From the NCBI GenBank assembly GCA_016789405.1, contig JAEUPQ010000029.1, forward strand, positions 1 to 64,000: a stretch of DNA of 64,000 nt. The letters run 5' to 3'. Made by a program: the position numbers and the translations under genes. Position 1 is the first letter of the stretch; each line of letters opens with the position of its first letter. The notes below the pieces were generated by a model. It was not told the origin of the DNA. It searched no databases and worked only from the letters and a program-made list of their open reading frames with translations. The stretch is from Lysobacteraceae bacterium. GTDB lineage: Bacteria; Pseudomonadota; Gammaproteobacteria; Xanthomonadales; Xanthomonadaceae. Positions 1-64,000 of the stretch are shown here, in pieces.

Positions 1-1104
1 CGACAGCTCGGTGATGCGGAACAGCGCCTGCTGCAGCTTCTCGGCGCGCTGTCGCTCCAGCACCTCGGAATGCAGCTCGAGGTTGGCCTGCTCCAGCGCC
101 TGGGTGCGCTCGCGGACGCGGCGTTCGAGTTCGACCTGCGCGGTCTTGCGATCCAGGGCGGTGAGGATGTGCTGGCCGACGTATTCGAGCAGCGCCTGCT
201 CCTCGCTGCCGTAGCAGTGCACGCGGTCATAGACCTGGACAACGATCGCGCCACAGACCCGGCCTTCGCGCAATAGCGGCACGCCCAGCCAGTCCTCGCT
301 CAGCGGGCCGCCGGCGTACTCCTCGTGGCGGATGCCGAGCGATTCGATGATGCCGAGCGCCGATCCGACCAGTGGCCGACCGTGGCGCAGGAGCGCGGCG
401 GTCATGCTGTGCAGGCCTTCGCCGAGTGGGTAGACCGTGTCCGGATCGGGGTCGAACTTGTCGCGGCTGTCGGCGAAATACAGGTAGCGGATGCTGTCCT
501 GCACGTCGTCGTAGTGGACGATGTAGAAATTCTCGGCCGGCATGAGATGGCCGACCACGCGATGGATGCGCGCCAGCATCTCGCGCATTTCGAGTCCCCG
601 GCCGGCGAGGTCCGAGATCTCGTACAGCGCCTGCTGCAGGCGTTTGGATTTCTCGAGCGCTTCGATGCGCGTGTCGGCATCGGCCAGCCGCAGCATGGCC
701 CAGACAAGGTCGCCGGCCAATGCGAACCAGGCGTGTTCGGCCCAGCCTTCCGGAGGGGCGTCATCGAACGACAGCCCGACCGCGATGCGTTCGGCACCGC
801 GCTCCGAGCGACCGAGGAACCGACCTTCATGCGTGGCGGCGATGGCATCGCCATCGACGGGGTCATCGTCGAGGCCATTGTCCAGGTGATCGACGACGGC
901 GCGCTGCAATGCGTCGTCCGCGCACGCGCAACGCAGGCTGCCGAGGCCGAGATGGCTGTGATGCCAGGCGATGGCGATCCGGGTCCCACCCGGGAGTGCG
1001 CGCTGCAGCGCATCGACCGCCGTTCGTGCGGCGGCTTCGGCTGTCAGAGTCCCCCCGACCCTTCCCCCCGTCCCTGCATCCACATCGTGTTTGCCAAGGA
1101 TCAT
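1..1104 (-). CDS. GAF-domain signalling protein, 3' part missing
   Basis: The reading frame stays open from an ATG at 1104 down to the window edge (368 codons), so the C-terminus is not seen. The N-terminal ~150 residues match nothing I recognise. A short coiled coil (about 150-170, ending LQQALYEIS) leads into a GAF-like sensor domain at about 180-320, with YIVHYDD near its start and LGVPLL and GAIVVQ later. A second coiled coil (VRERTQALEQANLELHSEV) follows and ends in LQQALFRITELS, which resembles the start of another GAF or PAS repeat. In this family such input modules usually precede a GGDEF diguanylate cyclase or a histidine kinase output domain, but that part lies outside the window. 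No signal peptide or membrane segment is visible, so a cytoplasmic sensor is inferred. The output activity is unknown. Confidence 0.8.
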   Translation of the reverse strand, partial: MILGKHDVDAGTGGRVGGTLTAEAAARTAVDALQRALPGGTRIAIAWHHSHLGLGSLRCACADDALQRAVVDHLDNGLDDDPVDGDAIAATHEGRFLGRSERGAERIAVGLSFDDAPPEGWAEHAWFALAGDLVWAMLRLADADTRIEALEKSKRLQQALYEISDLAGRGLEMREMLARIHRVVGHLMPAENFYIVHYDDVQDSIRYLYFADSRDKFDPDPDTVYPLGEGLHSMTAALLRHGRPLVGSALGIIESLGIRHEEYAGGPLSEDWLGVPLLREGRVCGAIVVQVYDRVHCYGSEEQALLEYVGQHILTALDRKTAQVELERRVRERTQALEQANLELHSEVLERQRAEKLQQALFRITELS

Positions 1105-1270
1105 GACCCGAGCATATACCCAAATCCGCACGTTGGAAGCGGTTCTGGGCGATGGTTTCGCCAAATTTCTCCCGGTGCCGGAGGCTGGCCGGAACGGGCG
1201 TCGGATCCCGTGTCAGGTCGGAATGGGCATGTCCCGGAAGGACAGCCGGGCATCGCGGCCCGAGCTGCCC

Positions 1271-2494
1271 TCACTCGTCCGCGACGAGGTCCACCCAGAC
1301 GGCGTGATGGTCGGATGCATGGGCGATCGCGGCATCCGGGCTGCCCGGTGCAGGCCAGAAGACGCCGCCGTCCCGCCAGCGCAGCCCGACCGACGGCAGC
1401 ACATAGTCCAGCCTCAGGTTGCCGACCCTGGGGCCGAAGTCGCCCGTGTCCTCGGCGGGATCGCCGGTGTGGTTCGCATTGGCTCCGCCTGCGGTACGCG
1501 CAGCGGTGGCGGCGCCCTCGCTGCGCGGCGGGGCGTGACGCAGCACGCGCGGGTGGTCGATCAGGGCGCGGATCGCGTCATGATGGCCATCGCCGTCGTT
1601 CGGGTCGTTGTTGAGATCGCCTGCGATCACGAAGCGCTCGCCGTCCGGCAGGCCGCCGCAGCGACCTTCGTCATCGCACAGCCAGCCGTGGTCGGCGGGA
1701 TCGTTGTCGAGGTATTCGCGCCACAGGCGGAGTTCGTCCGCGTTGCGGGCGCCATTGCGGTCTTCCGGGCCGTCGAACACCGGCGGGGTCGGGTGCGAGA
1801 CGAGGAAGTGCACCCGCCCCTGCGGTGTGCGCACGGGCACGTCCCAGTGCGACTTGGACGAAAGTCGAAGACGCGCCCAGATCTCGTCGCGATGGTAGGG
1901 GGCGCGTCGCGCGGGATCGAAGGGTCGCATCGCACCCGGCATGGTGCTCCAGCGCAGCAGGCGGAAGCTCCGGACGGCATCGCGTTCGATCGGATGGCGC
2001 GACAGCACCAGCATGCCGTATTGCCCGGGGTGCAGGCCGTAGCCCCAGGCATCGTTGCCGCGGTCGCGGCCGGTACCGCCCACCGTGCCGTTGTTGTCGA
2101 GGTCGAGGCCGCTGGGCTCGCCCGTGTTCACTGGCGCGAAGTAGCGGTGCGGGTAGTGCAGTGCATCGCCGCCGCCGGGTTGCGGCACTTCCAGGTATCG
2201 CTGCTGGAACAGGTCTGCGGCGCGGCCTTCCGCGTCGTAGTCGAACTCGTTGAGCAGCACCAGGTCCGGGCGCAGGCGTTGCAGCACCGCCGCGACCTTG
2301 CGCGCGCCCGCGTCGCCGGCATCGAGCCGACGGATCACGCCGCCCGCGCTGTCGTCGTACAGCGAAACGTTGTAGGTGGCCACGCGCAGGGGCGCGCCTG
2401 CATCGGGCCCCTTGGGGCGATCGTGCGTCGCGCAGCCCGTGGCGAGCGCAGCGACGACAGGCAGGGCGGCGAGTGCGGGGTGGCGTACGGTCAT
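1271..2494 (-). CDS. Endonuclease/exonuclease/phosphatase-family lipoprotein
   Basis: The protein has 407 residues. It starts with a lipoprotein signal peptide ending in the lipobox LATGC (Cys21), so it is probably tethered to the envelope. The rest has the landmarks of the DNase I-like EEP superfamily: VATYNVSL (about 38-45) with the metal-site Asn, LLNEFDYD with the catalytic-type Glu, a GDLNNDPND motif in the second half, and SDHHAVWVDL at the C-terminus with the terminal Asp-His pair. Members cleave phosphodiester or phosphomonoester bonds in nucleic acids, lipids or inositol phosphates; the substrate cannot be read from sequence. It lies 45 bp downstream of bpt on the same strand and may be co-transcribed. 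Confidence 0.85.
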   Translation of the reverse strand: MTVRHPALAALPVVAALATGCATHDRPKGPDAGAPLRVATYNVSLYDDSAGGVIRRLDAGDAGARKVAAVLQRLRPDLVLLNEFDYDAEGRAADLFQQRYLEVPQPGGGDALHYPHRYFAPVNTGEPSGLDLDNNGTVGGTGRDRGNDAWGYGLHPGQYGMLVLSRHPIERDAVRSFRLLRWSTMPGAMRPFDPARRAPYHRDEIWARLRLSSKSHWDVPVRTPQGRVHFLVSHPTPPVFDGPEDRNGARNADELRLWREYLDNDPADHGWLCDDEGRCGGLPDGERFVIAGDLNNDPNDGDGHHDAIRALIDHPRVLRHAPPRSEGAATAARTAGGANANHTGDPAEDTGDFGPRVGNLRLDYVLPSVGLRWRDGGVFWPAPGSPDAAIAHASDHHAVWVDLVADE

Positions 2495-2539
2495 GGTGCG
2501 TCGGTGTTGTGAAATGTCGCGTCCGGTTTCCGAACCGGC

Positions 2540-3289
2540 TCAGCGACGGATGGCAGTGTCGTCGTTGAGCCAGCGCTGGCCGTCGAAGGCTTCCAGCGGC
2601 TTGTAGCGTCGCTTGTAGGCCATCTTGTCGTGGCCATCGATCCAGTATCCGAGATAGAGATGACGCTTGCCCTCGCGCCGCGCCCAGGCGATCTGCTGCA
2701 GGATCGCGTACGTGCCGAGGCCGCGATCGGTCGCATCGGGGTCGTAGAAGGTGTAGACCGCGGACAACCCGTCGTCGACCACGTCGGTCACGGCGACGGC
2801 CAGCAGCGGCCCCTGGTCGTGGTCGCGATGTTCGCGGATTTCGAGGAAACGCGACTCGGCCCAGGTACTGACCAGGAACTGGTCGAATTCGGCTTCGCCG
2901 TGGCCGTCCATGCCGCCATTCGGATGCCGTGCGGACAGGTAGCGCTGGTAGAGCCTGAAGTGCTCCTCGCTGCGCTCGGCGGGAAGCAGGCGCGCGTCGA
3001 GGTCGGCGTTGCGATCGAGGCAGCGCCGCTGGCTGCGGTTGGGCAGGAACTCGGCCACCGGGATGCGCACGGCGATGCAGGCCTGGCAGGCGCGGCAGTG
3101 CGGTCGATAGATGAGGTTTCCGGAGCGGCGGAATCCCCACTGAAGCGCCATCGCGTACTTGCGCGCCAGCCGGGGATCGCCCGGGTCGAAGACCAGGTCG
3201 CGTGCCTTGCGCTCCGGCCAGTAGCCGCAGGGATGCTCGGAGGTGTGGAACAGCCGCAGCGGTTCATGGAGATCGGCATTCGCACTCAT
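2540..3289 (-). CDS. bpt: Aspartate/glutamate leucyltransferase (bacterial arginyltransferase family)
   Basis: The 249-residue protein matches the usual length of bacterial ATE-family aminoacyl-tRNA-protein transferases. These enzymes move Leu from Leu-tRNA to N-terminal Asp or Glu and so feed proteins into the N-end rule (ClpS/ClpAP) pathway. Visible landmarks are [11 protein letters not shown] (19-29, Cys21), the cysteine cluster CRACQAC (Cys65, 68, 71) followed by IAVRIPV, and [14 protein letters not shown] near the C-terminus. It is cytoplasmic, with no signal peptide. It lies upstream of the EEP lipoprotein gene on the same strand. The Leu rather than Arg specificity is inferred from the bacterial family; the residues cannot prove it. 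Confidence 0.93.
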
Positions 3290-3445
3290 GGCGACGCCGA
3301 TCCGCTCGTGGCGGTGGATGTCCGCAAACAGGGACGCAGGGTGGCGAGAAACGACATGCGCGCAGGATAACCGCCATGGCGCAGTGCGCGTACTTGACCG
3401 TGGTGTCGCAGGTCCGGTCTGCGTGCTCCGGTTGCGGTGCGACCG

Positions 3446-4609
3446 CTAGAGACGACCCGACGCCACCAGACCGGCGATCAGGCCGCCGAGGCCGCAGACC
3501 AGCCCGATGCCGGCCCCGAGCCAGCACTGGATCCGCTCCTTGCGACGCAGACGCGCGGCGCCGACGGGGTCGCGCTGCGCCTCCAGCGCATGTCGCCGGG
3601 CAAGCACGCGCGGCTGCACGATGATCGACTGGTGGAACACCACGCCCATGAAGAGGAGCGTGGCGAGCAGCGGGACCAGCCAGCCATCGCTCAGGGGCGT
3701 CAGCACGAGCATGCAAAGGAGGAAGCCGATGGTTGCCAGCGAGTTGATGACGGCGCTGCGGATCAGGCCCCGCCGTTCTTCGTCATCGATCGCGCCCTTG
3801 AGTTGCTTGCGCGTGCCCAGCCAGATTCCCGCGAAGGCGGCCATCAGGGCGAAGCCGATGCTGCCGGCCGCGCCGAGCGCGATCTTCGACAGTGTCTTCG
3901 CACCGCCGACCGCGCCTGCGGTGAGGATCGCCTTGGCGGCGACGGGCGGCGCGGCGGTGACCAGCGCGGTCGCGACCACGGCGGTGAAGGCCGCGCCGGG
4001 CGCGCTGGTCGTCGCGAAGTCGCCGAAACGCCGGAGGAGGTCGTCGCGCAGGCTCTGCCGCGCACGCGACAGGCGCTTGCGCACGGCGGCGTCGGACAGG
4101 CCCAGCAGCATGGCCACCTGCTGCGAGCTCTGGCCTTCGCGGTAGTACAGCAGCAGGACTTCGCGACTGTCCTCGGGCAGGCTCGAGATCAGCTCGGCCG
4201 CCGCGCGCTCGCGCTCGTCGTCTTCCATCCACTCCGATGGCGTCGGTGACGTATCGGCCGCCAGTTCGATCGCCAGTTCCGCGCCTTCTCCGTCCAGCGG
4301 GCGATGGCGCGCCGCCCGCAGGTGGTCGCGCGCGAGGTTGCGGGTGATCTGCCGCAGCCAGGGCAGGAAGCTCGCCGGGTTCTGCAGCCGTTTGATGTGC
4401 TGCCACGCGCTGAGGAAGGCGTCCTGGGCGATGTCCTCGCTGGCCGGCACGTCGCGGGTGATCGCGAGCGCCACGGCGGTGACGGTGTTCTGGCAGGCGG
4501 CGACGATGCGGCCATAGGCAATACGGTCGCCGGCGCGCGCGGCCGGCAGTTCCCGGTCGATGAGCGCGTCGATCGCGGCGGTGGCGGTGGTCTGCATGGC
4601 AAGGCTCAT
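3446..4609 (-). CDS. ECF-type sigma factor fused to a multi-pass membrane domain (copy 1)
   Basis: The 387-residue protein has sigma-70 region 2 at about 30-100 (ASEDIAQDAFLSAWQ, then FLPWLRQITRNLARDHLR) and region 4 at about 135-195 (LPEDSREVLLLYYREGQS, then LSDAAVRKRLSRARQ). The remaining ~190 residues hold hydrophobic stretches near 205-225, 244-265, 288-305, 308-328 and 362-383, so the factor is probably membrane-anchored. Met5 at 4597 aligns better with the N-terminus of the neighbouring paralog and could be the true start. No anti-sigma gene is adjacent; the fused membrane domain may control the sigma part. The next gene upstream, at 4683-5891, is a paralog with the same architecture. 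Confidence 0.85.
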   Translation of the reverse strand: MSLAMQTTATAAIDALIDRELPAARAGDRIAYGRIVAACQNTVTAVALAITRDVPASEDIAQDAFLSAWQHIKRLQNPASFLPWLRQITRNLARDHLRAARHRPLDGEGAELAIELAADTSPTPSEWMEDDERERAAAELISSLPEDSREVLLLYYREGQSSQQVAMLLGLSDAAVRKRLSRARQSLRDDLLRRFGDFATTSAPGAAFTAVVATALVTAAPPVAAKAILTAGAVGGAKTLSKIALGAAGSIGFALMAAFAGIWLGTRKQLKGAIDDEERRGLIRSAVINSLATIGFLLCMLVLTPLSDGWLVPLLATLLFMGVVFHQSIIVQPRVLARRHALEAQRDPVGAARLRRKERIQCWLGAGIGLVCGLGGLIAGLVASGRL

Positions 4610-4682
4610 GACGGGTCGGCTGCAGGCGGACGATTCAGGGCAGCAGTGCTGCTCAGGACTGCGCGCGTCAGGACAGCACGCA

Positions 4683-5891
4683 TCAGGACAGCACGCGCCA
4701 CAGCGCCTGCAGGCCGATGGCGATGCCGTCGCTGCCGAAGTGCACGCTGATATGGAACACCGGCATCGACAGCACGTAGATCAGTCCGCTCCAGAAGATC
4801 GCGGCAGGGCCATAACTGTAGTTGTAGGCCTTGTAGCGCCCCCGTGCGCCCGCGGGATCACGTGCGTGGTCCCGTGCGATCAGCGGTTGCAGCGTGCGCC
4901 GGATCGCCAGCAGGGTTCGCAGCGAGATGGCTTCCGCGACCAGGGTCACCATCACGGTCAGTGCCAGGCTGTAGCCCCAGATCGCGGTCGCGAAGGCGAT
5001 CCCCACCCACAGCAGGGTCCAGCGCAGGTAGCGGTTGTAGTCCGCGAGAATGGTGTCGCGCTCCTCCAGCGTTTCCGCGTAGACGAGCAGGTAGCGTCGC
5101 GTCAGGTGCGCAGCGAGCCAGCCGCCGGCGAGACTGCCGCCGACGAGTCCGCCAAGGCCGAGGATGCTCATCAGTCCCTTGCTGGCCATGCCGCCGCCGA
5201 CCGCTCCGGCGCCGATCGTGGTGGCCGCCATCGCGGCCGCCGGCTTGGTCGCGACGCCAAGCCCGGTGATCACGGCTGCCGTGAAGGCTGCCGATGGCGC
5301 GGAGCTCCGCGCGAATTCGCCGAATCGCGAGAGCAGGTCGTCGCGGATCTGCTGGCGTGCCCGCGACAGTCGCTTGCGCACGGCGGCATCGGTGATGCCC
5401 AGCAGGGTCGCGACCTGCTGGGAGCTCTGGCCCTCGCGATAGAAGAGCAGCAGGGTCTCGCGGCTGTCCTCGGGCAGCGCGGCGATCAGCTCGGCCGCCG
5501 TGGCCTCGCGTTCGCCATCCAGGACATGCTCCATGGGCTGCGGGCCGGGATCGGCGGCGACCGCGAGCACCAGCTCGGCGTTCGCGCCATCCAGCGGCTG
5601 GTCTCGGTAGCGACGCAGGTGGTCGCGGGCGAGGTTGCGCGCGATCTGGCGCAGCCAGGGCAGGAAGCTGTCAGGGCTGTGCAGGCTGTCCAGCCGTTGC
5701 CAGGCGTTGAAGAAGGCGTCCTGGGCGATGTCCTCGCTGGCGGCCACGTCGCGGGTGATGGCCAGCGCGACGGCCGTGACCGTGTTCTGGCAGGCCGATA
5801 CGATGCGGCCGTAGGCGGCTGCGTCGCCATCGCGGGCGGCAGGCAGCTCGCGCAGGATCAGGGCGTCGATGGTCGGGGCAACGGCATTCAT
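4683..5891 (-). CDS. ECF-type sigma factor fused to a multi-pass membrane domain (copy 2)
   Basis: This 402-residue paralog of the 3446-4609 gene shares the N-terminal sigma module closely: ACQNTVTAVALAITRDV is identical, and so are DIAQDAF, REGQSSQQVA and DAAVRKRLSRARQ. Region 2 spans about 25-95 and region 4 about 130-190. The membrane half differs far more. It has Gly/Ala-rich segments at about 225-265, a helix pair near 305-340, a charged segment (RTLQPLIARDHARD) and a final helix near 375-395. Unlike some sigma factors with a soluble SnoaL-type extension, nothing soluble and enzymatic is visible at the C-terminus. The spacing to the second copy is 73 bp, so one transcript is possible. 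Signal and target promoters are unknown. Confidence 0.85.
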   Translation of the reverse strand: MNAVAPTIDALILRELPAARDGDAAAYGRIVSACQNTVTAVALAITRDVAASEDIAQDAFFNAWQRLDSLHSPDSFLPWLRQIARNLARDHLRRYRDQPLDGANAELVLAVAADPGPQPMEHVLDGEREATAAELIAALPEDSRETLLLFYREGQSSQQVATLLGITDAAVRKRLSRARQQIRDDLLSRFGEFARSSAPSAAFTAAVITGLGVATKPAAAMAATTIGAGAVGGGMASKGLMSILGLGGLVGGSLAGGWLAAHLTRRYLLVYAETLEERDTILADYNRYLRWTLLWVGIAFATAIWGYSLALTVMVTLVAEAISLRTLLAIRRTLQPLIARDHARDPAGARGRYKAYNYSYGPAAIFWSGLIYVLSMPVFHISVHFGSDGIAIGLQALWRVLS

Positions 5892-6084
5892 TGCGATAGG
5901 GTCTCAGACGATGGCGCGGCGGGTACAGGAACGCGGCGGGTACAGGAACAGGGACGCGCAGGTGCGGCGAATGTGACCGCCCGGCGGCAACTCCCTTGCG
6001 CCCGGTCAACCCCGGCGACCGCCGGACGTTCTCTCCGGGGTGTGCATGCATGCCGCATCCCCATCTTCCCCAGAGGTACACGAC

Positions 6085-6855
6085 ATGAAACCCATCGTAC
6101 TGCTCACGACCGCGCTGATCGTCGCGGCGGCCGGCGCACCCGTCCTCGCGGAGGGCGGTCAAGGTGGCCAGGGCGGGCGTCTCGCCCCACTGGATGCCAA
6201 CAAGGACGGTGCCATCGATCGCAGCGAAGCGGCCAAGGCGCCGAAGCTGCTGGAGCACTTCGACCGCCTGGACGCGAACAAGGACGGCCGGATTTCCGCC
6301 GAGGAGCGACCGCAGCGTGGCCGTCACGGCGGCAAGGGCGGCCGGATGGCAGGGCTCGACACGAACAAGGACGGTGCCATCGATCGCAGCGAAGCGGCCA
6401 AGGCGCCGAAGCTGCTGGAGCACTTCGACCGCCTGGATGCGAACAAGGACGGCAGGATTTCCGGTGAGGAGCACCCCAAGCGCGGCCGTCACGGCGGCAA
6501 GGGCGCGCGGATGGCGCAACTCGACACCAACAAGGACGGTGCCATCGATCGCAGCGAAGCGGCCAAGGCGCCGAAGCTGCTGGAGCACTTCGACCGCCTG
6601 GATGCGAACAAGGATGACCGGATTTCCGCCGAGGAGCGACCGCAGCGTGGCCGTCACGGCGGCAGGCGCGGTGGCGCCAGGCTCGATACCGACGGCGACA
6701 AGCGGGTCAGCCGGCAGGAAGCGAGCGTGCGCCCGCAGCTCGCCGAGCGTTTCACCGCCATCGACGACAACAACGATGGGTACCTGACCCGGGAGGAATT
6801 CCAGGCGTATCGCCAGGATCACCCGAGGCAGCCGCAGGCGCCGATCAAGCGCTGA
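6085..6855 (+). CDS. Secreted EF-hand repeat protein
   Basis: The start at 6085 is chosen because AGAGG precedes it and MKPIVLLTTALIVAAAGAP forms a clear signal peptide; the open frame extends upstream to 6040 without support. The mature protein (256 residues with signal) is built from EF-hand calcium loops. Three near-identical 55-residue units each carry two loops (DANKDGAIDRSE and DANKDGRISAEE types), followed by a diverged final pair (DTDGDKRVSRQE, DDNNDGYLTREE). Basic His/Gly/Arg linkers (RGRHGGKG) separate the units. One loop in unit 3 reads NKDDR where the others have NKDGR, changing the usual central Gly. Calcium binding in the periplasm or outside the cell is inferred. It stands alone, and its 3' end faces the convergent DUF2007 gene across a hairpin. 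Confidence 0.88.
   Translation: MKPIVLLTTALIVAAAGAPVLAEGGQGGQGGRLAPLDANKDGAIDRSEAAKAPKLLEHFDRLDANKDGRISAEERPQRGRHGGKGGRMAGLDTNKDGAIDRSEAAKAPKLLEHFDRLDANKDGRISGEEHPKRGRHGGKGARMAQLDTNKDGAIDRSEAAKAPKLLEHFDRLDANKDDRISAEERPQRGRHGGRRGGARLDTDGDKRVSRQEASVRPQLAERFTAIDDNNDGYLTREEFQAYRQDHPRQPQAPIKR
6199..6669 (+). repeat. 165-bp tandem repeat inside the EF-hand gene
   Basis: The same stretch starts at 6199, 6364 and 6529, giving an exact 165-bp (55-codon) period. Copies are nearly identical at the DNA level, including synonymous positions, for the first ~75 bp of each unit, then differ by a few substitutions. This points to recent duplication or gene conversion and makes copy-number change by slippage likely. 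Confidence 0.9.
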
Positions 6856-6876
6856 CACGCGCAGCTCGCGAGTCGA

Positions 6877-6899
6877 GGGCCCGGCCTCGCGCCGGGCCC
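6877..6899. terminator. GC-rich hairpin between convergent genes
   Basis: A perfect 9-bp stem, GGGCCCGGC and GCCGGGCCC, encloses a 5-base loop. It lies between the convergent EF-hand and DUF2007 genes. No long T run follows on either strand, so termination is inferred from position and stem strength. Confidence 0.5.
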
Positions 6900-6929
6900 G
6901 ATCAGTGGACGTGTCCGGCGCGCGTCGCC

Positions 6930-7751
6930 TCAGAGCACGACGCGCTTCACTTTCCACACGGTGTCGTCGCGCTGGACTTCCAGCGTGCGCACGTCTTCGC
7001 GCCGCTTGCCGTCCGGCCCCTGGTCGCCGATGACCAGGCGCACGGTGCCGGTGCCCCAGCCGTCGGTGCGGTATTCGGCGACGTCGATCGACATCAGTGC
7101 CATGGCGTCCGCGCCACCGCAGGCCGAGACCGGGCGCACGCGCTTGGTGTCGACCTTCAGCTGTTCGAGGACGCGCGCCGACGGATCCTTGCCGTCCACG
7201 GCCAGGCAGGCATCGCTTCCTTCGCGAGCGCGAAGCTCCACGTCGATCAGCATCGCCGCCAGCGCGCTTGGGGTTTCGACGATGTGGGTGTCGGCCTTCG
7301 CCACGGGTGCGGCCGCGGCCTCGGCTGCCGCTGGCGCTGCGGCGGCAGGTGTCGAGGGTTTGCGGGTCGAAAGGAAACCGACGCCCATCGCGATGGCGAT
7401 GCCGAACAGCAGCGCGCTCTTGATGCGGAAGCCACGCCGCTTGCGCGCCGCGATCTCGTCTTCCCCTCGCACGTCGTGCGGCGTCGGCAGGTAGCTGGTC
7501 GGCGAGCGGCCGGAGTCGAGCAGGCCCATTTCGCGCAGGATCTCGCGCGCCTTCGGCTGGTCGTCCGAGGTGACGACCCAGACGGCGGGGCGCACGTCGC
7601 CCTCGGGATTCTCGCGGTAGCTGAAGCTGCCGCGACGGCTGCCGCGGTAGGATCGGCCGTTGGTGACGCGTGTTTCGATGCCGTGCTCTTTGAGCAGCGT
7701 GGCGACGCGCTCGACGTTCTCGAGGCGGGGACTGCTGAATACCTGGCGCAT
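6930..7751 (-). CDS. DUF2007-domain protein with one membrane helix
   Basis: The 273-residue protein begins with a DUF2007-like module (about 1-75: FSSPRLENVERVATLLKEHG, then VWVVTSDDQPKAREILREMG). Small soluble relatives of this module are thought to bind or sense a ligand. A basic stretch (AARKRRGFRIK) precedes a single hydrophobic helix at about 110-127, then an Ala/Pro-rich linker and a ~115-residue C-terminal domain ending in DDTVWKVKRVVL. The topology suggests a cytoplasmic N-terminus and periplasmic C-terminus. Related proteins in Xanthomonas have been labelled pathogenicity-like without a known activity. It begins 4 bp after the tesB stop, so the two are almost certainly co-transcribed. 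Function is unknown. Confidence 0.75.
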   Translation of the reverse strand: MRQVFSSPRLENVERVATLLKEHGIETRVTNGRSYRGSRRGSFSYRENPEGDVRPAVWVVTSDDQPKAREILREMGLLDSGRSPTSYLPTPHDVRGEDEIAARKRRGFRIKSALLFGIAIAMGVGFLSTRKPSTPAAAAPAAAEAAAAPVAKADTHIVETPSALAAMLIDVELRAREGSDACLAVDGKDPSARVLEQLKVDTKRVRPVSACGGADAMALMSIDVAEYRTDGWGTGTVRLVIGDQGPDGKRREDVRTLEVQRDDTVWKVKRVVL

Positions 7752-7755
7752 GCGA

Positions 7756-8655
7756 TCAACCCCCCGCCTTGTCGTTGCCGATGTCGTTGTTGATCACCCG
7801 GATCATGCCTTCCTGCGAGGTGCTGGCCACGAGGTGGCCGGCGCGATCGAAGATCTGGCCGCGCGCGAGGCCGCGCGCGTTCTGTGCGCTGGGACTGTCG
7901 ATCGAGTACAGCAGCCAGTCGTCGGCACGGAACGGGCGATGGAACCACATGGTGTGGTCCAGCGACGCCATCTGCACGTTCGGCTGGTAGTAGCTGATGC
8001 CGTGCGGAAAGGTCGTCGTGCCCAGCAGATGGAAATCCGACGCGTAGGCGAGCAGGGCACGGTGCAGCTCGGGCGCGTCGCCGACCGGTTCGCTGAGCTT
8101 GAACCAGACCTGCTGGAATGGCGGACGCTTCGGCGGATTGAGGTCGTCGCGCGGGTAGATCGGACGGAACTCGAACGGACCCATCCGGTTCAGCCAGCGC
8201 TGGATCTTGCTCGGCAACTGCGCGAGCTTTTCCGGCGTCAGGGTCGGGGTCGGTTCGACGTCCTCGGGCATCGGCACCTGCGGCATCGGCAATTGGTGTT
8301 CGGCGCCGTCCTCGTGGACCTGGAACGAGGCCGCGCAGACGAAGATCGGCTGGCCATGCTGGATCGCAGTCACCCGTCGCACCGAGAAACTGCCGCCGTC
8401 GCGCGTGCGGTCGACGTCGTAGACGATCGGGTGTTCGATGTCGCCAGCGCGCAGGAAGTAGGCGTGCAGCGAGTGCGCGGCGCGTTCGCCCCTGGCCGAA
8501 TCCAGGGTGGCCTGCGCGGCCGACAGCGCCTGGCCAAGCACCTGGCCGCCGAAGACATACTTCGTGCCGATGTCGCGGCTCTGTCCGCGGAACAGATTGT
8601 TTTCCAGCCGCTCCAGCGACAGCAGTTCGATGAGTTCGGAGACGGGCGAGATCAT
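7756..8655 (-). CDS. tesB: Acyl-CoA thioesterase II
   Basis: The 299-residue double-hotdog protein matches TesB in length and motifs. TesB hydrolyses medium- and long-chain acyl-CoA to free fatty acid and CoA in the cytoplasm. The N-terminal hotdog has FGGQVLGQAL (35-44) and HSLHAYFLRAGD (61-72). The presumed catalytic residues of the E. coli enzyme have counterparts here: Asp207 in ASDFHLL, Thr235 in LDHTMWFH and Gln281 in STSQEGMIR. It is the first gene of a two-gene unit with the DUF2007 gene and diverges from the pirin gene across ~160 bp. Confidence 0.95.
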   Translation of the reverse strand: MISPVSELIELLSLERLENNLFRGQSRDIGTKYVFGGQVLGQALSAAQATLDSARGERAAHSLHAYFLRAGDIEHPIVYDVDRTRDGGSFSVRRVTAIQHGQPIFVCAASFQVHEDGAEHQLPMPQVPMPEDVEPTPTLTPEKLAQLPSKIQRWLNRMGPFEFRPIYPRDDLNPPKRPPFQQVWFKLSEPVGDAPELHRALLAYASDFHLLGTTTFPHGISYYQPNVQMASLDHTMWFHRPFRADDWLLYSIDSPSAQNARGLARGQIFDRAGHLVASTSQEGMIRVINNDIGNDKAGG

Positions 8656-8816
8656 GGGAAAGCCGGTGGGGACGTGGCGGCGATTATAGGCCGGGGCCGG
8701 TCGGCCCGCCCGGCGGATCCCGCCATCGTGGCGGCAAGACGCATCGTTGCCGCGATGCGGTCGCCGAGGCGGCGCCTGCGTGCGACGCTGGCGCCGTTCC
8801 CGCGACAGGTTCCGCC

Positions 8817-9677
8817 ATGACCACCCTCATCGCCCCACGCGTCCACGACATCGGCGGTTTCGACGTCCGCCGCGCCGTGCCCTCGATCCAGGCCCGCAGC
8901 GTCGGGCCCTTCGTGTTCGTCGACCACATCGGCCCGGCCGTGTTCGCGCCGGAGACCGGGATGGACGTCCGCCCGCACCCGCACATCGGCTTGGCCACGG
9001 TGACCTTCCTGTGGTCGGGGCACATCCACCATCGCGACAGCCTCGGCACGCGGCAGGACATCGGCCCCGGTGCCGTGAACTGGATGACCGCCGGGCGAGG
9101 TATCGCCCACTCCGAGCGCACACCGGCGGCCCTGCGCGCATCGGGTCACACGCTGCACGGCCTGCAGACGTGGGTGGCCTTGCCGAAGGCTTTCGAGGAC
9201 ACCGACCCCGCATTCCACCATCATCCCGCGGACACCCTGCCGCGCCAGGAAAGCGTCGGAGCCCTCCAGCGCGTGGTCGCGGGTCGTGCGCTGGGCGAGG
9301 AGTCGCCGGTGCAGGTGTTCACCGACACCCTCTACGTGGCCATCGATCTGTCGCCGGGCGCGGAGATCGAACTGGATGCCTCGCATCCCGAGCGGGCGCT
9401 CTACGTGCTCGAAGGCGAGAGCCAGCTCGACGGCACCGACATCCCGCCGATGCACCTGGTGGTGCTCGATCGCGGTGCGCGCCACCGGCTGCGCGCGAAG
9501 TCGCCGGTCAAGGCGATGCTGCTGGGCGGCGAGCCGCTCGACGGTCCTCGTCACCTGTGGTGGAACTTCGTGTCCTCATCGAAGGACCGCATCGAACAGG
9601 CCAAGCGCGACTGGATCCTCGGCAATTTCGGCCACGTGCCGGGCGAGACGGAGTTCATTCCGCTGCCGGAGCGGTGA
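8817..9677 (+). CDS. Pirin family protein
   Basis: This 286-residue bicupin shows the pirin signature: VRPHPHIGLATVTFLWSG, HRDSLG, NWMTAGRGIAHSER and LHGLQTWVALP. His54, His56 and His98, together with Glu100, would form the N-terminal iron site. Some bacterial pirins have quercetin 2,3-dioxygenase activity and others regulate metabolic enzymes, so the role is left open. The C-terminal cupin includes LGGEPLDGPRHLWWNFVSSS, a conserved pirin segment. No signal peptide is present. The gene ends just before a perfect inverted repeat that separates it from the convergent amidase gene. Confidence 0.9.
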   Translation: MTTLIAPRVHDIGGFDVRRAVPSIQARSVGPFVFVDHIGPAVFAPETGMDVRPHPHIGLATVTFLWSGHIHHRDSLGTRQDIGPGAVNWMTAGRGIAHSERTPAALRASGHTLHGLQTWVALPKAFEDTDPAFHHHPADTLPRQESVGALQRVVAGRALGEESPVQVFTDTLYVAIDLSPGAEIELDASHPERALYVLEGESQLDGTDIPPMHLVVLDRGARHRLRAKSPVKAMLLGGEPLDGPRHLWWNFVSSSKDRIEQAKRDWILGNFGHVPGETEFIPLPER

Positions 9678-9700
9678 GTCGATATCGAAGCTTGCTCTTG

Positions 9701-9760
9701 TGGGAGCGACGCAAGTCGCGACGCTCTTCCGGTGCTCCGTCGCGACTTGCGTCGCTCCCA
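9701..9760. repeat. REP-like palindromic element, 23-bp perfect inverted repeat
   Basis: The arms 9701-9723 and 9738-9760 are perfect reverse complements around a 14-base loop. The arm begins TGGGAGCGACGCAAGTCGCG, and its inner part is itself nearly palindromic. Elements starting TGGGAGCGAC are common extragenic repeats in Xanthomonadales and pseudomonads. The position between convergent genes suggests it also acts as a terminator. Confidence 0.8.
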
Positions 9761-9767
9761 TAAAAGA

Positions 9768-10346
9768 TCAGGGCTGCAACCGCTCCCAGCGCACGGCCTG
9801 CATGATCCGGTCCCAGGGAAACAGCGGCCCCGGGTCGCGTTTGCGCGGCACCAGCACGGATGGGTCGTCCAGCGCCTGTTCCATCTCTCGGTCCAGGTCC
9901 TCGTGGCCGGCGATGAACTTCACCGACGGAAACTGCGCCTGCAGGTGCGCCAGCAGCGCGATCAACGCGACGACCTGGGCCTCGGGGTAGGGCTCGTCCA
10001 TCGCCTGGTGCTTCGAATCGCGCCAGTGCGGATAGCGACCGGTGTTGACCAGTTCGATGCCGATCGAACGCGGGTTGTGGCCGCGCACGTGGTGGGCCAC
10101 GCGGTCCGGGCGCACGTAGATCAGCACGCGGCCGTCGCGATCGATGTAGTAATGGCCGCTGTTGCCGGTGCCGCTGCCCTCGTAGAGCACTCGCTCGCCG
10201 AACTCCCGGGCCGAGGCCAGCGTCGGCGTTTCGGTGCAGTGGACGACCACGAGGTCGATCTGCGAGAGCGGGCGGGCGTCGAGTTTCTGCTCGTAGGGCA
10301 GGGGGGCGATCTCGACGGGGGGCATCGGCGGCAGGTCGGGCAGCAT
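9768..10346 (-). CDS. AmpD-like N-acetylmuramoyl-L-alanine amidase (Amidase_2 fold)
   Basis: The 192-residue protein has the Amidase_2 (type 2 amidase, PGRP-like) zinc site. His36 lies in VVVHCTET, a second His in VAHHVRGHNPRSIGIELVN, and the terminal motif is GHEDLDRE with RKRDPGPLFPW. These enzymes cut the bond between MurNAc and L-Ala. There is no signal peptide, so by analogy with AmpD it would act on cytoplasmic anhydro-muropeptides during wall recycling. The N-terminal Pro-rich segment (LPPMPPVEIAPLP) is not part of the core. It diverges from the MOSC gene with only 23 bp between start codons. Confidence 0.85.
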   Translation of the reverse strand: MLPDLPPMPPVEIAPLPYEQKLDARPLSQIDLVVVHCTETPTLASAREFGERVLYEGSGTGNSGHYYIDRDGRVLIYVRPDRVAHHVRGHNPRSIGIELVNTGRYPHWRDSKHQAMDEPYPEAQVVALIALLAHLQAQFPSVKFIAGHEDLDREMEQALDDPSVLVPRKRDPGPLFPWDRIMQAVRWERLQP

Positions 10347-10369
10347 GGCCCGGATGCTAGCATCTGCGC

Positions 10370-10870
10370 ATGTCGCTCCCGCCCCCTGGTTCCGAACTCC
10401 ATGCCTTGATGACGCAGTTCCCCCGTGCGGGAACGGTGCGCTGGATCGGCTTGCGGCCCGCCCGCGACGTGCCGATGCGCGTGGTCGAAGCTGCCGAAGC
10501 CATCGCCGGCAAGGGCTTGCGCGGCGACCGCTACGCCAGCAGCAGTGGCAAGCGCGGCGTCACCCTGATCCAGGCCGAGCACCTGCCCGTCATCGCTGCG
10601 CTGGCCGGGCTGGACGCGATCGAGCCCGCGACGCTGCGCCGCAACCTCGTCGTCTCGGGGCTGCCGGTGATCGCGTTGAAGGGTCGGCGTTTCCGGATCG
10701 GGGAGGTGCTCTTCGAAGGCACCGAGCCCGGCGACCCGTGCTCGCGCATGGAAGCCGCACTCGGCCCCGGCGGCTACAACGCAATGCGCGGCCATGGCGG
10801 GCTGTGCGCACGGATCCTCGAAGGCGGCACCCTGCGCATCGGCGACACGGTGACCTGGGTCGACGACTGA
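10370..10870 (+). CDS. MOSC domain-containing protein
   Basis: The 166-residue protein is a single MOSC domain, the sulfur-carrier domain of molybdenum cofactor sulfurases, found in YiiM/YuaD-type proteins. It shows GKGLRGDRYA near residue 50, GVTLIQAEHL, RRNLVVSGL, and GDPCSRMEAALGPGGYNAMRGHGGLCARIL near the C-terminus (positions about 124-153), which contains the conserved Cys. Such stand-alone MOSC proteins may handle reduced sulfur or detoxify hydroxylated purines. No substrate can be assigned. It precedes the alpha/beta hydrolase by about 96 bp. Confidence 0.88.
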   Translation: MSLPPPGSELHALMTQFPRAGTVRWIGLRPARDVPMRVVEAAEAIAGKGLRGDRYASSSGKRGVTLIQAEHLPVIAALAGLDAIEPATLRRNLVVSGLPVIALKGRRFRIGEVLFEGTEPGDPCSRMEAALGPGGYNAMRGHGGLCARILEGGTLRIGDTVTWVDD

Positions 10871-10966
10871 TCCGCGACGTTCCCGCACTGACCGCGTTCC
10901 CGCGTACCTGTGCCGCGACGCCTCCCCATTCCACGATCCAACGACGTTCTACGAGGAATTCCCCGC

Positions 10967-11497
10967 GTGCGCGGACACTGCATTCTTTCCCACGGTTTCG
11001 AGAGCGGCCCCGAGGCCACCAAGGTGACCGCGCTCGCCGACGTCGCCGAGCGTTTCGGCTGGACCCATGAGCGCCCCGATTACACCGATCTGGACGCGCA
11101 GCGCGAGGCCAGCCCCGTGGGCGATGTCATCGGTCGACTCGACCGCCTGCGTGCGCTGGCGACGGCCGCTGCCGCGCGCGGGCCGCTGGTGCTGGCCGGC
11201 TCCAGTCTCGGCGCCTACATTTCCGCATCCATCGCGCTCGAGATTCCGACGAGGGCGCTGTTCCTGATGGCACCGCCGTTGACCATGGGGCCGCTGGCCG
11301 CACTCGACGCGCCGAAGATCCCGATTTCGATCATCCATGGTTGGGACGACGAACTGATTCCGGCCATGTCGGTCGCGCAGTGGGCGCACGCCCGCCGCGC
11401 GCGCATCCTGCTGGTGGACGACGGGCATCGCCTGTCCTCGCACGTCCGGGCGTCCGCGGACGCCTTCGCCGCGCTGCTGTCGGAGGTGACGGCATGA
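10967..11497 (+). CDS. Alpha/beta-fold hydrolase (YqiA/UPF0227-like size)
   Basis: I place the start at GTG 10967 because GAGGAA lies 8 bases upstream and the protein then begins at the first beta strand ([15 protein letters not shown]). The open frame continues back to a GTG at 10910. The 176-residue product has a nucleophile elbow GSSLGAY (Ser in LAGSSLGAY), an acid in HGWDDELIP and a His in DDGHRL, giving a complete Ser-Asp-His triad. It is a small cytoplasmic esterase-like hydrolase of unknown substrate. Its TGA overlaps the ATG of rlmKL (ATGA), which implies translational coupling. Confidence 0.85.
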
Positions 11498-13680
11498 AGC
11501 AGGGCAACATGAAATTCTTCGTCAGCTGCGCCAAAGGCCTGGAATACCTGCTCTCCGACGAACTGGTGGCGCTGGGCTGCGCGCATGCGACCGCTGCACG
11601 CGCCGGCGCGAACGCCGAAGGCACGCTTGTCGATGCGCAGCGGGCGGTCCTGTGGTCGCGACTTGCCAGTCGCGTGCTGTGGCCGATCGCCGAGTACGAC
11701 TGCCCTGACGAACGTGCGCTGTATGCCGGTGCCGCCGCGATCGACTGGTCGCAGCACCTGCGGGTCGGCATGAGCCTCGCCGTCGACGCGCATGTGTCGG
11801 GCGACGCGATCACCCATGCGCGCTACGCCGCGCAGCGCATCAAGGATGCCGTCGTCGATACCCTGCGTGGTCCCGACGGCGAGCGGCCGAGCGTCGATCT
11901 CGACCAGCCGGACCTGCGCCTCAACCTGGTGGTCAAGACCAACAAGGCCGGCGCGTCGAAGGCCATCCTGTCGGTCGATCTGGGCGGCGGACCGCTGCAC
12001 CGCCGCGGCTGGCGGCAGACGCAGGGCGAGGCCCCGCTGAAGGAGAATCTCGCCGCTGCCGTGCTGATGCGCGGTGGCTGGCCGGCGCTGTACCACGAAG
12101 GCGGCGCCCTGCTGGATCCCATGTGCGGCAGCGGCACGCTGTTGATCGAAGGTGCGCTGATGGCGGCCGACGTGGCGCCGGGCCTGTCGCGTGATGGCCT
12201 GCCGCTGCAGACGCCTTCGCGCTGGCGACAGTTCGATGTGCTGGCCTGGCGCGCGCTGGTCGAGGACGCCGAGGCGCGTGCACAGGCCGGCATGGCCGCG
12301 CTACGTGAAGCCTTCCATGGCAGCGATCTCGATCCGCATGCGGTGCGTGCCGCGCGCGAGAATGCCGAGCGTGCCGGTGTCGCCGACAAGCTGCGCTTCG
12401 ATGTGCGCGACGTGGCCCAGCTCGCACCGCTTGCCGAATCGCGAGGACTGGTTGCGTGCAATCCGCCGTACGACGCCCGCCTGGCCGCCGATCCGATGCT
12501 CTATCGCGCGCTCGGTGACGGGCTCAAGCGCGCCGTGCCTGGCTGGAAGGCCAGCCTGCTCTGTGGCGACGCGGAGCTGGCGCGTGCGACGGGCCTGCGC
12601 GCGGCGAAGAAGTACCAGGTGTTCAACGGCGCGATCGAATGCGCGCTGATCGTCTGCGATCCGGTGCTGCCGCCGCAGCGCGAACGGCCGGTCGATGCCG
12701 TGCCGCAGGCCTTGGGCGAAGGCGCGCAGATGGTCGCCAATCGCCTGCGCAAGAACCTCAAGGCCTCGAAATCGTGGCGCGAGCGCGAGGGCATCCACTG
12801 CTGGCGCGCCTACGATGCCGACATCCCTGAATATGCCGCCGCGATCGACGTCTACACAACTGAAGATACCGGCGAACGCTGGCTGCATGTGCAGGAATAC
12901 GCCGCGCCGGCCGAGATCCCCGAAACGACCACGCGCAAGCGCCTGCAGGATCTGCTCGCCGGCGCGCGCGAGGCTTTCGATGTCCCGCGTGAGCGCGTCG
13001 CGGTGAAGACCCGCGCCAAGGGCAAGGGCGGCAGCAAATACGCCGACAGCGGCGCGTTCAAGCGCGGCGAGACCCTGGTGGTGCGCGAAGGTGCGGCGAA
13101 GCTCAAGGTGAATCTGTTCGATTACCTCGACACTGGCCTGTTCCTCGACCACCGTCCGATGCGCCTGCGCATCGCAGCCGAGGCGAAGGACGCGCGTTTC
13201 CTCAATCTGTTCGCCTACACCGGCGCGGCCAGCGTGCATGCGGCGGTGGGTGGCGCGGCGCGCACGACCACGGTCGACCTGTCTGCGACCTATCTGCAGT
13301 GGTGTTCGGACAACCTGCGCCTCAATGGCCTGGTCGGCGAGCGCCATCGCCTGGTGCAGGCCGACGTGCTGCAGTGGCTGCTCTCCGATCGCGGCGAGTA
13401 CGACCTGGTGTTCTGTGATCCGCCGACGTTCTCGAACTCCGCGCGCGCCGAGGATTTCGACGTGCAGCGCGACCATGTCCGCCTGCTGCAGGCGGCGATG
13501 GCGCGCCTGTCGTTCGGCGGCACGCTCTACTTCTCGAACAACTACCGTCGCTTCCGCTTCGACGACGCCGCGATCTCCGCGTTCGCGTCGGTGGAGGAGA
13601 TTTCGCCGGAGACCATCCCGCAGGATTTCGCGCGTAACCCGAGGATCCATCGGGCGTGGAGGCTGCGGGGAGTGGGCTGA
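11494..13680 (+). CDS. rlmL: Bifunctional 23S rRNA methyltransferase RlmKL
   Basis: The start at ATG 11494 overlaps the preceding stop, and the 728-residue product is close to the 702 residues of E. coli RlmKL. In order it has a THUMP RNA-binding domain (about 50-165), a first Rossmann methyltransferase domain with [15 protein letters not shown] and the catalytic [12 protein letters not shown], and a second domain with [16 protein letters not shown] and [17 protein letters not shown]. In E. coli the N-terminal half (RlmL) makes m2G2445 and the C-terminal half (RlmK) makes m7G2069 in 23S rRNA. A second start at 11509 (MKFFVSC) is possible. The C-terminus is followed by a repeat-rich intergenic region. 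Confidence 0.95.
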
Positions 13681-14088
13681 GCTTGATGTCATCCCGAGCC
13701 GCAGGTGAGGGACCTGTTTTCCGCCATTGAGTATCCAAGCAATACTGCGAGATAGACCTCTCGTCCCTTGTTTCGCTCGCTGCCGCGAGCGAGTTACTTT
13801 TCTTTGCTTGTGCAAAGAAAAGGTAACCAAAAGAAAGCACACCCCGTCGGTTGCGCCCGTCGCTGCGCGCCGGGTTCACGGAATTTGCGGGGTTTTTCGA
13901 CAAGACGTCCATGTCTTGTCGAAAAACGCGCGGCGTCCTGCCGCGCGCCCTGCGGGCCTGATCCGCCAATCCCGTCGCAACCAGGGGCCCCGGTAGATCA
14001 AGGTCAAAACCAGCGCCTGCTTTTGGCTCAATGCCGCAGTTCGTGTTGATTCAAGAGCAATGCGAGCCCTCGCGGAAAGTCTCTCGCA
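13681..14088. repeat. Intergenic region with a cluster of hairpins
   Basis: No gene is visible in these 408 bp. Between 13774 and 13927 there are three stem-loops: CGCTCGC/GCGAGCG (13774-13791), an A/T-rich stem GTTACTTTTCTTTGC against GCAAAGAAAAGGTAAC (13793-13827), and a perfect 15-bp stem with arms 13892-13906 and 13913-13927 around a 6-base loop. A GC-rich inverted segment follows. Sequences built on ACTTTTCTTTGC...GCAAAGAAAAG recur many times in Xanthomonadales genomes, so this is probably a dispersed repetitive element. It may terminate rlmKL and the convergent lipocalin operon. Confidence 0.65.
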
Positions 14089-14640
14089 TCAAGGCGCTGC
14101 CGCACGCTGCGGCACCCGACGCAGCTGCGACACGTCGTAGCCCAGGTCTCTCAGGCGCGCGACGTGGGCGTCGTAGTCGGCGTCGGAAATCGTTGGCGTG
14201 CGCGCCATCACCCAGACGTAATCCCGGGCGCTGCGCCCGACGATGGTCTGCTGGTAGGCGTCGTCGACATGCACGATCACGTATTCGGCCTTGATCGGCC
14301 AGACGAACTGCATGCCCCAGACGGCATTGCCGGTGCCCGGCCGAACGGTGCCGACGGGGCGCATGGTCTTCACCGGGGCGTCGAAGCTGCCCTTGCGCTG
14401 GCGATAGGTGGTCTGCACCTTGCCGTCCTCGCGCAGAGCGTAGGACTCGATGGCGTCATGGGCATCCTTCTCGATGAAGGTCGGGATGTGCGCGATGACG
14501 TACCAGTCGCCCATGAAACGCGGCAGGTCGACCTGGGCGACCGGCGGGATGGTCGGTGCGTTGCGTCCGCCGAAGGCGTACACCCCGCCCACGGTGAGTG
14601 CGCCGGCGGCCAGCGCGATCGCGATCAATCCTGTCTTCAT
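14089..14640 (-). CDS. Lipocalin family protein (Blc-like), end of the lipid operon
   Basis: The 183-residue protein has an N-terminal hydrophobic signal segment (MKTGLIAIALAAGALTVGG) and the lipocalin start motif FMGDWYVIAHIP, followed by GRSARDYVWVMARTP and the short C-terminal helix typical of bacterial Blc. Unlike E. coli Blc there is no lipobox Cys, so it is likely periplasmic or anchored only by its signal segment. Blc-type lipocalins bind fatty acids or lysophospholipids. As the last gene of a seven-gene operon (25 bp after the second methyltransferase) it may carry or protect the modified acyl chains; that is inference. Confidence 0.88.
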   Translation of the reverse strand: MKTGLIAIALAAGALTVGGVYAFGGRNAPTIPPVAQVDLPRFMGDWYVIAHIPTFIEKDAHDAIESYALREDGKVQTTYRQRKGSFDAPVKTMRPVGTVRPGTGNAVWGMQFVWPIKAEYVIVHVDDAYQQTIVGRSARDYVWVMARTPTISDADYDAHVARLRDLGYDVSQLRRVPQRAAAP

Positions 14641-14665
14641 GCGTATGCCCTCGTGCTCGTCGATG

Positions 14666-15760
14666 TCATTCCTGTTTCGCGAAGCGATAGTGCGCGACCA
14701 GCCACTCCTGGCCGTCGGCGTAGCCGAACAGTTCCGCGCAGGCCATCCAGAACATCCGCCAGCGCTGGAACCACAGGCCGGCGTGCTCGCCGTAGGCTTC
14801 GCGCAGCACCGCCATCACGGCATCGCGGTTCCTGTCCTGGTTCTGCAGCCAGTGGTTCGCGGTCTTTTCGTAGTGCGTGCCATCGACGTGCCAGCGCTGT
14901 TCGATGCGCAGCGCCTTCTGGAACCACAGCAGCGTGTCGGATGCTGGCATCAGGCCCCCGGTGAAGAAATGTCGCCCCATCCAGTTGTCTTCGCCCTCGG
15001 TCTCGAAGGGATACATCAGGGTGCGATGGGCGAAGATGTGGACGAATAGCTTGCCTTCGGGCTTCAGCCAGCCGGCGATGTTGCCGAGCAGGGTGTCGTA
15101 GTTGCGCATGTGTTCGAACATTTCGATCGAGACGCAGCGATCGAAGGTCTCGCCCGGCAGTTGCAGTCGGTTGACGTCGCAGGTCACGACCTCGACGTTG
15201 TGCAGGCCGCGTTCGCGGCATTGGCCGAGGATGTGCTCGCGCTGCGGTCGTGAATTGGAAATGGCGGTGATGCGCGCGTTCGGAAAGTGCTCGGCCATCC
15301 ACAGCGTCAGCGAGCCCCAGCCGCAGCCCAGTTCGAGGATGCGCTGGCCGTCTGCGAGGTCAGCGCGTTCGCCGTACAGCGCGAGCATTGCGTCCTCTGC
15401 CTGGTCCAGGGTTTCGTCGCCGCGCGGATAGTAGGCCGACGAGTACTTCAGCCGACGCCCGAGGCAGAGCCTGAAGAAATCCGGCGGCAATTCGTAGTGC
15501 TGGGCATTGGCGGCATCGGTGTGGATCGCGACCGGGCTCTCGCGAAGTTCGGCGATGCGTTGGCGGAAGCGCTCGGCCTGCGCCTGCAGGCCGCCGACGC
15601 GTTCGGCCATCAGTCGTGCTTCGCACTGGCGTCGGATCCCCAGGCGCAGCAGCGCATCGGGCAGCAGGCCGCGCTCGGCCAAGCCCAGCAGGCCCGGGCC
15701 GGGCTGGTCCTGGGGGAGTTCGCAGGCGTCGTTCGACGGCAGGGCGGTGGTCCGGCTCAT
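14666..15760 (-). CDS. Cfa-like SAM-dependent methyltransferase (second copy)
   Basis: The start is ATG 15760, overlapping the DUF2878 stop as ATGA. The 364-residue protein belongs to the Mycolic acid/cyclopropane synthase fold: HYELPPDFFRLCLG, YSSAYYPRGDETLDQAED, the SAM loop ILELGCGWGSLTLWMAEHF, and SIEMFEHMRNY. It lacks the C-terminal CExGFR segment present in the operon's first Cfa protein and ends instead in WMACAELFGYADGQEW. This places it with the class often named coclaurine N-methyltransferase-like rather than with true Cfa. A role in methylating an unsaturated acyl chain is inferred from context. Confidence 0.88.
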   Translation of the reverse strand: MSRTTALPSNDACELPQDQPGPGLLGLAERGLLPDALLRLGIRRQCEARLMAERVGGLQAQAERFRQRIAELRESPVAIHTDAANAQHYELPPDFFRLCLGRRLKYSSAYYPRGDETLDQAEDAMLALYGERADLADGQRILELGCGWGSLTLWMAEHFPNARITAISNSRPQREHILGQCRERGLHNVEVVTCDVNRLQLPGETFDRCVSIEMFEHMRNYDTLLGNIAGWLKPEGKLFVHIFAHRTLMYPFETEGEDNWMGRHFFTGGLMPASDTLLWFQKALRIEQRWHVDGTHYEKTANHWLQNQDRNRDAVMAVLREAYGEHAGLWFQRWRMFWMACAELFGYADGQEWLVAHYRFAKQE

Positions 15761-16329
15761 GGGGCATGTCCTCGGGGCGGAATCGGATCGGAGAGTGAAG
15801 TGCCTGTCGGCAGTCGGGTCGCGAGCAGCACGAGGGCGGGAAGCGCGAGGCTCCAGGCCAGAGCAAGCACGGCGATGGCCTGCCAGCGGGGTTCGGCGAC
15901 ATCGATGGCCTGCCAGCCGCGTGCGGCGCCGAGATAGGCGAGCGGCCCGCCGATCGCGCCGATCGCCATGGCGAGGTACGGTCGCCCAAGCAGGACACGC
16001 ATCGACCGACGCAGCGTCAGCGCGAAGCAGGCCCAGATCGCGAGCAGCCAGAGCGGCGCGCCGCCGGGGAAGGCGGGCGACGACGCGGCGTAGTTCGCCA
16101 GCCCGCTGGATGCCATGGCGCCATCGACCAGCACGCCGCAGGCCAGCGCTGCGGCCAGCAGGCGCAGGTCGATGCTGCGTTCGCGCGACTGCTGCAATTG
16201 CACGGCGACGAACAGCGCCGCTGCCGCGACGCCCGGCCACCACAGGCCTTTTCCGGCGCCGATCACGGCCGCGAACCACACCGCCTGGTAGGCGAGTGCA
16301 TTGGTCCAGAGGCGTGCGCGTTCGTTCAT
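15757..16329 (-). CDS. DUF2878-like integral membrane protein
   Basis: The 190-residue protein is mostly hydrophobic, with about five membrane segments: ALAYQAVWFAAVIGAG, WPGVAAAALFVAVQL, LRLLAAALACGVLVDG, PLWLLAIWACFALTL and the final IAVLALAWSLALPALVLLA. Both its size and its place between Cfa-type methyltransferases fit DUF2878, a family of inner-membrane proteins seen in similar lipid clusters of Vibrio and Shewanella. Its molecular role is unknown. It starts 10 bp after the first Cfa gene and overlaps the second methyltransferase by 4 bp, so it is tightly coupled to both. Confidence 0.75.
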   Translation of the reverse strand: MNERARLWTNALAYQAVWFAAVIGAGKGLWWPGVAAAALFVAVQLQQSRERSIDLRLLAAALACGVLVDGAMASSGLANYAASSPAFPGGAPLWLLAIWACFALTLRRSMRVLLGRPYLAMAIGAIGGPLAYLGAARGWQAIDVAEPRWQAIAVLALAWSLALPALVLLATRLPTGTSLSDPIPPRGHAP

Positions 16330-16339
16330 CGCGCGCGGC

Positions 16340-17644
16340 TCAGGCCTGCAGCCTGGCGGTTTCGGGGAAGGCCGGCATCGGTGCGCTGCCGCGGTGTCCC
16401 GGTCGCGCCATCAGCAGTTGCGCCACGCCGATCGATCGTTCGCGGAAACCACCTTCGCAGTAGGCGAGATAGAACTGCCACATCGCGATGAATCGGTCGT
16501 CGAAGCCCTGTGCGCGCACCTCGGGCAGCGCGGCGAGGAAGCGATGGCGCCAGGCTTCGAGCGTGCGCGCATACGACAGCCCGAAATCCTCCAGTTGGAT
16601 CAGCGCGAGGTCGCTGGCACGCGACTTCGCTTGCACCATCGCCGCGATCGACGGGATGAAGCTGCCCGGGAACACGTGGCGCTTGATGAAATCGACCGAG
16701 CGCAGCGCCTGCTCGTAGCGATGGTCCTCGATGGTGATCGCCTGGATCAACGCCAGCCCGTCCGGCTTGAGCAGCCGGCCGAGCGTGGCGAAATAGATGT
16801 CGAGGTATTCAGCGCCGATGGCTTCGATCATCTCGATCGACACCAGCTTGTCGTACTGGCCCTGGAGGTCGCGGTAGTCCTGCAGCAACAGCGTGACCCT
16901 GTCCTGCAGGCCGGCCTCGGCCACGCGCTGCGCGGCGAGCGCGTGCTGTTCCTTCGAGATCGTGGTGGTGGTGACGCGGCAGCCGTAGTGGGTTGCGGCA
17001 TGGACGGCGAAACCGCCCCAGCCCGTGCCGATCTCGATCACGTGGTCGCCGGGCTTGAGGTCGAGCTTGCGGCAGATGCGATCGAGCTTGCGCGCGGAGG
17101 CATCTTCCAGGCTGTCCTCGTCGCCCGCCCAGATGCCCGAGGAATACATCAGGTCTGGCGAGAGGAACAGCCGGAAGAAATCGTTGCCGAGGTCGTAATG
17201 CGCGGCGATGTTGCGACGACTGCCGTCGCGCGTATTGCGGCGCAGCGCGTGCCAGGCGCGCATGGCCAGGCCACCGATGCGCGCGGCGCCGGTTTCCATG
17301 CCGTCCAGCAGGTCGCGATTGCGCACCAGCAGTCGTACCAGTGCGACCAGGTCGCTGCAGCGCCAGTGACCGTCCATCCACGCTTCGCCGGCGCCCACGC
17401 TGCCGTTCGCGGCGATGGCGCGGTAGAAGCCGGGGGAATCGACGTCGATGCGCACGTCGAGGTCGACGACGGCCTGTGCCGGGTCGCCCACGACGATGGT
17501 GCCGAATGCATCGCACAGGGTCAGCCTGCCGTGGCGCAATCCGGACATGCGATCGACCAGCCGCTGGCGCAGGAAGCGATCGAACGCGCCGTAGTCGGCG
17601 TGCATCGCGTCGTTGGCGGAAGCATTGCGGGCGATCTCGTTCAT
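16340..17644 (-). CDS. Cyclopropane-fatty-acid-synthase family methyltransferase (UfaA1/UfaM-like)
   Basis: The start is ATG 17644, which follows CCAGGAG and overlaps the DUF1365 stop. The 434-residue protein has the ~130-residue N-terminal domain of Cfa proteins and then AAHYDLGNDFFRLFLS, MYSSGIW, the SAM-binding VIEIGTGWGGFAVHAA, SIEMIEAIG, an ITIEDHRY histidine motif and YCEGGFRER near the C-terminus, as in E. coli Cfa. It uses SAM to add a methyl or methylene carbon to a cis double bond of membrane phospholipid acyl chains. Beside a flavin oxidase and DUF1365 gene it resembles mycobacterial UfaA1 and Rhodobacter UfaM, so the product may be a methyl-branched or furan precursor and not a cyclopropane. 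Confidence 0.9.
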   Translation of the reverse strand: MNEIARNASANDAMHADYGAFDRFLRQRLVDRMSGLRHGRLTLCDAFGTIVVGDPAQAVVDLDVRIDVDSPGFYRAIAANGSVGAGEAWMDGHWRCSDLVALVRLLVRNRDLLDGMETGAARIGGLAMRAWHALRRNTRDGSRRNIAAHYDLGNDFFRLFLSPDLMYSSGIWAGDEDSLEDASARKLDRICRKLDLKPGDHVIEIGTGWGGFAVHAATHYGCRVTTTTISKEQHALAAQRVAEAGLQDRVTLLLQDYRDLQGQYDKLVSIEMIEAIGAEYLDIYFATLGRLLKPDGLALIQAITIEDHRYEQALRSVDFIKRHVFPGSFIPSIAAMVQAKSRASDLALIQLEDFGLSYARTLEAWRHRFLAALPEVRAQGFDDRFIAMWQFYLAYCEGGFRERSIGVAQLLMARPGHRGSAPMPAFPETARLQA

Positions 17645-18420
17645 GACGGACTCCTGGTGGAGAGGGAAGGGTGGTCGTGGACGGGCGCGCGCTTGAGCCA
17701 CAGGCGCAGCGCCTGCCAATGGATCGCACCGACGACCTGCGCGGTCATCAGCGGATACCGCCAGAGCACGCGCCGCAGCGATACGGCATCGAGTGGACGG
17801 CGCTGCATGCCGAGCGTCGCGTCGAAGCAGCGCTTGCCGTCGCGCAGGACATCCATGTGCACGCGCAGGTCGTCGCCCGGCACGGTGAAGCGCCAGTCGT
17901 AGTCGTGGTCCATCGCCATGAAGGGCGAGACATGGAAGCGCTTGCCGAAGGTCCAGTGCAGCGCGCGGCCGCGCGATGTCGCGTCGTCCACCGGCAGCAC
18001 GTAGGCGTGGCGCTCGCCCCAGGGCGTGTTGGTGATCTCGGCGACGATGCAGTCCAGGGTTTCGCCGTCGGGCCGGAAGCAGTAGTAGAAGCTGACCGGA
18101 TTGAACACGTAGCCGAAGTAGCGCAGATGCGTGAGCAGGCGGATCGGCCCTGCGGGAATGCGCCCGAGCGCGCGACCTGCCTGCAGTCGCACGGCGTCGG
18201 CGAGCGGCACGTCGGCGCCTCCCAGGTAGTCGCTGCGACGGAATTCGGCGACGTTGCGACGGTTCACGGACCACAGGCGCCGGCCCGCGAACACCTGCGG
18301 CAGTTCGTCGAGGTCCAGGTAGAGCTGCGCCATGCGGTAGCGGAAAGCGTGCGGCGTGGGCGCGTGCCGGCGATGCCGCACCACGCCTTCGTAGATCGCG
18401 CTGTGCATCGTCGAACTCAT
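17641..18420 (-). CDS. DUF1365 family protein
   Basis: The 259-residue protein shows the DUF1365 landmarks: SAIYEGVVRHRRHAPTPHAF, LTHLRYFGYVFNPVSFYYCF and ALHWTFGKRFHVSPFMAMD, with LRRVLWRYPLMTAQVVGAIHW near the end. It starts at ATG 18420, overlapping the stop of the flavin oxidase gene; Met5 is a possible later start. DUF1365 genes almost always lie next to a flavin amine oxidase and a Cfa-type gene, including Rv0448c in Mycobacterium, so a shared step in acyl-chain modification is likely. Its reaction is unknown. Relatives are described in some databases as START-like, which I cannot verify here. Confidence 0.9.
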   Translation of the reverse strand: MSSTMHSAIYEGVVRHRRHAPTPHAFRYRMAQLYLDLDELPQVFAGRRLWSVNRRNVAEFRRSDYLGGADVPLADAVRLQAGRALGRIPAGPIRLLTHLRYFGYVFNPVSFYYCFRPDGETLDCIVAEITNTPWGERHAYVLPVDDATSRGRALHWTFGKRFHVSPFMAMDHDYDWRFTVPGDDLRVHMDVLRDGKRCFDATLGMQRRPLDAVSLRRVLWRYPLMTAQVVGAIHWQALRLWLKRAPVHDHPSLSTRSPS

Positions 18421-19706
18421 GCGCGCAGGGCCGTGGCCGGTTCGTTCGCGGGCGTGGCACGGGGTGTCCATGCCGCACCGAGCGCATTGGCGACGTCGAC
18501 GGCGCTGCGCATGCCGTCTTCGTGGAAGCCCCACCCCCAGTAGGCACCTGCGAACCAGGTGTGGCGATGCCCCTGGATCTCGGCGCGTCGCGCCTGGGCG
18601 GCGACCGACGCGTGGTTGTAGACCGGATGGTTGTAACGCATGCGGCGCAGGATCCGCGCCGGGTCGATCCGGTCTGTGCGGTTGAGGGTGACGATGAGCG
18701 GCTCGGGCGCGTCGAGGTTCTGCAGCAGGTTCATGCAGTAGCTGACGGTGCACGCGTCGTGGGCATCGCGTGGCACGAGCGCGTTCCACGCGGCCCAGGC
18801 CTTCGGATTGCGCGGCAGCAACCTCGCATCGGTGTGCAGCACCGTGTCGTTCGCCTGGTAGGCGATCGCACCCAGCACCGACCGCTCGGCGTCGCTGGCG
18901 TCCCCCAGCAACTGCAGGGCCTGGTCGCTGTGGCAGGCGATGACCACGTGGTCGTAGTGCTCGGCATCGTCGTCGGTCATCACGGTCGCACCGGCGCCGG
19001 TGCGCAGGAGCATGCGGACCGGCGTGGAAGGACGTTCGCGCACCTGCCATCGCGCACGCATCGCGTCGATGTAGCGGCTGGAACCGCCTCGCACCACGCG
19101 CCACTGCGGACGGTCGCTGACCTGCAGCATCTGGTGGTTCGCCATGAACGTGACCAGGTACTTCGCGGGGAACGCGAGGATGCGGGAGGACGGCGAGGAC
19201 CAGAGCGCCGAAGCCATCGGCACCAGGTGATCATCGCGGAACATCGCGCCATAGCCGTGGGCATCGAGGTACTCGCCCAGCGTGGGGCCTTCTCCTGGCA
19301 CGTCGAGCAGCGCCGGCGATTCGCGATAGAAGCGCGACAGGTCCCGGAGCATGCCCCAGAACCGCGGAGAGGCCAGGTTGCGGCGCTGGCAGAACAGCGA
19401 GTCGAGATCGGTTGCGTTGTATTCCAGCCCGGAAGACTCGTTGCGGACGGAGAAGCTCATCGTCGTCGGCTGCGACGCGACGCCCAGTTCCTCGAACAGG
19501 GCGGTCAGCAGCGGATAGTGCCGCGGGTTGTGCACGATGAACCCGGTGTCGACTTCGAAGCGCCGACCCTGCAGCTCGATCCGGTGGGTATGGGTGTGTC
19601 CGCCCAGGCGATCGTCTGCTTCGTAGAGCGTGACGTCGTTGCCCCGGGAAAGCAGCCACGCCGAGGCCAGTCCGGCGATCCCTGATCCGATGACGGCGAT
19701 GCGCAT
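18417..19706 (-). CDS. FAD-dependent amine-oxidase-like oxidoreductase of the Cfa cluster (UfaD/Rv0449c-like)
   Basis: The start is ATG 19706, seven bases after AAGGAG. The 429-residue protein opens with the FAD dinucleotide fold, IGSGIAGLASAWLLSRG and TLYEADDRLGGH, then GFIVHNPRHYPLL. It continues with GLEYNATDLDSLFCQRRNL and ends with WFAGAYWGWGFHEDGM, a signature of the flavin oxidases adjacent to Cfa genes. In Rhodobacter the equivalent flavoprotein (UfaD) desaturates a methylated vaccenoyl chain on the way to furan fatty acids. The precise reaction here is inferred. It starts 2 bp after the desaturase stop and overlaps DUF1365 by 4 bp. Confidence 0.9.
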   Translation of the reverse strand: MRIAVIGSGIAGLASAWLLSRGNDVTLYEADDRLGGHTHTHRIELQGRRFEVDTGFIVHNPRHYPLLTALFEELGVASQPTTMSFSVRNESSGLEYNATDLDSLFCQRRNLASPRFWGMLRDLSRFYRESPALLDVPGEGPTLGEYLDAHGYGAMFRDDHLVPMASALWSSPSSRILAFPAKYLVTFMANHQMLQVSDRPQWRVVRGGSSRYIDAMRARWQVRERPSTPVRMLLRTGAGATVMTDDDAEHYDHVVIACHSDQALQLLGDASDAERSVLGAIAYQANDTVLHTDARLLPRNPKAWAAWNALVPRDAHDACTVSYCMNLLQNLDAPEPLIVTLNRTDRIDPARILRRMRYNHPVYNHASVAAQARRAEIQGHRHTWFAGAYWGWGFHEDGMRSAVDVANALGAAWTPRATPANEPATALRA

Positions 19707-19708
19707 GA

Positions 19709-20680
19709 TCAGCTCCTTGCCTTCTCGAAGACCCAGGCGGGAATCGGTTTGAGGTCGCGCACCAGCCCGAACAGTGCCAGCGTGCGCAGCCCGTAGTAGG
19801 TCAGGTCGACTTCCCACCAGCGGAAGCCCTGGCGCGCGCTGCCCGGGAAGAAGTGGTGGTTGTTGTGCCAGCCTTCGCCGAAGGTCAGCAGCGCGAGCCA
19901 CAGGTTGTTGCGGCTGTCGTCCCGCGTCTCGAAACGGCGCTTGCCGAAGCGATGGGCGAGCGAGTTGATGGTCACCGTCGCGTGGAACAGGACGATGGTG
20001 GAGACGAAGAAGCCCCAGACCAGCAGTTGCGGCCCATTGGTGTCCAGGCCGGGCGCTGCGTGCTCGAGCCATGCGCCGATCGCATACAGCGCAGCGGCCA
20101 GCAGGACCGGCACGACGATGTCGAAGCGATCGAGCAGGCGCAGCTCCGGGAAGCGCGCGAGATCCGGGATGCGCGCCCAGTCGGTCCGGAAGCCGTGGCG
20201 GGTCAGGAACCAACCGACGTGACTGCGCCAGAACCCGTGCACGGTCGGCGAGTGCATGTCGCGCTCGGTGTCGGCGTGACGATGGTGATTGCGATGGTGC
20301 GCGGCCCACCAGAGGGGGCCGCGCTGCACGCAGGAGGCCCCGATCAGCGCGAACAGGAACTGGACCGCCCGCGAGGTGCGAAAGGTCCGGTGCGAGAAGT
20401 AGCGATGGTAGAAGCCGGTGATCGCGAACATGCGGATCGCATACAGGGCGATCGCGATGGCCACGGCAGTCCAGGACACCCCGACGGCGAAAACCGCGAA
20501 GCAGGCGAGGTGCATGCCGAGGAAGGGAATCGCGCGCAGCCAGTCGACGCCGTCGGTCGCATCTTCCTGTGGGTCCGATGCAGTCGCGCCGGTATCGAAC
20601 CACCGCGCGACGGTCGTCGACCAACGCGCCGGCCTGGGCCGATCGGTGTCGAGTGAAGGTGACGAGGCGGCGTCCGACAT
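19709..20680 (-). CDS. Membrane fatty-acid (acyl-CoA delta-9-type) desaturase
   Basis: I set the start at ATG 20680 (MSDAASSP): CCAGGAG lies 6-7 bases upstream, whereas the earlier ATG at 20686 sits directly against it. The 323-residue di-iron membrane enzyme has all three histidine boxes: HRYFSH (92-97), HRNHH (129-133) and HNNHH (272-276), with the hydrophobic helices of stearoyl-CoA-type desaturases between them. It would introduce a cis double bond in saturated acyl chains using O2, giving the substrate that Cfa-type methyltransferases need. It is the first gene of the seven-gene operon, and a TGCATCC-N16-CGTA element starts 27 bp upstream. Confidence 0.92.
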   Translation of the reverse strand: MSDAASSPSLDTDRPRPARWSTTVARWFDTGATASDPQEDATDGVDWLRAIPFLGMHLACFAVFAVGVSWTAVAIAIALYAIRMFAITGFYHRYFSHRTFRTSRAVQFLFALIGASCVQRGPLWWAAHHRNHHRHADTERDMHSPTVHGFWRSHVGWFLTRHGFRTDWARIPDLARFPELRLLDRFDIVVPVLLAAALYAIGAWLEHAAPGLDTNGPQLLVWGFFVSTIVLFHATVTINSLAHRFGKRRFETRDDSRNNLWLALLTFGEGWHNNHHFFPGSARQGFRWWEVDLTYYGLRTLALFGLVRDLKPIPAWVFEKARS

Positions 20681-20706
20681 GCGCATCTCCTGGGAGTTGC
20701 CATTCG

Positions 20707-20734
20707 ATACGGCCGCTGTCGTCCCGCGGATGCA
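20707..20734 (-). promoter_or_regulatory. Putative ECF promoter of the lipid operon
   Basis: On the minus strand TGCATCC (20734-20728) is followed after 16 bases by CGTAT (20711-20707). The same pattern with the same spacing occurs upstream of the sigma/anti-sigma genes at 22429-22456. Transcription would begin about 20 bp before the desaturase start codon. The mycobacterial SigK -35 element, which I recall as CCATCC, shares CATCC. Confidence 0.6.
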
Positions 20735-20762
20735 CTTCGCAAGCGTCGCCGCCACGCCTGAA

Positions 20763-20802
20763 ACGCAGGAGGGCGCGTCTTTTCCGACGCGCCCTCCTGC
20801 GT
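20763..20802 (-). terminator. Terminator of the sigma/anti-sigma unit
   Basis: A perfect 17-bp stem (arms 20763-20779 and 20786-20802, core GGAGGGCGCGTC) with a 6-base loop lies between the anti-sigma stop and the promoter of the desaturase gene. On the minus strand only GTTTC follows, so the T run is weak, but the stem is very strong. It separates the two transcription units. Confidence 0.75.
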
Positions 20803-20819
20803 GTGACTTCTGTCGCGGA

Positions 20820-21644
20820 TCAGAGCGTCACGACATCGCCCTTGGCCACGATCGGGCCGGTCGGGACGCCCTGCGGCGCGCCGCCCTTGGGCTCGAGCGT
20901 GATCGCAAGGATCGCGCCCTTCGCCAGGTCCGCGCGCAGCTCGTCGGGCACCGCGACGGTGTGCGAGCGGTCGATCGACACGATGCCGAGCGATTTCGGC
21001 GACTCGCCTGGCGGGATCAGCCAGAGTTCCGGCTCACGGCCTTCGGCGTCGGCAGCGGCAGGTACCGGCACCATCAGCACCGTGCCTTCCTTCGGATCAA
21101 CCGAGGCCAGCCAGCCCGGCTTGCCGTCGTCACGCATCAGCGTGCTGACCGGCTTGGGCGCGGAAGGATCCTCGACGGGTGGCTGGGGCGTCGGCGGCGG
21201 GGTTGGAGGCTGGACGACGACGCGCGTGTCCGGGTCGTCGCCGTCGAGGAGGCCGAGCGGGCCGACCGCGACCGCTGCCAGCGCTGCGGCTGCGGCCAGG
21301 CCGGTCATGCCTCGCCAGAATCCCGGGTTCTGCCAGAGGCCTGTGCGCGCCGGTGCCGGGGAGGCAACTGCATCGCCGACCGCTGGCCAGCCGAGCCGGG
21401 CACGGATGCGAGGCCAGAGATGAGGCGGGATTTCCGCACCCTCGAACTCGGCCAGCAGGGGCGCAAGGCGTTGCTCCCAATCCGCGACCAGACGAGCGAA
21501 GGCGGGATCCTGGGCGATGCGGGCCTCTGCCTCGGCCCGCTGCGCCGCGTCGAGTACGCCAAGCACGTATTCGCCGGCGAAGATGTCCGCGGACGGGGGC
21601 TGCGCACCCTCGAAGTCGCGGTCGTCGATCTGTTCGATGTTCAT
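20820..21644 (-). CDS. RskA-type membrane anti-sigma factor
   Basis: The start is ATG 21644, overlapping the sigma stop; the open frame extends to a GTG at 21656. The 274-residue protein has an N-terminal sigma-binding-like helical domain (IFAGEYVLGVLDAAQRAEAEARI), a single membrane helix at about 110-133, a Pro/Thr-rich periplasmic linker and a C-terminal RskA-like domain (GWLASVDPKEGTVLMVPVP, EPELWLIPPGESPKSLG). It has no HxxxCxxC zinc motif, so it is RskA-type and not ChrR-type. RskA proteins hold their sigma at the membrane until regulated proteolysis or a redox signal frees it. Coupled translation with the sigma gene supports a cognate pair. Confidence 0.9.
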   Translation of the reverse strand: MNIEQIDDRDFEGAQPPSADIFAGEYVLGVLDAAQRAEAEARIAQDPAFARLVADWEQRLAPLLAEFEGAEIPPHLWPRIRARLGWPAVGDAVASPAPARTGLWQNPGFWRGMTGLAAAAALAAVAVGPLGLLDGDDPDTRVVVQPPTPPPTPQPPVEDPSAPKPVSTLMRDDGKPGWLASVDPKEGTVLMVPVPAAADAEGREPELWLIPPGESPKSLGIVSIDRSHTVAVPDELRADLAKGAILAITLEPKGGAPQGVPTGPIVAKGDVVTL

Positions 21645-22216
21645 GCTTCGAGGCACCCCCGAAGTTGCAGCAGGCCGCGGCGTATCCAGCTTTTCACCGA
21701 GCCGAGGGGAGACGAGATGCGGGTTGCGAGCTCCTCGTAGGTGGACCCTTCGAAGAATGCTGCGCGGATCAGGGCCTGGCGGCGGGCGTCGAGCTGGCGC
21801 ATGCAGGCTTCCAGCCGGGAGCGATCATCGTCGGACATGGCGCTCTGCAGCGGGGTGGCGCCCGCGTCGGGCACGTCGTCGGCCCATTCCATCGGCGCCA
21901 GCGTGCCGCGCGCGGGTGCTGCGCGCAGGCGGTCGATGGCGCGGTTGCGCGCGATCATCGACAGCCAGGCCATCGCACTGGCGCGCTCGGCGTCGAACTG
22001 GTGGGCCTTGTGCCAGATCGTGGTGTAGACCTCCTGCACCACATCCTCCGCTTCGGCACGGTCGCCAAGCACCCGCAGGCAGACGCCGAACAGGCGCGAG
22101 GACGTGGCGCGGTAGAGGGTTTCGAAGGCGTTGCGACTTCCGCCGGCAACGTCGCGCAACAGCGCATCCAGTCCGGGGATCTCCTGAAAATCGGGGCTCG
22201 GGCGGATTTCGGGCAT
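21641..22216 (-). CDS. ECF RNA polymerase sigma factor (SigK-type)
   Basis: I place the start at ATG 22216 (MPEIRPS), with AAGGA seven bases upstream. The frame remains open to about 22429, so a longer form is possible. The 191-residue protein has region 2 (27-97: FETLYRATSSRLFGVCLRVL, EDVVQEVYTTIWHKA, WLSMIARNRAIDRLR) and region 4 (138-187: CMRQLDARRQALIRAAFFEG, SPLGSVKSWIRRGLLQLR). The overlapping RskA-type anti-sigma gene and the downstream flavin oxidase/DUF1365/Cfa genes match the make-up of the mycobacterial sigK locus. A TGCATCC-N16-CGTA element about 210 bp upstream of the start suggests autoregulation. Confidence 0.92.
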   Translation of the reverse strand: MPEIRPSPDFQEIPGLDALLRDVAGGSRNAFETLYRATSSRLFGVCLRVLGDRAEAEDVVQEVYTTIWHKAHQFDAERASAMAWLSMIARNRAIDRLRAAPARGTLAPMEWADDVPDAGATPLQSAMSDDDRSRLEACMRQLDARRQALIRAAFFEGSTYEELATRISSPLGSVKSWIRRGLLQLRGCLEA

Positions 22217-22428
22217 CCGGGGTCCTTGTGGGGTGGGCGAGCGGGGAAGAGCGGACGAACGTGGCCCGATCTTCGCGGAGAATGCGGCAGGGGGCAACCC
22301 GGGATCGCGCGTTCCGTGATCGCGGCGCAGGTTGCCGTGCGGATTGCCGTGGATCTCGGGCGGTGGTGTCGACGCGTCGCGGTCAACGTCCTGGCTCGGA
22401 AGTTCGATGGTGTCGTTCATGACCGGCA

Positions 22429-22456
22429 CTACGGTGCGTTCGCGGGTCCGGATGCA
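22429..22456 (-). promoter_or_regulatory. Putative autoregulatory ECF promoter of the sigma/anti-sigma genes
   Basis: On the minus strand TGCATCC (22456-22450) is followed after 16 bases by CGTAG (22433-22429). It matches the element before the desaturase operon in sequence and spacing. It implies either a ~200-nt leader before ATG 22216 or a near-leaderless transcript translated from the upstream in-frame GTG/ATG at 22429/22420. Confidence 0.55.
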
Positions 22457-22474
22457 GCCGGTTCCCGAAAATGA

Positions 22475-22502
22475 CGAAGGCCCGGGTCTCCCCGGGCCTT
22501 CG
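22475..22502 (-). terminator. Terminator of the M13 peptidase gene
   Basis: A perfect 12-bp stem (CGAAGGCCCGGG with a TCTC loop on the plus strand) lies just past the M13 stop. On the minus strand it is followed by TCATTTTC, a short T-rich tract. Confidence 0.75.
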
Positions 22503-22522
22503 TGTGTCGCATGAAGATGCGC

Positions 22523-24652
22523 TTACCAGATGGCGATGCGGTTGTCGCCGTCACGCACCATCGGGTCGCCGGCCTTGCACGAGAACGCGGCCGCGAAGGC
22601 AGGGTGGTTCGACGGTGCGCCGATCGCGCGGAAGTTGGCTGGCGCATGCGGATCGGTGACCAGGCGCGTGGCCAGCTCCTTCTCGGTGAAGTTGCGACGC
22701 CACACCGTCCCCCAGTTGAGGAAGAACCGCTGCTCGCGCGGCAGGCCCTCGACCATCGCATCTTTCTGGCCTTCGGTCGCGCGCTTGAAGGCGTCATAGG
22801 CCACGGCCAGGCCGCCGAGATCGGCGATGTTCTCGCCCAGCGTCAGCTTGCCGTTGACGTACTTGCCCGGTGCGGCCTCGTACGCGTTGAACTGCGCGAT
22901 GAGCTTGCCGGTCAGGCCCATGAAGCCGTTCATGTCGGCCTCGCTCCACCAGTTCTCGAAGTTGCCGGTCGGTCCGAATCGGCTGCCCTGATCGTCGTAG
23001 CCATGGATCATTTCATGGCCGATCACCGCGCCGATGCCGCCATAGTTCAGCGCGTCGTCGGCCTTGGCGTCGAAGAACGGCGGCTGCAGGATTGCGGCCG
23101 GGAACACGATCTCGTTGAGCTGCGGGTTGTAGTAGGCGTTGACCGTCTGCGGGCTCATGCCCCACTCGGTGCGGTCGACCGGCTTGCCGATCTTGCCGAG
23201 GTTCCACTTGTAGTTGAACTCGTTCGCAGCCAGCACGTTGCCGATGTAGCTGTCGCGCGAAGTATTCAGGCCCGTCCAGTCGCGCCACTTGTCGGGGTAG
23301 CCGATCTTCGGCGTGAACGTGGCCCACTTTTCCAGCGCCTTCTTCTTGGTCTCGGGCGTCATCCACGCGAGGTTCTCGAGGCGCGGCTTCAGTGCTTCGC
23401 GCAGGTTCTTCACCAGCTGCTCCATGCGCGCCTTGGATTCGGGCGGGAACGCGACCTGCACGTACATCTGGCCCAGGGCTTCGCCACTCTGGCCTTCGAT
23501 CGTGTCGAGCACGCGCTTCCAGCGCGGCTGCTGTTCCTTCTGGCCGCGCAGAGCAGCGCGATGGAAATTGAAGTGCTCTCCAGCGAAGGCATCGCTGAGA
23601 TGCGGCGAGGCGCCATCGACCATGTGGTAACGCAAGTAGCTCTTCCAGGATTCGATCGGCGTATCGGCCAGCATCTTGTCGAATTCGGAATGGAATGCCG
23701 GCATGGCCAGCGAGAACATCTTCGGCGCGGCGATGCCCTGTGCTTCGAAGAACTTGCTCCACGGGAAATTCGGCGTGGCCTTGTCGGCCGCTTCGATCGT
23801 GACCGGGTTGTAGTAGAGCGACACGTCGCGCGACAGCTCTTCGCTGGACTTCGACACCTTGGCCAGGCGGGTCTCGAAGGCGATCACGTCCTTCGCCTGC
23901 GTGGCTGCATCGGCCGCCGGGACGCCCGACAGTTCCAGCACCTTGGCGACGTGCTGTTCGTAGGCAGCCAAGTCCTTCTTCTTGTCGGCATCGAAGTAGT
24001 ACGCCTTGTCCGGCAGGCCGAGGCCGGCCTGGGCGACATACGCGATGTTCATCGAGGAATCCTTGAAGTCGGCGCTCGGGCCGAAGCCGAACACCGCCTG
24101 CTCGCCGCGCGAGAAGCTCTTGCGCAGGTGCTCGGCGACCGAGGCGCCGTCGGTCAGCGCATCGATGGCATCCAGGCGGTCCTTCAGCGGCGCGATGCCC
24201 TGGGCATTGATCTTGGCTTCGTCCATGCCGGTCGACCACAGGTCACCGACGATCTTCTCGACGCCGGTCGCGTCCTTCATGGCTGCGGCCTGTTCGGCGA
24301 GCTGGCGCTGCACGCCGGTGGACCGTTCACCCAGCATCTCGAAGGCGCCCCAGGACGTCCGGTCGCCCGGGATCGTATTGGCCGCCAGCCACTTGCCGTT
24401 GACGAAGCCGCCAAAGTCGACACAGGCGCTCTTCGTGGTGTCGAGATCGCTGGCCATGAAGCGATTCACGGGCGACAGTTTGCTTTCGTCCAGAGTCAGT
24501 GCCGGACCGGCCTTGGCGGCGGGGGCGGCGGTGGTTTCGGGGCTGGCAGCGTCCTTGCCGCAGCCGGTCAGGGCGGCGGCCACCGCGAGCGTCAGCATCA
24601 GCACGCGCGGCTTGCGGGCAAGCGGTTTGAGGGTCTGGGCGATGGGATTCAC
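22523..24652 (-). CDS. M13 family zinc metallopeptidase lipoprotein
   Basis: I choose GTG 24652 (MNPIAQTL) because GGAGA precedes it by six bases; an ATG six codons earlier at 24670 is the alternative. The ~709-residue neprilysin-like protein starts with a lipoprotein signal (LTLAVAAALTGC). It has NAYYNPQLNEIVFPAAILQPPFF (with the M13 NAYY substrate motif), the zinc site VIGHEMIHGYDDQGSRF at about 543-559 and the second-site glutamate in ENIADLGGL near 605. M13 enzymes degrade short peptides; as a lipoprotein this one would act in the periplasm or at the outer membrane. HEMIH replaces the commoner HEITH/HELTH but keeps the catalytic His, Glu and His. Confidence 0.93.
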   Translation of the reverse strand: MNPIAQTLKPLARKPRVLMLTLAVAAALTGCGKDAASPETTAAPAAKAGPALTLDESKLSPVNRFMASDLDTTKSACVDFGGFVNGKWLAANTIPGDRTSWGAFEMLGERSTGVQRQLAEQAAAMKDATGVEKIVGDLWSTGMDEAKINAQGIAPLKDRLDAIDALTDGASVAEHLRKSFSRGEQAVFGFGPSADFKDSSMNIAYVAQAGLGLPDKAYYFDADKKKDLAAYEQHVAKVLELSGVPAADAATQAKDVIAFETRLAKVSKSSEELSRDVSLYYNPVTIEAADKATPNFPWSKFFEAQGIAAPKMFSLAMPAFHSEFDKMLADTPIESWKSYLRYHMVDGASPHLSDAFAGEHFNFHRAALRGQKEQQPRWKRVLDTIEGQSGEALGQMYVQVAFPPESKARMEQLVKNLREALKPRLENLAWMTPETKKKALEKWATFTPKIGYPDKWRDWTGLNTSRDSYIGNVLAANEFNYKWNLGKIGKPVDRTEWGMSPQTVNAYYNPQLNEIVFPAAILQPPFFDAKADDALNYGGIGAVIGHEMIHGYDDQGSRFGPTGNFENWWSEADMNGFMGLTGKLIAQFNAYEAAPGKYVNGKLTLGENIADLGGLAVAYDAFKRATEGQKDAMVEGLPREQRFFLNWGTVWRRNFTEKELATRLVTDPHAPANFRAIGAPSNHPAFAAAFSCKAGDPMVRDGDNRIAIW

Positions 24653-24874
24653 GAACGATCTCCGAGGCATTGCTTCAGGGGTGGACGAAGGCGCGCCAGG
24701 CTGGCGACCCCCGAATCTACACCGGTCCGGCGGGTGTCGGCGGGTGTCGAAGGTCACGTCGGAACAGCGACGCATGTCCTCTGTCGCCGTGTGCCTGCGT
24801 TGATCGGGAACAGGAGGCGCTGCCGACCGCAGGCTCCGCAACCCGTCCGTCCCGACCGTACCGAGGGTTCCAAG

Positions 24875-25897
24875 ATGAAAAAGACCGCTCTCTTCGCCGC
24901 CAGTCTCGTCATGGCCGCGTCCGCGTTTTCGCTCTGCACGGATGCAGCCGCCGCTGGAGGGAAGTCGCGCAGTGAGCGCGGCCAGCTCGTCCACCAGATC
25001 GTCATGAAGTGGGGCGGCCACGTCCAGGAGGCCTATCGTACTGACGTGCGCGGATGGGCGCGCGACATGGGGCCGTTGTTCGCGCGTGCGCCAGTCGCCG
25101 CGCTCAGGCAGGCTGCCGAAGCGCACACCTTCGACCAGATGAACAACATGCTGCTGACCTCTGTTCCGGGCAGTCAGGCGAAGAGCGTGTCCATCGCCGA
25201 GGCGACATCCGGAGACAAGCTGTTCGGCGACGCTGACAAGGATCTGATCTTCGTGCCGATCACCCCCTGCCGCATCATCGATACGCGTGTTGCCGGCGGC
25301 GCGATCGCGGCGAATACCACGCGCAACTTCGATGTCACTGCAGTGTCCAACTACACCTTCCAGGGCGGCGATGCCAGCAACTGCAACGGTGCCGGTGCTG
25401 CGGGCTCGTTCGCTGCCGCCGCGATCAACTTCACGGTGGTCACGCCGTCGGCTGCGGGATACATCACTGCGTTCCCGTATCTCGCCGCGCAGCCGCTTGC
25501 AGCTACGGTGAACTACACCGCAGGCGATATCCGTGGCAATTATGCAGTCGTGAAACTCGACCAGGGTGCATCGGCCGATGAGTTGAGCGTCTACACTTTC
25601 GCCCAGACGCACCTCGTCGCCGACATCGTCGGCTACTACCGCAACCCGGGTCCGCTGCTGTTCGAGTGCGTGAACTCCGGTGAGACCATCGACAGCGTGA
25701 ACGCGGGCGCCACCAAGAACACCGTCGCTCCGACGTGCCCGATCAGCTATACCCCGACGGCGACCAACTGCGAATCGTCGACCTGGCAGATGCCCTTCGT
25801 GTACTTCTCCGACGGCACGTGTTCGGCGCAGAACAATTCGTCGGGTACGGCGCAGTTGCGGGCCTCGCGGACGTGCTGCCGCGCCAGGCGTACCTGA
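24875..25897 (+). CDS. Secreted protein with a PCR-x-x-DTR beta domain (copy 1)
   Basis: The ATG at 24875 opens a clear signal peptide (MKKTALFAASLVMAASAFS), although a much longer frame is open upstream. The 340-residue product has a conserved N-terminal module (GQLVHQIVMKWGGHVQEA), then the widespread secreted domain marked by VPITPCRIIDTRVAGG, AINFTVVTPSAAGYITAFP and a closing HLVADIVGYY. That domain occurs in extracellular proteins of several phyla, without a known function. The C-terminal ~80 residues hold several Cys, ending TCCRARR. A frameshifted paralog follows 256 bp downstream. It is likely exported and disulfide-bonded. Confidence 0.8.
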   Translation: MKKTALFAASLVMAASAFSLCTDAAAAGGKSRSERGQLVHQIVMKWGGHVQEAYRTDVRGWARDMGPLFARAPVAALRQAAEAHTFDQMNNMLLTSVPGSQAKSVSIAEATSGDKLFGDADKDLIFVPITPCRIIDTRVAGGAIAANTTRNFDVTAVSNYTFQGGDASNCNGAGAAGSFAAAAINFTVVTPSAAGYITAFPYLAAQPLAATVNYTAGDIRGNYAVVKLDQGASADELSVYTFAQTHLVADIVGYYRNPGPLLFECVNSGETIDSVNAGATKNTVAPTCPISYTPTATNCESSTWQMPFVYFSDGTCSAQNNSSGTAQLRASRTCCRARRT

Positions 25898-25936
25898 TCC
25901 GGTTCCCCGGCTGATCAGGGAGCAGGCGTTCATCGA

Positions 25937-25967
25937 TCGCCCTGGCGGATCCGCGTCGCCAGGGCGA
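25937..25967 (+). terminator. Hairpin after the first secreted paralog
   Basis: A perfect 11-bp stem, TCGCCCTGGCG and CGCCAGGGCGA, with a 9-base loop lies 40 bp after the stop at 25897. No T run follows, so termination is likely but not certain. Confidence 0.5.
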
Positions 25968-26153
25968 AGCTTCGTGCAACGCGGCGCGCCCAGAAAACGG
26001 ATGCGCCATCTGTCCCGCAAGGCCGGCTTCCGCCGCCGAAGTGGCCTGTGCCATCCTTTCCCGGCGTGCAAGGTGCGCAGCGCCGGGGAAGCGGATCTGC
26101 GCCCGAATGCACGCGGGCACACTCGGTCGACATCACCCTCTGGGGGGTTATCC

Positions 26154-27211
26154 ATGAAACGCTCGTTGCTTGCTGGCGCCGTACTCGCTTCCGTCGTTCC
26201 GATGCTTTCCATTCCGGCCGTGGCCTATGCCGCCGGCGGCAAACAGACGCGCACCCTGCGCGGCGAACTGGTGCACCGGATCGTCATGAAATGGGGCAAC
26301 CACGTCCAGGAGGCACATCGCGCCGACGTGCGTCATTGGGCGATGGGCATGGTGCCTACCTTCAATCGCGTATCGATCGACACGCTGTCGAAAGCCTCGC
26401 AGGCGAAGACGTTCGATGCGATGAACAACGTGCTGCTCGGCGATGCCGTGGCCCCCGACTTTCCCAACCTTGCCGTCGCGGTGGGGAAGGGCGCGCTGCC
26501 GTTGCCCGAAAAGGCACTCGGCGATGCGGCCACTGACCTCGTATATGTCCCGGTGACGCCGTGTCGCGTGATCGATACGCGCGTTGCCGGTGGTGTGATC
26601 TCCGCCAACAGCACGCGCAATTTCGATATCACCGACGTGGCTGATTTCGCATTCCAGGGGGAGCCAGCAGCGATTGCGGTATTGGCGCAGCAGGCGCATT
26701 CGCCGCTGCTGTGATCAATTTCACGGTCGTTTCGCCGTCGGCGGCCGGCTACATCACTGCTTTCCCTTATCTGGCCTCGCAGCCGCTGGCTGCGACCGTC
26801 AACTACTCCGCCGGCGATATCCGCGGCAACCTGGCGATCGTGCGCCTCGACCAGGGGGCGTCCGCGCCGGAAATGTCCGTCTACTCCTTCGCGCAGACGC
26901 ATCTGGTCGCCGACGTCACCGGCTATTTCATCAACCCCCAGGCCACCAGCCTGAACTGCACGAACACGACCGTGCAATCCTTCACCATCGCGGCGAGCAG
27001 CGTGAATTTCTTCAACAATCCGAACTGTCCGGCGGGATACGCCGCAGTCACGCCGTATTGCTGGACCGCAGCGTCCGGTGTCTACAGCCAGGGCAGCGGC
27101 TACAACGCCAACGCACCCGGCAATGCGACCTTCTGTTCGTGGCAGAACACGACGGCCAGCAGCCAGACCGTGTTCGGCGGCAATGTCTGCTGCCGCGTGC
27201 CTGGGCGTTGA
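26154..27211 (+). pseudogene. Secreted PCR-x-x-DTR protein (copy 2), split by a -1 frameshift
   Basis: The gene starts at ATG 26154 after a G-rich site (TGGGGGGTT). It encodes a signal peptide, GELVHRIVMKWGNHVQEA and VPVTPCRVIDTRVAGG in one frame, which stops at 26714. The rest (INFTVVSPSAAGYITAFP through a C-terminal CCRVPGR) continues in another frame to 27211. Copy 1 shows where the frames must join. The five-G run at 26657-26661 would restore the reading frame if it had six Gs, giving FQGGASSDCGIGAAGAFAA, which aligns with copy 1. Downstream codons look fully maintained, so this may be a sequencing error, a phase-variable tract or a very recent lesion. Intact length would be about 352 residues. 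Confidence 0.85.
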
Positions 27212-27259
27212 TGCCTTCGACACACTCCGCCGGATGACTCCGGAGATGCGGGATCAAAG

Positions 27260-27284
27260 AACGGCGGACGCAGTGTCCGCCGTT
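27260..27284 (+). terminator. Terminator after the second secreted paralog
   Basis: The stem AACGGCGGAC/GTCCGCCGTT (10 bp, 5-base loop) is followed by TCGTTTC. It lies 48 bp past the stop at 27211. Confidence 0.75.
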
Positions 27285-27439
27285 TCGTTTCAGGCATGAC
27301 TTGAATCCCGCCACGATGGAGGCGTGACCCGGTGCGATCTCCGGAAGCGCGTGACAGCACCGATATCGTGTGTCGCCTGTTTGCCTCGCCGGCCCGATTG
27401 CGCGATGCTCGCCGTGGTCTCAGCGAAAGGACATTTCGA

Positions 27440-28813
27440 ATGCGCGTGAAATTCCACGGCGCCGCCGGCGAAGTCACCGGTTCCCTGCACGAAGTCGAAG
27501 CCGCCGGCCAGCGACTCCTGCTCGACTGCGGGATGATCCAGGGCAGCCCCGAGGCCGAGGCGCGCAACGCGGATGCGTTTCCGTTCGAGCCGACGTCGCT
27601 CGATGCGCTGGTGCTCAGCCACGCACACATCGACCATATCGGCCGCGTACCTCTACTGGTGAAGCGCGGGTTCAGTGGTCCGATCTACGCACAGAAGGCG
27701 ACGGCCGACCTGATGCCGATCATGCTGCTGGACGCGGCGGGCATCGCCGAAAGCGAAGCGATGCGCGCCAACCGCGACCGTCGGCGCGGGCAGCCCGTGG
27801 CCGTGCCGCTCTACACGAAGGACGACGTCCATGCCGCCATGCGCCTGGTGAAGCCCTTGCCGTACGGCGCGCGCACCGAGGTGTTGCCGGGTGTCGACCT
27901 GAGCTTCCACGATGCCGGCCACATCCTGGGCTCGTCGATCGTCGAGCTGTGGGCCGACGACCGCAAGCTGGTGTTCTCGGGCGATCTCGGCCCGAAAGGC
28001 ACGCCGATCCTGCGTGACCCGGTGGATATCGCCGAGGCCGACCTGGTGCTCATGGAATCGACTTACGGCGATCGCCTGCACCGCGAGCGCGCCGAAACCA
28101 TACGCGAGCTCGAAGGGATCCTCGACGACGCATGGCGACAGGGCGGTGCCGTGCTGATTCCCGCCTTTGCGGTCGGGCGCACCCAGGAACTGCTGTACTG
28201 GTTCGCCAAGCATTGGGACGAATGGAAGATGTCGCGCTGGCAGATCTTCCTGGACAGCCCGATGGCGGCGAAGGTCGTCGATGTCTACGACCGGCACCAC
28301 GCGCTGTTCGACGAGGATGCGAAGGCGGTCTGGCATGACCAGCCCAATCCTTTCAAGCTGCCGAACCTGCACGTGACCGAATCCGTCGAGGAGTCGATGG
28401 CGATCAATCGCATCGAGCGCGGGCTGATCGTGATCGCCGGCTCGGGCATGGCCAATGCCGGGCGCATCCTCCATCACTTCAAGCACCGGCTTCACCGCAA
28501 GCAGACCCACGTGGTGTTCGTCGGCTACCAGGCCGAGGGCACCACGGGCAGGCGCATCGTCGACGGCGCCCAATGGGTCCGGATCCACGGCCATGACGTG
28601 CGGGTCGCGGCCAAGCGCCACACGGTCGGCGGGCTGTCCGCGCACACCGACCAGCGCGGGCTCATGGACTGGTACGGTCACATCGAAGGGCACCCTCCGC
28701 TGGTGCTGGTCCACGGCGAGGACAAGGCCCGCGAGGCCCTCGCAGGCGAGATCGGCGAAGCCCATGGCGTGCACGCCGTGCTGGCCCGTCCCGGGCTGGA
28801 GATGGACGTCTAG
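27440..28813 (+). CDS. Beta-CASP metallo-beta-lactamase-fold RNA exonuclease-like protein
   Basis: The start at ATG 27440 follows AAAGGA; the open frame runs further upstream without support. The 457-residue protein begins FHGAAGEVTGSLHEVE and has the zinc motif HAHIDH (61-66), a later DAGHILGSS, GDLGPKGTPIL with the metal Asp, MESTYGDR, the beta-CASP segment (LIPAFAVGRTQELLYW, FLDSPMA) and the C-terminal RMMBL motif (SGMANAGRI, VVFVGYQAEGTTGR). This is the CPSF73/YSH1-like KEOPS-independent group of bacterial MBL nucleases, probably cutting RNA. It is cytoplasmic. The exact substrate is unknown. Confidence 0.92.
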   Translation: MRVKFHGAAGEVTGSLHEVEAAGQRLLLDCGMIQGSPEAEARNADAFPFEPTSLDALVLSHAHIDHIGRVPLLVKRGFSGPIYAQKATADLMPIMLLDAAGIAESEAMRANRDRRRGQPVAVPLYTKDDVHAAMRLVKPLPYGARTEVLPGVDLSFHDAGHILGSSIVELWADDRKLVFSGDLGPKGTPILRDPVDIAEADLVLMESTYGDRLHRERAETIRELEGILDDAWRQGGAVLIPAFAVGRTQELLYWFAKHWDEWKMSRWQIFLDSPMAAKVVDVYDRHHALFDEDAKAVWHDQPNPFKLPNLHVTESVEESMAINRIERGLIVIAGSGMANAGRILHHFKHRLHRKQTHVVFVGYQAEGTTGRRIVDGAQWVRIHGHDVRVAAKRHTVGGLSAHTDQRGLMDWYGHIEGHPPLVLVHGEDKAREALAGEIGEAHGVHAVLARPGLEMDV

Positions 28814-29128
28814 ATCAGGTCGGGATGGAGGCCTCCGGTCGGAAAATCCCGGCCGGACAATGATTTGCTGTCGCTCCGGGTGCTTTTCGAGTATCATTCG
28901 CCCCGTTTCGCGCACGGCTGGCCCGTTTTCCCCATGACAGCCGCCGCCGCTTGGTCCACCAGCGACCATGCCCGGCTTCCCCGCACGTCTTTCGTCGCGC
29001 AGAACACGGTCCGCCAACGGGCGCACCGTCCAAGATCTTGCTCGCAGCGCGGTTGGAAAGCTCCGAGTAACGCTTCGCACCCGATGCAGCCCTCCGCTGC
29101 CGGCGCGACACCACCGGAGTTCCAATTC
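28814..29128 (+). other. Long upstream region of rhlE, no gene seen
   Basis: These 315 bp hold no convincing ORF or RNA gene. A TATCAT at 28892 could be a -10 element but lacks a well-spaced -35. If transcription starts there, rhlE would have a leader of more than 200 nt, which is common for cold-regulated DEAD-box helicase genes. Confidence 0.4.
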
Positions 29129-30490
29129 ATGTCTTTCGAATCGCTCGGGCTTTCGCCCGCGTTGTTGCGCGCGCTCGCCGACAACAGCTACACCACGCCG
29201 ACGCCGATCCAGGCCGAAGCCATCCCGCTGGTCCTCGCCGGCCATGACGTCCTCGGCGGCGCCCAGACCGGCACCGGCAAGACCGCCGCCTTCGGCCTGC
29301 CGCTGCTGCAGCGCCTGGCCGAGAGCAGCAAGCCCGCCACCGGTCCGCGCAAGCCGCGCGCGCTGATCCTCGTGCCGACGCGCGAGCTCGCGGTGCAGGT
29401 CGCAGACAGCCTGCGCAGCTACAGCAAGTACCAGCGCCTCAACGTCACCACGATCTTCGGTGGCGCCGGCATGGGTCCGCAGGTCGACAACCTGCGCCGC
29501 GGCGTCGACATCCTCGTCGCAACGCCCGGCCGCCTGATCGACCACATGCAGCAGGGCAGCGCCAAGCTCGACGGCGTGGAAGTGCTGATCCTCGACGAAG
29601 CCGACCGCATGCTCGACATGGGCTTCCTGCCGGCGATCAAGCGCATCCTCGCGCGCGTCCCGGCTGATCGCCAGACGCTGCTCTTCTCGGCGACCTTCGA
29701 GGCGCAGATCAAGCAGCTCGCCCTGGAATTCATGCGCGATCCGCGCCAGGTCCAGGTGGCGACGCAGAACACCATCGCCGCGACCATCCAGCATCGCGCG
29801 CATCCGGTCGACGGTTCGCGCAAGCGCGACCTGCTGATTGACATCCTGACTGCACGCCACACCGAACAGGTCCTGATCTTCGGCAAGACCAAGCACGGCT
29901 GCAATCGCCTGGCCGAACAGCTCGAAGCCGCCGGCCTGCCGGCGCTGGCGATCCATGGCAACAAGAGCCAGGCCGCGCGTCAGAAGGCCCTGAACGCATT
30001 CAAGTCCGGCAAGGCGCGCATCCTCGTCGCGACTGACGTCGCGGCACGCGGTCTCGACATCCCGAACCTGCCGCTGGTCATCAACCACGACCTGCCGATG
30101 GTCGCCGAGGACTACGTGCACCGCATCGGCCGCACCGGCCGCAATGGCGCGCAGGGCGAGGCGCTGTCGCTCGTGTCGCCGGACGAAGCGCCGCTGCTGC
30201 GCCAGATCCAGCGCCTGCTGAAGTCGGACATCGCGCTGGAAGCCGTCGACGGCTTCGAGCCGAGCCGGCCGATCCGCCTCGACGGCAACGCTCCGGGCGC
30301 GGGTCGTCCGGGCGGTCAGCGTCCGGCCGGTGGCCAGCGTCCGCCGCGCAAGCCGGGCAACCGCGCCCACGGCCGTCCGGCCGACCGCGGCGCCCATGCG
30401 CATGCCCACACCGGGCAGAAGCAGGGCGGTCAGCGTGGCCAGGGACAGGGGCAGGGCCGCACCGGCGAGCGTCGCGACCGCCGTGCCTGA
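29129..30490 (+). CDS. rhlE: ATP-dependent DEAD-box RNA helicase RhlE
   Basis: The start at ATG 29129 has GGAG nine bases upstream. The 453-residue protein has the RhlE-type order: the Q motif (FESLGLSP, PTPIQ), AQTGTGKT (45-52), PTRELAVQ, ILDEADRMLDMGF near 153-165, LLFSATF, RGLDIPNLPLVINHDLP and HRIGRTGR near 330-337. From about residue 390 the tail is Gly/Arg/Gln-rich (GGQRPAGGQRPPRKPGNR), as expected for an RNA-binding extension. RhlE unwinds short RNA duplexes in ribosome assembly and mRNA turnover. A two-part hairpin terminates it. It follows the beta-CASP nuclease gene on the same strand, a pairing of two RNA-processing functions. Confidence 0.95.
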   Translation: MSFESLGLSPALLRALADNSYTTPTPIQAEAIPLVLAGHDVLGGAQTGTGKTAAFGLPLLQRLAESSKPATGPRKPRALILVPTRELAVQVADSLRSYSKYQRLNVTTIFGGAGMGPQVDNLRRGVDILVATPGRLIDHMQQGSAKLDGVEVLILDEADRMLDMGFLPAIKRILARVPADRQTLLFSATFEAQIKQLALEFMRDPRQVQVATQNTIAATIQHRAHPVDGSRKRDLLIDILTARHTEQVLIFGKTKHGCNRLAEQLEAAGLPALAIHGNKSQAARQKALNAFKSGKARILVATDVAARGLDIPNLPLVINHDLPMVAEDYVHRIGRTGRNGAQGEALSLVSPDEAPLLRQIQRLLKSDIALEAVDGFEPSRPIRLDGNAPGAGRPGGQRPAGGQRPPRKPGNRAHGRPADRGAHAHAHTGQKQGGQRGQGQGQGRTGERRDRRA

Positions 30491-30497
30491 TGCACCG

Positions 30498-30569
30498 GTG
30501 TGATCGATCCGTTCGATCGCATCGATCCAAACAATCGATCACACGAAGGGCCGGCCATGCCGGCCCTTT
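30498..30569 (+). terminator. Double hairpin terminator after rhlE
   Basis: An 11-bp inverted repeat (GTGTGATCGAT at 30498-30508 against 30534-30544) is followed directly by a stem AAGGGCCGGC/GCCGGCCCTT with a CAT loop (30546-30568) and TTT overlapping its end. Confidence 0.75.
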
Positions 30570-30747
30570 GCGTATGCTCGGTCATGACTCCGGCCGTCCC
30601 TGCGGCCGATGTCATGGTCGCAAGACATCCGCGCAGGACGCGTGGGATCGCGTCGCAGGGGCATCGACGCGGAACGGTACGGACGCCGGATTGGCGACGT
30701 GCGCCTGTCGCGGGTGACGTACCCAACCATCACAAGGAGTGATCCTC

Positions 30748-32667
30748 ATGCGTACCCGCACGATCGCCGCGTCGGCCAGCCGACGCGGGTGGACGCCACT
30801 GACCGCATTCATGCTGACCTTCGGCCTTGCCGCGTGCGACCTGCCCGGCGTCCAGAGCGCCAAGGTCTCCGACAGGGGGCTGGAAGCCGAAATCGGCGCC
30901 TTCGATACCGCGTCACCGGTGTTGTCCGATGCTTCGACGACCGGTCGGATGGCTGGTTTCGCGACGACTGCGGAAGAGCCTCCCGCATCGCGCTTGCCGC
31001 CGGTCGAGGACATGCTGCTCACGCCGCTCGAGAACCTCGGCGATCCTGCTGGCAATGCGCTGCTGACGGTGCGCTTCCTCGAAAACGCCACGCTTCCCGA
31101 CGTGCTGCCGCTGGAGGTCGACAAGGACACCTTCACCTTCAAGCGCGATGCGTCGGACAAGGCCGTGTTCCATGGCATGATCCGCTTCGATTTCGATCGC
31201 TTCGTCAGCGAGCAGAAGGACCGTCAGGGCCTCATCGCCGAGACCCGGGCCACGGGCGAAGCCGCATTCGCCGCACGTGAATTCCTCGGCGAAGAGAAAT
31301 TCCAGTTCATCGATCCCCAGATCATCGAGCGCGCCCGCCTGACGTCCTCAGCCTTCCGCATCCCCCGCCTGGCCCTGGCGATGCCGGCGTCCGCGGTCGA
31401 TCCGCGTCGCGAACTGATGATCACGGACGTTTCGGTCGTCAACGATCCGACCCGTACCTTCGACATCTGCAACAACACGGGCAACCCGAACGGTGCCTGG
31501 ACGTTCAAGACGCTGATGACGAACATGGCGAACCAGCCGTTCACGGGCATCGATCCCGCGGTTTTCACCGAAAACTGGCTGCAGAGCTGGAACGTCAACC
31601 ACACCATCAACACGTTCCCGGTGCCGGCGAGGCCGAACATCGGTCCACTCGTGCTGAACACCTGGCCGCGCATCGGCGGCAAGCTCGATCTCAACCGCTC
31701 GCCGTTCCGACTGCTCGCGATCGTCAATCGCATCGACCTGCGCGGCAACACGGTATATGGCGGCGGCTCGGCAGGCGAGGGACGATTCGTGTTCGGCGTG
31801 GTCAACCGCAACGCGAACGGCGGCTGTTCGACAACGCCTTTCCTGGTCATCTTCGAATACGGCGTGCCGATCAGCGGCTGCACGGCCGTCAAGAACTACG
31901 GCCAGCAGTGGGTGAATCTCGGCAACATCGCCCTGGGCAGCGCCGCGTTCAACCCCGCGCTGCAGGCGATCACGGACCAGTTCACGTCCGCGAACGCCGC
32001 GCCCAACAAGCCCAACCGCAGCGCGCTCAACCAGTTGCGCACCAACGAGAACGCATTGAACCCGCTTTGGGAGCTGCGCGAGTTCGTGCTGCCCGGGCGC
32101 ACGCCGGTGGCGACGATGCTCAACATCGTGTCGACCAAGAACGCGCCGCACAACACCCGCAACAACACGGCGCAACTGGCGAACTACATGAACTCGGGTC
32201 TGACCAGCGTCCCGGCCATGCACCTCGGTTCGCCGTTCCTCACTGGCTCGAACTTCAACTTCTCGACCGCCGACGGTGCCGTGTGGAATGCAGCAGGTGC
32301 GACGAATGCAAACCGTCATCGTGTCTCGCTGGACACCTGCAACGCCTGCCATGGTGGCGAGACCCGCGCCAATGGCAATCCCGTCGTGGCTTTCCCGCCG
32401 GCCAACGGCCCGGAGACGAATTTCGTGCACATCGATACGCGACTGCCCGGCGCACAGAGCCGACTGTCGAAGTTCCTGATCGGCACGGGCAATCTCGCGC
32501 TGCCGACCACGTTCCCGAAGAACGATCCGATCAATGGCGTGCCGCAGCGCAACTTCGGTGATCTGCTGCGTCGTCAGCAGGACCTCGCCAATCTGATGAA
32601 CAGCACCTGCCAGACCACGGGCCTGCTGCAAGCGATCCAGTTCCAGCCGCTCGACATGGTGCACTGA
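30748..32667 (+). CDS. Lipoprotein with a single c-type haem motif, function unknown
   Basis: The ATG at 30748 has AAGGAG nine bases upstream. The 639-residue protein has a signal peptide ending in GLAAC, with the lipidated Cys at position 30. Most of the chain matches no family I can name; it includes VNRIDLRGNTVYGGG and LVIFEYGVPISGC. A CxxCH haem-attachment motif (Cys531, Cys534, His535 in DTCNACHGGETR) lies in the last sixth, followed by NFVHIDTRLPG. One covalent haem and an envelope redox role are inferred. No other cytochrome or maturation gene is nearby. The gene stands between two hairpin terminators and so is monocistronic. Confidence 0.8.
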   Translation: MRTRTIAASASRRGWTPLTAFMLTFGLAACDLPGVQSAKVSDRGLEAEIGAFDTASPVLSDASTTGRMAGFATTAEEPPASRLPPVEDMLLTPLENLGDPAGNALLTVRFLENATLPDVLPLEVDKDTFTFKRDASDKAVFHGMIRFDFDRFVSEQKDRQGLIAETRATGEAAFAAREFLGEEKFQFIDPQIIERARLTSSAFRIPRLALAMPASAVDPRRELMITDVSVVNDPTRTFDICNNTGNPNGAWTFKTLMTNMANQPFTGIDPAVFTENWLQSWNVNHTINTFPVPARPNIGPLVLNTWPRIGGKLDLNRSPFRLLAIVNRIDLRGNTVYGGGSAGEGRFVFGVVNRNANGGCSTTPFLVIFEYGVPISGCTAVKNYGQQWVNLGNIALGSAAFNPALQAITDQFTSANAAPNKPNRSALNQLRTNENALNPLWELREFVLPGRTPVATMLNIVSTKNAPHNTRNNTAQLANYMNSGLTSVPAMHLGSPFLTGSNFNFSTADGAVWNAAGATNANRHRVSLDTCNACHGGETRANGNPVVAFPPANGPETNFVHIDTRLPGAQSRLSKFLIGTGNLALPTTFPKNDPINGVPQRNFGDLLRRQQDLANLMNSTCQTTGLLQAIQFQPLDMVH

Positions 32668-32726
32668 CGGGTCGGACCGCACCTGCCGGATTCGGTCTGG
32701 CAGGTGCGGATTGATGATGCGTGCAG

Positions 32727-32751
32727 GAAGGGCCGGACATTCCGGCCCTTC
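32727..32751 (+). terminator. Terminator after the haem-motif lipoprotein
   Basis: The stem GAAGGGCCGGA/TCCGGCCCTTC with a CAT loop is followed by GCTTTT. It closely resembles the rhlE terminator. Confidence 0.8.
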
Positions 32752-32842
32752 GCTTTTCCGCGACAGGAACCCCGCGGCCGCGGACGATCCGTTATCGTGA
32801 CCGACGCGGCAAGCGCGCCGCCAGACGGGGTGGGACACGCAT

Positions 32843-34756
32843 ATGGGTCGTCGCAATTCGAGATGGGGATGGCTGCTGGCACTGCCGGTGGCAGGGGGAA
32901 TCGCCTGGTCGGGTCTCGTGCCCGCGGTCCCGGCCGAATCGCAGGCCGCACCGGTGGCGAAGTCCCGGGTCAGCTTGCGCGCATTTGCCAGCGAGGCCGC
33001 TCTGAAGGCCGAACTCGAACGCCTGCGTCGCGAAGAGCGGGAGCGCCTGCGCCGCGAGCCGCCCCCGCCGCCGGCCCCGCCGCCCGCGCCCATGGCCGCC
33101 GCGCCGGCGGCCGAAGCGGCATCCGCGCCCTCGGCGGGCGCGTCGTCGAAAGAAGAATCGATTACCAACACCCAGGTCGCGGGGGTGGACGAGGGCGGCA
33201 TCGTCAAGCGCCGCGGCGACCACCTGGTCGTCCTGCGTCGTGGTCGACTGTTCACCGTCCGCATCGGCGGCGATGTGCTCAAGCCGATCGCCAGCATCGA
33301 CGCCTTCGGGCCTGACATCGATCCGTCGGGCGCGTGGTACGACGAAATGCTGGTCAGCGGCAACACCATCGTCGTCATCGGCTACAGCTACCAGCGCGGA
33401 GGCACCGAGATCGGGCTGTTCGATCTCGATGAGAGTGGCGGCCTGAAATACCGCGCCACCTACCACCTGCGCAGCAACGACTACTATTCGTCGCGGAACT
33501 ACGCCAGTCGGCTGATCGGCGACAAGCTGATCTTCTATGCGCCGCTGTACATCAATCTGTTCGGCGACTACACCACCAGCCTGCCGGCGATGCGCCGCTG
33601 GCAACGTGGCGCGGATGCGAAGGGCTTCGCTCGCATCCTCGACGCGAAACGGATCTACCGCGGATTCGGCAAGCTCGACGCGCGTTCTGGCATCGCATTG
33701 CATACGGTGACCGTGTGCGATCTTGGCAAACAGGACATGCCGTGCCGCGCAACCGCAGTCTTCGGGGCGCCTGGGCAGGTGTTCCATGTCTCGGAGGACG
33801 CGGCGTTCGTCTGGACCACGCCCTGGTCACGCGACTGGAACAAGCCGAGGTTGTCCGAGGTCTTCCGTATTCCGCTGGATGGCGGCGCGCCGTCGGCGTT
33901 GCGCGCGGAGGGGGCGCCGATCGACCAGCTCTCGTTCCTGCAACGCGACGGATATCTCAACGTGCTGGTTGGCAGCCGCTCCAACGGTCAGTGGATGTGG
34001 GCGCCGGAAGGTGGCGCGGGCAAGCTCGCATTGATGCGTGTGCCCCTGTCGATGTTCGGCGATGGCAGCCAGATGGCCCGGCGCATGCACTATCGGTCGG
34101 TGACCGGCTTCGATGTCCACGACGCCGCCGTGCAGAACCGTTTCGTCGGCGACTGGCTGCTGGTCGGGGCCGGGCGCAATTGGCGAGGCCAAGCCCCCAC
34201 GGAGAATATCCATGCTGTTCGTTATGCCAGCCGGGAGCCGTTCGCCACGCTCAGCATCGGACATGCCGCCGAGCGCTTCGAGGCCCTGGGCGGAGACGGG
34301 ATCGTGATCGGCCAGTCGGATCAGGACCTGGTGTTCACGAGCCTGCGGCTTGGAGACAGGGCCGAGACGGCCGGGCGTTACGTGCTTCCGAAGGCCAGTC
34401 AGGGCGAGCAGCGCACGCATGGTTTTTTCTATCGGCCGACGGCGCAGCAGGCCGGTGTGGTTGGGCTGCCGGTCCTCGGTGGCGGCGATGGCCCCGGCGC
34501 ATCCGTTCTTTTCCTGCACAATCGGGCGTTGGCACTGAGCGATGCGGGACAGCTCAAGGCGCGGAAGCGCGGGGTGCTGGCAGACGACTGCAAGGCGAGC
34601 TGCGTCGACTGGTATGGCAATGCGCGGCCGATCTTCATCGGCGAACGCGTGTTCGCCTTGCTCGGCTACGAGATCGTGGAAGGCGGGTTCGAGCGTGACC
34701 GCATCCGCGAACGGCGTCGCGTCGACTTCTCGCCCGGGCAGGTCATCGCCCGTTGA
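32843..34756 (+). CDS. Secreted beta-propeller domain protein (Beta_propel family)
   Basis: The 637-residue protein has an N-terminal hydrophobic export segment (WGWLLALPVAGGIAWSGL), a charged helix (LKAELERLRREERERLRRE, 55-72) and a Pro/Ala-rich linker. At 109 it meets the family hallmark, NTQVAGVDEGGIVKRRGDHL, which opens the C-terminal propeller of secreted proteins distantly related to WD repeats. Repeated strands such as NTIVVIGYSY, FHVSEDAAFVWTTPW and VFALLGYEIVEGGF support a multi-bladed propeller. No enzymatic motif is seen, so a binding or scaffolding role outside the cytoplasm is inferred. It follows the haem-motif lipoprotein but is separated from it by a terminator. Confidence 0.85.
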   Translation: MGRRNSRWGWLLALPVAGGIAWSGLVPAVPAESQAAPVAKSRVSLRAFASEAALKAELERLRREERERLRREPPPPPAPPPAPMAAAPAAEAASAPSAGASSKEESITNTQVAGVDEGGIVKRRGDHLVVLRRGRLFTVRIGGDVLKPIASIDAFGPDIDPSGAWYDEMLVSGNTIVVIGYSYQRGGTEIGLFDLDESGGLKYRATYHLRSNDYYSSRNYASRLIGDKLIFYAPLYINLFGDYTTSLPAMRRWQRGADAKGFARILDAKRIYRGFGKLDARSGIALHTVTVCDLGKQDMPCRATAVFGAPGQVFHVSEDAAFVWTTPWSRDWNKPRLSEVFRIPLDGGAPSALRAEGAPIDQLSFLQRDGYLNVLVGSRSNGQWMWAPEGGAGKLALMRVPLSMFGDGSQMARRMHYRSVTGFDVHDAAVQNRFVGDWLLVGAGRNWRGQAPTENIHAVRYASREPFATLSIGHAAERFEALGGDGIVIGQSDQDLVFTSLRLGDRAETAGRYVLPKASQGEQRTHGFFYRPTAQQAGVVGLPVLGGGDGPGASVLFLHNRALALSDAGQLKARKRGVLADDCKASCVDWYGNARPIFIGERVFALLGYEIVEGGFERDRIRERRRVDFSPGQVIAR

Positions 34757-34763
34757 GGCGGGC

Positions 34764-34794
34764 AGGGCGGTGCGGATTCGTCCCGCGCCGCCCT
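34764..34794. terminator. Hairpin between convergent genes
   Basis: Arms AGGGCGGTGCGG and CCGCGCCGCCCT pair with one G-T wobble between the beta-propeller gene and fdxA. There is no T run on the plus strand. Confidence 0.45.
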
Positions 34795-34804
34795 CCAGGC
34801 TTGA

Positions 34805-35128
34805 TCAACGCTCGAGCAGGGGCAGCTTGTCGGCTTTGCCTTCCCAGTCCTTGGCGTCCGCCAGAGGCTCCTTGCGGGTCGTGATCACCGGCCAGGCTGC
34901 GGACAGCTCGCGATTGAGCGCCACGAACGCTTCCTGCCCGGCAGGCACATCGTCTTCCGGGTAGATCGCGTTGATCGGGCACTCCGGCTCGCACAGCGTG
35001 CAATCGATGCATTCGTCCGGATCGATCACCAGGAAATTCGGCCCCTCGTGGAAGCAGTCGACCGGGCAGACTTCGACACAGTCGGTGTACTTGCACTTGA
35101 TGCAGTTTTCGGTGACGACGAAAGGCAT
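34805..35128 (-). CDS. fdxA: Seven-iron ferredoxin FdxA
   Basis: The 107-residue protein begins [17 protein letters not shown], as do Azotobacter-type 7Fe ferredoxins. Cys9, 17 and 50 are placed to bind the 3Fe-4S cluster and Cys21, 40, 43 and 46 the 4Fe-4S cluster. Cys12 and Cys25 correspond to the extra conserved cysteines. This small cytoplasmic electron carrier is essential in Caulobacter and conserved in most proteobacteria. The start at 35128 is fixed by family alignment; an upstream open frame has no support and no strong Shine-Dalgarno is visible. It appears monocistronic and converges on the beta-propeller gene. Confidence 0.96.
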
Positions 35129-35453
35129 GGGGTCCGACCCTGGGAACGATGTCCGGCTAGTGTAAGGCTTGCCGCCGGAGAGACGAAACCGAGATGAGAT
35201 GCCGCGCCCTTCCGGCAGTCCCGGGCAGTCCGCGTTAGCAACCGGGCGGACCGTCGGAACCGCTGCTCTACGCATTCGGTCGAACGGGAACGAAGAAGCC
35301 CCTACGGGATGGACGCGGCACATCCCTGCGCCACGCCCTTCGGGCAGTCTTCGGCTGCCCAGGCCCGCTCCGGGCGGGCCTGGCGAACCCGCGGCCCGAA
35401 CCCTTCGGTCGCATCAACGAAAAAGCCCACGCATTCGCGTGGGCTTTTTTGAT
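35129..35453. other. Intergenic region with three consecutive hairpins
   Basis: No gene is seen in these 325 bp. Three small stems follow one another: GCCCTTCGGGC (35335-35345), GGGCAG/CTGCCC (35342-35360) and CAGGCCCGC/GCGGGCCTG (35360-35382). They may be a repeat remnant. Confidence 0.45.
35425..35444 (-). terminator. Terminator of the tRNA-Glu gene
   Basis: The 8-bp stem GCCCACGC/GCGTGGGC with a 4-base loop is flanked by A and T runs on both sides. It gives a T5 tract on the minus strand just after the tRNA and could act in both directions. Confidence 0.85.
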
Positions 35454-35529
35454 TGGCGCTCCCTACGGGATTCGAACCCGTGTTTTAGCCTTGAGAGGGC
35501 CACGTCCTAGGCCTCTAGACGAAGGGAGC
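35454..35529 (-). tRNA. tRNA-Glu(CTC)
   Basis: The 76-nt gene folds as a cloverleaf. The acceptor stem is GCTCCCT/AGGGAGC, the D arm is the typical Glu GTCTAGAGGCCTAGGAC, and the T loop is GGGTTCGAATCCC. The anticodon loop CTCTCAA gives anticodon CTC, reading GAG. The anticodon stem includes one G-T pair. The 3' CCA is encoded, and an intrinsic terminator follows. Confidence 0.93.
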
Positions 35530-35703
35530 AAAGCACTTGCGAAGCGGCCTTGAGGGACAGCCGAATCGCGGAACTCCGTCTGCCTGCATCCTGCGGGTCG
35601 GTCGTCTCGAGGACGGCGACGGGCTTTGGATGCCGGCTGGCTGTTAGTATAGCCGGTCCATCGTCCGCCTCAAACCATTTCGACCCATATCGCCTCCGTA
35701 TCG

Positions 35704-37044
35704 ATGACCTCACCGATTTTCCTGCCAGCCGAGCCGCTGACCATTCCCCGAGATCAGCACGAGATCTCGCGCAAAGACATCAGTCCCAGTGCGTTGCGCG
35801 TGCTGTACCGGCTGCACGAGGCGGGATATGGCGCCTATCTGGTCGGCGGCGCGGTTCGCGACCTGCTGCTGGGTGAGCATCCGAAGGACTTCGACGTCGC
35901 CACCGACGCGACGCCCGAGCAGGTCAAGCACCTGTTCCGGAACTGCCGCCTGATCGGCCGCCGCTTCCGCCTGGCCCATGTGGTCTACGGTCGCGAGATC
36001 ATCGAGGTCGCCACGTTCCGGGCCAATACCGACGACGGAAGCGGCGACCGGGAGACCGACGAAGACGGTCGGGTGCTGCGCGACAACGTCTATGGCACCA
36101 TCGAGGACGATGCCGTCCGCCGCGATTTCACCGCGAACGCGCTCTACTACGCCATCGCGGACTTCTCGGTACGCGATTACACCGGTGGTTTCGAGGACGT
36201 GCGCAATCGCACGCTCAAGCTCATCGGCGACCCCGAGACCCGTTATCGCGAAGATCCCGTGCGCATGCTGCGCGCGGTGCGCCTTGCGGCCAAGCTGCGC
36301 TTCACCATCGATCCGGCCAGCGCGGAACCCATCCATCGCCTGGCGCCGCTGCTTCAGGAAGCTGCAGCCGCGCGTCTGTTCGAGGAATGCCTGAAGCTGT
36401 TCCTGTCGGGGCATGCCGAGGCCAGCTTCCTCGCGCTCGAGGCCCATGGCCTGCTCGCAGGTCTGTTTCCCGAGACGGCGCGTGCGCTTGCCTCGAACCG
36501 CAGCGGTGCGCTGCGACGGATGCTGATCGAGGGCCTGCGTGCCACCGATGCGCGCGTCGCGGCGGACGAACCCGTGTCGCCCGCCTTCCTGTTCGCGCTC
36601 CTGCTGTGGCCGGCCTATTGCCGCACGCTGGCGATGCTGCAGGCGCAGGGCGTGCAGGTGGCCGACGCCGAGCGCCGCGCCGCCGATCGCGTCACCCTGC
36701 ACCAGGTCGATACCGTGGCGCTGCCGCGCCGGTTCTCGCTGCCGATGCAGGAAATCTGGCTGTTGCAGTCGAGGTTCTCGCTGAGGCAGCGAAAGAAGGT
36801 GGTGCGTCTGCTCGCGCACCCCCGTTTTCGCGCGGCCTACGACTTCCTGCTGCTGCGTCAGGCTGCGTCGGACGGCCATGCGGCCGACATCGCTTTCTGG
36901 CAGGAGGCGCAGCACGACCCCGATCACGCCCTTGCCGTGACTGTCGTCCGAGCCGAGATCGACGGCGAGGCAGGGGAGGACGGCGGCGATGGGCGCAAGC
37001 CGAGGCGGCGCCGTCGCCGCAGACCTGCCTCCACGGGCCCCTGA
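35704..37044 (+). CDS. pcnB: Poly(A) polymerase I
   Basis: The 446-residue protein is a class II nucleotidyltransferase with YLVGGAVRDLLLG (45-57) and the metal-binding DFDVATDATP (62-71). It also has RRFRLAHVVYGREIIEVATFR and the RRDFTANALYYAI and DPVRMLRAVRLAAKL motifs. PcnB adds poly(A) tails that promote RNA decay. The C-terminus is strongly basic (KPRRRRRRRP), as in other PcnB proteins. The length and the ISRKDISPSALRVLYRL start, which is characteristic of PcnB, argue against a CCA-adding enzyme. It begins the cluster pcnB-folK-panB-SH3-panC-pgi, conserved apart from the SH3 insertion in Xanthomonadales. Confidence 0.95.
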   Translation: MTSPIFLPAEPLTIPRDQHEISRKDISPSALRVLYRLHEAGYGAYLVGGAVRDLLLGEHPKDFDVATDATPEQVKHLFRNCRLIGRRFRLAHVVYGREIIEVATFRANTDDGSGDRETDEDGRVLRDNVYGTIEDDAVRRDFTANALYYAIADFSVRDYTGGFEDVRNRTLKLIGDPETRYREDPVRMLRAVRLAAKLRFTIDPASAEPIHRLAPLLQEAAAARLFEECLKLFLSGHAEASFLALEAHGLLAGLFPETARALASNRSGALRRMLIEGLRATDARVAADEPVSPAFLFALLLWPAYCRTLAMLQAQGVQVADAERRAADRVTLHQVDTVALPRRFSLPMQEIWLLQSRFSLRQRKKVVRLLAHPRFRAAYDFLLLRQAASDGHAADIAFWQEAQHDPDHALAVTVVRAEIDGEAGEDGGDGRKPRRRRRRRPASTGP

Positions 37045-37059
37045 GTCGAAGGTCGTTCG

Positions 37060-37578
37060 ATGTCCAGAAACCAGAACCTGCCGGTGGTGGCATTCATCGG
37101 CCTTGGCGGAAATGTCGGCGACCCGATCGCCACGCTGCGGTCGGCTCTCCACCGACTGATGACCGTGCCGCGGAGCCGTTTTCTCGGCGCATCGCGGTTC
37201 TACCGCACTCCGGCTTGGGGCGAGCGCGACCAGGCTGACTTCGTGAATGCCGTGGCCGCGATCGAGACGGCGCTGGCACCGAAAGCGCTGCTGGACGAAC
37301 TGCTCGGCATCGAGCGCCAGTTCGGGCGGCAGCGGGATTCCGAAGCCGGTGTGCGCTGGGGGCCGCGCACGCTGGATCTCGACATCCTTCTCTATGGCGC
37401 GACCAGTCTCGATACCGCCGGCTTGACCCTGCCGCACCCGCACCTGCACGAGCGGGCCTTCGCCCTGGTGCCATTGCTGGAACTGGTGGACGACATCGAC
37501 ATTCCGGGGCGCGGCAGCGCACGCGGTGCGCTGACGCGGCTGGATCGAAGTGGCATCCAGCCGCTCGCGGAACGCTGA
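37060..37578 (+). CDS. folK: 2-amino-4-hydroxy-6-hydroxymethyldihydropteridine diphosphokinase
   Basis: The 172-residue protein shows the HPPK pattern: [12 protein letters not shown] at the N-terminus, [31 protein letters not shown] and the signature [15 protein letters not shown]. FolK transfers pyrophosphate from ATP to 6-hydroxymethyl-dihydropterin in folate synthesis. It starts 15 bp after pcnB and is followed by panB, so the three are probably co-transcribed. Asp-rich DLDIL supplies the metal ligands of the active site. Confidence 0.95.
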
Positions 37579-37666
37579 GCGCGCGTATACGAAGTCAACC
37601 CGTCGGTACGACCTGTTACGCTTGGCGGCCCGGCCTCTTCATTCTCCGGCCAACCCCTGGATTCTC

Positions 37667-38482
37667 ATGGCCAATCACGAAGACAAGCCCTGGACGGTGC
37701 CCGCCCTGGCCGATGCCAAGCGCGCGGGACGCAAGCTCGCGATGCTCACCGCCTACGATGCGGTGTTCGCGCGGGTGCTGGATCGCAATGGCGCCGACCT
37801 GATCCTCGTCGGCGATTCGCTCGGCATGGTCGTCAAGGGCCATGGCTCGACGCTGCCGGTGACCGTCGACGATATCGCGTATCACACCGCCGCCGTGGCC
37901 ACCGGGCTGCAGCGGACCCTGCTGGTTGCCGACTTGCCGTTCCAGGCCGACGCCACGCCGGAAAGAGCGCTGGATGCCGCCACCCGCCTTCTCCAGGCGG
38001 GCGCGCAAATGGTGAAGCTCGAGGGCGCGGGCCCGCACAAGCTCGACGTGATCCGCTTCCTGGTCGAACGCGAAATCCCGGTATCGGCGCACCTGGGCCT
38101 GACGCCGCAGTCCGTCCTGCGTTTCGGCGGTTTCAAGGTGCAGGGGCGTGAAGAGCGTGCCGCCGCGAAGCTGCGCGAGGACGCGCTCGCGGTCGCCGAA
38201 GCCGGCGCTTCGCTGCTCGTGCTCGAGTGCGTGCCGTCGTCCCTGGCGCAGGCCGTCACGGCGGCCAGCCCGATTCCGACCATCGGCATTGGCGCCGGCC
38301 CGCACTGCGACGGCCAGGTGCTGGTGCTGCACGACTTCCTCGGACTCGACAGCGGTCATCGTCGCCCGAAGTTCGTGAAGGATTTCCTCGCCGACGGCGG
38401 GTCGGTCGCAGGTGCCGTCCGTGCGTACTGCGATGCGGTTCGCGACGGCACTTTCCCCGGCCCGGAGCATGCGTACCAATGA
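37667..38482 (+). CDS. panB: 3-methyl-2-oxobutanoate hydroxymethyltransferase
   Basis: The start at ATG 37667 gives 271 residues, close to other PanB proteins. The TIM-barrel enzyme adds a hydroxymethyl group from methylene-tetrahydrofolate to alpha-ketoisovalerate, the first committed step to pantothenate. Visible motifs are [38 protein letters not shown] (48-66, with metal-binding Asp), [15 protein letters not shown] and [17 protein letters not shown]. Its stop overlaps the start of the SH3-like gene (ATGA), so translation is coupled. The upstream folK places a folate-pathway gene next to a folate-dependent enzyme. Confidence 0.96.
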
Positions 38483-38898
38483 CGGTACGTGCGGCTGCCT
38501 TCGCGATCGCGATGTGCCTGCCGCTCGGGGCGGCGTCTGCGCCGCCTGCCGGATCGCCATCCGAAGTTCCGGTGATGGTCGGCGAGCAGGAAGATCTCGA
38601 TGCCTGCGGTGCTTGGGCGGAGGTCCACGGCCTGAATCCCAAGGGCGACGGTTTCCTCGCCGTTCGCGCCGGTCCGGGCGTGGCGTTCGCCATGCGTGAT
38701 CGCTTGCGCGAACGCGATGGTCTTTACATCTGTGGCGGAAGCGCGGACGGCGTGTGGTTGTCCGTGGTGTATCCCCGCGAGGGCCAGGACGCTGCCGATT
38801 GCGGCGTGTCCAGTGCATTGCCGAAGCCGCGTGCCTATCGCGGTCCCTGCGGTTGGGGGTGGGTGCGCGCGGACTGGGTACGGATCCTTGCCGGCTGA
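38479..38898 (+). CDS. Small exported SH3-like domain protein between panB and panC
   Basis: The 139-residue protein starts at ATG 38479, overlapping the panB stop. It has a signal peptide ([21 protein letters not shown]) and then a bacterial SH3-like domain with [30 protein letters not shown] and the closing [13 protein letters not shown]. Four Cys residues could form two disulfides in the periplasm. SH3b domains often bind peptidoglycan or peptides. Nothing connects it to pantothenate synthesis except position, so it may be a passenger in the operon. Its function is unknown. Confidence 0.8.
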
Positions 38899-38947
38899 CG
38901 CGCCGTCCGGCTTGCCTTTGAAGCATTCCTTTCGAGACACGACGTCC

Positions 38948-39796
38948 ATGATCGAAACCATTACCGAACTGCAACGACTGCGCGCATGCATCCTCGGATG
39001 GCGCCGCGAAGGCCTGCGCGTCGGCTTCGTGCCCACGATGGGCAACCTGCATGCCGGTCACTATTCGCTGGTCGCGCTCGCACGCAAGCACGCCGACCGG
39101 GTGATTTCGAGCGTGTTCGTGAATCCGACCCAATTCGGGCCGAACGAGGATTTCACCCGTTATCCGCGCACGCCCGAGGCAGACACCAGTGGTCTCGAGG
39201 CAGCGGGCTGCGATGCGTTGTGGTTGCCGACGGTCGAAGGCATGTACCCCTTCGGTGTCGATCTGGCGGTGCGGATGCGTGTCCCCGGTGTCGCGGACGT
39301 GCTGGAAGGTGCGCATCGGCCGGGCCATTTCGACGGTGTCTGCACGGTGGTCGCACGGCTCTTCAACCAGGTGCAGCCCGATGTCGCGGCGTTCGGCAAG
39401 AAGGATTACCAGCAGGTCGCTGTGATCCAGCAGATGGTCACCGACCTGGCGTATCCGCTCACGTTGCTGCGTGGCGAGATCGTGCGCGAGCCCGACGGTC
39501 TGGCGATGAGTTCGCGTAACCAGTACCTGTCCACCGACGATCGCCGCGTCGCCGCCGAGATCCACAGGACCCTGCAGATCATGCGCGAGCGCCTGCTGAC
39601 GGGCATCGAGCGCAGCGCGGTCGAGGTCGAAGGCGAGCAACGTCTGGCGCAGGCGGGATTCGATGTCGACTATGCGTCTGTCCGGTTGCCCGATCTGTCC
39701 GAACCCGATGACGCGCCGGGACCACGAGTCGTCCTGATCGCGGCGCGACTCGGGCGGACGCGTCTGATCGACAACCTGGAATTCGTGCTCGGCTGA
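38948..39796 (+). CDS. panC: Pantothenate synthetase
   Basis: The start at ATG 38948 yields 282 residues, normal for PanC. It joins pantoate and beta-alanine using ATP through a pantoyl-adenylate. Motifs include VGFVPTMGNLHAGHYSLV (26-43, with the HxGH nucleotide site at 35-38), SVFVNPTQFGPNEDF, FGKKDYQQVAVIQQMV and AMSSRNQYLS (KMSKS-like). The gene is 49 bp after the SH3-like gene. panD, which would make beta-alanine from aspartate and which I recall between panC and pgi in relatives, is not here; pgi follows after 166 bp without another ORF. Confidence 0.96.
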   Translation: MIETITELQRLRACILGWRREGLRVGFVPTMGNLHAGHYSLVALARKHADRVISSVFVNPTQFGPNEDFTRYPRTPEADTSGLEAAGCDALWLPTVEGMYPFGVDLAVRMRVPGVADVLEGAHRPGHFDGVCTVVARLFNQVQPDVAAFGKKDYQQVAVIQQMVTDLAYPLTLLRGEIVREPDGLAMSSRNQYLSTDDRRVAAEIHRTLQIMRERLLTGIERSAVEVEGEQRLAQAGFDVDYASVRLPDLSEPDDAPGPRVVLIAARLGRTRLIDNLEFVLG

Positions 39797-39962
39797 CGAT
39801 TGCTGTCCCGTCGCGTCCTCGACGGACAGGCGATCGGATGCGATGCGGCAGTCTTCCGGCTCTCGCGGACAGCTTGCGCGCCAACCTGCGGGACATCGCG
39901 TCCGGCGTGCATTCGATCTGGCATGATGGGTCGGTTACCCACTGTGCCGTTGTCGATCCCCC

Positions 39963-41486
39963 ATGACGTCATCGAGCTACGAAACACTTCGCGCGCATGC
40001 GCGTCGCCTCCAGCATCGGCCCTTGTCTGCGCTGATCGCGGATGATCCGCAGCGTCCCCACGACTTCGCCTTGCGGAGTGGCGCGCTCTACGCGAGCTTC
40101 GCGCGCCAGCGCTACGACCGCGAAGCGCTCGACGCACTGTTTGCGCTTGCCGAATCGGCCGACCTGGCCGGCGCACTCTGCCGATTGTTCGACGGCCATG
40201 TCGTGAACGTCACCGAGGGCCGCGCTGCGCTGCATACCGCATTGCGCAGCGACCTGTCGGACAGCGGGACGGCGCGCGATGCCTCGGCGCAGGCGCGGGC
40301 GGCGCGGGCGCGGATGGCGACTCTGGTCGCCCGCCTGCGCGATTCCGACATCACGGATGTCGTCAGTGTGGGCATAGGTGGTTCCGATCTCGGGCCGCGA
40401 CTGGTGGCGGACGCGTTGTCCGATGACGCCGGCGGTCTTCGCGTCCATTTCGTTTCCAATGTCGATGGCAACGCGATCCGGCGCACGCTGTCGAAGCTCG
40501 ATCCCGCGCGCACCGCGGCAGTGCTGATCTCGAAGACCTTCGGCACGCAGGAAACGCTGCTCAACGGACGCATCGTGAGCGATTGGCTCGGTGCGCATGC
40601 GTCCCGGGATGGCGGGCGTGTGTTTGCCGTGAGTGCGAACGTCGCACGTGCGGCCGCGTTCGGCATCGACGAGGACCGCATCCTGCCGATGTGGGATTGG
40701 GTCGGCGGACGCTATTCGCTCTGGTCGGCGGTCGGATTCCCCATCGCGCTCGCCATCGGCATGGACGGATTCGAGCGGCTGCTCGCCGGTGCCGCCGAGA
40801 TGGATGCGCACACGCTGGCGACGCCGCTGCGCGACAACCTCGCGGTGTGGCATGCCTTGACTGCGATCTGGAATCGCAATGCGCTGGACGCCGGCTCGCA
40901 TGCGGTGCTGCCCTATGACGAGCGCTTGCGCCTGCTGCCGAACTACCTGCAGCAACTGGTCATGGAAAGCCTGGGCAAATCCGTGCGCCTCGATGGCGGC
41001 GTGCTCTCGCTCGACACAGTGCCGGTGTGGTGGGGTGGGGCAGGGACCGATACGCAGCACAGCTTCTTCCAGGCGCTGCACCAGGGTACGCAGGTCGTCC
41101 CTGCCGATTTCATCGGCGTGCTTCGCGCGGATCATGCGCATGCGGAAAACCATGCCGCGCTGCTCGCCAATCTGCTCGCGCAGACCGAAGCATTCGCCAA
41201 CGGACAGGCGAGCGACGACCCGCATCGCCTCTATGCCGGCAATCGGCCCAGCACGTTGATGCTGCTGGACGCATTGACCCCGGAATCCCTCGGGGCGTTG
41301 ATCGCACTGTACGAGCACAGCGTGTACCTGCAATCCGTGCTGTGGGGCATCAATGCCTTCGATCAGTTCGGCGTCGAATTGGGCAAGCAGGTCGCGAATC
41401 GCCTCTTGCCTGCCTTGCGGGGCGAAGTCGAAGCCGATGACCCGGTGACGCGCGCACTGCTCGACGAGATCCGTCGTCGCACATAG
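39963..41486 (+). CDS. pgi: Glucose-6-phosphate isomerase
   Basis: The 507-residue protein has PGI landmarks: [75 protein letters not shown] and a C-terminal [23 protein letters not shown]. It interconverts glucose-6-phosphate and fructose-6-phosphate. The length matches the ~500-residue Xanthomonas enzymes and not the ~549-residue E. coli type. Catalytic Glu (in [13 protein letters not shown]) and Lys (in [11 protein letters not shown]) are present. It ends the pcnB-to-pgi cluster. Confidence 0.96.
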
Positions 41487-41613
41487 GGCTCGGTTCGGCG
41501 CTCCTGCCGTCTCGTGATGCTCATGATGGCAGCGATGCGCCCGACCCCCTTGCATGGAATCGAGCCTTCCGACGGATATCCCTTCGCTCGACCGTACGAC
41601 GGCAGCGCGTCGA

Positions 41614-42273
41614 TCAGTCCTTCGGCGGTGATACTGGCTTGTACGCCAGCCAGGATGCTCCCGCGATCACCATCGCGGCGAGCAGCAGGCCGAACACGGT
41701 ACGCTGCGATTCGGTGAGATGCGGACAGGCCGCGTCGAACGCGGTCGCGCGCTGCAACATGGTCCATGCGGTGAATGCCAGTGGCGGGATGACCGCGCGC
41801 GCCCAGTCCGCCGCGCTCATCTGGCTCCTCCAGTTCGCATTGGCAACCTTGGCCGCCGCAATGGCGGCGTAGATTCGGGGAATGAGATAGAGGGCCATGC
41901 TGAGCAGCGCGAGCACCCAGAATGCGATCGCGAGGGAGCCGGCATCGGAGATGACCGTGATGGTGTCAGGCACAGTGCCGGGAGCGTCGATCTTCCCTGC
42001 AATCGCGCGTTTCGCCATGTCGCCGATCGCCTTCGTCGGGATGATCTGCGTCGTCGCGCCCAGGATCAGGGCGTGCAGGGTCAAGACTTCGGTTGGAACG
42101 AGCGCGGTCATCGCTTCGACGTAATTGGAGACGCCACCGGATGGTTTCGCCGGCGTCGATCCGCCATCTTCATCGGCAATCCTGTCGAGGCTGCGGATGC
42201 CCGACCTGGGGGCCTCGGTCGTCGCGGCGGTCTTCCTTTGCTGTGCGATCTGCGCGTACAGGAACGAACTCAT
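41614..42273 (-). CDS. Multi-pass membrane protein of unknown function
   Basis: The start at ATG 42273 (MSSFLYAQIAQQ) has AAGGAA upstream; the open frame goes on to 42378 without support. The 219-residue protein has a ~50-residue soluble N-terminus, a moderately hydrophobic stretch at about 52-76 (YVEAMTALVPTEVLTLHALI), and stronger helices at about 111-140, 158-175 and 192-210. I recognise no family. The sequence VEAMTALVPTEVLTLHA recalls small membrane subunits that sit next to soluble partners, but no partner is adjacent. It lies alone between pgi and queG. Confidence 0.7.
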   Translation of the reverse strand: MSSFLYAQIAQQRKTAATTEAPRSGIRSLDRIADEDGGSTPAKPSGGVSNYVEAMTALVPTEVLTLHALILGATTQIIPTKAIGDMAKRAIAGKIDAPGTVPDTITVISDAGSLAIAFWVLALLSMALYLIPRIYAAIAAAKVANANWRSQMSAADWARAVIPPLAFTAWTMLQRATAFDAACPHLTESQRTVFGLLLAAMVIAGASWLAYKPVSPPKD

Positions 42274-42452
42274 GGCGAATTCCTTGCGTATGCATGAGAC
42301 GAGGTGATTGCACGGGATATCCCGGCTCCCGGTCCGATGCGCCATGCGTCCAGCGGCCCCCGTCGTCCGTGGATGCATCCTGCGTCGCGATCTTCCCTGT
42401 GCGGTCGAGTAGAAACCAATCAGGGGATGCGTTCAAGCACCGACGGAGCGGG

Positions 42453-43577
42453 TCAGATGGCTTCGCTCGACTCGATGTCGATGCCATGCCGGCGCAGCGC
42501 CCATGCCACGTGCTCGCGCACCATGGCGTCGTCGACATCGCGCCGGGAATGCAATGCCGCGATCACGCCCGGTGTCGTGGGCGCGTTGCCCAGCGCGATG
42601 GCCAGGTTGCGCAGCCAGCGCGCGTGGCCGCTGCGCCGGATGGGCGAGCCTTCGGTGCGCTGCAGGAATTCCGTTTCGTCCCATGCGAACAGGTCGGTCA
42701 GCGACGCGGTGTCCAGGTCGTTGCGCGCGCGGAAATCCGGCTCGTCGGTGGTCTTCGCGAACTTGTTCCACGGACAGACGAGCTGGCAGTCGTCGCAGCC
42801 GAAGATCCTGTTGCCGATGAGGGGGCGCAGTTCCTCGTCGATCGCGCCCTCGTGCTCGATCGTCAGGTAGGCGATGCATCGCCGCGCATCGAGTCGATAG
42901 GGCGCGACGATGGCCTGCGTCGGACAGATATCGATGCAGCGCGTACAGGTACCGCAATGCGCGGTGGCCGGCGGATCGGCCGGCAGTGGCAGGTCGACAT
43001 AGATCTCCCCGAGGAAGAACCACGAGCCCCCGTCCTTGTCGATCAGGCAGGTGTGCTTGCCGATCCAGCCCAGCCCGGCGTTGCGGGCCAGTGCACGCTC
43101 CAGCACCGGCGCGGAGTCGACGAACACCCGGAAGCCGAAAGGGCCGATTTCCGCTGCGATGCGGTCTGCCAGCTTCTGCAGGCGGTTGCGCATGAGCTTG
43201 TGGTAGTCGCGGCCCAGGGCGTATCTCGCCACGTAGGCGCGCTCGCCGTCATCGAGCGTGGCCCAGGCTTCGTCCGGATCGCGCCCGTAGTCGAGCCCCA
43301 CCGAGATCACCCGCAGGGTTCCCGGCACCAGGTCGGCAGGGCGGCTGCGTTTGTCGCCGTGCTCCGCCATCCAGCGCATCGAGCCATGCAGCCCCTTGTC
43401 CAGCCAGTCACGCAGGTACCGTTCGTCTTCCTCCAGCGCGATATCGGAGATCCCGCAGCGCTGGAAACCCGCTTCGGCCGCGAGCGCACGGATGCGATCC
43501 GCGATGGGGGCGAAGTCGGGTGCCGCTGGCGGATTGCGTGCGTCGGTGTCCACGGCGGAAGTATAGAATCCGGTCAT
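42453..43577 (-). CDS. queG: Epoxyqueuosine reductase
   Basis: The 374-residue protein carries the QueG pattern: GFQRCGISDIAL, RYALGRDYHKLMRNRLQKLA, VDSAPVLERALARNAGLGWIGKHT, and two 4Fe-4S motifs, CGTCTRCIDICPTQAI and CDDCQLVCPWN, with an extra Cys in DARRCIAYLTIEHEG. A HEAT-like C-terminus (HARWLRNLAIALGN, VREHVAWALRRHG) recognises tRNA in known QueG. It reduces epoxyqueuosine to queuosine in tRNA with cobalamin. Its ATG and that of nnrED overlap back to back on CATG. A GTG at codon 9 is an alternative start closer to the E. coli N-terminus. Confidence 0.96.
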   Translation of the reverse strand: MTGFYTSAVDTDARNPPAAPDFAPIADRIRALAAEAGFQRCGISDIALEEDERYLRDWLDKGLHGSMRWMAEHGDKRSRPADLVPGTLRVISVGLDYGRDPDEAWATLDDGERAYVARYALGRDYHKLMRNRLQKLADRIAAEIGPFGFRVFVDSAPVLERALARNAGLGWIGKHTCLIDKDGGSWFFLGEIYVDLPLPADPPATAHCGTCTRCIDICPTQAIVAPYRLDARRCIAYLTIEHEGAIDEELRPLIGNRIFGCDDCQLVCPWNKFAKTTDEPDFRARNDLDTASLTDLFAWDETEFLQRTEGSPIRRSGHARWLRNLAIALGNAPTTPGVIAALHSRRDVDDAMVREHVAWALRRHGIDIESSEAI

Positions 43578-45102
43578 GAGAACCGCTTGCTTGCACGACT
43601 TGCAGACCGTCTATCTCGGCGCGACGATCCGCACCGCGGAAGGCATCGCGATGTCGCGTTTCGGCCTGGACGAAGACGACCTGATGGCCCGCGCGGGCCT
43701 GGCGGCGTGGCGCCTGCTCCTGGAGCGCTGGCCGCAGGCGCAGCGGATCGGCGTGGCCTGCGGTCCGGGCAACAACGGCGGCGACGGCTACATTCTGGCG
43801 GCATTGGCGCTGGGCTCGGGTCGGCAGGTGTCCGTTGTCCAGCTGAGCGGCGGTGCCGCGTCCGGCGTTGCCCAGCGCGCACTGTCGGTGTATCTGCAGG
43901 CAGGCGGGCAGGTACTGCCCTTCAACGCGGATTCCGCGCTGCCCGAGGTCGACCTGTGGGTCGATGCCCTGTTCGGCATCGGCCTGCATCGCGCGCTCGA
44001 CGGGGCGGCCGCCGACCTGGTCCATGCAGTGAATCGTGCCGCACGCGATCGCGACAACCGCTTGCCGTTGCTCGCGCTCGACGTGCCTTCCGGCGTGGAT
44101 GCCGACACCGGCGATGATCACGGCCTCAGTATCCGCGCCGACGTCACGCTGGCGTTCATCGCAGGCAAGCCCGGGCTGTACACGGGGCGAGGTCGTGTCG
44201 CCGCGGGCGAAGTGGTCGTGGATGCGCTTGGCCTGGCAGACCATATCTTCGACGATCTCGAGCCTGCGGCATGCGTCGCCAATGCCGCTGCATTCCCCGG
44301 CGCATTCGCAGCGCGGGAACGGGATGCGCACAAGGGACATTTCGGACACGTGCTCTGCATCGGCGGGGACCATGGATTCGGCGGCGCGCTTGCGCTCACG
44401 GCCGAAGCTGCACATCGCATCGGCGCCGGATTGGTCAGTGCGGCGACACGCGCCGAACACGTTCCCGCGCTGCTGGTGCGCTGTCCTGAAACGATGGTGC
44501 GTGATGTCGACGATGGCGGCGGCCTGGCCTCCTTGCTGGAAAAGTCGACGGTCGTCGCCATCGGGCCGGGCCTCGGAAGCAGCGAATGGAGTGCATCGCT
44601 GCTTCACGCAACCATGGCGACGGGAAAACCGATGGTGCTTGATGCCGATGCGTTGAATGCGATCGCACGCACGGACGCGGAGCCGCTGCGCGACGCCGTG
44701 CTGACGCCGCATCCGGGCGAAGCCGCGCGCCTGCTCGGTACGACGACAGATGCAATCGCCGTCGACCGCCTGCGACACGCACGCCAGCTCGCAACGCGAT
44801 TCGATTGCGCGGTGGTGCTCAAGGGCGCAGGCACGATCGTCGCTGCACCCGGCGAAGTGCCGGTGATCATCGATGCGGGCAATCCCGGCATGGCCACCGG
44901 CGGAATGGGCGACGTGCTGACCGGTGTGATTGCAGGCCTGCTGGCGCAAGGCGCGAAGCCGTTCGAGGCCGCCTCGTGCGGCGCACTGCTGCACGCCGTT
45001 GCAGGCGATCATGCTGCGCGTGCGGGTGGCGAGCGCGGCTTGTTGCCTACCGACCTGTTCGTGCATGTGCGCGCGCTGGCGAATCCGGGGCGTCGGGCGT
45101 GA
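43576..45102 (+). CDS. nnr: Bifunctional NAD(P)H-hydrate epimerase/dehydratase
   Basis: The 508-residue fused protein has the YjeF N-terminal epimerase (LMARAGLAAWRLL, CGPGNNGGDGYILAALAL, DALFGIGLHRAL, LDVPSGVDADTGD) up to about 215. The C-terminal ribokinase-like dehydratase has HFGHVLCIGGDHGFGGAL, GLGSSEWS, DADALNAI, LTPHPGEAARLLG and NPGMATGGMGDVLTGVIAGLL. Together they repair hydrated NADH and NADPH. Divergent queG overlaps its first bases. The stop overlaps the tsaE start (GTGA), as is common for nnr-tsaE pairs in gammaproteobacteria. Confidence 0.95.
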   Translation: MRTACLHDLQTVYLGATIRTAEGIAMSRFGLDEDDLMARAGLAAWRLLLERWPQAQRIGVACGPGNNGGDGYILAALALGSGRQVSVVQLSGGAASGVAQRALSVYLQAGGQVLPFNADSALPEVDLWVDALFGIGLHRALDGAAADLVHAVNRAARDRDNRLPLLALDVPSGVDADTGDDHGLSIRADVTLAFIAGKPGLYTGRGRVAAGEVVVDALGLADHIFDDLEPAACVANAAAFPGAFAARERDAHKGHFGHVLCIGGDHGFGGALALTAEAAHRIGAGLVSAATRAEHVPALLVRCPETMVRDVDDGGGLASLLEKSTVVAIGPGLGSSEWSASLLHATMATGKPMVLDADALNAIARTDAEPLRDAVLTPHPGEAARLLGTTTDAIAVDRLRHARQLATRFDCAVVLKGAGTIVAAPGEVPVIIDAGNPGMATGGMGDVLTGVIAGLLAQGAKPFEAASCGALLHAVAGDHAARAGGERGLLPTDLFVHVRALANPGRRA

Positions 45103-45578
45103 CGTCATTCGCGATGCATCTGGAAGACGCCGACGCGACCGCACGTTTCGCGGAAGCGCTGGCCCGCACTGCGCCAGCGCCAGCTGTCGTGCATCTCCAC
45201 GGCAACCTCGGCGCAGGGAAATCGACACTGGCGCGCGCCTGGCTGCGGGCGCTTGGTGTCCAGGGATCGATACGCAGTCCCACCTACACGCTGGTCGAAC
45301 GCTACCCGCTGCCGTCAGGCGAGGCGCTGCATCTCGACCTCTACCGCATCGGCGATGGTTCCGAGCTGGAGTTCCTCGGGCTGGACGACGTCGATGCGTC
45401 CCTGTGGCTGGTCGAATGGCCAGAACGAGGGGAGGGGGCGCTACCGGCTGCCGACCTCCGGATCGCACTTTCGATCGATCGTGAAGGGCGCCGATGTGAA
45501 CTGCGTCCCGGAACGCCGGCGGGGAAGGCCTGGATCGATCGACTGAACCGGTTGCAGGTGTTTGCGGGGCATAGCTGA
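45099..45578 (+). CDS. tsaE: tRNA threonylcarbamoyladenosine biosynthesis ATPase TsaE
   Basis: GTG 45099 overlaps the nnr stop; ATG 45114 is an alternative five codons later. The 159-residue protein has a Walker A motif HGNLGAGKSTLARAWLRALG (34-53), then RSPTYTLVERYP, HLDLYRIGDGSELEFLGLDD and LVEWPERG. This is the TsaE P-loop pattern. It works with TsaB, TsaC and TsaD to make t6A37 in ANN-reading tRNAs. The order nnr-tsaE-amiC-mutL matches many gammaproteobacteria. Confidence 0.95.
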   Translation: MTSFAMHLEDADATARFAEALARTAPAPAVVHLHGNLGAGKSTLARAWLRALGVQGSIRSPTYTLVERYPLPSGEALHLDLYRIGDGSELEFLGLDDVDASLWLVEWPERGEGALPAADLRIALSIDREGRRCELRPGTPAGKAWIDRLNRLQVFAGHS

Positions 45579-45666
45579 CCCCGGGCGACAGGAAGTTACG
45601 GCAGGTCACGGATTATTAAGGGAAAAGTTCTTGAATTTTTCCTTTTGCGGTGGTTCACTGGCCGAC

Positions 45667-47232
45667 ATGCGCATGAAGGGCACCACCATCCAGCAGATCG
45701 TCCTGGGGCTCGCACTCCTGGGTGCCCTGTGCTGGAATCTCGCACAAGCCAATGAAATCAAAGGCTTGCAGCTGGTCGAAGGTCCTGTAGGAACACGGGC
45801 CGAACTCCACCTCCAGTCACACGTCGCTTTCCGCACGATGCGTCTGTCTGCACCGGAGCGCTTCGTGGTCGACCTGCCGGATACGGCGGCGCGCAATCTC
45901 AAATTGCCGCCACCCGCCGGCATCGTGAAATCGATCCGTACCGGCCAGCCCTCCCCGGGTGTCACCCGGATCGTGTTCGATCTTTCGGTACCGGTCGTGC
46001 CGCTCAAACCACGTATCGAGCCCGGCGCCGATGGCGCGCGTCTGGTCGTCGAGTGGCCCGGCGACGGTCCGTCCAAGCCGGCAACTGCCATTGCCCTCAC
46101 GGACGCGCCTGCGAACCAGGTCGGGGATTCGGCAAAGCCCATGGTTCCGGCGTCGGCTCCAGCTCCAGCTCCAGCATCCAACGTTTCGATGACCAGGCCG
46201 GTCGGGACAACCCCCACGAATCCCGTTGCGACCGTCGTCGTGACGTCTCAGCCTGGTGCAGCCGCGACGGTGAAATCGCCGGCAACCTCGATCGAGAATG
46301 CGTCCAGCATCGCAACGACGCCGCCGTTGGTGTCGGACGGGCCGGGGATCGCCGCGCCGGTCGCGAAGCAGGACGACGTTGCCGCAGGCTCGACCGAAAC
46401 GCTCGCGCCCGGCAAGTCCCTGCGCGATCTGCGTGCAGGGACGCGGCCCTTGATCGTTGCGATCGATGCGGGTCATGGCGGGCAGGATCCCGGTGCGATC
46501 GGCCCGACCGGCAAGCGAGAGAAAGACATCACCCTGGCCATCGCCCGCGAACTGGCGCGGCAAGTGAATGCCACGCCTGGCCTCAAGGCGTATCTGACCC
46601 GCGATTCCGACATGTTCCTGCCCTTGAACCGGCGCGGACAGCTGGCGCGCCAGGCCAAGGCGGACATCTTCATCTCGATCCATGCCGACGCGGCCGAGAA
46701 CCGCTCCGCGAAAGGGTCGTCGGTCTACGTGCTGTCGACGCGCGGTGCATCGTCGCAGCGCGCCCGCTGGCTGGCCGACAAGGAAAATGCGTCCGACCTG
46801 ATCGGCGGCGTCAAGCCGAAGAGCGACAACACCCTGACATCGGTGCTGCTCGACCTGACCCAGAGCGGCCAGATGAAGGCATCGGAAGATGCTGCCGCGC
46901 AGGTGCTGTCCGGGCTGAAATCGGTCGGATACAACCACAAGCCGAACATCGAGCGCGCGAACTTCGCGGTGCTTCGCACATCCGACATGCCAGCGATGCT
47001 CGTCGAGACTGCGTTCATCTCGAATGCGGATGAGGAGCGACGCCTCAGCGATCCGGCCTACCAGCGCAATCTCGCGCGCGCCGTGCTGCGTGGCGTCGAC
47101 ACCTACTTCACGCGCCAGCCGCCGCCTGGAACGCTGTATGCCGCCCGCGCGAAGGCAGTGGAAGGAGGCGCCGTGATCGCCAGTGCACCGCCGATGGCCG
47201 CGAAGCCATCCACGACGGGCGGGAGCCCCTGA
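45667..47232 (+). CDS. amiC: N-acetylmuramoyl-L-alanine amidase with AMIN domain (AmiC-type)
   Basis: The start at ATG 45667 (or 45673) gives a signal peptide through about residue 28 ([18 protein letters not shown]). The periplasmic protein (521 residues) has an AMIN domain (about 30-125: [38 protein letters not shown]), a long Pro/Ala/Thr/Ser linker to about 255, and the Amidase_3 catalytic domain with [37 protein letters not shown] and [14 protein letters not shown]. It cuts septal peptidoglycan during daughter-cell separation, with the AMIN domain directing it to the septum. The linker is longer than in E. coli AmiC. Confidence 0.93.
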
Positions 47233-47356
47233 TCCACCGGCGCGGCCGTCTGGGCGCGCCGCTTCCCGTACCCGGGTCACGGCCGCCCGGGTGGCTGTCG
47301 GGCTATCATCGTCGCTCACACAAGCAGGCCGCGAACGCGGCGACCGCGACGACGAC

Positions 47357-49225
47357 GTGACGATCCGCCAACTCCCCGACACCCTCATCAACCAGATCGC
47401 CGCAGGCGAAGTCATCGAACGCCCTGCGTCGGTGGTGAAGGAGCTGGTCGAAAACGCCATCGACGCAGGTGCAAACCGCATCGATATCGACCTGGAAGAC
47501 GGCGGCGTCCGCCTGATCCGCATCCGCGACGACGGCGGTGGCATCCCGCCGGAGGAACTGCCGCTGGCGATCCAGCGTCATGCGACGAGCAAGATCGCGT
47601 CGCTCGACGACCTGGAGGCCGTGGCGACACTGGGATTCCGTGGTGAAGCGCTGCCATCGATTGCGTCGGTCAGCCGTTTCAGCATCGCGTCCCGCCAGGG
47701 TGACGACAGTCGCGGGACCGTGCTGCAGGTCGAAGGCGGCCGCATCGGTGAGGTCGCACCCAAGCAATTGCCGCCGGGCACCACGGTCGAAGTCCGCGAT
47801 CTCTTCTTCAACGTGCCGGCGCGCCGCAAGTTCCTGCGCGCCGAACGCACCGAACTGGGGCACATCGAAGAATGGCTGCGTCAGCTCGCCCTGGCGCGCC
47901 CCGATGTCGAGCTGCGCGTCACGCACAACGGCAAGCCGTTGCGTCGCTACAAGGGCGGTGATTCCGGTGCGCTCTTCTCCGGCGATCGCCTCGGGGAAAC
48001 GCTGGGCGACGAGTTCCTCGCGAACGCCCTCCAGGTCGATCACGAAACGCCGGTGTCCACCGACAGCGGCAGCATCATGCGCCTGCGTGGCTGGATCGCG
48101 CGTCCGGCGTATTCGCGCGCCAGCGCCGACCAGCAATATCTTTATGTCAATGGCCGCGCGGTGCGCGACCGCAGCGTCGCCCATGCGGTGAAACAGGCGT
48201 ATGCAGACGTGCTCTTCCACGGGCGTCAACCGGCATACGTGCTGTTCCTCGATGTCGATCCGCGCCGGGTGGATGTCAACGTGCATCCTGCCAAGCACGA
48301 GGTGCGTTTCCGCGATTCGCGCGCGATCCACGAGTTCGTGTACCGCACGCTGAGCGCGGCCCTCGCGGAAACGCGCGCGGGCGTGCCGGCGGGTGTCGAT
48401 CCAAAGACCGGCGAACTCGCCCCTTCGATGGCGATGTCCTCCCCCGGCGCGATGTCCCCGTCGGCGACGCCTGGTGGGGCCGTGATTCGTCCCGATGCCG
48501 CGCAATGGAATCGTCCCATGCCGCAGACAGGGCTCGGGCTCCGGGTCGAAGAGGCAAGGGCCGCCTACGGCGCGCTGTACGGTGCCTCGACTGCGCCGCA
48601 GCCTGCCGCAAGGCCGTTGCCCGAGGTCGCGGACGGCGACGTCCCGCCGCTGGGCTATGCGGTGGCGCAGTTGCACGGCATCTACATCCTCAGCGAGACC
48701 GTCGATGGCCTGATCGTCGTCGACATGCATGCCGCGCACGAGCGCATCGGTTACGAAAAGCTGAAATCCGCGCACGACAGCATCGGTCTGCGCATGCAGC
48801 CGCTGCTGGTGCCGCAGGCCATTGCGGTGTCCGAACGCGAGGCCGAGACCGCCGAACGCGAGGCAGACACGCTTGCATCGCTTGGTTTCGAGGTCACGCG
48901 CAGCGGACCGCAGGCGCTTGCCTTGCGTGGCGTGCCGGCGCTGCTGGCGGACGGCGAGATCGAAGCCCTGTTTCGCGACGTGATCGCCGACCTGGTCGAA
49001 CATGGCGCATCGCGGCGTGTTGCTGGTGCGCGCGATGAACTGTTGGCGACCATGGCCTGCCATGGCGCGGTGCGTGCGAATCGTCGCCTCAGCCTTCCGG
49101 AGATGAACGCGCTGCTGCGCGAAATGGAAGCCACGGAGCGATCCGGTCAATGCAATCATGGCCGCCCGACGTGGGCGAAGTTCACGCTGGGCGAAATCGA
49201 TCGCTGGTTCCTGAGAGGACGTTGA
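47357..49225 (+). CDS. mutL: DNA mismatch repair protein MutL
   Basis: GTG 47357 is chosen because the protein then begins at the conserved [20 protein letters not shown]; a longer frame is open upstream. The 622-residue protein has the GHKL ATPase motifs ([40 protein letters not shown]), the transducer domain and a C-terminal dimerisation domain. The C-terminal [12 protein letters not shown] (about 455-466) fits the endonuclease metal motif DQHA-x2-E-x4-E with Met at its second position. E. coli MutL lacks this motif, but the Pseudomonas protein, as I recall, has it, so a nicking MutL is likely. It follows amiC. Confidence 0.95.
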
Positions 49226-49226
49226 C

Positions 49227-50192
49227 ATGCCCGTGCTGCGAGATCGAACCATCCGGACTGCCATGCGCCTGGCGTGCGTCGGGCTGGCCCTGTCCTTGCT
49301 GTCCGCCTGTGGCGGAGAGGGAAAGCAGGCGGTGAAGGCACCGATGAGCGAGGATGAGGCGCGCTATCTTTCCGAAGAGAACCTGTGGCGCGTGCAGCGC
49401 GAAGAGCAGCTCGTGCAGCCCGATGGCTGGACCAGCCTGATCGCACTGCATTTCCTCAGCCTGAACTCGCACTACATCGGCAGCAGCCAGCGCAGCGGCA
49501 TGCGCATTCCGCTGGGGCCGGAATCGCTGGGCATGGTCCAGCGCAACGGCGACCGCGTGTTCTTCGTGCCCGAGCCGGGCCTGTCGCTGACCGTCGATGG
49601 CGAGCCGTTCAAGGGCCGGGTCGAGCTGAAGGACGACAGTGCCGGCGCACCGACCGTGATCGGTTTCGACGAAGGCAAGGGCCGGCTCACCCTCATCACC
49701 CGCGGCGGACGACAGGCGCTCCGTGTACGTCACGAAGACGCGCCGACGCGCAAGAACTTCATTCCGATCGAATTCTGGAAGCCCGATAGCGCGTGGCGCG
49801 TCGAAGCCCGCTTCGAACCGCATCCGCCGGGGAAGATGATCGAGATCGGCACGATCATTGGTACGACCGAGCCGACTCCCAATCCGGGGGCGTTCGTGTT
49901 CAAGCGCGACGGCAGGACCTATCGCATCGAAGCGCTGGACCAAGGCGAACCCACGCTGCAATTGATCATCGCCGATCGAACCAGCGGGCACGAAAGCTAC
50001 GGCGCAGGCCGCTACCTGGACGTCGCGCGACCAGGACCCGACGGCAAGGCGGTCATCGATTTCAATCGCGCCTACAATCCGCCCTGTGCGTTCACGCAGT
50101 TCGCTACGTGTCCGCTGCCGCCGAACGAGAATCGCCTGGATCTTGCGATCACCGCAGGCGAAAAGCGCTATCCGCCGAAGAAGAAAGCCTGA
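49227..50192 (+). CDS. DUF1684 lipoprotein
   Basis: The 321-residue protein starts 1 bp after the mutL stop and has a lipobox, LLSAC (Cys28). The DUF1684 hallmarks are WTSLIALHFLSLNSHYIGSS, IGFDEGKGRLTLITRGGR and especially DFNRAYNPPCAFTQFATCPLPPNENRL near the C-terminus. An ATG at 49263 is a possible later start, still before the lipobox. DUF1684 proteins are soluble beta-rich periplasmic proteins with no agreed function. The tight spacing with mutL suggests read-through, though the functions look unrelated. Confidence 0.88.
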   Translation: MPVLRDRTIRTAMRLACVGLALSLLSACGGEGKQAVKAPMSEDEARYLSEENLWRVQREEQLVQPDGWTSLIALHFLSLNSHYIGSSQRSGMRIPLGPESLGMVQRNGDRVFFVPEPGLSLTVDGEPFKGRVELKDDSAGAPTVIGFDEGKGRLTLITRGGRQALRVRHEDAPTRKNFIPIEFWKPDSAWRVEARFEPHPPGKMIEIGTIIGTTEPTPNPGAFVFKRDGRTYRIEALDQGEPTLQLIIADRTSGHESYGAGRYLDVARPGPDGKAVIDFNRAYNPPCAFTQFATCPLPPNENRLDLAITAGEKRYPPKKKA

Positions 50193-50226
50193 CGCGCGTC
50201 GCGTCGACACCGGACCTCCAGACCCC

Positions 50227-51255
50227 ATGCGCTCCAGAACCCTCCTGATCGGACTGCTCGTTGCCGCCATCGCTGCCGTGTCCGCCGTGGCCGCGACGAA
50301 ATCCGGTCCGCGCAAGGGGACGTCCGCTTCCCACGTGCCACCGGTGCCCCTGCTGTGGAAGGTGTCCGATGGCGACAACGATCTGTACCTGCTGGGATCA
50401 TTCCATCTGCTGAAGCCGGCGGACTATCCGCTTTCGCACGATGTCGAGCTGGCGTTCGACGATGCGGAATCGCTTGCATTCGAACTGTCGCCCGAGGAAA
50501 TGAATTCGCCTGCGCTCGGACAGGCCATGGCGCAGGCGGGGCTTCGCACCGACGGCAAGCCCCTGAGCCATGAATTGCCCGACCCCATGCTGCGTCAGTT
50601 GCAGGCCTGGTCGAAGGCCAATGCCGGCACCCTCGAGGCAATGGGCTTGCATGGCGACATGCTGCTCGCGTTCGATGCCTGGTTCGTCGGCCTGACGATC
50701 TCCATCGTCGAGATGCGCAAGCAAGGCCTGGATCCCGAACTGGGCCTCGACAGGCATTTCATGGCGCGTGCGACGAAAGCCGGAAAATCGGCGATCGGCC
50801 TGGAGAAAGGCAAGGAGCAGATCGCGGTCTTCGACACCATGGGCAAGGTGGAACAGCTGCAGTTCCTCGAAGAGGCGCTGAGCGAAGCACGGAAGCCCGG
50901 CGCCGAGATCGATCGACTGCACACGGCATGGCGGAGTGGCGACGCCGCGTCGCTGTGGGAAGGCATGGCGCTCGACATGCGCGAGACGTATCCGAAGCTT
51001 TACCAGCGCGTCAATGTCGCGCGCAACGACGCGTGGGTACCGAAGCTGCAGGCCATGCTGGATCGTGAGGGGAGCGAAGACACCCTGGTCGTGGTCGGTG
51101 CGCTTCATCTTCTCGGCGATGATGGCGTGGTCGAAAAGCTCCGCGCAAAGGGCTACCGCGTCGAACGCGTCTGCACCGGCTGCGCGCCGCAGACGCCGGT
51201 CGGCGCGGGCAGGAAACCGGCAGCCGGCAAGCCGTCGGCCGGCAGCAAGCGCTGA
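50227..51255 (+). CDS. TraB/GumN family exported protein
   Basis: The start at ATG 50227 gives a 342-residue protein with a signal segment (LLIGLLVAAIAAVSAVA). The TraB/GumN (tiki/EreA-like) fold shows YLLGSFHLLKPADYPLS (with the GxxH motif), a Glu pair in FELSPEEM, and GALHLLGDDGVVEKLRAKGY near the C-terminus with the second His. Members are putative metalloproteases or hydrolases. GumN sits near the xanthan cluster in Xanthomonas, but its role there is not known. A Lys/Pro/Gly-rich tail ends the protein. Confidence 0.88.
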   Translation: MRSRTLLIGLLVAAIAAVSAVAATKSGPRKGTSASHVPPVPLLWKVSDGDNDLYLLGSFHLLKPADYPLSHDVELAFDDAESLAFELSPEEMNSPALGQAMAQAGLRTDGKPLSHELPDPMLRQLQAWSKANAGTLEAMGLHGDMLLAFDAWFVGLTISIVEMRKQGLDPELGLDRHFMARATKAGKSAIGLEKGKEQIAVFDTMGKVEQLQFLEEALSEARKPGAEIDRLHTAWRSGDAASLWEGMALDMRETYPKLYQRVNVARNDAWVPKLQAMLDREGSEDTLVVVGALHLLGDDGVVEKLRAKGYRVERVCTGCAPQTPVGAGRKPAAGKPSAGSKR

Positions 51256-51266
51256 TCAGTCCGTCG

Positions 51267-51698
51267 ATGAATCTTCAACCGGTGCTGTTGCTGGGCGGTG
51301 CACTGTCGTCCGTTGCGGCGCTGGCGCATGTCGGCTGCATCGTGTTCGGTGCGCCCTGGTATCGGTTCTTCGGCGCCGGCGAGCGCATGGCGCGGATGGC
51401 CGACGCCGGGAATCCGATGGCCGCGATCATCACCTCTGTGATTGCTGCCGTGCTGGCGGTGTGGGCGGCCTATGCGTTCTCGGCAGCCGGCCTGTTGCCG
51501 AGGATGCCGTTCTCGAAACTGGTGCTGTGCGCGATCACGGGCGTCTACCTGTTGCGTGGCATCGCCGGGATCGGTGTCGCACTGTCGGCGCTGGAGACCG
51601 AGCAAGGAACGACGTTCTGGTGGTGGAGTTCGGTCATCTGCCTCGTGTTCGGGGCTGTGCATGCTGTCGGCGTGGCGCGCATCTGGGGTCGCCTCTGA
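51267..51698 (+). CDS. Small four-helix membrane protein
   Basis: The 143-residue protein begins 11 bp after the TraB/GumN gene. Four hydrophobic segments lie at about 5-27, 50-75, 83-105 and 115-138. The first loop holds HVGCIVFGAPWYRFFGAGERMA, a motif I have seen in unnamed small proteobacterial membrane proteins. No catalytic residue pattern is clear, and the function is unknown. It converges on the minus-strand 2-TM gene at 51744 with 45 bp between stops. Confidence 0.8.
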   Translation: MNLQPVLLLGGALSSVAALAHVGCIVFGAPWYRFFGAGERMARMADAGNPMAAIITSVIAAVLAVWAAYAFSAAGLLPRMPFSKLVLCAITGVYLLRGIAGIGVALSALETEQGTTFWWWSSVICLVFGAVHAVGVARIWGRL

Positions 51699-51743
51699 GG
51701 TGGCCCCTGAGATCGCTTCTTGGAGTGAGCCCGGTCTTCGAAC

Positions 51744-52460
51744 TCAAGGCGATGCGTCGATGCGTCCGCCGAGCGTATCGACCAGTGCGATCTTCTGCCA
51801 GATGTTCGCGGACAGGCCGGTGGTCAACCCCTGGATGTCGTTGACGGCGCTGAGCACCTGCGGATCGTCGATGTCCTGGACGTACAGCGCGGCGACCTTG
51901 CTGATCAGCGCCAGCATCTCGGTGCAGTAGTCGAGGTAGCGCCCCAGTTCGAAGCGGTCCAGTGTCCGCTTCGGCGATGACACCGTGCCGCGCCCGGGAG
52001 ACAGCAGCTGTTCCGGGTCCTTCGTCAGCTGATGCATGTCGATCACGTGCGCAAGGCTGCGCAACTGGTGCAGCGCGTGCAGCGCCTTGTTGCGTTTGAG
52101 CCGTGTTTCCATCGAGACGAGGAAGAACACGGCCACGCCGAGGAAGATCACGTCGTTGATCGCCGATTCGACGATCTGCAGCAGCGGGAACAGTTCGATT
52201 CGCGAAGTGGGTGCAGGCGCGGTGAATGCGATGCCCACGACCACGGACAGCATGCTGGCGATGACGATCGCCGTCGTGACGCGGATCGGCCAATGCGGCC
52301 GGCGTGCGTCCGCGATGTGCCGCGAGGTTTCGCGCGAGACGTCGACCAGTTCGCCGGCGACTTTCGACAGCCCGGAATCCGGGAAACGTTCGAGGATGCG
52401 TGCGGCAAGACGTTCGCCGGTGGCGATGATCGCTGCTTCGTCTAGTGCGCGATAGGTCAT
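51744..52460 (-). CDS. Two-helix membrane protein coupled to rsxB
   Basis: The start at ATG 52460 overlaps the rsxB stop (ATGA). The 238-residue protein has a soluble N-terminus (about 1-55), two membrane helices (about 60-80 and 100-117) and a ~120-residue soluble C-terminal part rich in helices ([39 protein letters not shown]). I recognise no family. Coupled translation with a short RsxB suggests the two work together, possibly with this protein supplying the membrane attachment that this RsxB lacks. That is inference. Confidence 0.75.
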
Positions 52461-52903
52461 GCCGCAGGCGCCGTGACCGTGACCTGCAGCGCGTCGTGCG
52501 CGGGTTCCAGCACGATGCAGTCGACCGGACAGGCGGGAATACAGAGCTCGCAGCCCGTACACAGCGGTTCGATCACCACGTGCATGTGCTTGGCCGCGCC
52601 GATGATGGCATCGACGGGACAGGCCTGGATGCACTTCGTGCAGCCGATGCAGTCTGCTTCGACGATCACCGCAACCGGTGGCGTCTTGTGCGTGCCGCGC
52701 TCGCGGTCGTAGGGCCGTGCGGGTACGCCGAGCACGCGTGCCAGTGCGCGTGCACCGGCATCGCCGCCCGGCGGGCAATGGTCGATGCCCGCGTCGCCGC
52801 GCGACATGGCTTCGGCGTACGGCCGGCAGCCCGGATAGCCGCACTGCCCGCACTGGGTTTGCGGGAGCAGACGGTCGAGACGTTCCACGAGGTCGAGCGA
52901 CAT
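52457..52903 (-). CDS. rsxB: RnfB/RsxB-type iron-sulfur electron transport protein, no membrane anchor
   Basis: The start at ATG 52903 (GTG 52906 also possible) gives 148 residues. The N-terminal [19 protein letters not shown] and DHCPPGG match the Fe-S domain of RnfB. Two ferredoxin motifs follow, [16 protein letters not shown] and [17 protein letters not shown]. coli RsxB has about 190 residues and an N-terminal hydrophobic anchor, which is missing here. No other rsx/rnf subunit lies in the window. The neighbouring metG fits a metG-rnfB arrangement seen in relatives. Confidence 0.85.
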
Positions 52904-52925
52904 CACCGGTGACGCCTCGTTTCGA

Positions 52926-53210
52926 TCACGGCTTGCTGGCGACCGCGCAGTAGGCAGCGAACGCATCGGCGTCGTTGGCGAACTTCTTCTCCTCGGCGAG
53001 TTCCCACGGGCGCACGCAGCGGTTCTCGCGCGCGCACCAGCTGTAGCCGGCGGCTGGCAGGCAGCCGTGGGCATCGCGATCCCCGCCGATGGGGCGCTGC
53101 GGCTCCGCCTCGGTCCGCACCGGTGTGTTCCGCACCTCGGGTGGCACGCTGTAGCAGGCGGCCAGTGAAGCGGCCAGGCAGAGCAGGGACAGCAGACGCA
53201 GCGTGGTCAT
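52926..53210 (-). CDS. Small Cys-rich lipoprotein
   Basis: The 94-residue protein has a lipoprotein signal ending in LAAC (Cys19). The mature part contains [20 protein letters not shown] with WELAEEKKF, a short motif with three Cys that recurs in small exported proteins of proteobacteria and is sometimes listed as peptidase-related without evidence. Together with a fourth Cys near the end (AYCAVA) it may form two disulfides. It lies between metG and rsxB on the same strand; function is unknown. Confidence 0.8.
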
Positions 53211-53260
53211 CGCGGAACCTCCCGGGTGGTGTCGAGTGTGATGCGTGGTTGCGTATCTTC

Positions 53261-55348
53261 TCAGCGCACCGGCATGCCCGGCAGCGCGCCGCTGTCGGCG
53301 TCGAGCAGGGCGAGCGCACCGCCATCGAAGCCTGCGGAGAGAATCATGCCTTCGCTCATGCCGAAGCGCATCTTGCGCGGCGCGAGGTTGGCGATGAAGA
53401 CCACGCTGCGGCCGACCAGCTTGTCCGGTTCGCCGTAGCTGGCGCGGATGCCCGAGAAGATCTGGCGTTCGCCCAGGTCACCGGCGTCGAGCTTGAAGCG
53501 CAGCAGCTTGTCGGACCCGTCGACGAAACCGCATTCGAGCACCTTGCCGATGCGCAGGTCGAGCTTGGCGAAGTCTTCGATGCCGATGTATTCGCTATTC
53601 GGCGCTTCGGCTTTCGCAGGCTCGGCGGCCTTCGGCGCGGTGGTATCGGTCTTGGCCGGGGTCGCGGGAACGGCGGGCTGCAGGGAATCCTTGGAAGCTT
53701 CGGTCATGGCGTCGATCTGTTTCGGGTCGATTCGGGTGAAGAGCGGGGTGTAGGTCTGGATCACGTGGTCGAGCAGCGGTGCATCGAGATCGTTCCACTG
53801 CGTCACTGGCGAAGCGAGGAAGGTCTCGGCATGGCCCGCGACGTTCGGCAGCACGGGCTTCAGATAGGCGGCGATCAGGCGGAACAGGTTGATCGCCGTC
53901 GTGCACACGTCTTGCAGACGTTTGCGCGAGGTCTCGCCATCCACGTCCTTGGCGAGCACCCAGGGCGCGCTGTCGGCGACATAGGCGTTGGCTTCGTCGC
54001 AGGCTTCCATGATGTTGCGCAGCGCTGCGGCGGCGTTGTTGGCGGCATAGGCTTCGATGATGGCGTGCCGACGCGCGAGCGTGGCTGCGTACAGGTCCGC
54101 GCCGCGGCCCTGCTCGAGTGCAGCGCCGAGCCGTCCTTCGAATTGTTTCGCGATGAAGCCTGCGCAGCGGCTGGCGATGTTGACGAACTTGCCGACGAGG
54201 TCGCTGTTCACGCGCGCGACGAAATCGGCGAGATTCAAGTCGACGTCCTCGACCTGGCCATTTGTCTTGGTGCCGAAGTAGTAGCGCAGCGCCTCTGCGG
54301 GCAAACCCGACTTCAGATAGGTGCTGGCCATGATGAACGTCCCGCGACCCTTGGACATCTTGGTGCCGTTGACGGTCAGGTATCCATTGACGTGCAGGCG
54401 CGTCGGCGTGCGGAAGCCCGCCCCCTGCAGCACCGACGGCCAGAACAACCCGTGGAAATTCACGATGTCCTTGCCGATGAAGTGGTGCATTTCGGCATCG
54501 CTGCCGGCCTTCGTGAACGCGTCGAAGTCATGGCCCTTCGCGTCGCACAGCGCCTTGAAGCTGCTGAGGTAGCCGATCGGCGCATCAAGCCAGACGTAGA
54601 AGTACTTGCCCGGCTGGCCGGGGATCTCGAAGCCGAAGTAGGGGGCATCGCGCGAGATGTCCCACGGCCGCAGGCCGCCTTCGGCATCCAGCCATTCCTG
54701 CAGCTTCGCCTTCACGCCCGACACGGCGACATCTCGGGACAGCCAATCGCGCAGGAAACCGTCGAACTGGCCGAGCTCGAAGAAGAAGTGCTCCGACTCG
54801 CGCAGTTCCGGCGTTTCGCCGCTCAGCACCGAGCGCGGTTCCTTCAACTCGGTCGGCGCATAGGTTGCGCCGCAGACTTCGCAGTTGTCGCCGTACTGGT
54901 CGGCGCTGCCGCAATTCGGGCAGATGCCCTTGATGTAGCGGTCGGGCAGGAACATGCCCTTGGCCGGATCGTAGAACTGCTGCACGGTCTTGCGGCCGAT
55001 GTGGCCGTTCGCATCGAGCCGGGTGTAGATCGCTTCGGTCAGCGCGCGGTTGCCCGGCGAATTCGTGGAATCGTAGTGATCGTAGACGACGCCGAACGCG
55101 GTGAAGTCGCGCACATGCGCGGCCTGGACATCGGCGATGAAGGCTTCGGGCGTGACGCCGGCCTTTTCGGCCGCCAGCATGATCGGCGTGCCGTGGGTAT
55201 CGTCCGCGCAGACGAAGTGGACCGTGTCCCCTGACATTCGCCGCGCCCGCACCCAGATGTCGGCCTGGATGTAGCCCACCAGGTGGCCAAGATGGATCTG
55301 GCCGTTGGCGTAGGGCAGGGCGTTGGTGACGAGGACGGAACGGGACAT
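53261..55348 (-). CDS. metG: Methionine-tRNA ligase
   Basis: The 695-residue enzyme is a class I synthetase with the HIGH-type motif HLGH (19-22, in GQIHLGHLVGY) and the KMSKS-type KMSKG in NGTKMSKGRGTFI. Its zinc knuckle comprises CPNCGSADQYGDNCEVCG. The C-terminal ~105 residues form the Trbp111-like tRNA-binding domain (FAKLDLRIGKVLECGFV, FIANLAPRKMRFGMSEGM). This matches the E. coli type in full length. A Lys/Pro/Ala linker precedes that domain. metG, mrp and dcd lie near one another in many gammaproteobacteria; here two DUF2147 genes, a TonB receptor and an S8 peptidase gene lie among them. Confidence 0.97.
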   Translation of the reverse strand: MSRSVLVTNALPYANGQIHLGHLVGYIQADIWVRARRMSGDTVHFVCADDTHGTPIMLAAEKAGVTPEAFIADVQAAHVRDFTAFGVVYDHYDSTNSPGNRALTEAIYTRLDANGHIGRKTVQQFYDPAKGMFLPDRYIKGICPNCGSADQYGDNCEVCGATYAPTELKEPRSVLSGETPELRESEHFFFELGQFDGFLRDWLSRDVAVSGVKAKLQEWLDAEGGLRPWDISRDAPYFGFEIPGQPGKYFYVWLDAPIGYLSSFKALCDAKGHDFDAFTKAGSDAEMHHFIGKDIVNFHGLFWPSVLQGAGFRTPTRLHVNGYLTVNGTKMSKGRGTFIMASTYLKSGLPAEALRYYFGTKTNGQVEDVDLNLADFVARVNSDLVGKFVNIASRCAGFIAKQFEGRLGAALEQGRGADLYAATLARRHAIIEAYAANNAAAALRNIMEACDEANAYVADSAPWVLAKDVDGETSRKRLQDVCTTAINLFRLIAAYLKPVLPNVAGHAETFLASPVTQWNDLDAPLLDHVIQTYTPLFTRIDPKQIDAMTEASKDSLQPAVPATPAKTDTTAPKAAEPAKAEAPNSEYIGIEDFAKLDLRIGKVLECGFVDGSDKLLRFKLDAGDLGERQIFSGIRASYGEPDKLVGRSVVFIANLAPRKMRFGMSEGMILSAGFDGGALALLDADSGALPGMPVR

Positions 55349-55432
55349 GGGCGCGGACGACTCCTGGAGTGCGGCCGCCGATTATCGCACGGGTGTCGCG
55401 GTGCCCGGCCGGGGCTCAATGCTTGAGCGGGC

Positions 55433-55873
55433 TCATTCCCGCACCCAGACCTGCGTGCGTCCGAGCAGGGCCATGCCGATGAAGCCGCGGACTTCCAGCT
55501 TGCGGCCGCCCGCGACGGTGGTCATCTTCACCGAGTATTCCTTGCCGTTTTCCGGATCGAGGATGCGTCCGCCGCCCCAACTGCGTCCCTGCGGCTTCAG
55601 CCCCCAGGCGATGTGCATCCCGACGATCGGCTGGTTGCGACGCGTACCCTCGCACGCAGTGCAGAGCGGGTTCGGGCCGTCCTTGGTATCCAGTACCTGG
55701 ACGATGCGCGCCGACAGCGTACCGTTGCCCGCATCGTGGATCTCGATCACGGCCTTGGGCTTCCCGGTGGCATCGTCGATGCTGCGCCAGCGTCCGGCAG
55801 GCGAGGCTTGCTGCGCATGCGCAGCAAGGGGCAGCAGGCAGGCAAGCAAGAGGGGGGCTGGCGTCAGGCGCAT
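55433..55873 (-). CDS. DUF2147 periplasmic protein (copy 1)
   Basis: The 146-residue protein has a signal peptide (LLLACLLPLAAHA) and the DUF2147 pattern: PAGRWRSIDDATGKPKAVIE, CTACEGTRRNQPIVGMHIAWGLK, WGGGRILDPENGKEYSVKMT and a C-terminal RTQVWVRE. DUF2147 proteins are small lipocalin-like beta barrels in the periplasm with no known ligand. It is a paralog of the gene at 55948-56388, with which it shares CxxC spacing and the GKxYxxK segment. A hairpin lies just upstream, so it probably has its own promoter. Confidence 0.88.
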   Translation of the reverse strand: MRLTPAPLLLACLLPLAAHAQQASPAGRWRSIDDATGKPKAVIEIHDAGNGTLSARIVQVLDTKDGPNPLCTACEGTRRNQPIVGMHIAWGLKPQGRSWGGGRILDPENGKEYSVKMTTVAGGRKLEVRGFIGMALLGRTQVWVRE

Positions 55874-55903
55874 GCGGGGAAGAGGTCCGTGGCGTGGAAA
55901 CGA

Positions 55904-55927
55904 AGACGGCCCGATGGCGGGCCGTCT
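55904..55927 (-). terminator. Hairpin between the two DUF2147 genes
   Basis: A perfect 10-bp stem, AGACGGCCCG/CGGGCCGTCT, with a 4-base loop follows the upstream DUF2147 gene. A short TCGTTTC comes next on the minus strand. Confidence 0.65.
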
Positions 55928-55947
55928 GGTGTCTCAGTGAGTCGCGA

Positions 55948-56388
55948 TCAGTTTTCTCGGGTCCAGGTCTGGTGCTTGCAGATCGGCCCCATGCAACCCG
56001 ATACCTCGAACTTGCTGCCACCTGCCTGCAGCGCGGCCTTCGACTTGTAGGTCTTGCCGTTCGCGAGCTTCAGCACGGTACCGCCTTCGAAGGTGCCGTC
56101 GCCCTTCGGCTTCTGGCCCCACATGATGATCATGCCCTTGATCGGCTTGCCCTTCTGGTCGCCCTTGCAATCGCCGCAGGTCGCGTTCGGAGCGAAGAGG
56201 GTTTCGACGACCTTCGCGGAATAGGTCCCGCTCTTGGCTTCGAACACTTCGACGATCAGGCGCGGCTTGCCGGTGTCTTCGTCATACGTCTTCCAGCGGC
56301 CCACCGGCGAACTGTTCTGCGCCGACGCAGCGAACGAAGCGACCAGCGCCGGCAGCGCGAGCAGCGAAATGAATGACTTGATGCGCAT
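55948..56388 (-). CDS. DUF2147 periplasmic protein (copy 2)
   Basis: This 146-residue paralog of the 55433-55873 gene has a signal peptide (LLALPALVASFAASA) and SPVGRWKTYDEDTGKPRLIVE, CGDCKGDQKGKPIKGMIIMW, FEGGTVLKLANGKTYKSKA and a C-terminal GCMGPICKHQTWTREN. The CxxC pair is kept in both copies. An extra Cys pair near the C-terminus (GCMGPIC) is unique to this copy and may form a second disulfide. The function is unknown; the DUF2147 family is exported. Confidence 0.88.
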   Translation of the reverse strand: MRIKSFISLLALPALVASFAASAQNSSPVGRWKTYDEDTGKPRLIVEVFEAKSGTYSAKVVETLFAPNATCGDCKGDQKGKPIKGMIIMWGQKPKGDGTFEGGTVLKLANGKTYKSKAALQAGGSKFEVSGCMGPICKHQTWTREN

Positions 56389-56518
56389 CGTGACCCCTCC
56401 CAGGGCAGTGGATTCTGGATGTGTCGTTGCCCCTGTGGCTGAAGCCCCGGGGATGCGTCTTTATACCGCATCCGGTCGCGTATGGAAGAGGCCGTTCACC
56501 TGTCGGCGGGCAAAAAAA

Positions 56519-56540
56519 GAGCCCGGCTTTCGCCGGGCTC
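56519..56540 (-). terminator. Intrinsic terminator of the TonB receptor gene
   Basis: The 9-bp stem GAGCCCGGC/GCCGGGCTC with a 4-base loop is followed on the minus strand by seven Ts (56518-56512). It is a textbook rho-independent terminator, 34 bp past the receptor stop. Confidence 0.92.
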
Positions 56541-56573
56541 CTTTCATCCAAGAACGATTGCCTGACGGCGAGA

Positions 56574-59447
56574 TCAGAACTTGTAGGCCATGCGGAAGAG
56601 GACCTGTCGACCGGCAGGATCGGCGCCGATGAAGGGGCTGTAGAACGGATGGCCCGTATTGGTCGGATCAGGGCGCGTCGTGTTGTTCAAGACATTGTTG
56701 ACGATCAAGGAAGCCACGACATTCGAGCCGAACTTCTTGTCGACCGACAGGTTGTAGAACATGTAGGGGCCAATGCGCCTGGTTTCACCCGCGTTGGGGG
56801 CTGAACCATAGCGGAAGCCGGCGACGGTCGTCGACCAATCCCCCTTCGACCAGCCGATCGCACCACGAACACGGCTGCGCTGATTGTCATTCGACAACAG
56901 GTCACGGAAGTCAATGAGCCTGTCTTCCGGGAATTGCTGGAACTCTTCCTTGCGCGTGACGGAATACGCCAGTTGGAGATCGAAATCGCCCAGTCGATCA
57001 GTGTCGAGCCTGTAGCGCAGGGTGGTATCAACGCCCGTGTTGCGAGTCAGCGCAGTATTGATCGCCGATGTGGCGACATTGGCAACGCGTCCGTCAAGCG
57101 CGGTTCCCGGGGCAGACTGGCGGGTCACGAAGCTCGTGATCTGCTGGCAGAACGGCGAGCTCAACGCATACGGGAACGGGCTTCCGTCGGCATTGGTGCT
57201 GAGTCGGCAGCCTGCTTCATTTCGCAGGATATAAGCCAAGGTCAACACGCTGGCCTGATCTTCAAGCTTGATGTCGTAGTAGTCGGCGCTGATCGAAAGG
57301 CTGTCCGTGATGTCCCAGACAAAGCCCGCGGTCCACGATTCGCTTTCTTCTTCCTTCAGGCCAGTGTTGCCCGAAACGGAATTCTGCATGGAATAAACCG
57401 TGGGGTCGCCGGAGCGATTGCATTGCGCCAAGGTGCGGGGCGTCGGTGCGCCCGGGCCGACGCCGGCGCGGCAAGCATACTGGTCGAGAGCGGACTGGAA
57501 GCCGGCAGCGCCTTCAGCGAAGACCAACTGCATGTCAGGCGCACGGAATCCCGTGCCGTAATTGCCGCGGATCAGGAAGCTTTCGAATGGACGGAATTCG
57601 AAGCCGGCGGAATACGTAATCGCATCATCCACTTCGGTGATGTCGTCGTACTTGTCGTAACGCGCTGCCAACTGAAGATTCAGCATTGAAAAAACGGGAA
57701 CCTTGAATTCAACGCCGAATGCATAGCGGCTGCGGTCGCCGTGCGTCACGCCTGAGCTGCGCAGGTTGAAGATGGTCTGGTTGTCGATTGGACGAAGTGC
57801 ATCCGTTCGCGGGTCGCTTTCGAGATCCAGGGTCTGCTTGGCGGCTTCGACGGTTGCTGCGAAGCCAAGGGGACCGGCAGGAAGTTCGAAAAGATCGCCC
57901 GAAACAACAAAGCTACCTTGAGTGGACGTGGTCTCACCCTGATTGACGACGCGTGTGGACACGGCTGCGTATTGCGCGGGCGTGAACGGCGTATGCCAGC
58001 GATCGAGGTTCAGGGTGTAGATCGGGAAGCCACTGGCAGTGTATCCCTGCAGCGGTCCGAGGAAGTAGTCGTGGACGGCCTGAGCGAGCAGGCGCGGGCG
58101 GTTCTGTTCGTACTCATAACGCGCATGCGAAACGGTGGCGTCCCAGTCGAACTTGTCGCTGAAAGAACCGCGAACGCCGCCTGCGATTTCGAATGTCTGC
58201 TCATCGAAGTTCGTCGTAACCGCTTCGGCTCCGCCCAGTTCGAACGGATTGAAAATGCGTTGAAGCTGGATCAGCGAATTGAATTGCGGGTCGAAGTACG
58301 CGGACGTTGCCGAGCCGCGAACCTGGCCGGCAGCAGGGCGCAGGGTATTGAAGGGGTCACCCGATGTTCCCCAGAACTCCGTTCCCGAACTGGCGGACGC
58401 CTTCGAATCGTAAGCGGTCAGGCTTCCCCACAGCTGAAGATTGTTCTCGAACGTTTTTTCAGCGCGCAGATATCCCGAGTAGTTCTCGCGCTTGTTCACG
58501 ATCGACCGCGCACCCACCGTGGTGTAGGAACCGCAGATCCGGCCGCGCGTCGGGGAGTTGAAGGTCTCGTAGCCGAACCGGTTGCACACGTCGGCGCCGG
58601 GATAATAGGCGGCAAAATTGGCATTCGGGTTGGAAAGCCGGATGGCGATCAACGAAAGCGAAGGCGCAACATTGGTGCCGTTCGGGCCGTCGCGGAGATC
58701 GTCCATGAAATCGCGCTGTGAGGCGAATACGGGTTCGTTCTGCGAGTACTGCAGGGCATAGACCAGATTCCAGTCATCGCCTACGCGGCCACCCGTCAAT
58801 TCGAGATCAACGCTGTCACCACCGCCCTCAGTGAACGTACCCACGGTGCCGCGGATCGCGTTACCTTCAAAATTCTTGCGCAGGACAATGTTGACGACGC
58901 CCGCGATGGCGTCGGAACCGTAAATGGCCGATGCGCCGCCGGACAAGACTTCGACGCGCTCGATGATCGAAGACGGAATTGCGCCGACGTTGACTGAGGA
59001 GTTGTCGCGGTTGTAGGGCTGCGGGTATTCGGCCGGTCGGCGGCCATCGATCAAAACGAGCGTATAGCCCGGTCCGAGGCCGCGGAGATTGATGACCTGT
59101 GCATTCGGCGTGAAGCCGGTGACAGCGAGCTCGCCAGTGAAGGAGTTGGTGGTCGTCTGCGTCAGCGTCTGCAGCATATCGCCGACGGTCTGGAATCCTT
59201 CACGGTCGATGTCCTCGCGCGAAATGACGGTGACCGGTGCCGGACCTTCGACTTCAGCACGCTTGATTCGGCTGCCGACCACTTCGATGCGGTCGAGGCT
59301 GGCCGACTCCTTGTCCTGGGATTGCTCTTCCGAGCCGGAGTTGGTGGTGGCGTCCTGGGCAAATGCAGCGCCCGAGATCAGGAATGTCGACAGGATTGCG
59401 GTTGTGAGGCGGCAGCGGTTGAGGCTGCGCGAGTAGCGTGAATTCAT
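56574..59447 (-). CDS. TonB-dependent outer membrane receptor
   Basis: The start at ATG 59447 follows GGGGA; an ATG six codons earlier is less likely. The 957-residue protein has a signal peptide ending AFA, and a plug domain (about 55-170) with DRIEVVGSRIKRA, VINLRGLGPGYTLVLIDGRR, IERVEVLSGGASAIYGSDAI and GVVNIVLRKNFEG. A long beta barrel follows, ending VLFRMAYKF with the terminal aromatic residue needed for insertion. Motifs such as GTGFRAPDMQL and YDIKLEDQAS are typical of barrels. The substrate cannot be named; no regulator, sigma/FecR or enzyme cluster sits beside it. Base composition is more AT-rich than in neighbouring genes. Confidence 0.93.
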   Translation of the reverse strand: MNSRYSRSLNRCRLTTAILSTFLISGAAFAQDATTNSGSEEQSQDKESASLDRIEVVGSRIKRAEVEGPAPVTVISREDIDREGFQTVGDMLQTLTQTTTNSFTGELAVTGFTPNAQVINLRGLGPGYTLVLIDGRRPAEYPQPYNRDNSSVNVGAIPSSIIERVEVLSGGASAIYGSDAIAGVVNIVLRKNFEGNAIRGTVGTFTEGGGDSVDLELTGGRVGDDWNLVYALQYSQNEPVFASQRDFMDDLRDGPNGTNVAPSLSLIAIRLSNPNANFAAYYPGADVCNRFGYETFNSPTRGRICGSYTTVGARSIVNKRENYSGYLRAEKTFENNLQLWGSLTAYDSKASASSGTEFWGTSGDPFNTLRPAAGQVRGSATSAYFDPQFNSLIQLQRIFNPFELGGAEAVTTNFDEQTFEIAGGVRGSFSDKFDWDATVSHARYEYEQNRPRLLAQAVHDYFLGPLQGYTASGFPIYTLNLDRWHTPFTPAQYAAVSTRVVNQGETTSTQGSFVVSGDLFELPAGPLGFAATVEAAKQTLDLESDPRTDALRPIDNQTIFNLRSSGVTHGDRSRYAFGVEFKVPVFSMLNLQLAARYDKYDDITEVDDAITYSAGFEFRPFESFLIRGNYGTGFRAPDMQLVFAEGAAGFQSALDQYACRAGVGPGAPTPRTLAQCNRSGDPTVYSMQNSVSGNTGLKEEESESWTAGFVWDITDSLSISADYYDIKLEDQASVLTLAYILRNEAGCRLSTNADGSPFPYALSSPFCQQITSFVTRQSAPGTALDGRVANVATSAINTALTRNTGVDTTLRYRLDTDRLGDFDLQLAYSVTRKEEFQQFPEDRLIDFRDLLSNDNQRSRVRGAIGWSKGDWSTTVAGFRYGSAPNAGETRRIGPYMFYNLSVDKKFGSNVVASLIVNNVLNNTTRPDPTNTGHPFYSPFIGADPAGRQVLFRMAYKF

Positions 59448-59519
59448 GTATGTCCCCGGTTGCAAGAAGGCATGTTCGTGACGGGAAGATCCGAACCCCT
59501 CGACCCCCCTTCCCTGAAG

Positions 59520-59534
59520 TTAACATGCGGTTAA
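59520..59534. promoter_or_regulatory. Inverted repeat upstream of the TonB receptor gene
   Basis: TTAAC-N5-GTTAA lies 73 bp before the receptor start, in an AT-rich patch shared with the divergent mrp gene. Its position suits an operator, but no regulator is known. Confidence 0.35.
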
Positions 59535-59674
59535 GGTGCTTGTCATGAGGAATACACGTCGTTGTGCTGGGTATTTCCAGTGAGATCCGTCACAAAATCT
59601 CGATGCCCATCCGTATGGACAAGGCCAGCAACGCAGTGCTGGTCGCCACCGGATTGGCCGGCGACAATAGTCGA

Positions 59675-60538
59675 ATGAATACTTCCAGACTTCCTCCCCA
59701 TGCGGTTCAGCCCGACCTCTCTCCTTTGCCGCGCATCAGGAACATCCTGTCAGTGGGGTCCGGCAAGGGAGGGGTCGGCAAGTCGACGACGGCGGTCAAC
59801 CTCGCGGTGGCACTCGCAGCCAGCGGTCTGCGGGTGGGTCTTCTCGATGCCGACATCTACGGTCCCAGCGTTCCGACGATGCTCGGGTTGTCCGGGCGAC
59901 CGGACAGTCCTGACGGCAAGTCCATCCTGCCGATGCGTGCCCACGGCGTCGAGACCATGTCGATCGGCTTCCTCGTCGAGCAGGACACCCCGATGATCTG
60001 GCGCGGCCCCATGGCGACGTCGGCACTGACCCAGCTGCTCAACGATACCCGTTGGGGGGGCGAGGACGGCGAAGGCCTGGACATCCTTGTCGTGGACCTG
60101 CCGCCTGGTACGGGCGATATCCAGCTGACCCTGGCCCAGAAGATCCCGGTGGCCGGGGCGCTGATCGTGACGACGCCGCAGGAGGTTGCGACGCTGGATG
60201 CGCGCAAGGCCTTGAAGATGTTCGAAAAAGTGAACGTGCCGGTCCTGGGGCTGATCGAGAACATGGGGCAGCACGTGTGCTCGAACTGTGGTCACGTCGA
60301 GCACCTGTTCGGCGCCGGTGGTGGCGAGCGCATGGCCGCGCTGTATGGCGTGCCGCTGCTGGGCGCCCTGCCACTGGATATCGCCATCCGCGAGCAGGGC
60401 GATCTTGGCGCCCCGGTCGTCGCAGCGGCACCGGATTCGGCGGTTGCAGCTGCCTACCGTGCACTGGCGCAGCGCGTCGTGGAAGCCCTGGGCGAGCGTC
60501 CGAGAGTCAAGATGGAGATCGGCGCGACCCTGGTCTGA
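59675..60538 (+). CDS. mrp: Mrp/ApbC iron-sulfur cluster carrier ATPase
   Basis: I choose ATG 59675 (MNTSRLPP), since earlier codons are unsupported. The 287-residue protein has a deviant Walker A SVGSGKGGVGKSTTAVNLA (26-44), LLDADIYGPSVPTMLGL, VDLPPGTGDIQLTLAQK and the paired-Cys CSNCGHVEHLFG that carries the cluster. It lacks the N-terminal DUF59/MIP18 domain of the 369-residue E. coli protein. Mrp proteins deliver Fe-S clusters to target enzymes. It diverges from the TonB receptor gene. Confidence 0.95.
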   Translation: MNTSRLPPHAVQPDLSPLPRIRNILSVGSGKGGVGKSTTAVNLAVALAASGLRVGLLDADIYGPSVPTMLGLSGRPDSPDGKSILPMRAHGVETMSIGFLVEQDTPMIWRGPMATSALTQLLNDTRWGGEDGEGLDILVVDLPPGTGDIQLTLAQKIPVAGALIVTTPQEVATLDARKALKMFEKVNVPVLGLIENMGQHVCSNCGHVEHLFGAGGGERMAALYGVPLLGALPLDIAIREQGDLGAPVVAAAPDSAVAAAYRALAQRVVEALGERPRVKMEIGATLV

Positions 60539-60723
60539 ATCGATCGGAAGTGTGATGGAGATAGGTGTTGCTGATCGGTGACCGGTGTCATTCGCCGCCC
60601 ATCGGTGATGTTGCGTTGCGGCGTGCCCTGTCCTTGTGATGAAGATTACGGTTCGAAGGTGCCGTGGTCGCGCCACCGTACGAAGGACCACCACACCGGA
60701 ATCACTCCACAGGGGCATCACTG

Positions 60724-62094
60724 ATGAATCGTTTCGCTCGTCGTGCCGCGCTGGCCTGCGCGGTCGTGGCATCGCTGGGTCTGTCTTCCGTCGCGTTCGC
60801 CGGAGGCAGGCCGGATGCCGTGATCTCCAGCCTGAACGCTGGTCGTGCCCATGAGGCCAACCAGCTCATCATCAAGTTCCGCGACGGTGCCAGCACCGTG
60901 CAGCGCAACGCCATCCGCAGTGGCCTGCGAGCCGTCGGCGTCGAGACGCTGCGCGGAAGCCGGCGCGGCGGCGAAACCGCCCTGATGCGACTGCCGGCAG
61001 GCGCCAACCTGCAGGCCGCTATTCGCCGGCTGTCGACCAATCCTGCCATCGAGTACGCCGAGCCCAACTGGGTCTACACCCACGCAGCAACGTCCAACGA
61101 CACCTATTACACGAACGGTTCGCTCTGGGGCATGTACGGTGATGCCAGCAGCCCAGCGAACCAGTTCGGCTCGCAGGCTGCCGAGGCCTGGGCGGCAGGC
61201 CACACCGATTGCAGCGGCGTGCTGGTCGGCGTGATCGATGAAGGCATCTACTTCAACCATCCGGACCTGGCAGCCAACATCTGGACCAACCCGTACGACC
61301 CGGTGGACGGTGTCGACAACGACGGCAACGGCTATGTGGACGATGTCCGCGGCTGGGACTTCGACGGCAACAGCAACAACATCAATTCCGGCGGCGCGAA
61401 CGACGACCACGGCACCCACGTCTCCGGCACCATCGCCGGTGTCGGCGGCAATGGCCAGGGTGTCGCGGGGGTGTGCTGGAGCGGCGTGAAGCTGATTTCC
61501 GGCCGATTCCTCGGCCGTCGTGGCGGCACGACCGCGAATGCGATCAAGGCGGTCGACTACTTCACCGATCTCAAGACCCGGCATGGCCTGAACATCGTCG
61601 CCACGAACAACTCGTGGGGCGGCGGCGGGTTCTCGCAGGCGCTGCAGGATGCCATCGGCCGTGCCAACAACGCCGGCATCCTGTTCGTAGCGGCCGCCGG
61701 CAACTCCGGCGCGAACAACGACGCGACGGCCAGCTACCCGTCGAACTATCCCAACGCGAACATCATTGCCGTGGCCGCCCTGGCCAGCAACGGCACGCTG
61801 GCCAGCTACTCGCAGTACGGCGCGACCACGGTCGACATCTGCGCGCCGGGTTCCGCGGTCTACTCGACGGTTCCGGTCAACTCGAAGGGCAAGATCGTGC
61901 CTGGATACTCCAGCTACAGCGGCACTTCGATGGCGACCCCGCACGTGACCGGTGGCGTGGCCCTGTATGCCTCGTCGCACCCGGGCGCCAGCGCGTCCGA
62001 CATCAAGTCCGCCATCATGGGGACGGCCGTTCCGACCACATCCTGCAACGGCAAGGTCGTCACCAACGGCCGCTTGAACGTCAGCAGCTTCTGA
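60724..62094 (+). CDS. Secreted S8 family (subtilisin-like) serine peptidase
   Basis: The start at ATG 60724 gives a signal peptide ([21 protein letters not shown]), then an I9-like propeptide ([11 protein letters not shown] through [13 protein letters not shown], about 46-118) that would be removed on activation. The catalytic triad is Asp172 (GVIDEGI), His229 (DDHGTHVSG) and Ser402 ([12 protein letters not shown]), with the oxyanion Asn in NNSWGGGG near 297. The Asp motif reads DEG where DSG or DTG is usual. A Ca-binding-like Asp/Asn insertion ([12 protein letters not shown]) lies between Asp and His. There is no C-terminal pre-peptidase domain at 456 residues. Confidence 0.95.
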
Positions 62095-62114
62095 TCCACG
62101 GGGATCTGCACGCG

Positions 62115-62141
62115 CGAAGGCCCGGCCATGCCGGGCCTTCG
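62115..62141 (+). terminator. Terminator of the S8 peptidase gene
   Basis: A perfect 12-bp stem CGAAGGCCCGGC/GCCGGGCCTTCG with a CAT loop lies 20 bp past the stop. It is followed by TCGTT. Confidence 0.75.
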
Positions 62142-62251
62142 TCGTTACGGGGGGGGGAGACGATGCCTCCCCGGCTACGGAGTACCGGCGTCAATCCCGT
62201 AGAATGACCGGCCCTGACCGAGACGACGGGCTCCCGGCCCGCTACACACGC

Positions 62252-62821
62252 ATGAGCATCAAGAGCGACCGCTGGATCCGCCGCATGTCCGAACAGCACG
62301 GCATGATCGAACCCTTCGAGCCGGGCCAGGTCAAGCAGGACGCCAATGGCCAGCGCATCGTCAGCCACGGGACATCCAGCTACGGTTACGACGTCCGCTG
62401 CTCGCGCGAATTCAAGATCTTCACCAACATCAACTCGACGATCGTCGATCCGAAGCATTTCGACCCGAAGAGCTTCGTCGACGTGGTCGGCGACGAATGC
62501 ATCATCCCGCCGAACTCCTTCGCGCTCGCGCGCACCGTCGAGTATTTCCGCATTCCCCGCGACGTGCTGGTCGTCTGCCTCGGCAAGAGCACCTATGCCC
62601 GCTGCGGCATCATCGTGAACGTCACGCCGCTCGAGCCGGAATGGGAAGGGCATGTGACGCTCGAGTTCAGCAATACCACGCCGCTGCCCGCGCGCATCTA
62701 TGCCAACGAAGGCGTGGCGCAGATGCTGTTCTTCCAGTCCGACGAAGTCTGCGAAACCTCCTACAAGGATCGCGGCGGGAAATACCAGGGCCAGACCGGC
62801 GTGACGCTTCCGCGCACCTGA
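62252..62821 (+). CDS. dcd: dCTP deaminase
   Basis: The start at ATG 62252 ([12 protein letters not shown]) gives 189 residues, normal for the gammaproteobacterial enzyme. It is a trimeric dUTPase-fold enzyme that deaminates dCTP to dUTP for thymidylate synthesis. Motifs include [56 protein letters not shown] (with the nucleotide-binding GKSTYAR), [21 protein letters not shown] (with catalytic-type Glu) and a C-terminal [18 protein letters not shown]. The start is favoured over an upstream in-frame codon at 62204 by family length. Confidence 0.97.
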
Positions 62822-62863
62822 TCACAGGCAACATCCAGCCTCCCCAGGATCCAGGAGACGCTC

Positions 62864-62950
62864 ATGGACGACGCTTCCCGAAATCCCTGCCACGCGCCGG
62901 AGTCGCACGACATGTCCTCCGCCGCGAAGGCAGCGAACGACCGGCCTTGA
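62864..62950 (+). CDS. Possible 28-codon leader ORF before the TPR gene
   Basis: ATG 62864 has a strong CAGGAG site upstream and opens 28 codons (MDDASRNPC, then SSAAKAANDRP). Its TGA overlaps the TTG start of the next gene (TTGA). It may be a translational leader, or the two frames may be one gene with a 1-base error. It is too short to classify. Confidence 0.4.
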   Translation: MDDASRNPCHAPESHDMSSAAKAANDRP

Positions 62951-64000
62951 CCACCGTCGAGGTCTATTCCGCGCTTCGCCAAGGGCGTCTGCTCGATGCC
63001 GAGCGGCTTGCTCGCGCGATGTGCGGGGAGACGCCGCGTGACCCCGACGCCCACCGGGCGCTTGCCGCGGTGATGCAGATGGCGGGCCGCACAGGCGAAG
63101 CCATCGGCGCCATGCGAGACGCGGTGTCGCTGGCGCCGGACAACCCGGGTCTCATCGTTGCACTGGGCCAGGTGCAGGCATCGGCGGGCCTGATCGATGA
63201 CGCGATCGCCTCGTTCCGCGCCGCCGGAGATCGCGCCCCCGACTCGGTCGAGGCCTGGTATCTGCTCGGCGCCACGCACTACGGCGCCGGACGCATGGCC
63301 GAAAGCCTCGATGCGCTCCAGCGCGCGCACGCGATCGCTCCGTCACAACCGGAAATCGCGTTGCTGCTCGCCGACGTCCTGTTCCTGCTGGGCCGACGGG
63401 AGGATGCGCTCGTGCATTTCACGCGGCTCGCGACGATCCAGCCGCCCAACGCGATGCGCACCCTGCGGATCGCGCAATGTCATCGTGCGCTGGGCGAGCC
63501 AGAGCTGGCCCTGGAACATGCGCAGGCATGGTCGGGCGAGCCGTTCGCGCCGCTGTGGCTTGAAATCGGTGGCCTGCACGAAGACCTGGGCGATGCCGAT
63601 GCGGCGCACGAAGCCTACCTCCGGGCCTGCAGCCTGCAGCCTCGCTGGGCCGAGCCAGTGTCGGCGCTGATCGCTTTGCGTCGCGAGGCATGTCCGGACA
63701 CCGTCATCGAAGCCGCGCGCACGCTGCTTGCCGATACCGCGACGCCCGGCAGGTCGCGTGCGTTGCTGCATCATGCGCTCGGCAAACGTGCGGATCGCAT
63801 GGACGCATGCAGCGAAGCAGCCGCGCATTGGCGCGAGGCCAACCGCCTGCGCCGCATCGACGACGGTGCGCTGGACCGGACGGCGCATCGCGCACGGATC
63901 GACGCGCTCATCTCACGGACGTCGAAAGGTGTGGGCGCCCCGCTGCGGGACACAGGCGAGGCGTCGGCACGGCCGTTGTTCATCGTCGGCATGACGCGGA
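62947..64000 (+). CDS. TPR protein, probably with a C-terminal sulfotransferase domain, 3' part missing
   Basis: The frame is open from TTG 62947 to the window end (351 codons). No ATG or GTG in this frame lies just upstream, so a TTG start is inferred. At least six tetratricopeptide-like helix pairs are visible, for example DAERLARAMCGETPRDPDAH, EAIGAMRDAVSLAPDNPGLI, DDAIASFRAAGDRAPDS and MAESLDALQRAHAIAPSQP. The last visible residues, RPLFIVGMTR, match the start of the PAPS-binding loop of TPR-sulfotransferases (FIVGMPRSGTT). Full function is therefore predicted, not shown. A short ORF overlaps the start. Confidence 0.75.
   Translation, partial: MTTVEVYSALRQGRLLDAERLARAMCGETPRDPDAHRALAAVMQMAGRTGEAIGAMRDAVSLAPDNPGLIVALGQVQASAGLIDDAIASFRAAGDRAPDSVEAWYLLGATHYGAGRMAESLDALQRAHAIAPSQPEIALLLADVLFLLGRREDALVHFTRLATIQPPNAMRTLRIAQCHRALGEPELALEHAQAWSGEPFAPLWLEIGGLHEDLGDADAAHEAYLRACSLQPRWAEPVSALIALRREACPDTVIEAARTLLADTATPGRSRALLHHALGKRADRMDACSEAAAHWREANRLRRIDDGALDRTAHRARIDALISRTSKGVGAPLRDTGEASARPLFIVGMTR

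Follow-up and report, generated by a model that had tools for sequence, protein, structure and literature searches.

An ECF-type promoter element shared by a SigK-like sigma operon and a lipid operon in Lysobacteraceae appears to be served by two alternative sigma modules

An ECF sigma factor is as a rule portrayed as having promoters and a regulon of its own; the SigK family is known from tuberculosis bacteria and RpoE-ChrR from singlet-oxygen defence. In a 64,000-nucleotide stretch of the genome of Lysobacteraceae bacterium (contig JAEUPQ010000029.1, hereafter the window), the same element, TGCATCC-N16-CGTA, precedes both a sigma/anti-sigma gene pair and a desaturase-led lipid operon (Table 1). 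Does a single sigma factor read both copies, and is the element bound to one kind of sigma factor? The explanation that best fits the whole, to which we give a probability of roughly 85%, is that both copies would be promoters of one SigK-like ECF sigma that raises its own operon and the lipid operon, and that the promoter set would have been steadier than the sigma factor reading it.

Table 1. Promoter copies, genes and inverted repeat at the locus (window positions)
Feature	Position	Strand	Details
ECF promoter element of sigma/anti-sigma genes	22430-22456	(-)	-35 TGCATCC 22450-22456, N16, -10 CGTA 22430-22433
ECF sigma factor, SigK-like	21641-22216	(-)	191 aa from ATG 22216; Sigma70_r2/r4
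Anti-sigma factor, RskA_C domain	20820-21644	(-)	PF10099, 73.1 bits (cut-off 29.4)
Perfect 17-nt inverted repeat, 6-nt loop, between both units	20763-20779/20786-20802	.	putative hairpin
ECF promoter element of lipid operon	20708-20734	(-)	-35 TGCATCC 20728-20734, N16, -10 CGTA 20708-20711
Fatty acid desaturase, first operon gene	19709-20680	(-)	PF00487
FAD-dependent oxidoreductase, UfaD-type	18417-19706	(-)	PF01593; UfaD role from PMC7380195
DUF1365 protein, UfaO-type	17641-18420	(-)	PF07103, 290.8 bits; UfaO carries DUF1365 (PMC7380195)
Cyclopropane synthase-type methyltransferase, UfaM/Cfa-type	16340-17644	(-)	PF02353, 277.5 bits
DUF2878 protein	15757-16329	(-)	PF11086
Second cyclopropane synthase-type methyltransferase	14666-15760	(-)	PF02353, 132.8 bits
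Lipocalin, last gene of seven-gene run	14089-14640	(-)	PF08212

A pattern search found the exact element twice in the window, both times on the minus strand, and 100 dinucleotide shuffles of the window gave a mean of 0.01 occurrences and never two. The original prediction that the sigma gene and the desaturase-led operon share one element is thus borne out; it had placed both sites correctly, with spans one base too long at the low end. It had also held that a 17-bp hairpin between the units makes a second promoter copy necessary. The perfect repeat exists, but a terminator scan of positions 20600-22600 returned no terminator-like site, so the need for the second copy is something we infer rather than observe. 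From the -10 of the operon copy, 27 bases lead to the desaturase ATG at 20680. The sigma copy lies 213 bases from the better sigma start at 22216, which has AGGA upstream of it, and 9 bases from an in-frame ATG at 22420 that would lengthen the window sigma by 68 aa. All five genomes of the genus show this arrangement (window positions 22217-22433 and loci L041-L044): an in-frame ATG or GTG stands 9 bases after CGTA, and the frame from there to the sigma gene is open, its lengths being multiples of three. It is possible that, in addition to the internal start at 22216, there is a leaderless start that gives the sigma an N-terminal extension.

What kind of sigma factor does the pair encode? Its best match among solved structures was SigK (4nqw, 118.9 bits), followed by RpoE at 79.0 bits; against the SigK NCBIfam model it scored 154.6 bits, under the model's own cut-off of 226. 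In the alignment with 4nqw, Cys138 and Cys188 of the window sigma fall on cysteines 150 and 200 of the chain, which would be C133 and C183 of M. tuberculosis SigK provided that this chain has a 17-residue tag. These two cysteines occur in 35 of 35 SigK-type sequences and in none of 16 RpoE/ChrR-type sequences, and the partner adjoining the window sigma is an RskA_C protein, not ChrR (Cupin_7). The comparisons support a kinship of the window sigma with SigK. The original prediction had also likened the CATCC of the -35 to the mycobacterial SigK promoter, a sequence that the papers searched did not yield. No fasciclin was found among the ten neighbouring proteins scanned at the window locus.

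By domain matches, genes of the UfaM, UfaD and UfaO types (CMAS, FAD oxidoreductase and DUF1365) lie together in one run, with a desaturase in addition. Judged by its gene content the operon is of the furan-fatty-acid (Ufa) type, its likeness to R. sphaeroides being one of domains and roles, and its product is probably methylated or furan fatty acids. In R. sphaeroides, according to the accessible text of PMC7380195, UfaM (a methylase), UfaD (FAD-type) and UfaO (DUF1365) convert vaccenic acid to furan fatty acid, and the three genes are part of the RpoE-ChrR core regulon (PMC7380195 and PMC6852236, accessible parts). The S. maltophilia genes smlt2375-2367, with the same annotated functions, are 165- to 697-fold up without chrR and drop back when the sigma factor is missing (accessible part of PMC11832516).

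We surveyed 119 genomes of the family. SigK-type sigmas were found in 33 genomes (35 loci), after two of 37 sigma places (L075 and L076, at 36% identity and beside Cupin_7) had been dropped. DUF1365 was found in 62 genomes, and 60 operon loci were classed by the adjacent sigma factor: 20 with a SigK/RskA-type pair (class A), 16 with an RpoE/ChrR-type sigma (class B) and 24 with neither (class C), leaving aside G049, in which the contig begins inside the operon, and G086, which has neither sigma nor element. A Cupin_7 match adjoins the class B sigma in 15 of 16 loci, the contig of the sixteenth stopping there. For the one class B sigma tested (L103), the nearest solved structure was RpoE of 2q1z (108.0 bits), presumably the R. 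sphaeroides structure.

In word enumerations, GCATC-N17-CGTA was found before the desaturase in all 20 class A operons, the only word to reach 20/20 in that class, and CATCC-N16-CGTA before the operon in 15 of the 16 class B loci; each was the top word of its own set, shuffled maxima being 5-6. The exact TGCATCC-N16-CGTA precedes the operon in 15/20 class A, 10/16 class B and 1/24 class C loci, and the sole class C case is G090, in which SigK lies on a different contig. In G096 SigK and operon share a contig but are unlinked, and the operon is without the element. Five class C operons (L078, L079, L088, L095 and L108) have TGCATCC-N17-CGTA, with a spacing of 17 instead of 16. G013 gave no DUF1365 match: its sequence parallels that of G061 until just inside the desaturase and then skips to the end of the lipocalin, and the remnant promoter of this deleted operon reads CGTG versus CGTA in G061, a single case. 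A contig search of named relatives gave one close match, Lysobacteraceae bacterium 2PB (93%), the other 79 being at most 39% identical; these 80 loci held one fasciclin match, without the element.

Is the element also kept before the sigma genes? In 16 of 35 SigK-type loci, that of the window among them, the sigma gene has a near-consensus copy with identical spacing no more than 330 bases away (exact in 11), and the RpoE/ChrR-type sigma gene is preceded by one in 15 of 16 loci (exact in 14). In nine more SigK-type loci (L055, L062, L066-L068 and L070-L073) the next gene upstream of sigma, on the same strand, has the element before it, and the sigma gene could therefore be transcribed there by read-through. 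The other ten had a near-consensus element in neither position, the upstream-gene analysis covering 33 of the 35 loci (all but L048 and L069); three of the ten have TGAATCC-N16-CGTA and one ends at a contig edge. Conservation before operons and before SigK-type genes thus argues for a shared ECF-type promoter and for likely autoregulation. All comparative tests made mark the element as a true ECF promoter, and the SigK-like sigma probably regulates itself.

The two kinds of locus also have a neighbour gene in common. It lies just upstream of sigma in 10 of 20 class A loci, nine of which have the element in front of it. In class B it is present in 7 of 16 loci, in most cases flanked by sigma and desaturase, and six of these seven copies are preceded by the element; it adjoins the operon in 3 of 24 class C loci. 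The class A copies (L045, L055, L062, L066-L068 and L070-L073) are on the same strand as the SigK-type gene. No Pfam match was found in the single copy scanned (L154); going by position only, the gene may correspond to smlt2375. Thus, A and B loci share more than the operon, and the idea that they have no shared flanks was rejected on account of this gene.

We then asked how the element is distributed over whole genomes, taking spacing and N16 totals from per-genome tables. In ten genomes, spacings of 11-21 gave 177 matches: 64 at spacing 16 (56 in the other genomes and 8 in the window genome) and 113 at the other ten spacings together. The Poisson chance of 64 matches versus 11.3 expected is 3e-27, the genomes being related and not independent. 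A reversed-pattern control in 18 genomes gave 5 sites, against 85 N16 sites; over spacings 11-21 in the ten genomes the reversed pattern matched 100 times, about nine per spacing, so the count of 5 was low by luck and the spacing control was used instead. N16 sites numbered 151 in the 33 SigK-type genomes (4.6 per genome, at least one in 33/33), 66 in the 16 RpoE/ChrR-type genomes (4.1 per genome, at least one in 15/16) and 55 in the 70 genomes with neither sigma at the thresholds used (0.8 per genome, at least one in 32/70). Mann-Whitney comparison with the last group gave 6e-14 for SigK-type and 2e-7 for RpoE/ChrR-type genomes.

The original prediction had described a closed autoregulated circuit with only two properly placed copies, and had proposed a genome-wide search. 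That search recovered both copies among eight N16 sites in the window genome, so the count of two holds within the window but not beyond it. Two of the six further sites are well placed: one precedes a putative DNA-repair radical SAM gene (TIGR03916, 553.5 bits) whose ATG lies 41 bases on, the other a DUF2177 gene that has the element in four of five genomes of the genus. Autoregulation is likely by conservation, but with sites before other genes the circuit is not closed. Four sites were rejected as targets, L001 and L009 lying inside coding frames and L003 and L010 having no convincing downstream gene. At L009 (positions 1501-1527) the frame that holds the element, at its 3' end, is ECF-like and is followed by an EF-hand gene with EGKCG repeats; L123, L134, L136, L137 and L147 have the element in front of such a gene, at a distance of 60 to 124 bases.

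Downstream genes were inspected for 76 of the N16 sites in the 119 genomes, with Pfam searches on examples. Recurring genes were fasciclin, EF-hand with EGKCG repeats, DUF2177, GTP cyclohydrolase I, SelR/PMSR, DUF4331 and cytochrome b561, and single cases include BLUF and YceI. In SigK-type genomes, the genes preceded by N16 sites included fasciclin, DUF2177, GTP cyclohydrolase I and methionine sulfoxide reductase. Targets common to A- and B-type sites were the desaturase, an outer-membrane-type protein, a lipocalin and the upstream gene, together with GTP cyclohydrolase I by an out-of-frame match.

Among these targets, fasciclin orthologues (those near the G013 copy) had the element in 13 of 13 loci, five of them in RpoE/ChrR-type genomes, and paralogues in none of seven, with the cut between the two groups (at least 161 versus at most 108 bits) chosen after the scores were seen. 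One of the 13 elements reads TGAATCC, one TGCATCT and one CGCATCC. Of 18 genomes searched, 12 have an orthologue under the element. The assembly of the window genome contains no orthologue; its two fasciclin genes are paralogues, and neither has the element. Before the fasciclin gene, L167 (G061) and L181 (G013) have two tandem copies of the element 70 bases apart, and a further copy, CGCATCC, lies upstream in L288 and L296.

How do the two sigma types relate to one promoter? High-identity B-type sigmas occur in 17 genomes, the 16 of class B and G019. Both types were found together in one of 119 genomes (G019; Fisher 0.04), in which a Cupin_7 gene and the fasciclin gene adjoin the B-type sigma and the operon adjoins SigK. 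On a tree built from three operon proteins, no fewer than five changes are needed to explain the A/B labels, also with nodes under 0.9 collapsed; shuffled labels on the same tree needed 12 on average and 7 at minimum. A promoter swap accompanying the sigma swap was ruled out by the almost identical element of RpoE/ChrR-linked operons. The element before 20/20 SigK-linked and 15/16 RpoE/ChrR-linked operons, and before the fasciclin orthologue under both sigma types, points to one promoter with two alternative sigma modules. Two alternative modules that rarely occur together thus appear to serve a single promoter and part of a single regulon. A literature search, conducted largely without subscription papers, found no report of a SigK-type sigma on this operon type.

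We lean slightly towards a fuller account for the Lysobacteraceae, in which TGCATCC-N16-CGTA and one stress regulon (the furan-fatty-acid operon, the MPT83-like fasciclin, the sigma factor itself and probably an outer-membrane protein, a periplasmic protein and GTP cyclohydrolase I) would be served either by SigK/RskA, with its cysteine-bearing sigma, or by the non-orthologous RpoE/ChrR. With respect to the operon there would have been five or more module swaps, the signal changing and the target promoters being kept, and G019 would be a surviving intermediate. Alternatively, sigma pair and operon may have moved jointly, as two kinds of cassette with similar promoters, without any regulator being exchanged on a retained regulon. 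The six locus pairs that we compared had no common genes outside the operon other than the neighbour gene, as expected of cassettes. That very gene, present with its element in both kinds of locus, makes joint transfer less likely and module exchange likelier, and the label changes on the operon tree and the fasciclin element under both sigma kinds also speak against cassettes, which we consider improbable.

Could the operon copy instead be read by another sigma factor, the neighbouring SigK-like sigma regulating only itself? RpoE/ChrR-type genomes have almost the same sequence before operon and sigma genes, and G019 shows that one genome can hold both types. The window genome, however, had no RpoE/ChrR-type sigma match at E<=1e-18 (assembly 94.45% complete), its sole Cupin_7 match lies on another contig and below the family cut-off, and adjacency of operon and sigma has been retained, together with the element, in 20 loci. 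We regard this alternative as very unlikely, and the operon copy in the window genome is most likely read by the neighbouring SigK-like sigma. That the two copies resemble each other by chance or as a by-product of base composition could draw on the N16 matches inside coding frames; the shuffled windows, the excess at spacing 16 and the element before every SigK-linked operon contradict it, leaving it a negligible probability.

If the SigK-like sigma does read both copies, the RskA-type anti-sigma would hold it until an envelope or redox signal releases it; the freed sigma would recognise TGCATCC-N16-CGTA, raise its own operon and turn on the desaturase/UfaD/UfaO/UfaM-type operon, by which membrane acyl chains would be remodelled. 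In relatives, an RpoE/ChrR-type pair would act instead, through almost the same promoter on the operon and on the MPT83-like fasciclin gene. The proposed circuit resembles SigK-RskA (ECF18/ECF19), described with mpt83/mpt70 in M. tuberculosis and Yersinia enterocolitica (PMC7509140, accessible part), in its nearest sigma, both SigK cysteines, the adjacent RskA-domain partner, the likely autoregulation and the MPT83-like fasciclin orthologue under the element in relatives. Unlike that system as the accessible text describes it, the adjacent target of the window sigma is a furan-fatty-acid-type operon, not fasciclin. In that target the window resembles RpoE-ChrR (ECF11; R. sphaeroides, P. syringae), for which UfaD/UfaO/UfaM-type genes are a main target, and the P. 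syringae motif TGATCC-N16-CGTA has ATCC-N16-CGTA in common with the window element (accessible parts of PMC6852236, PMC5507510 and PMC7380195). The -35 differs, GCATCC versus TGATCC, and so do the regulators, a SigK-like sigma and RskA-domain partner in place of RpoE and the soluble zinc protein ChrR. In S. maltophilia rpoEc-chrR-chrA/smlt2375-2367, an operon of desaturase, FAD oxidoreductase, two Cfa and lipocalin lies beside and under an ECF sigma; from the accessible part of PMC11832516 it is the counterpart of the RpoE/ChrR-linked class, with a regulator type unlike that of the window.

These comparisons suggest that a stress response in bacteria can pass to another controller while its targets stay as they are. 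If this is right, a response would keep its promoters as its sensing module is exchanged between two sigma families, and regulator replacement would become directly testable with natural species pairs and with target promoters that are already named. Membrane-lipid chemistry would then be linked to the signal of SigK, which the accessible text of PMC7509140 describes as unknown. Two minor observations concern the surroundings of these loci. At L043 the sigma-operon block is flanked on both sides by M13 peptidase genes. In the window, at about 24876-27211, two adjacent paralogous frames share N-terminal parts of the GELVH/GQLVH...MKWG...VQEA type and DTRVAGG motifs.
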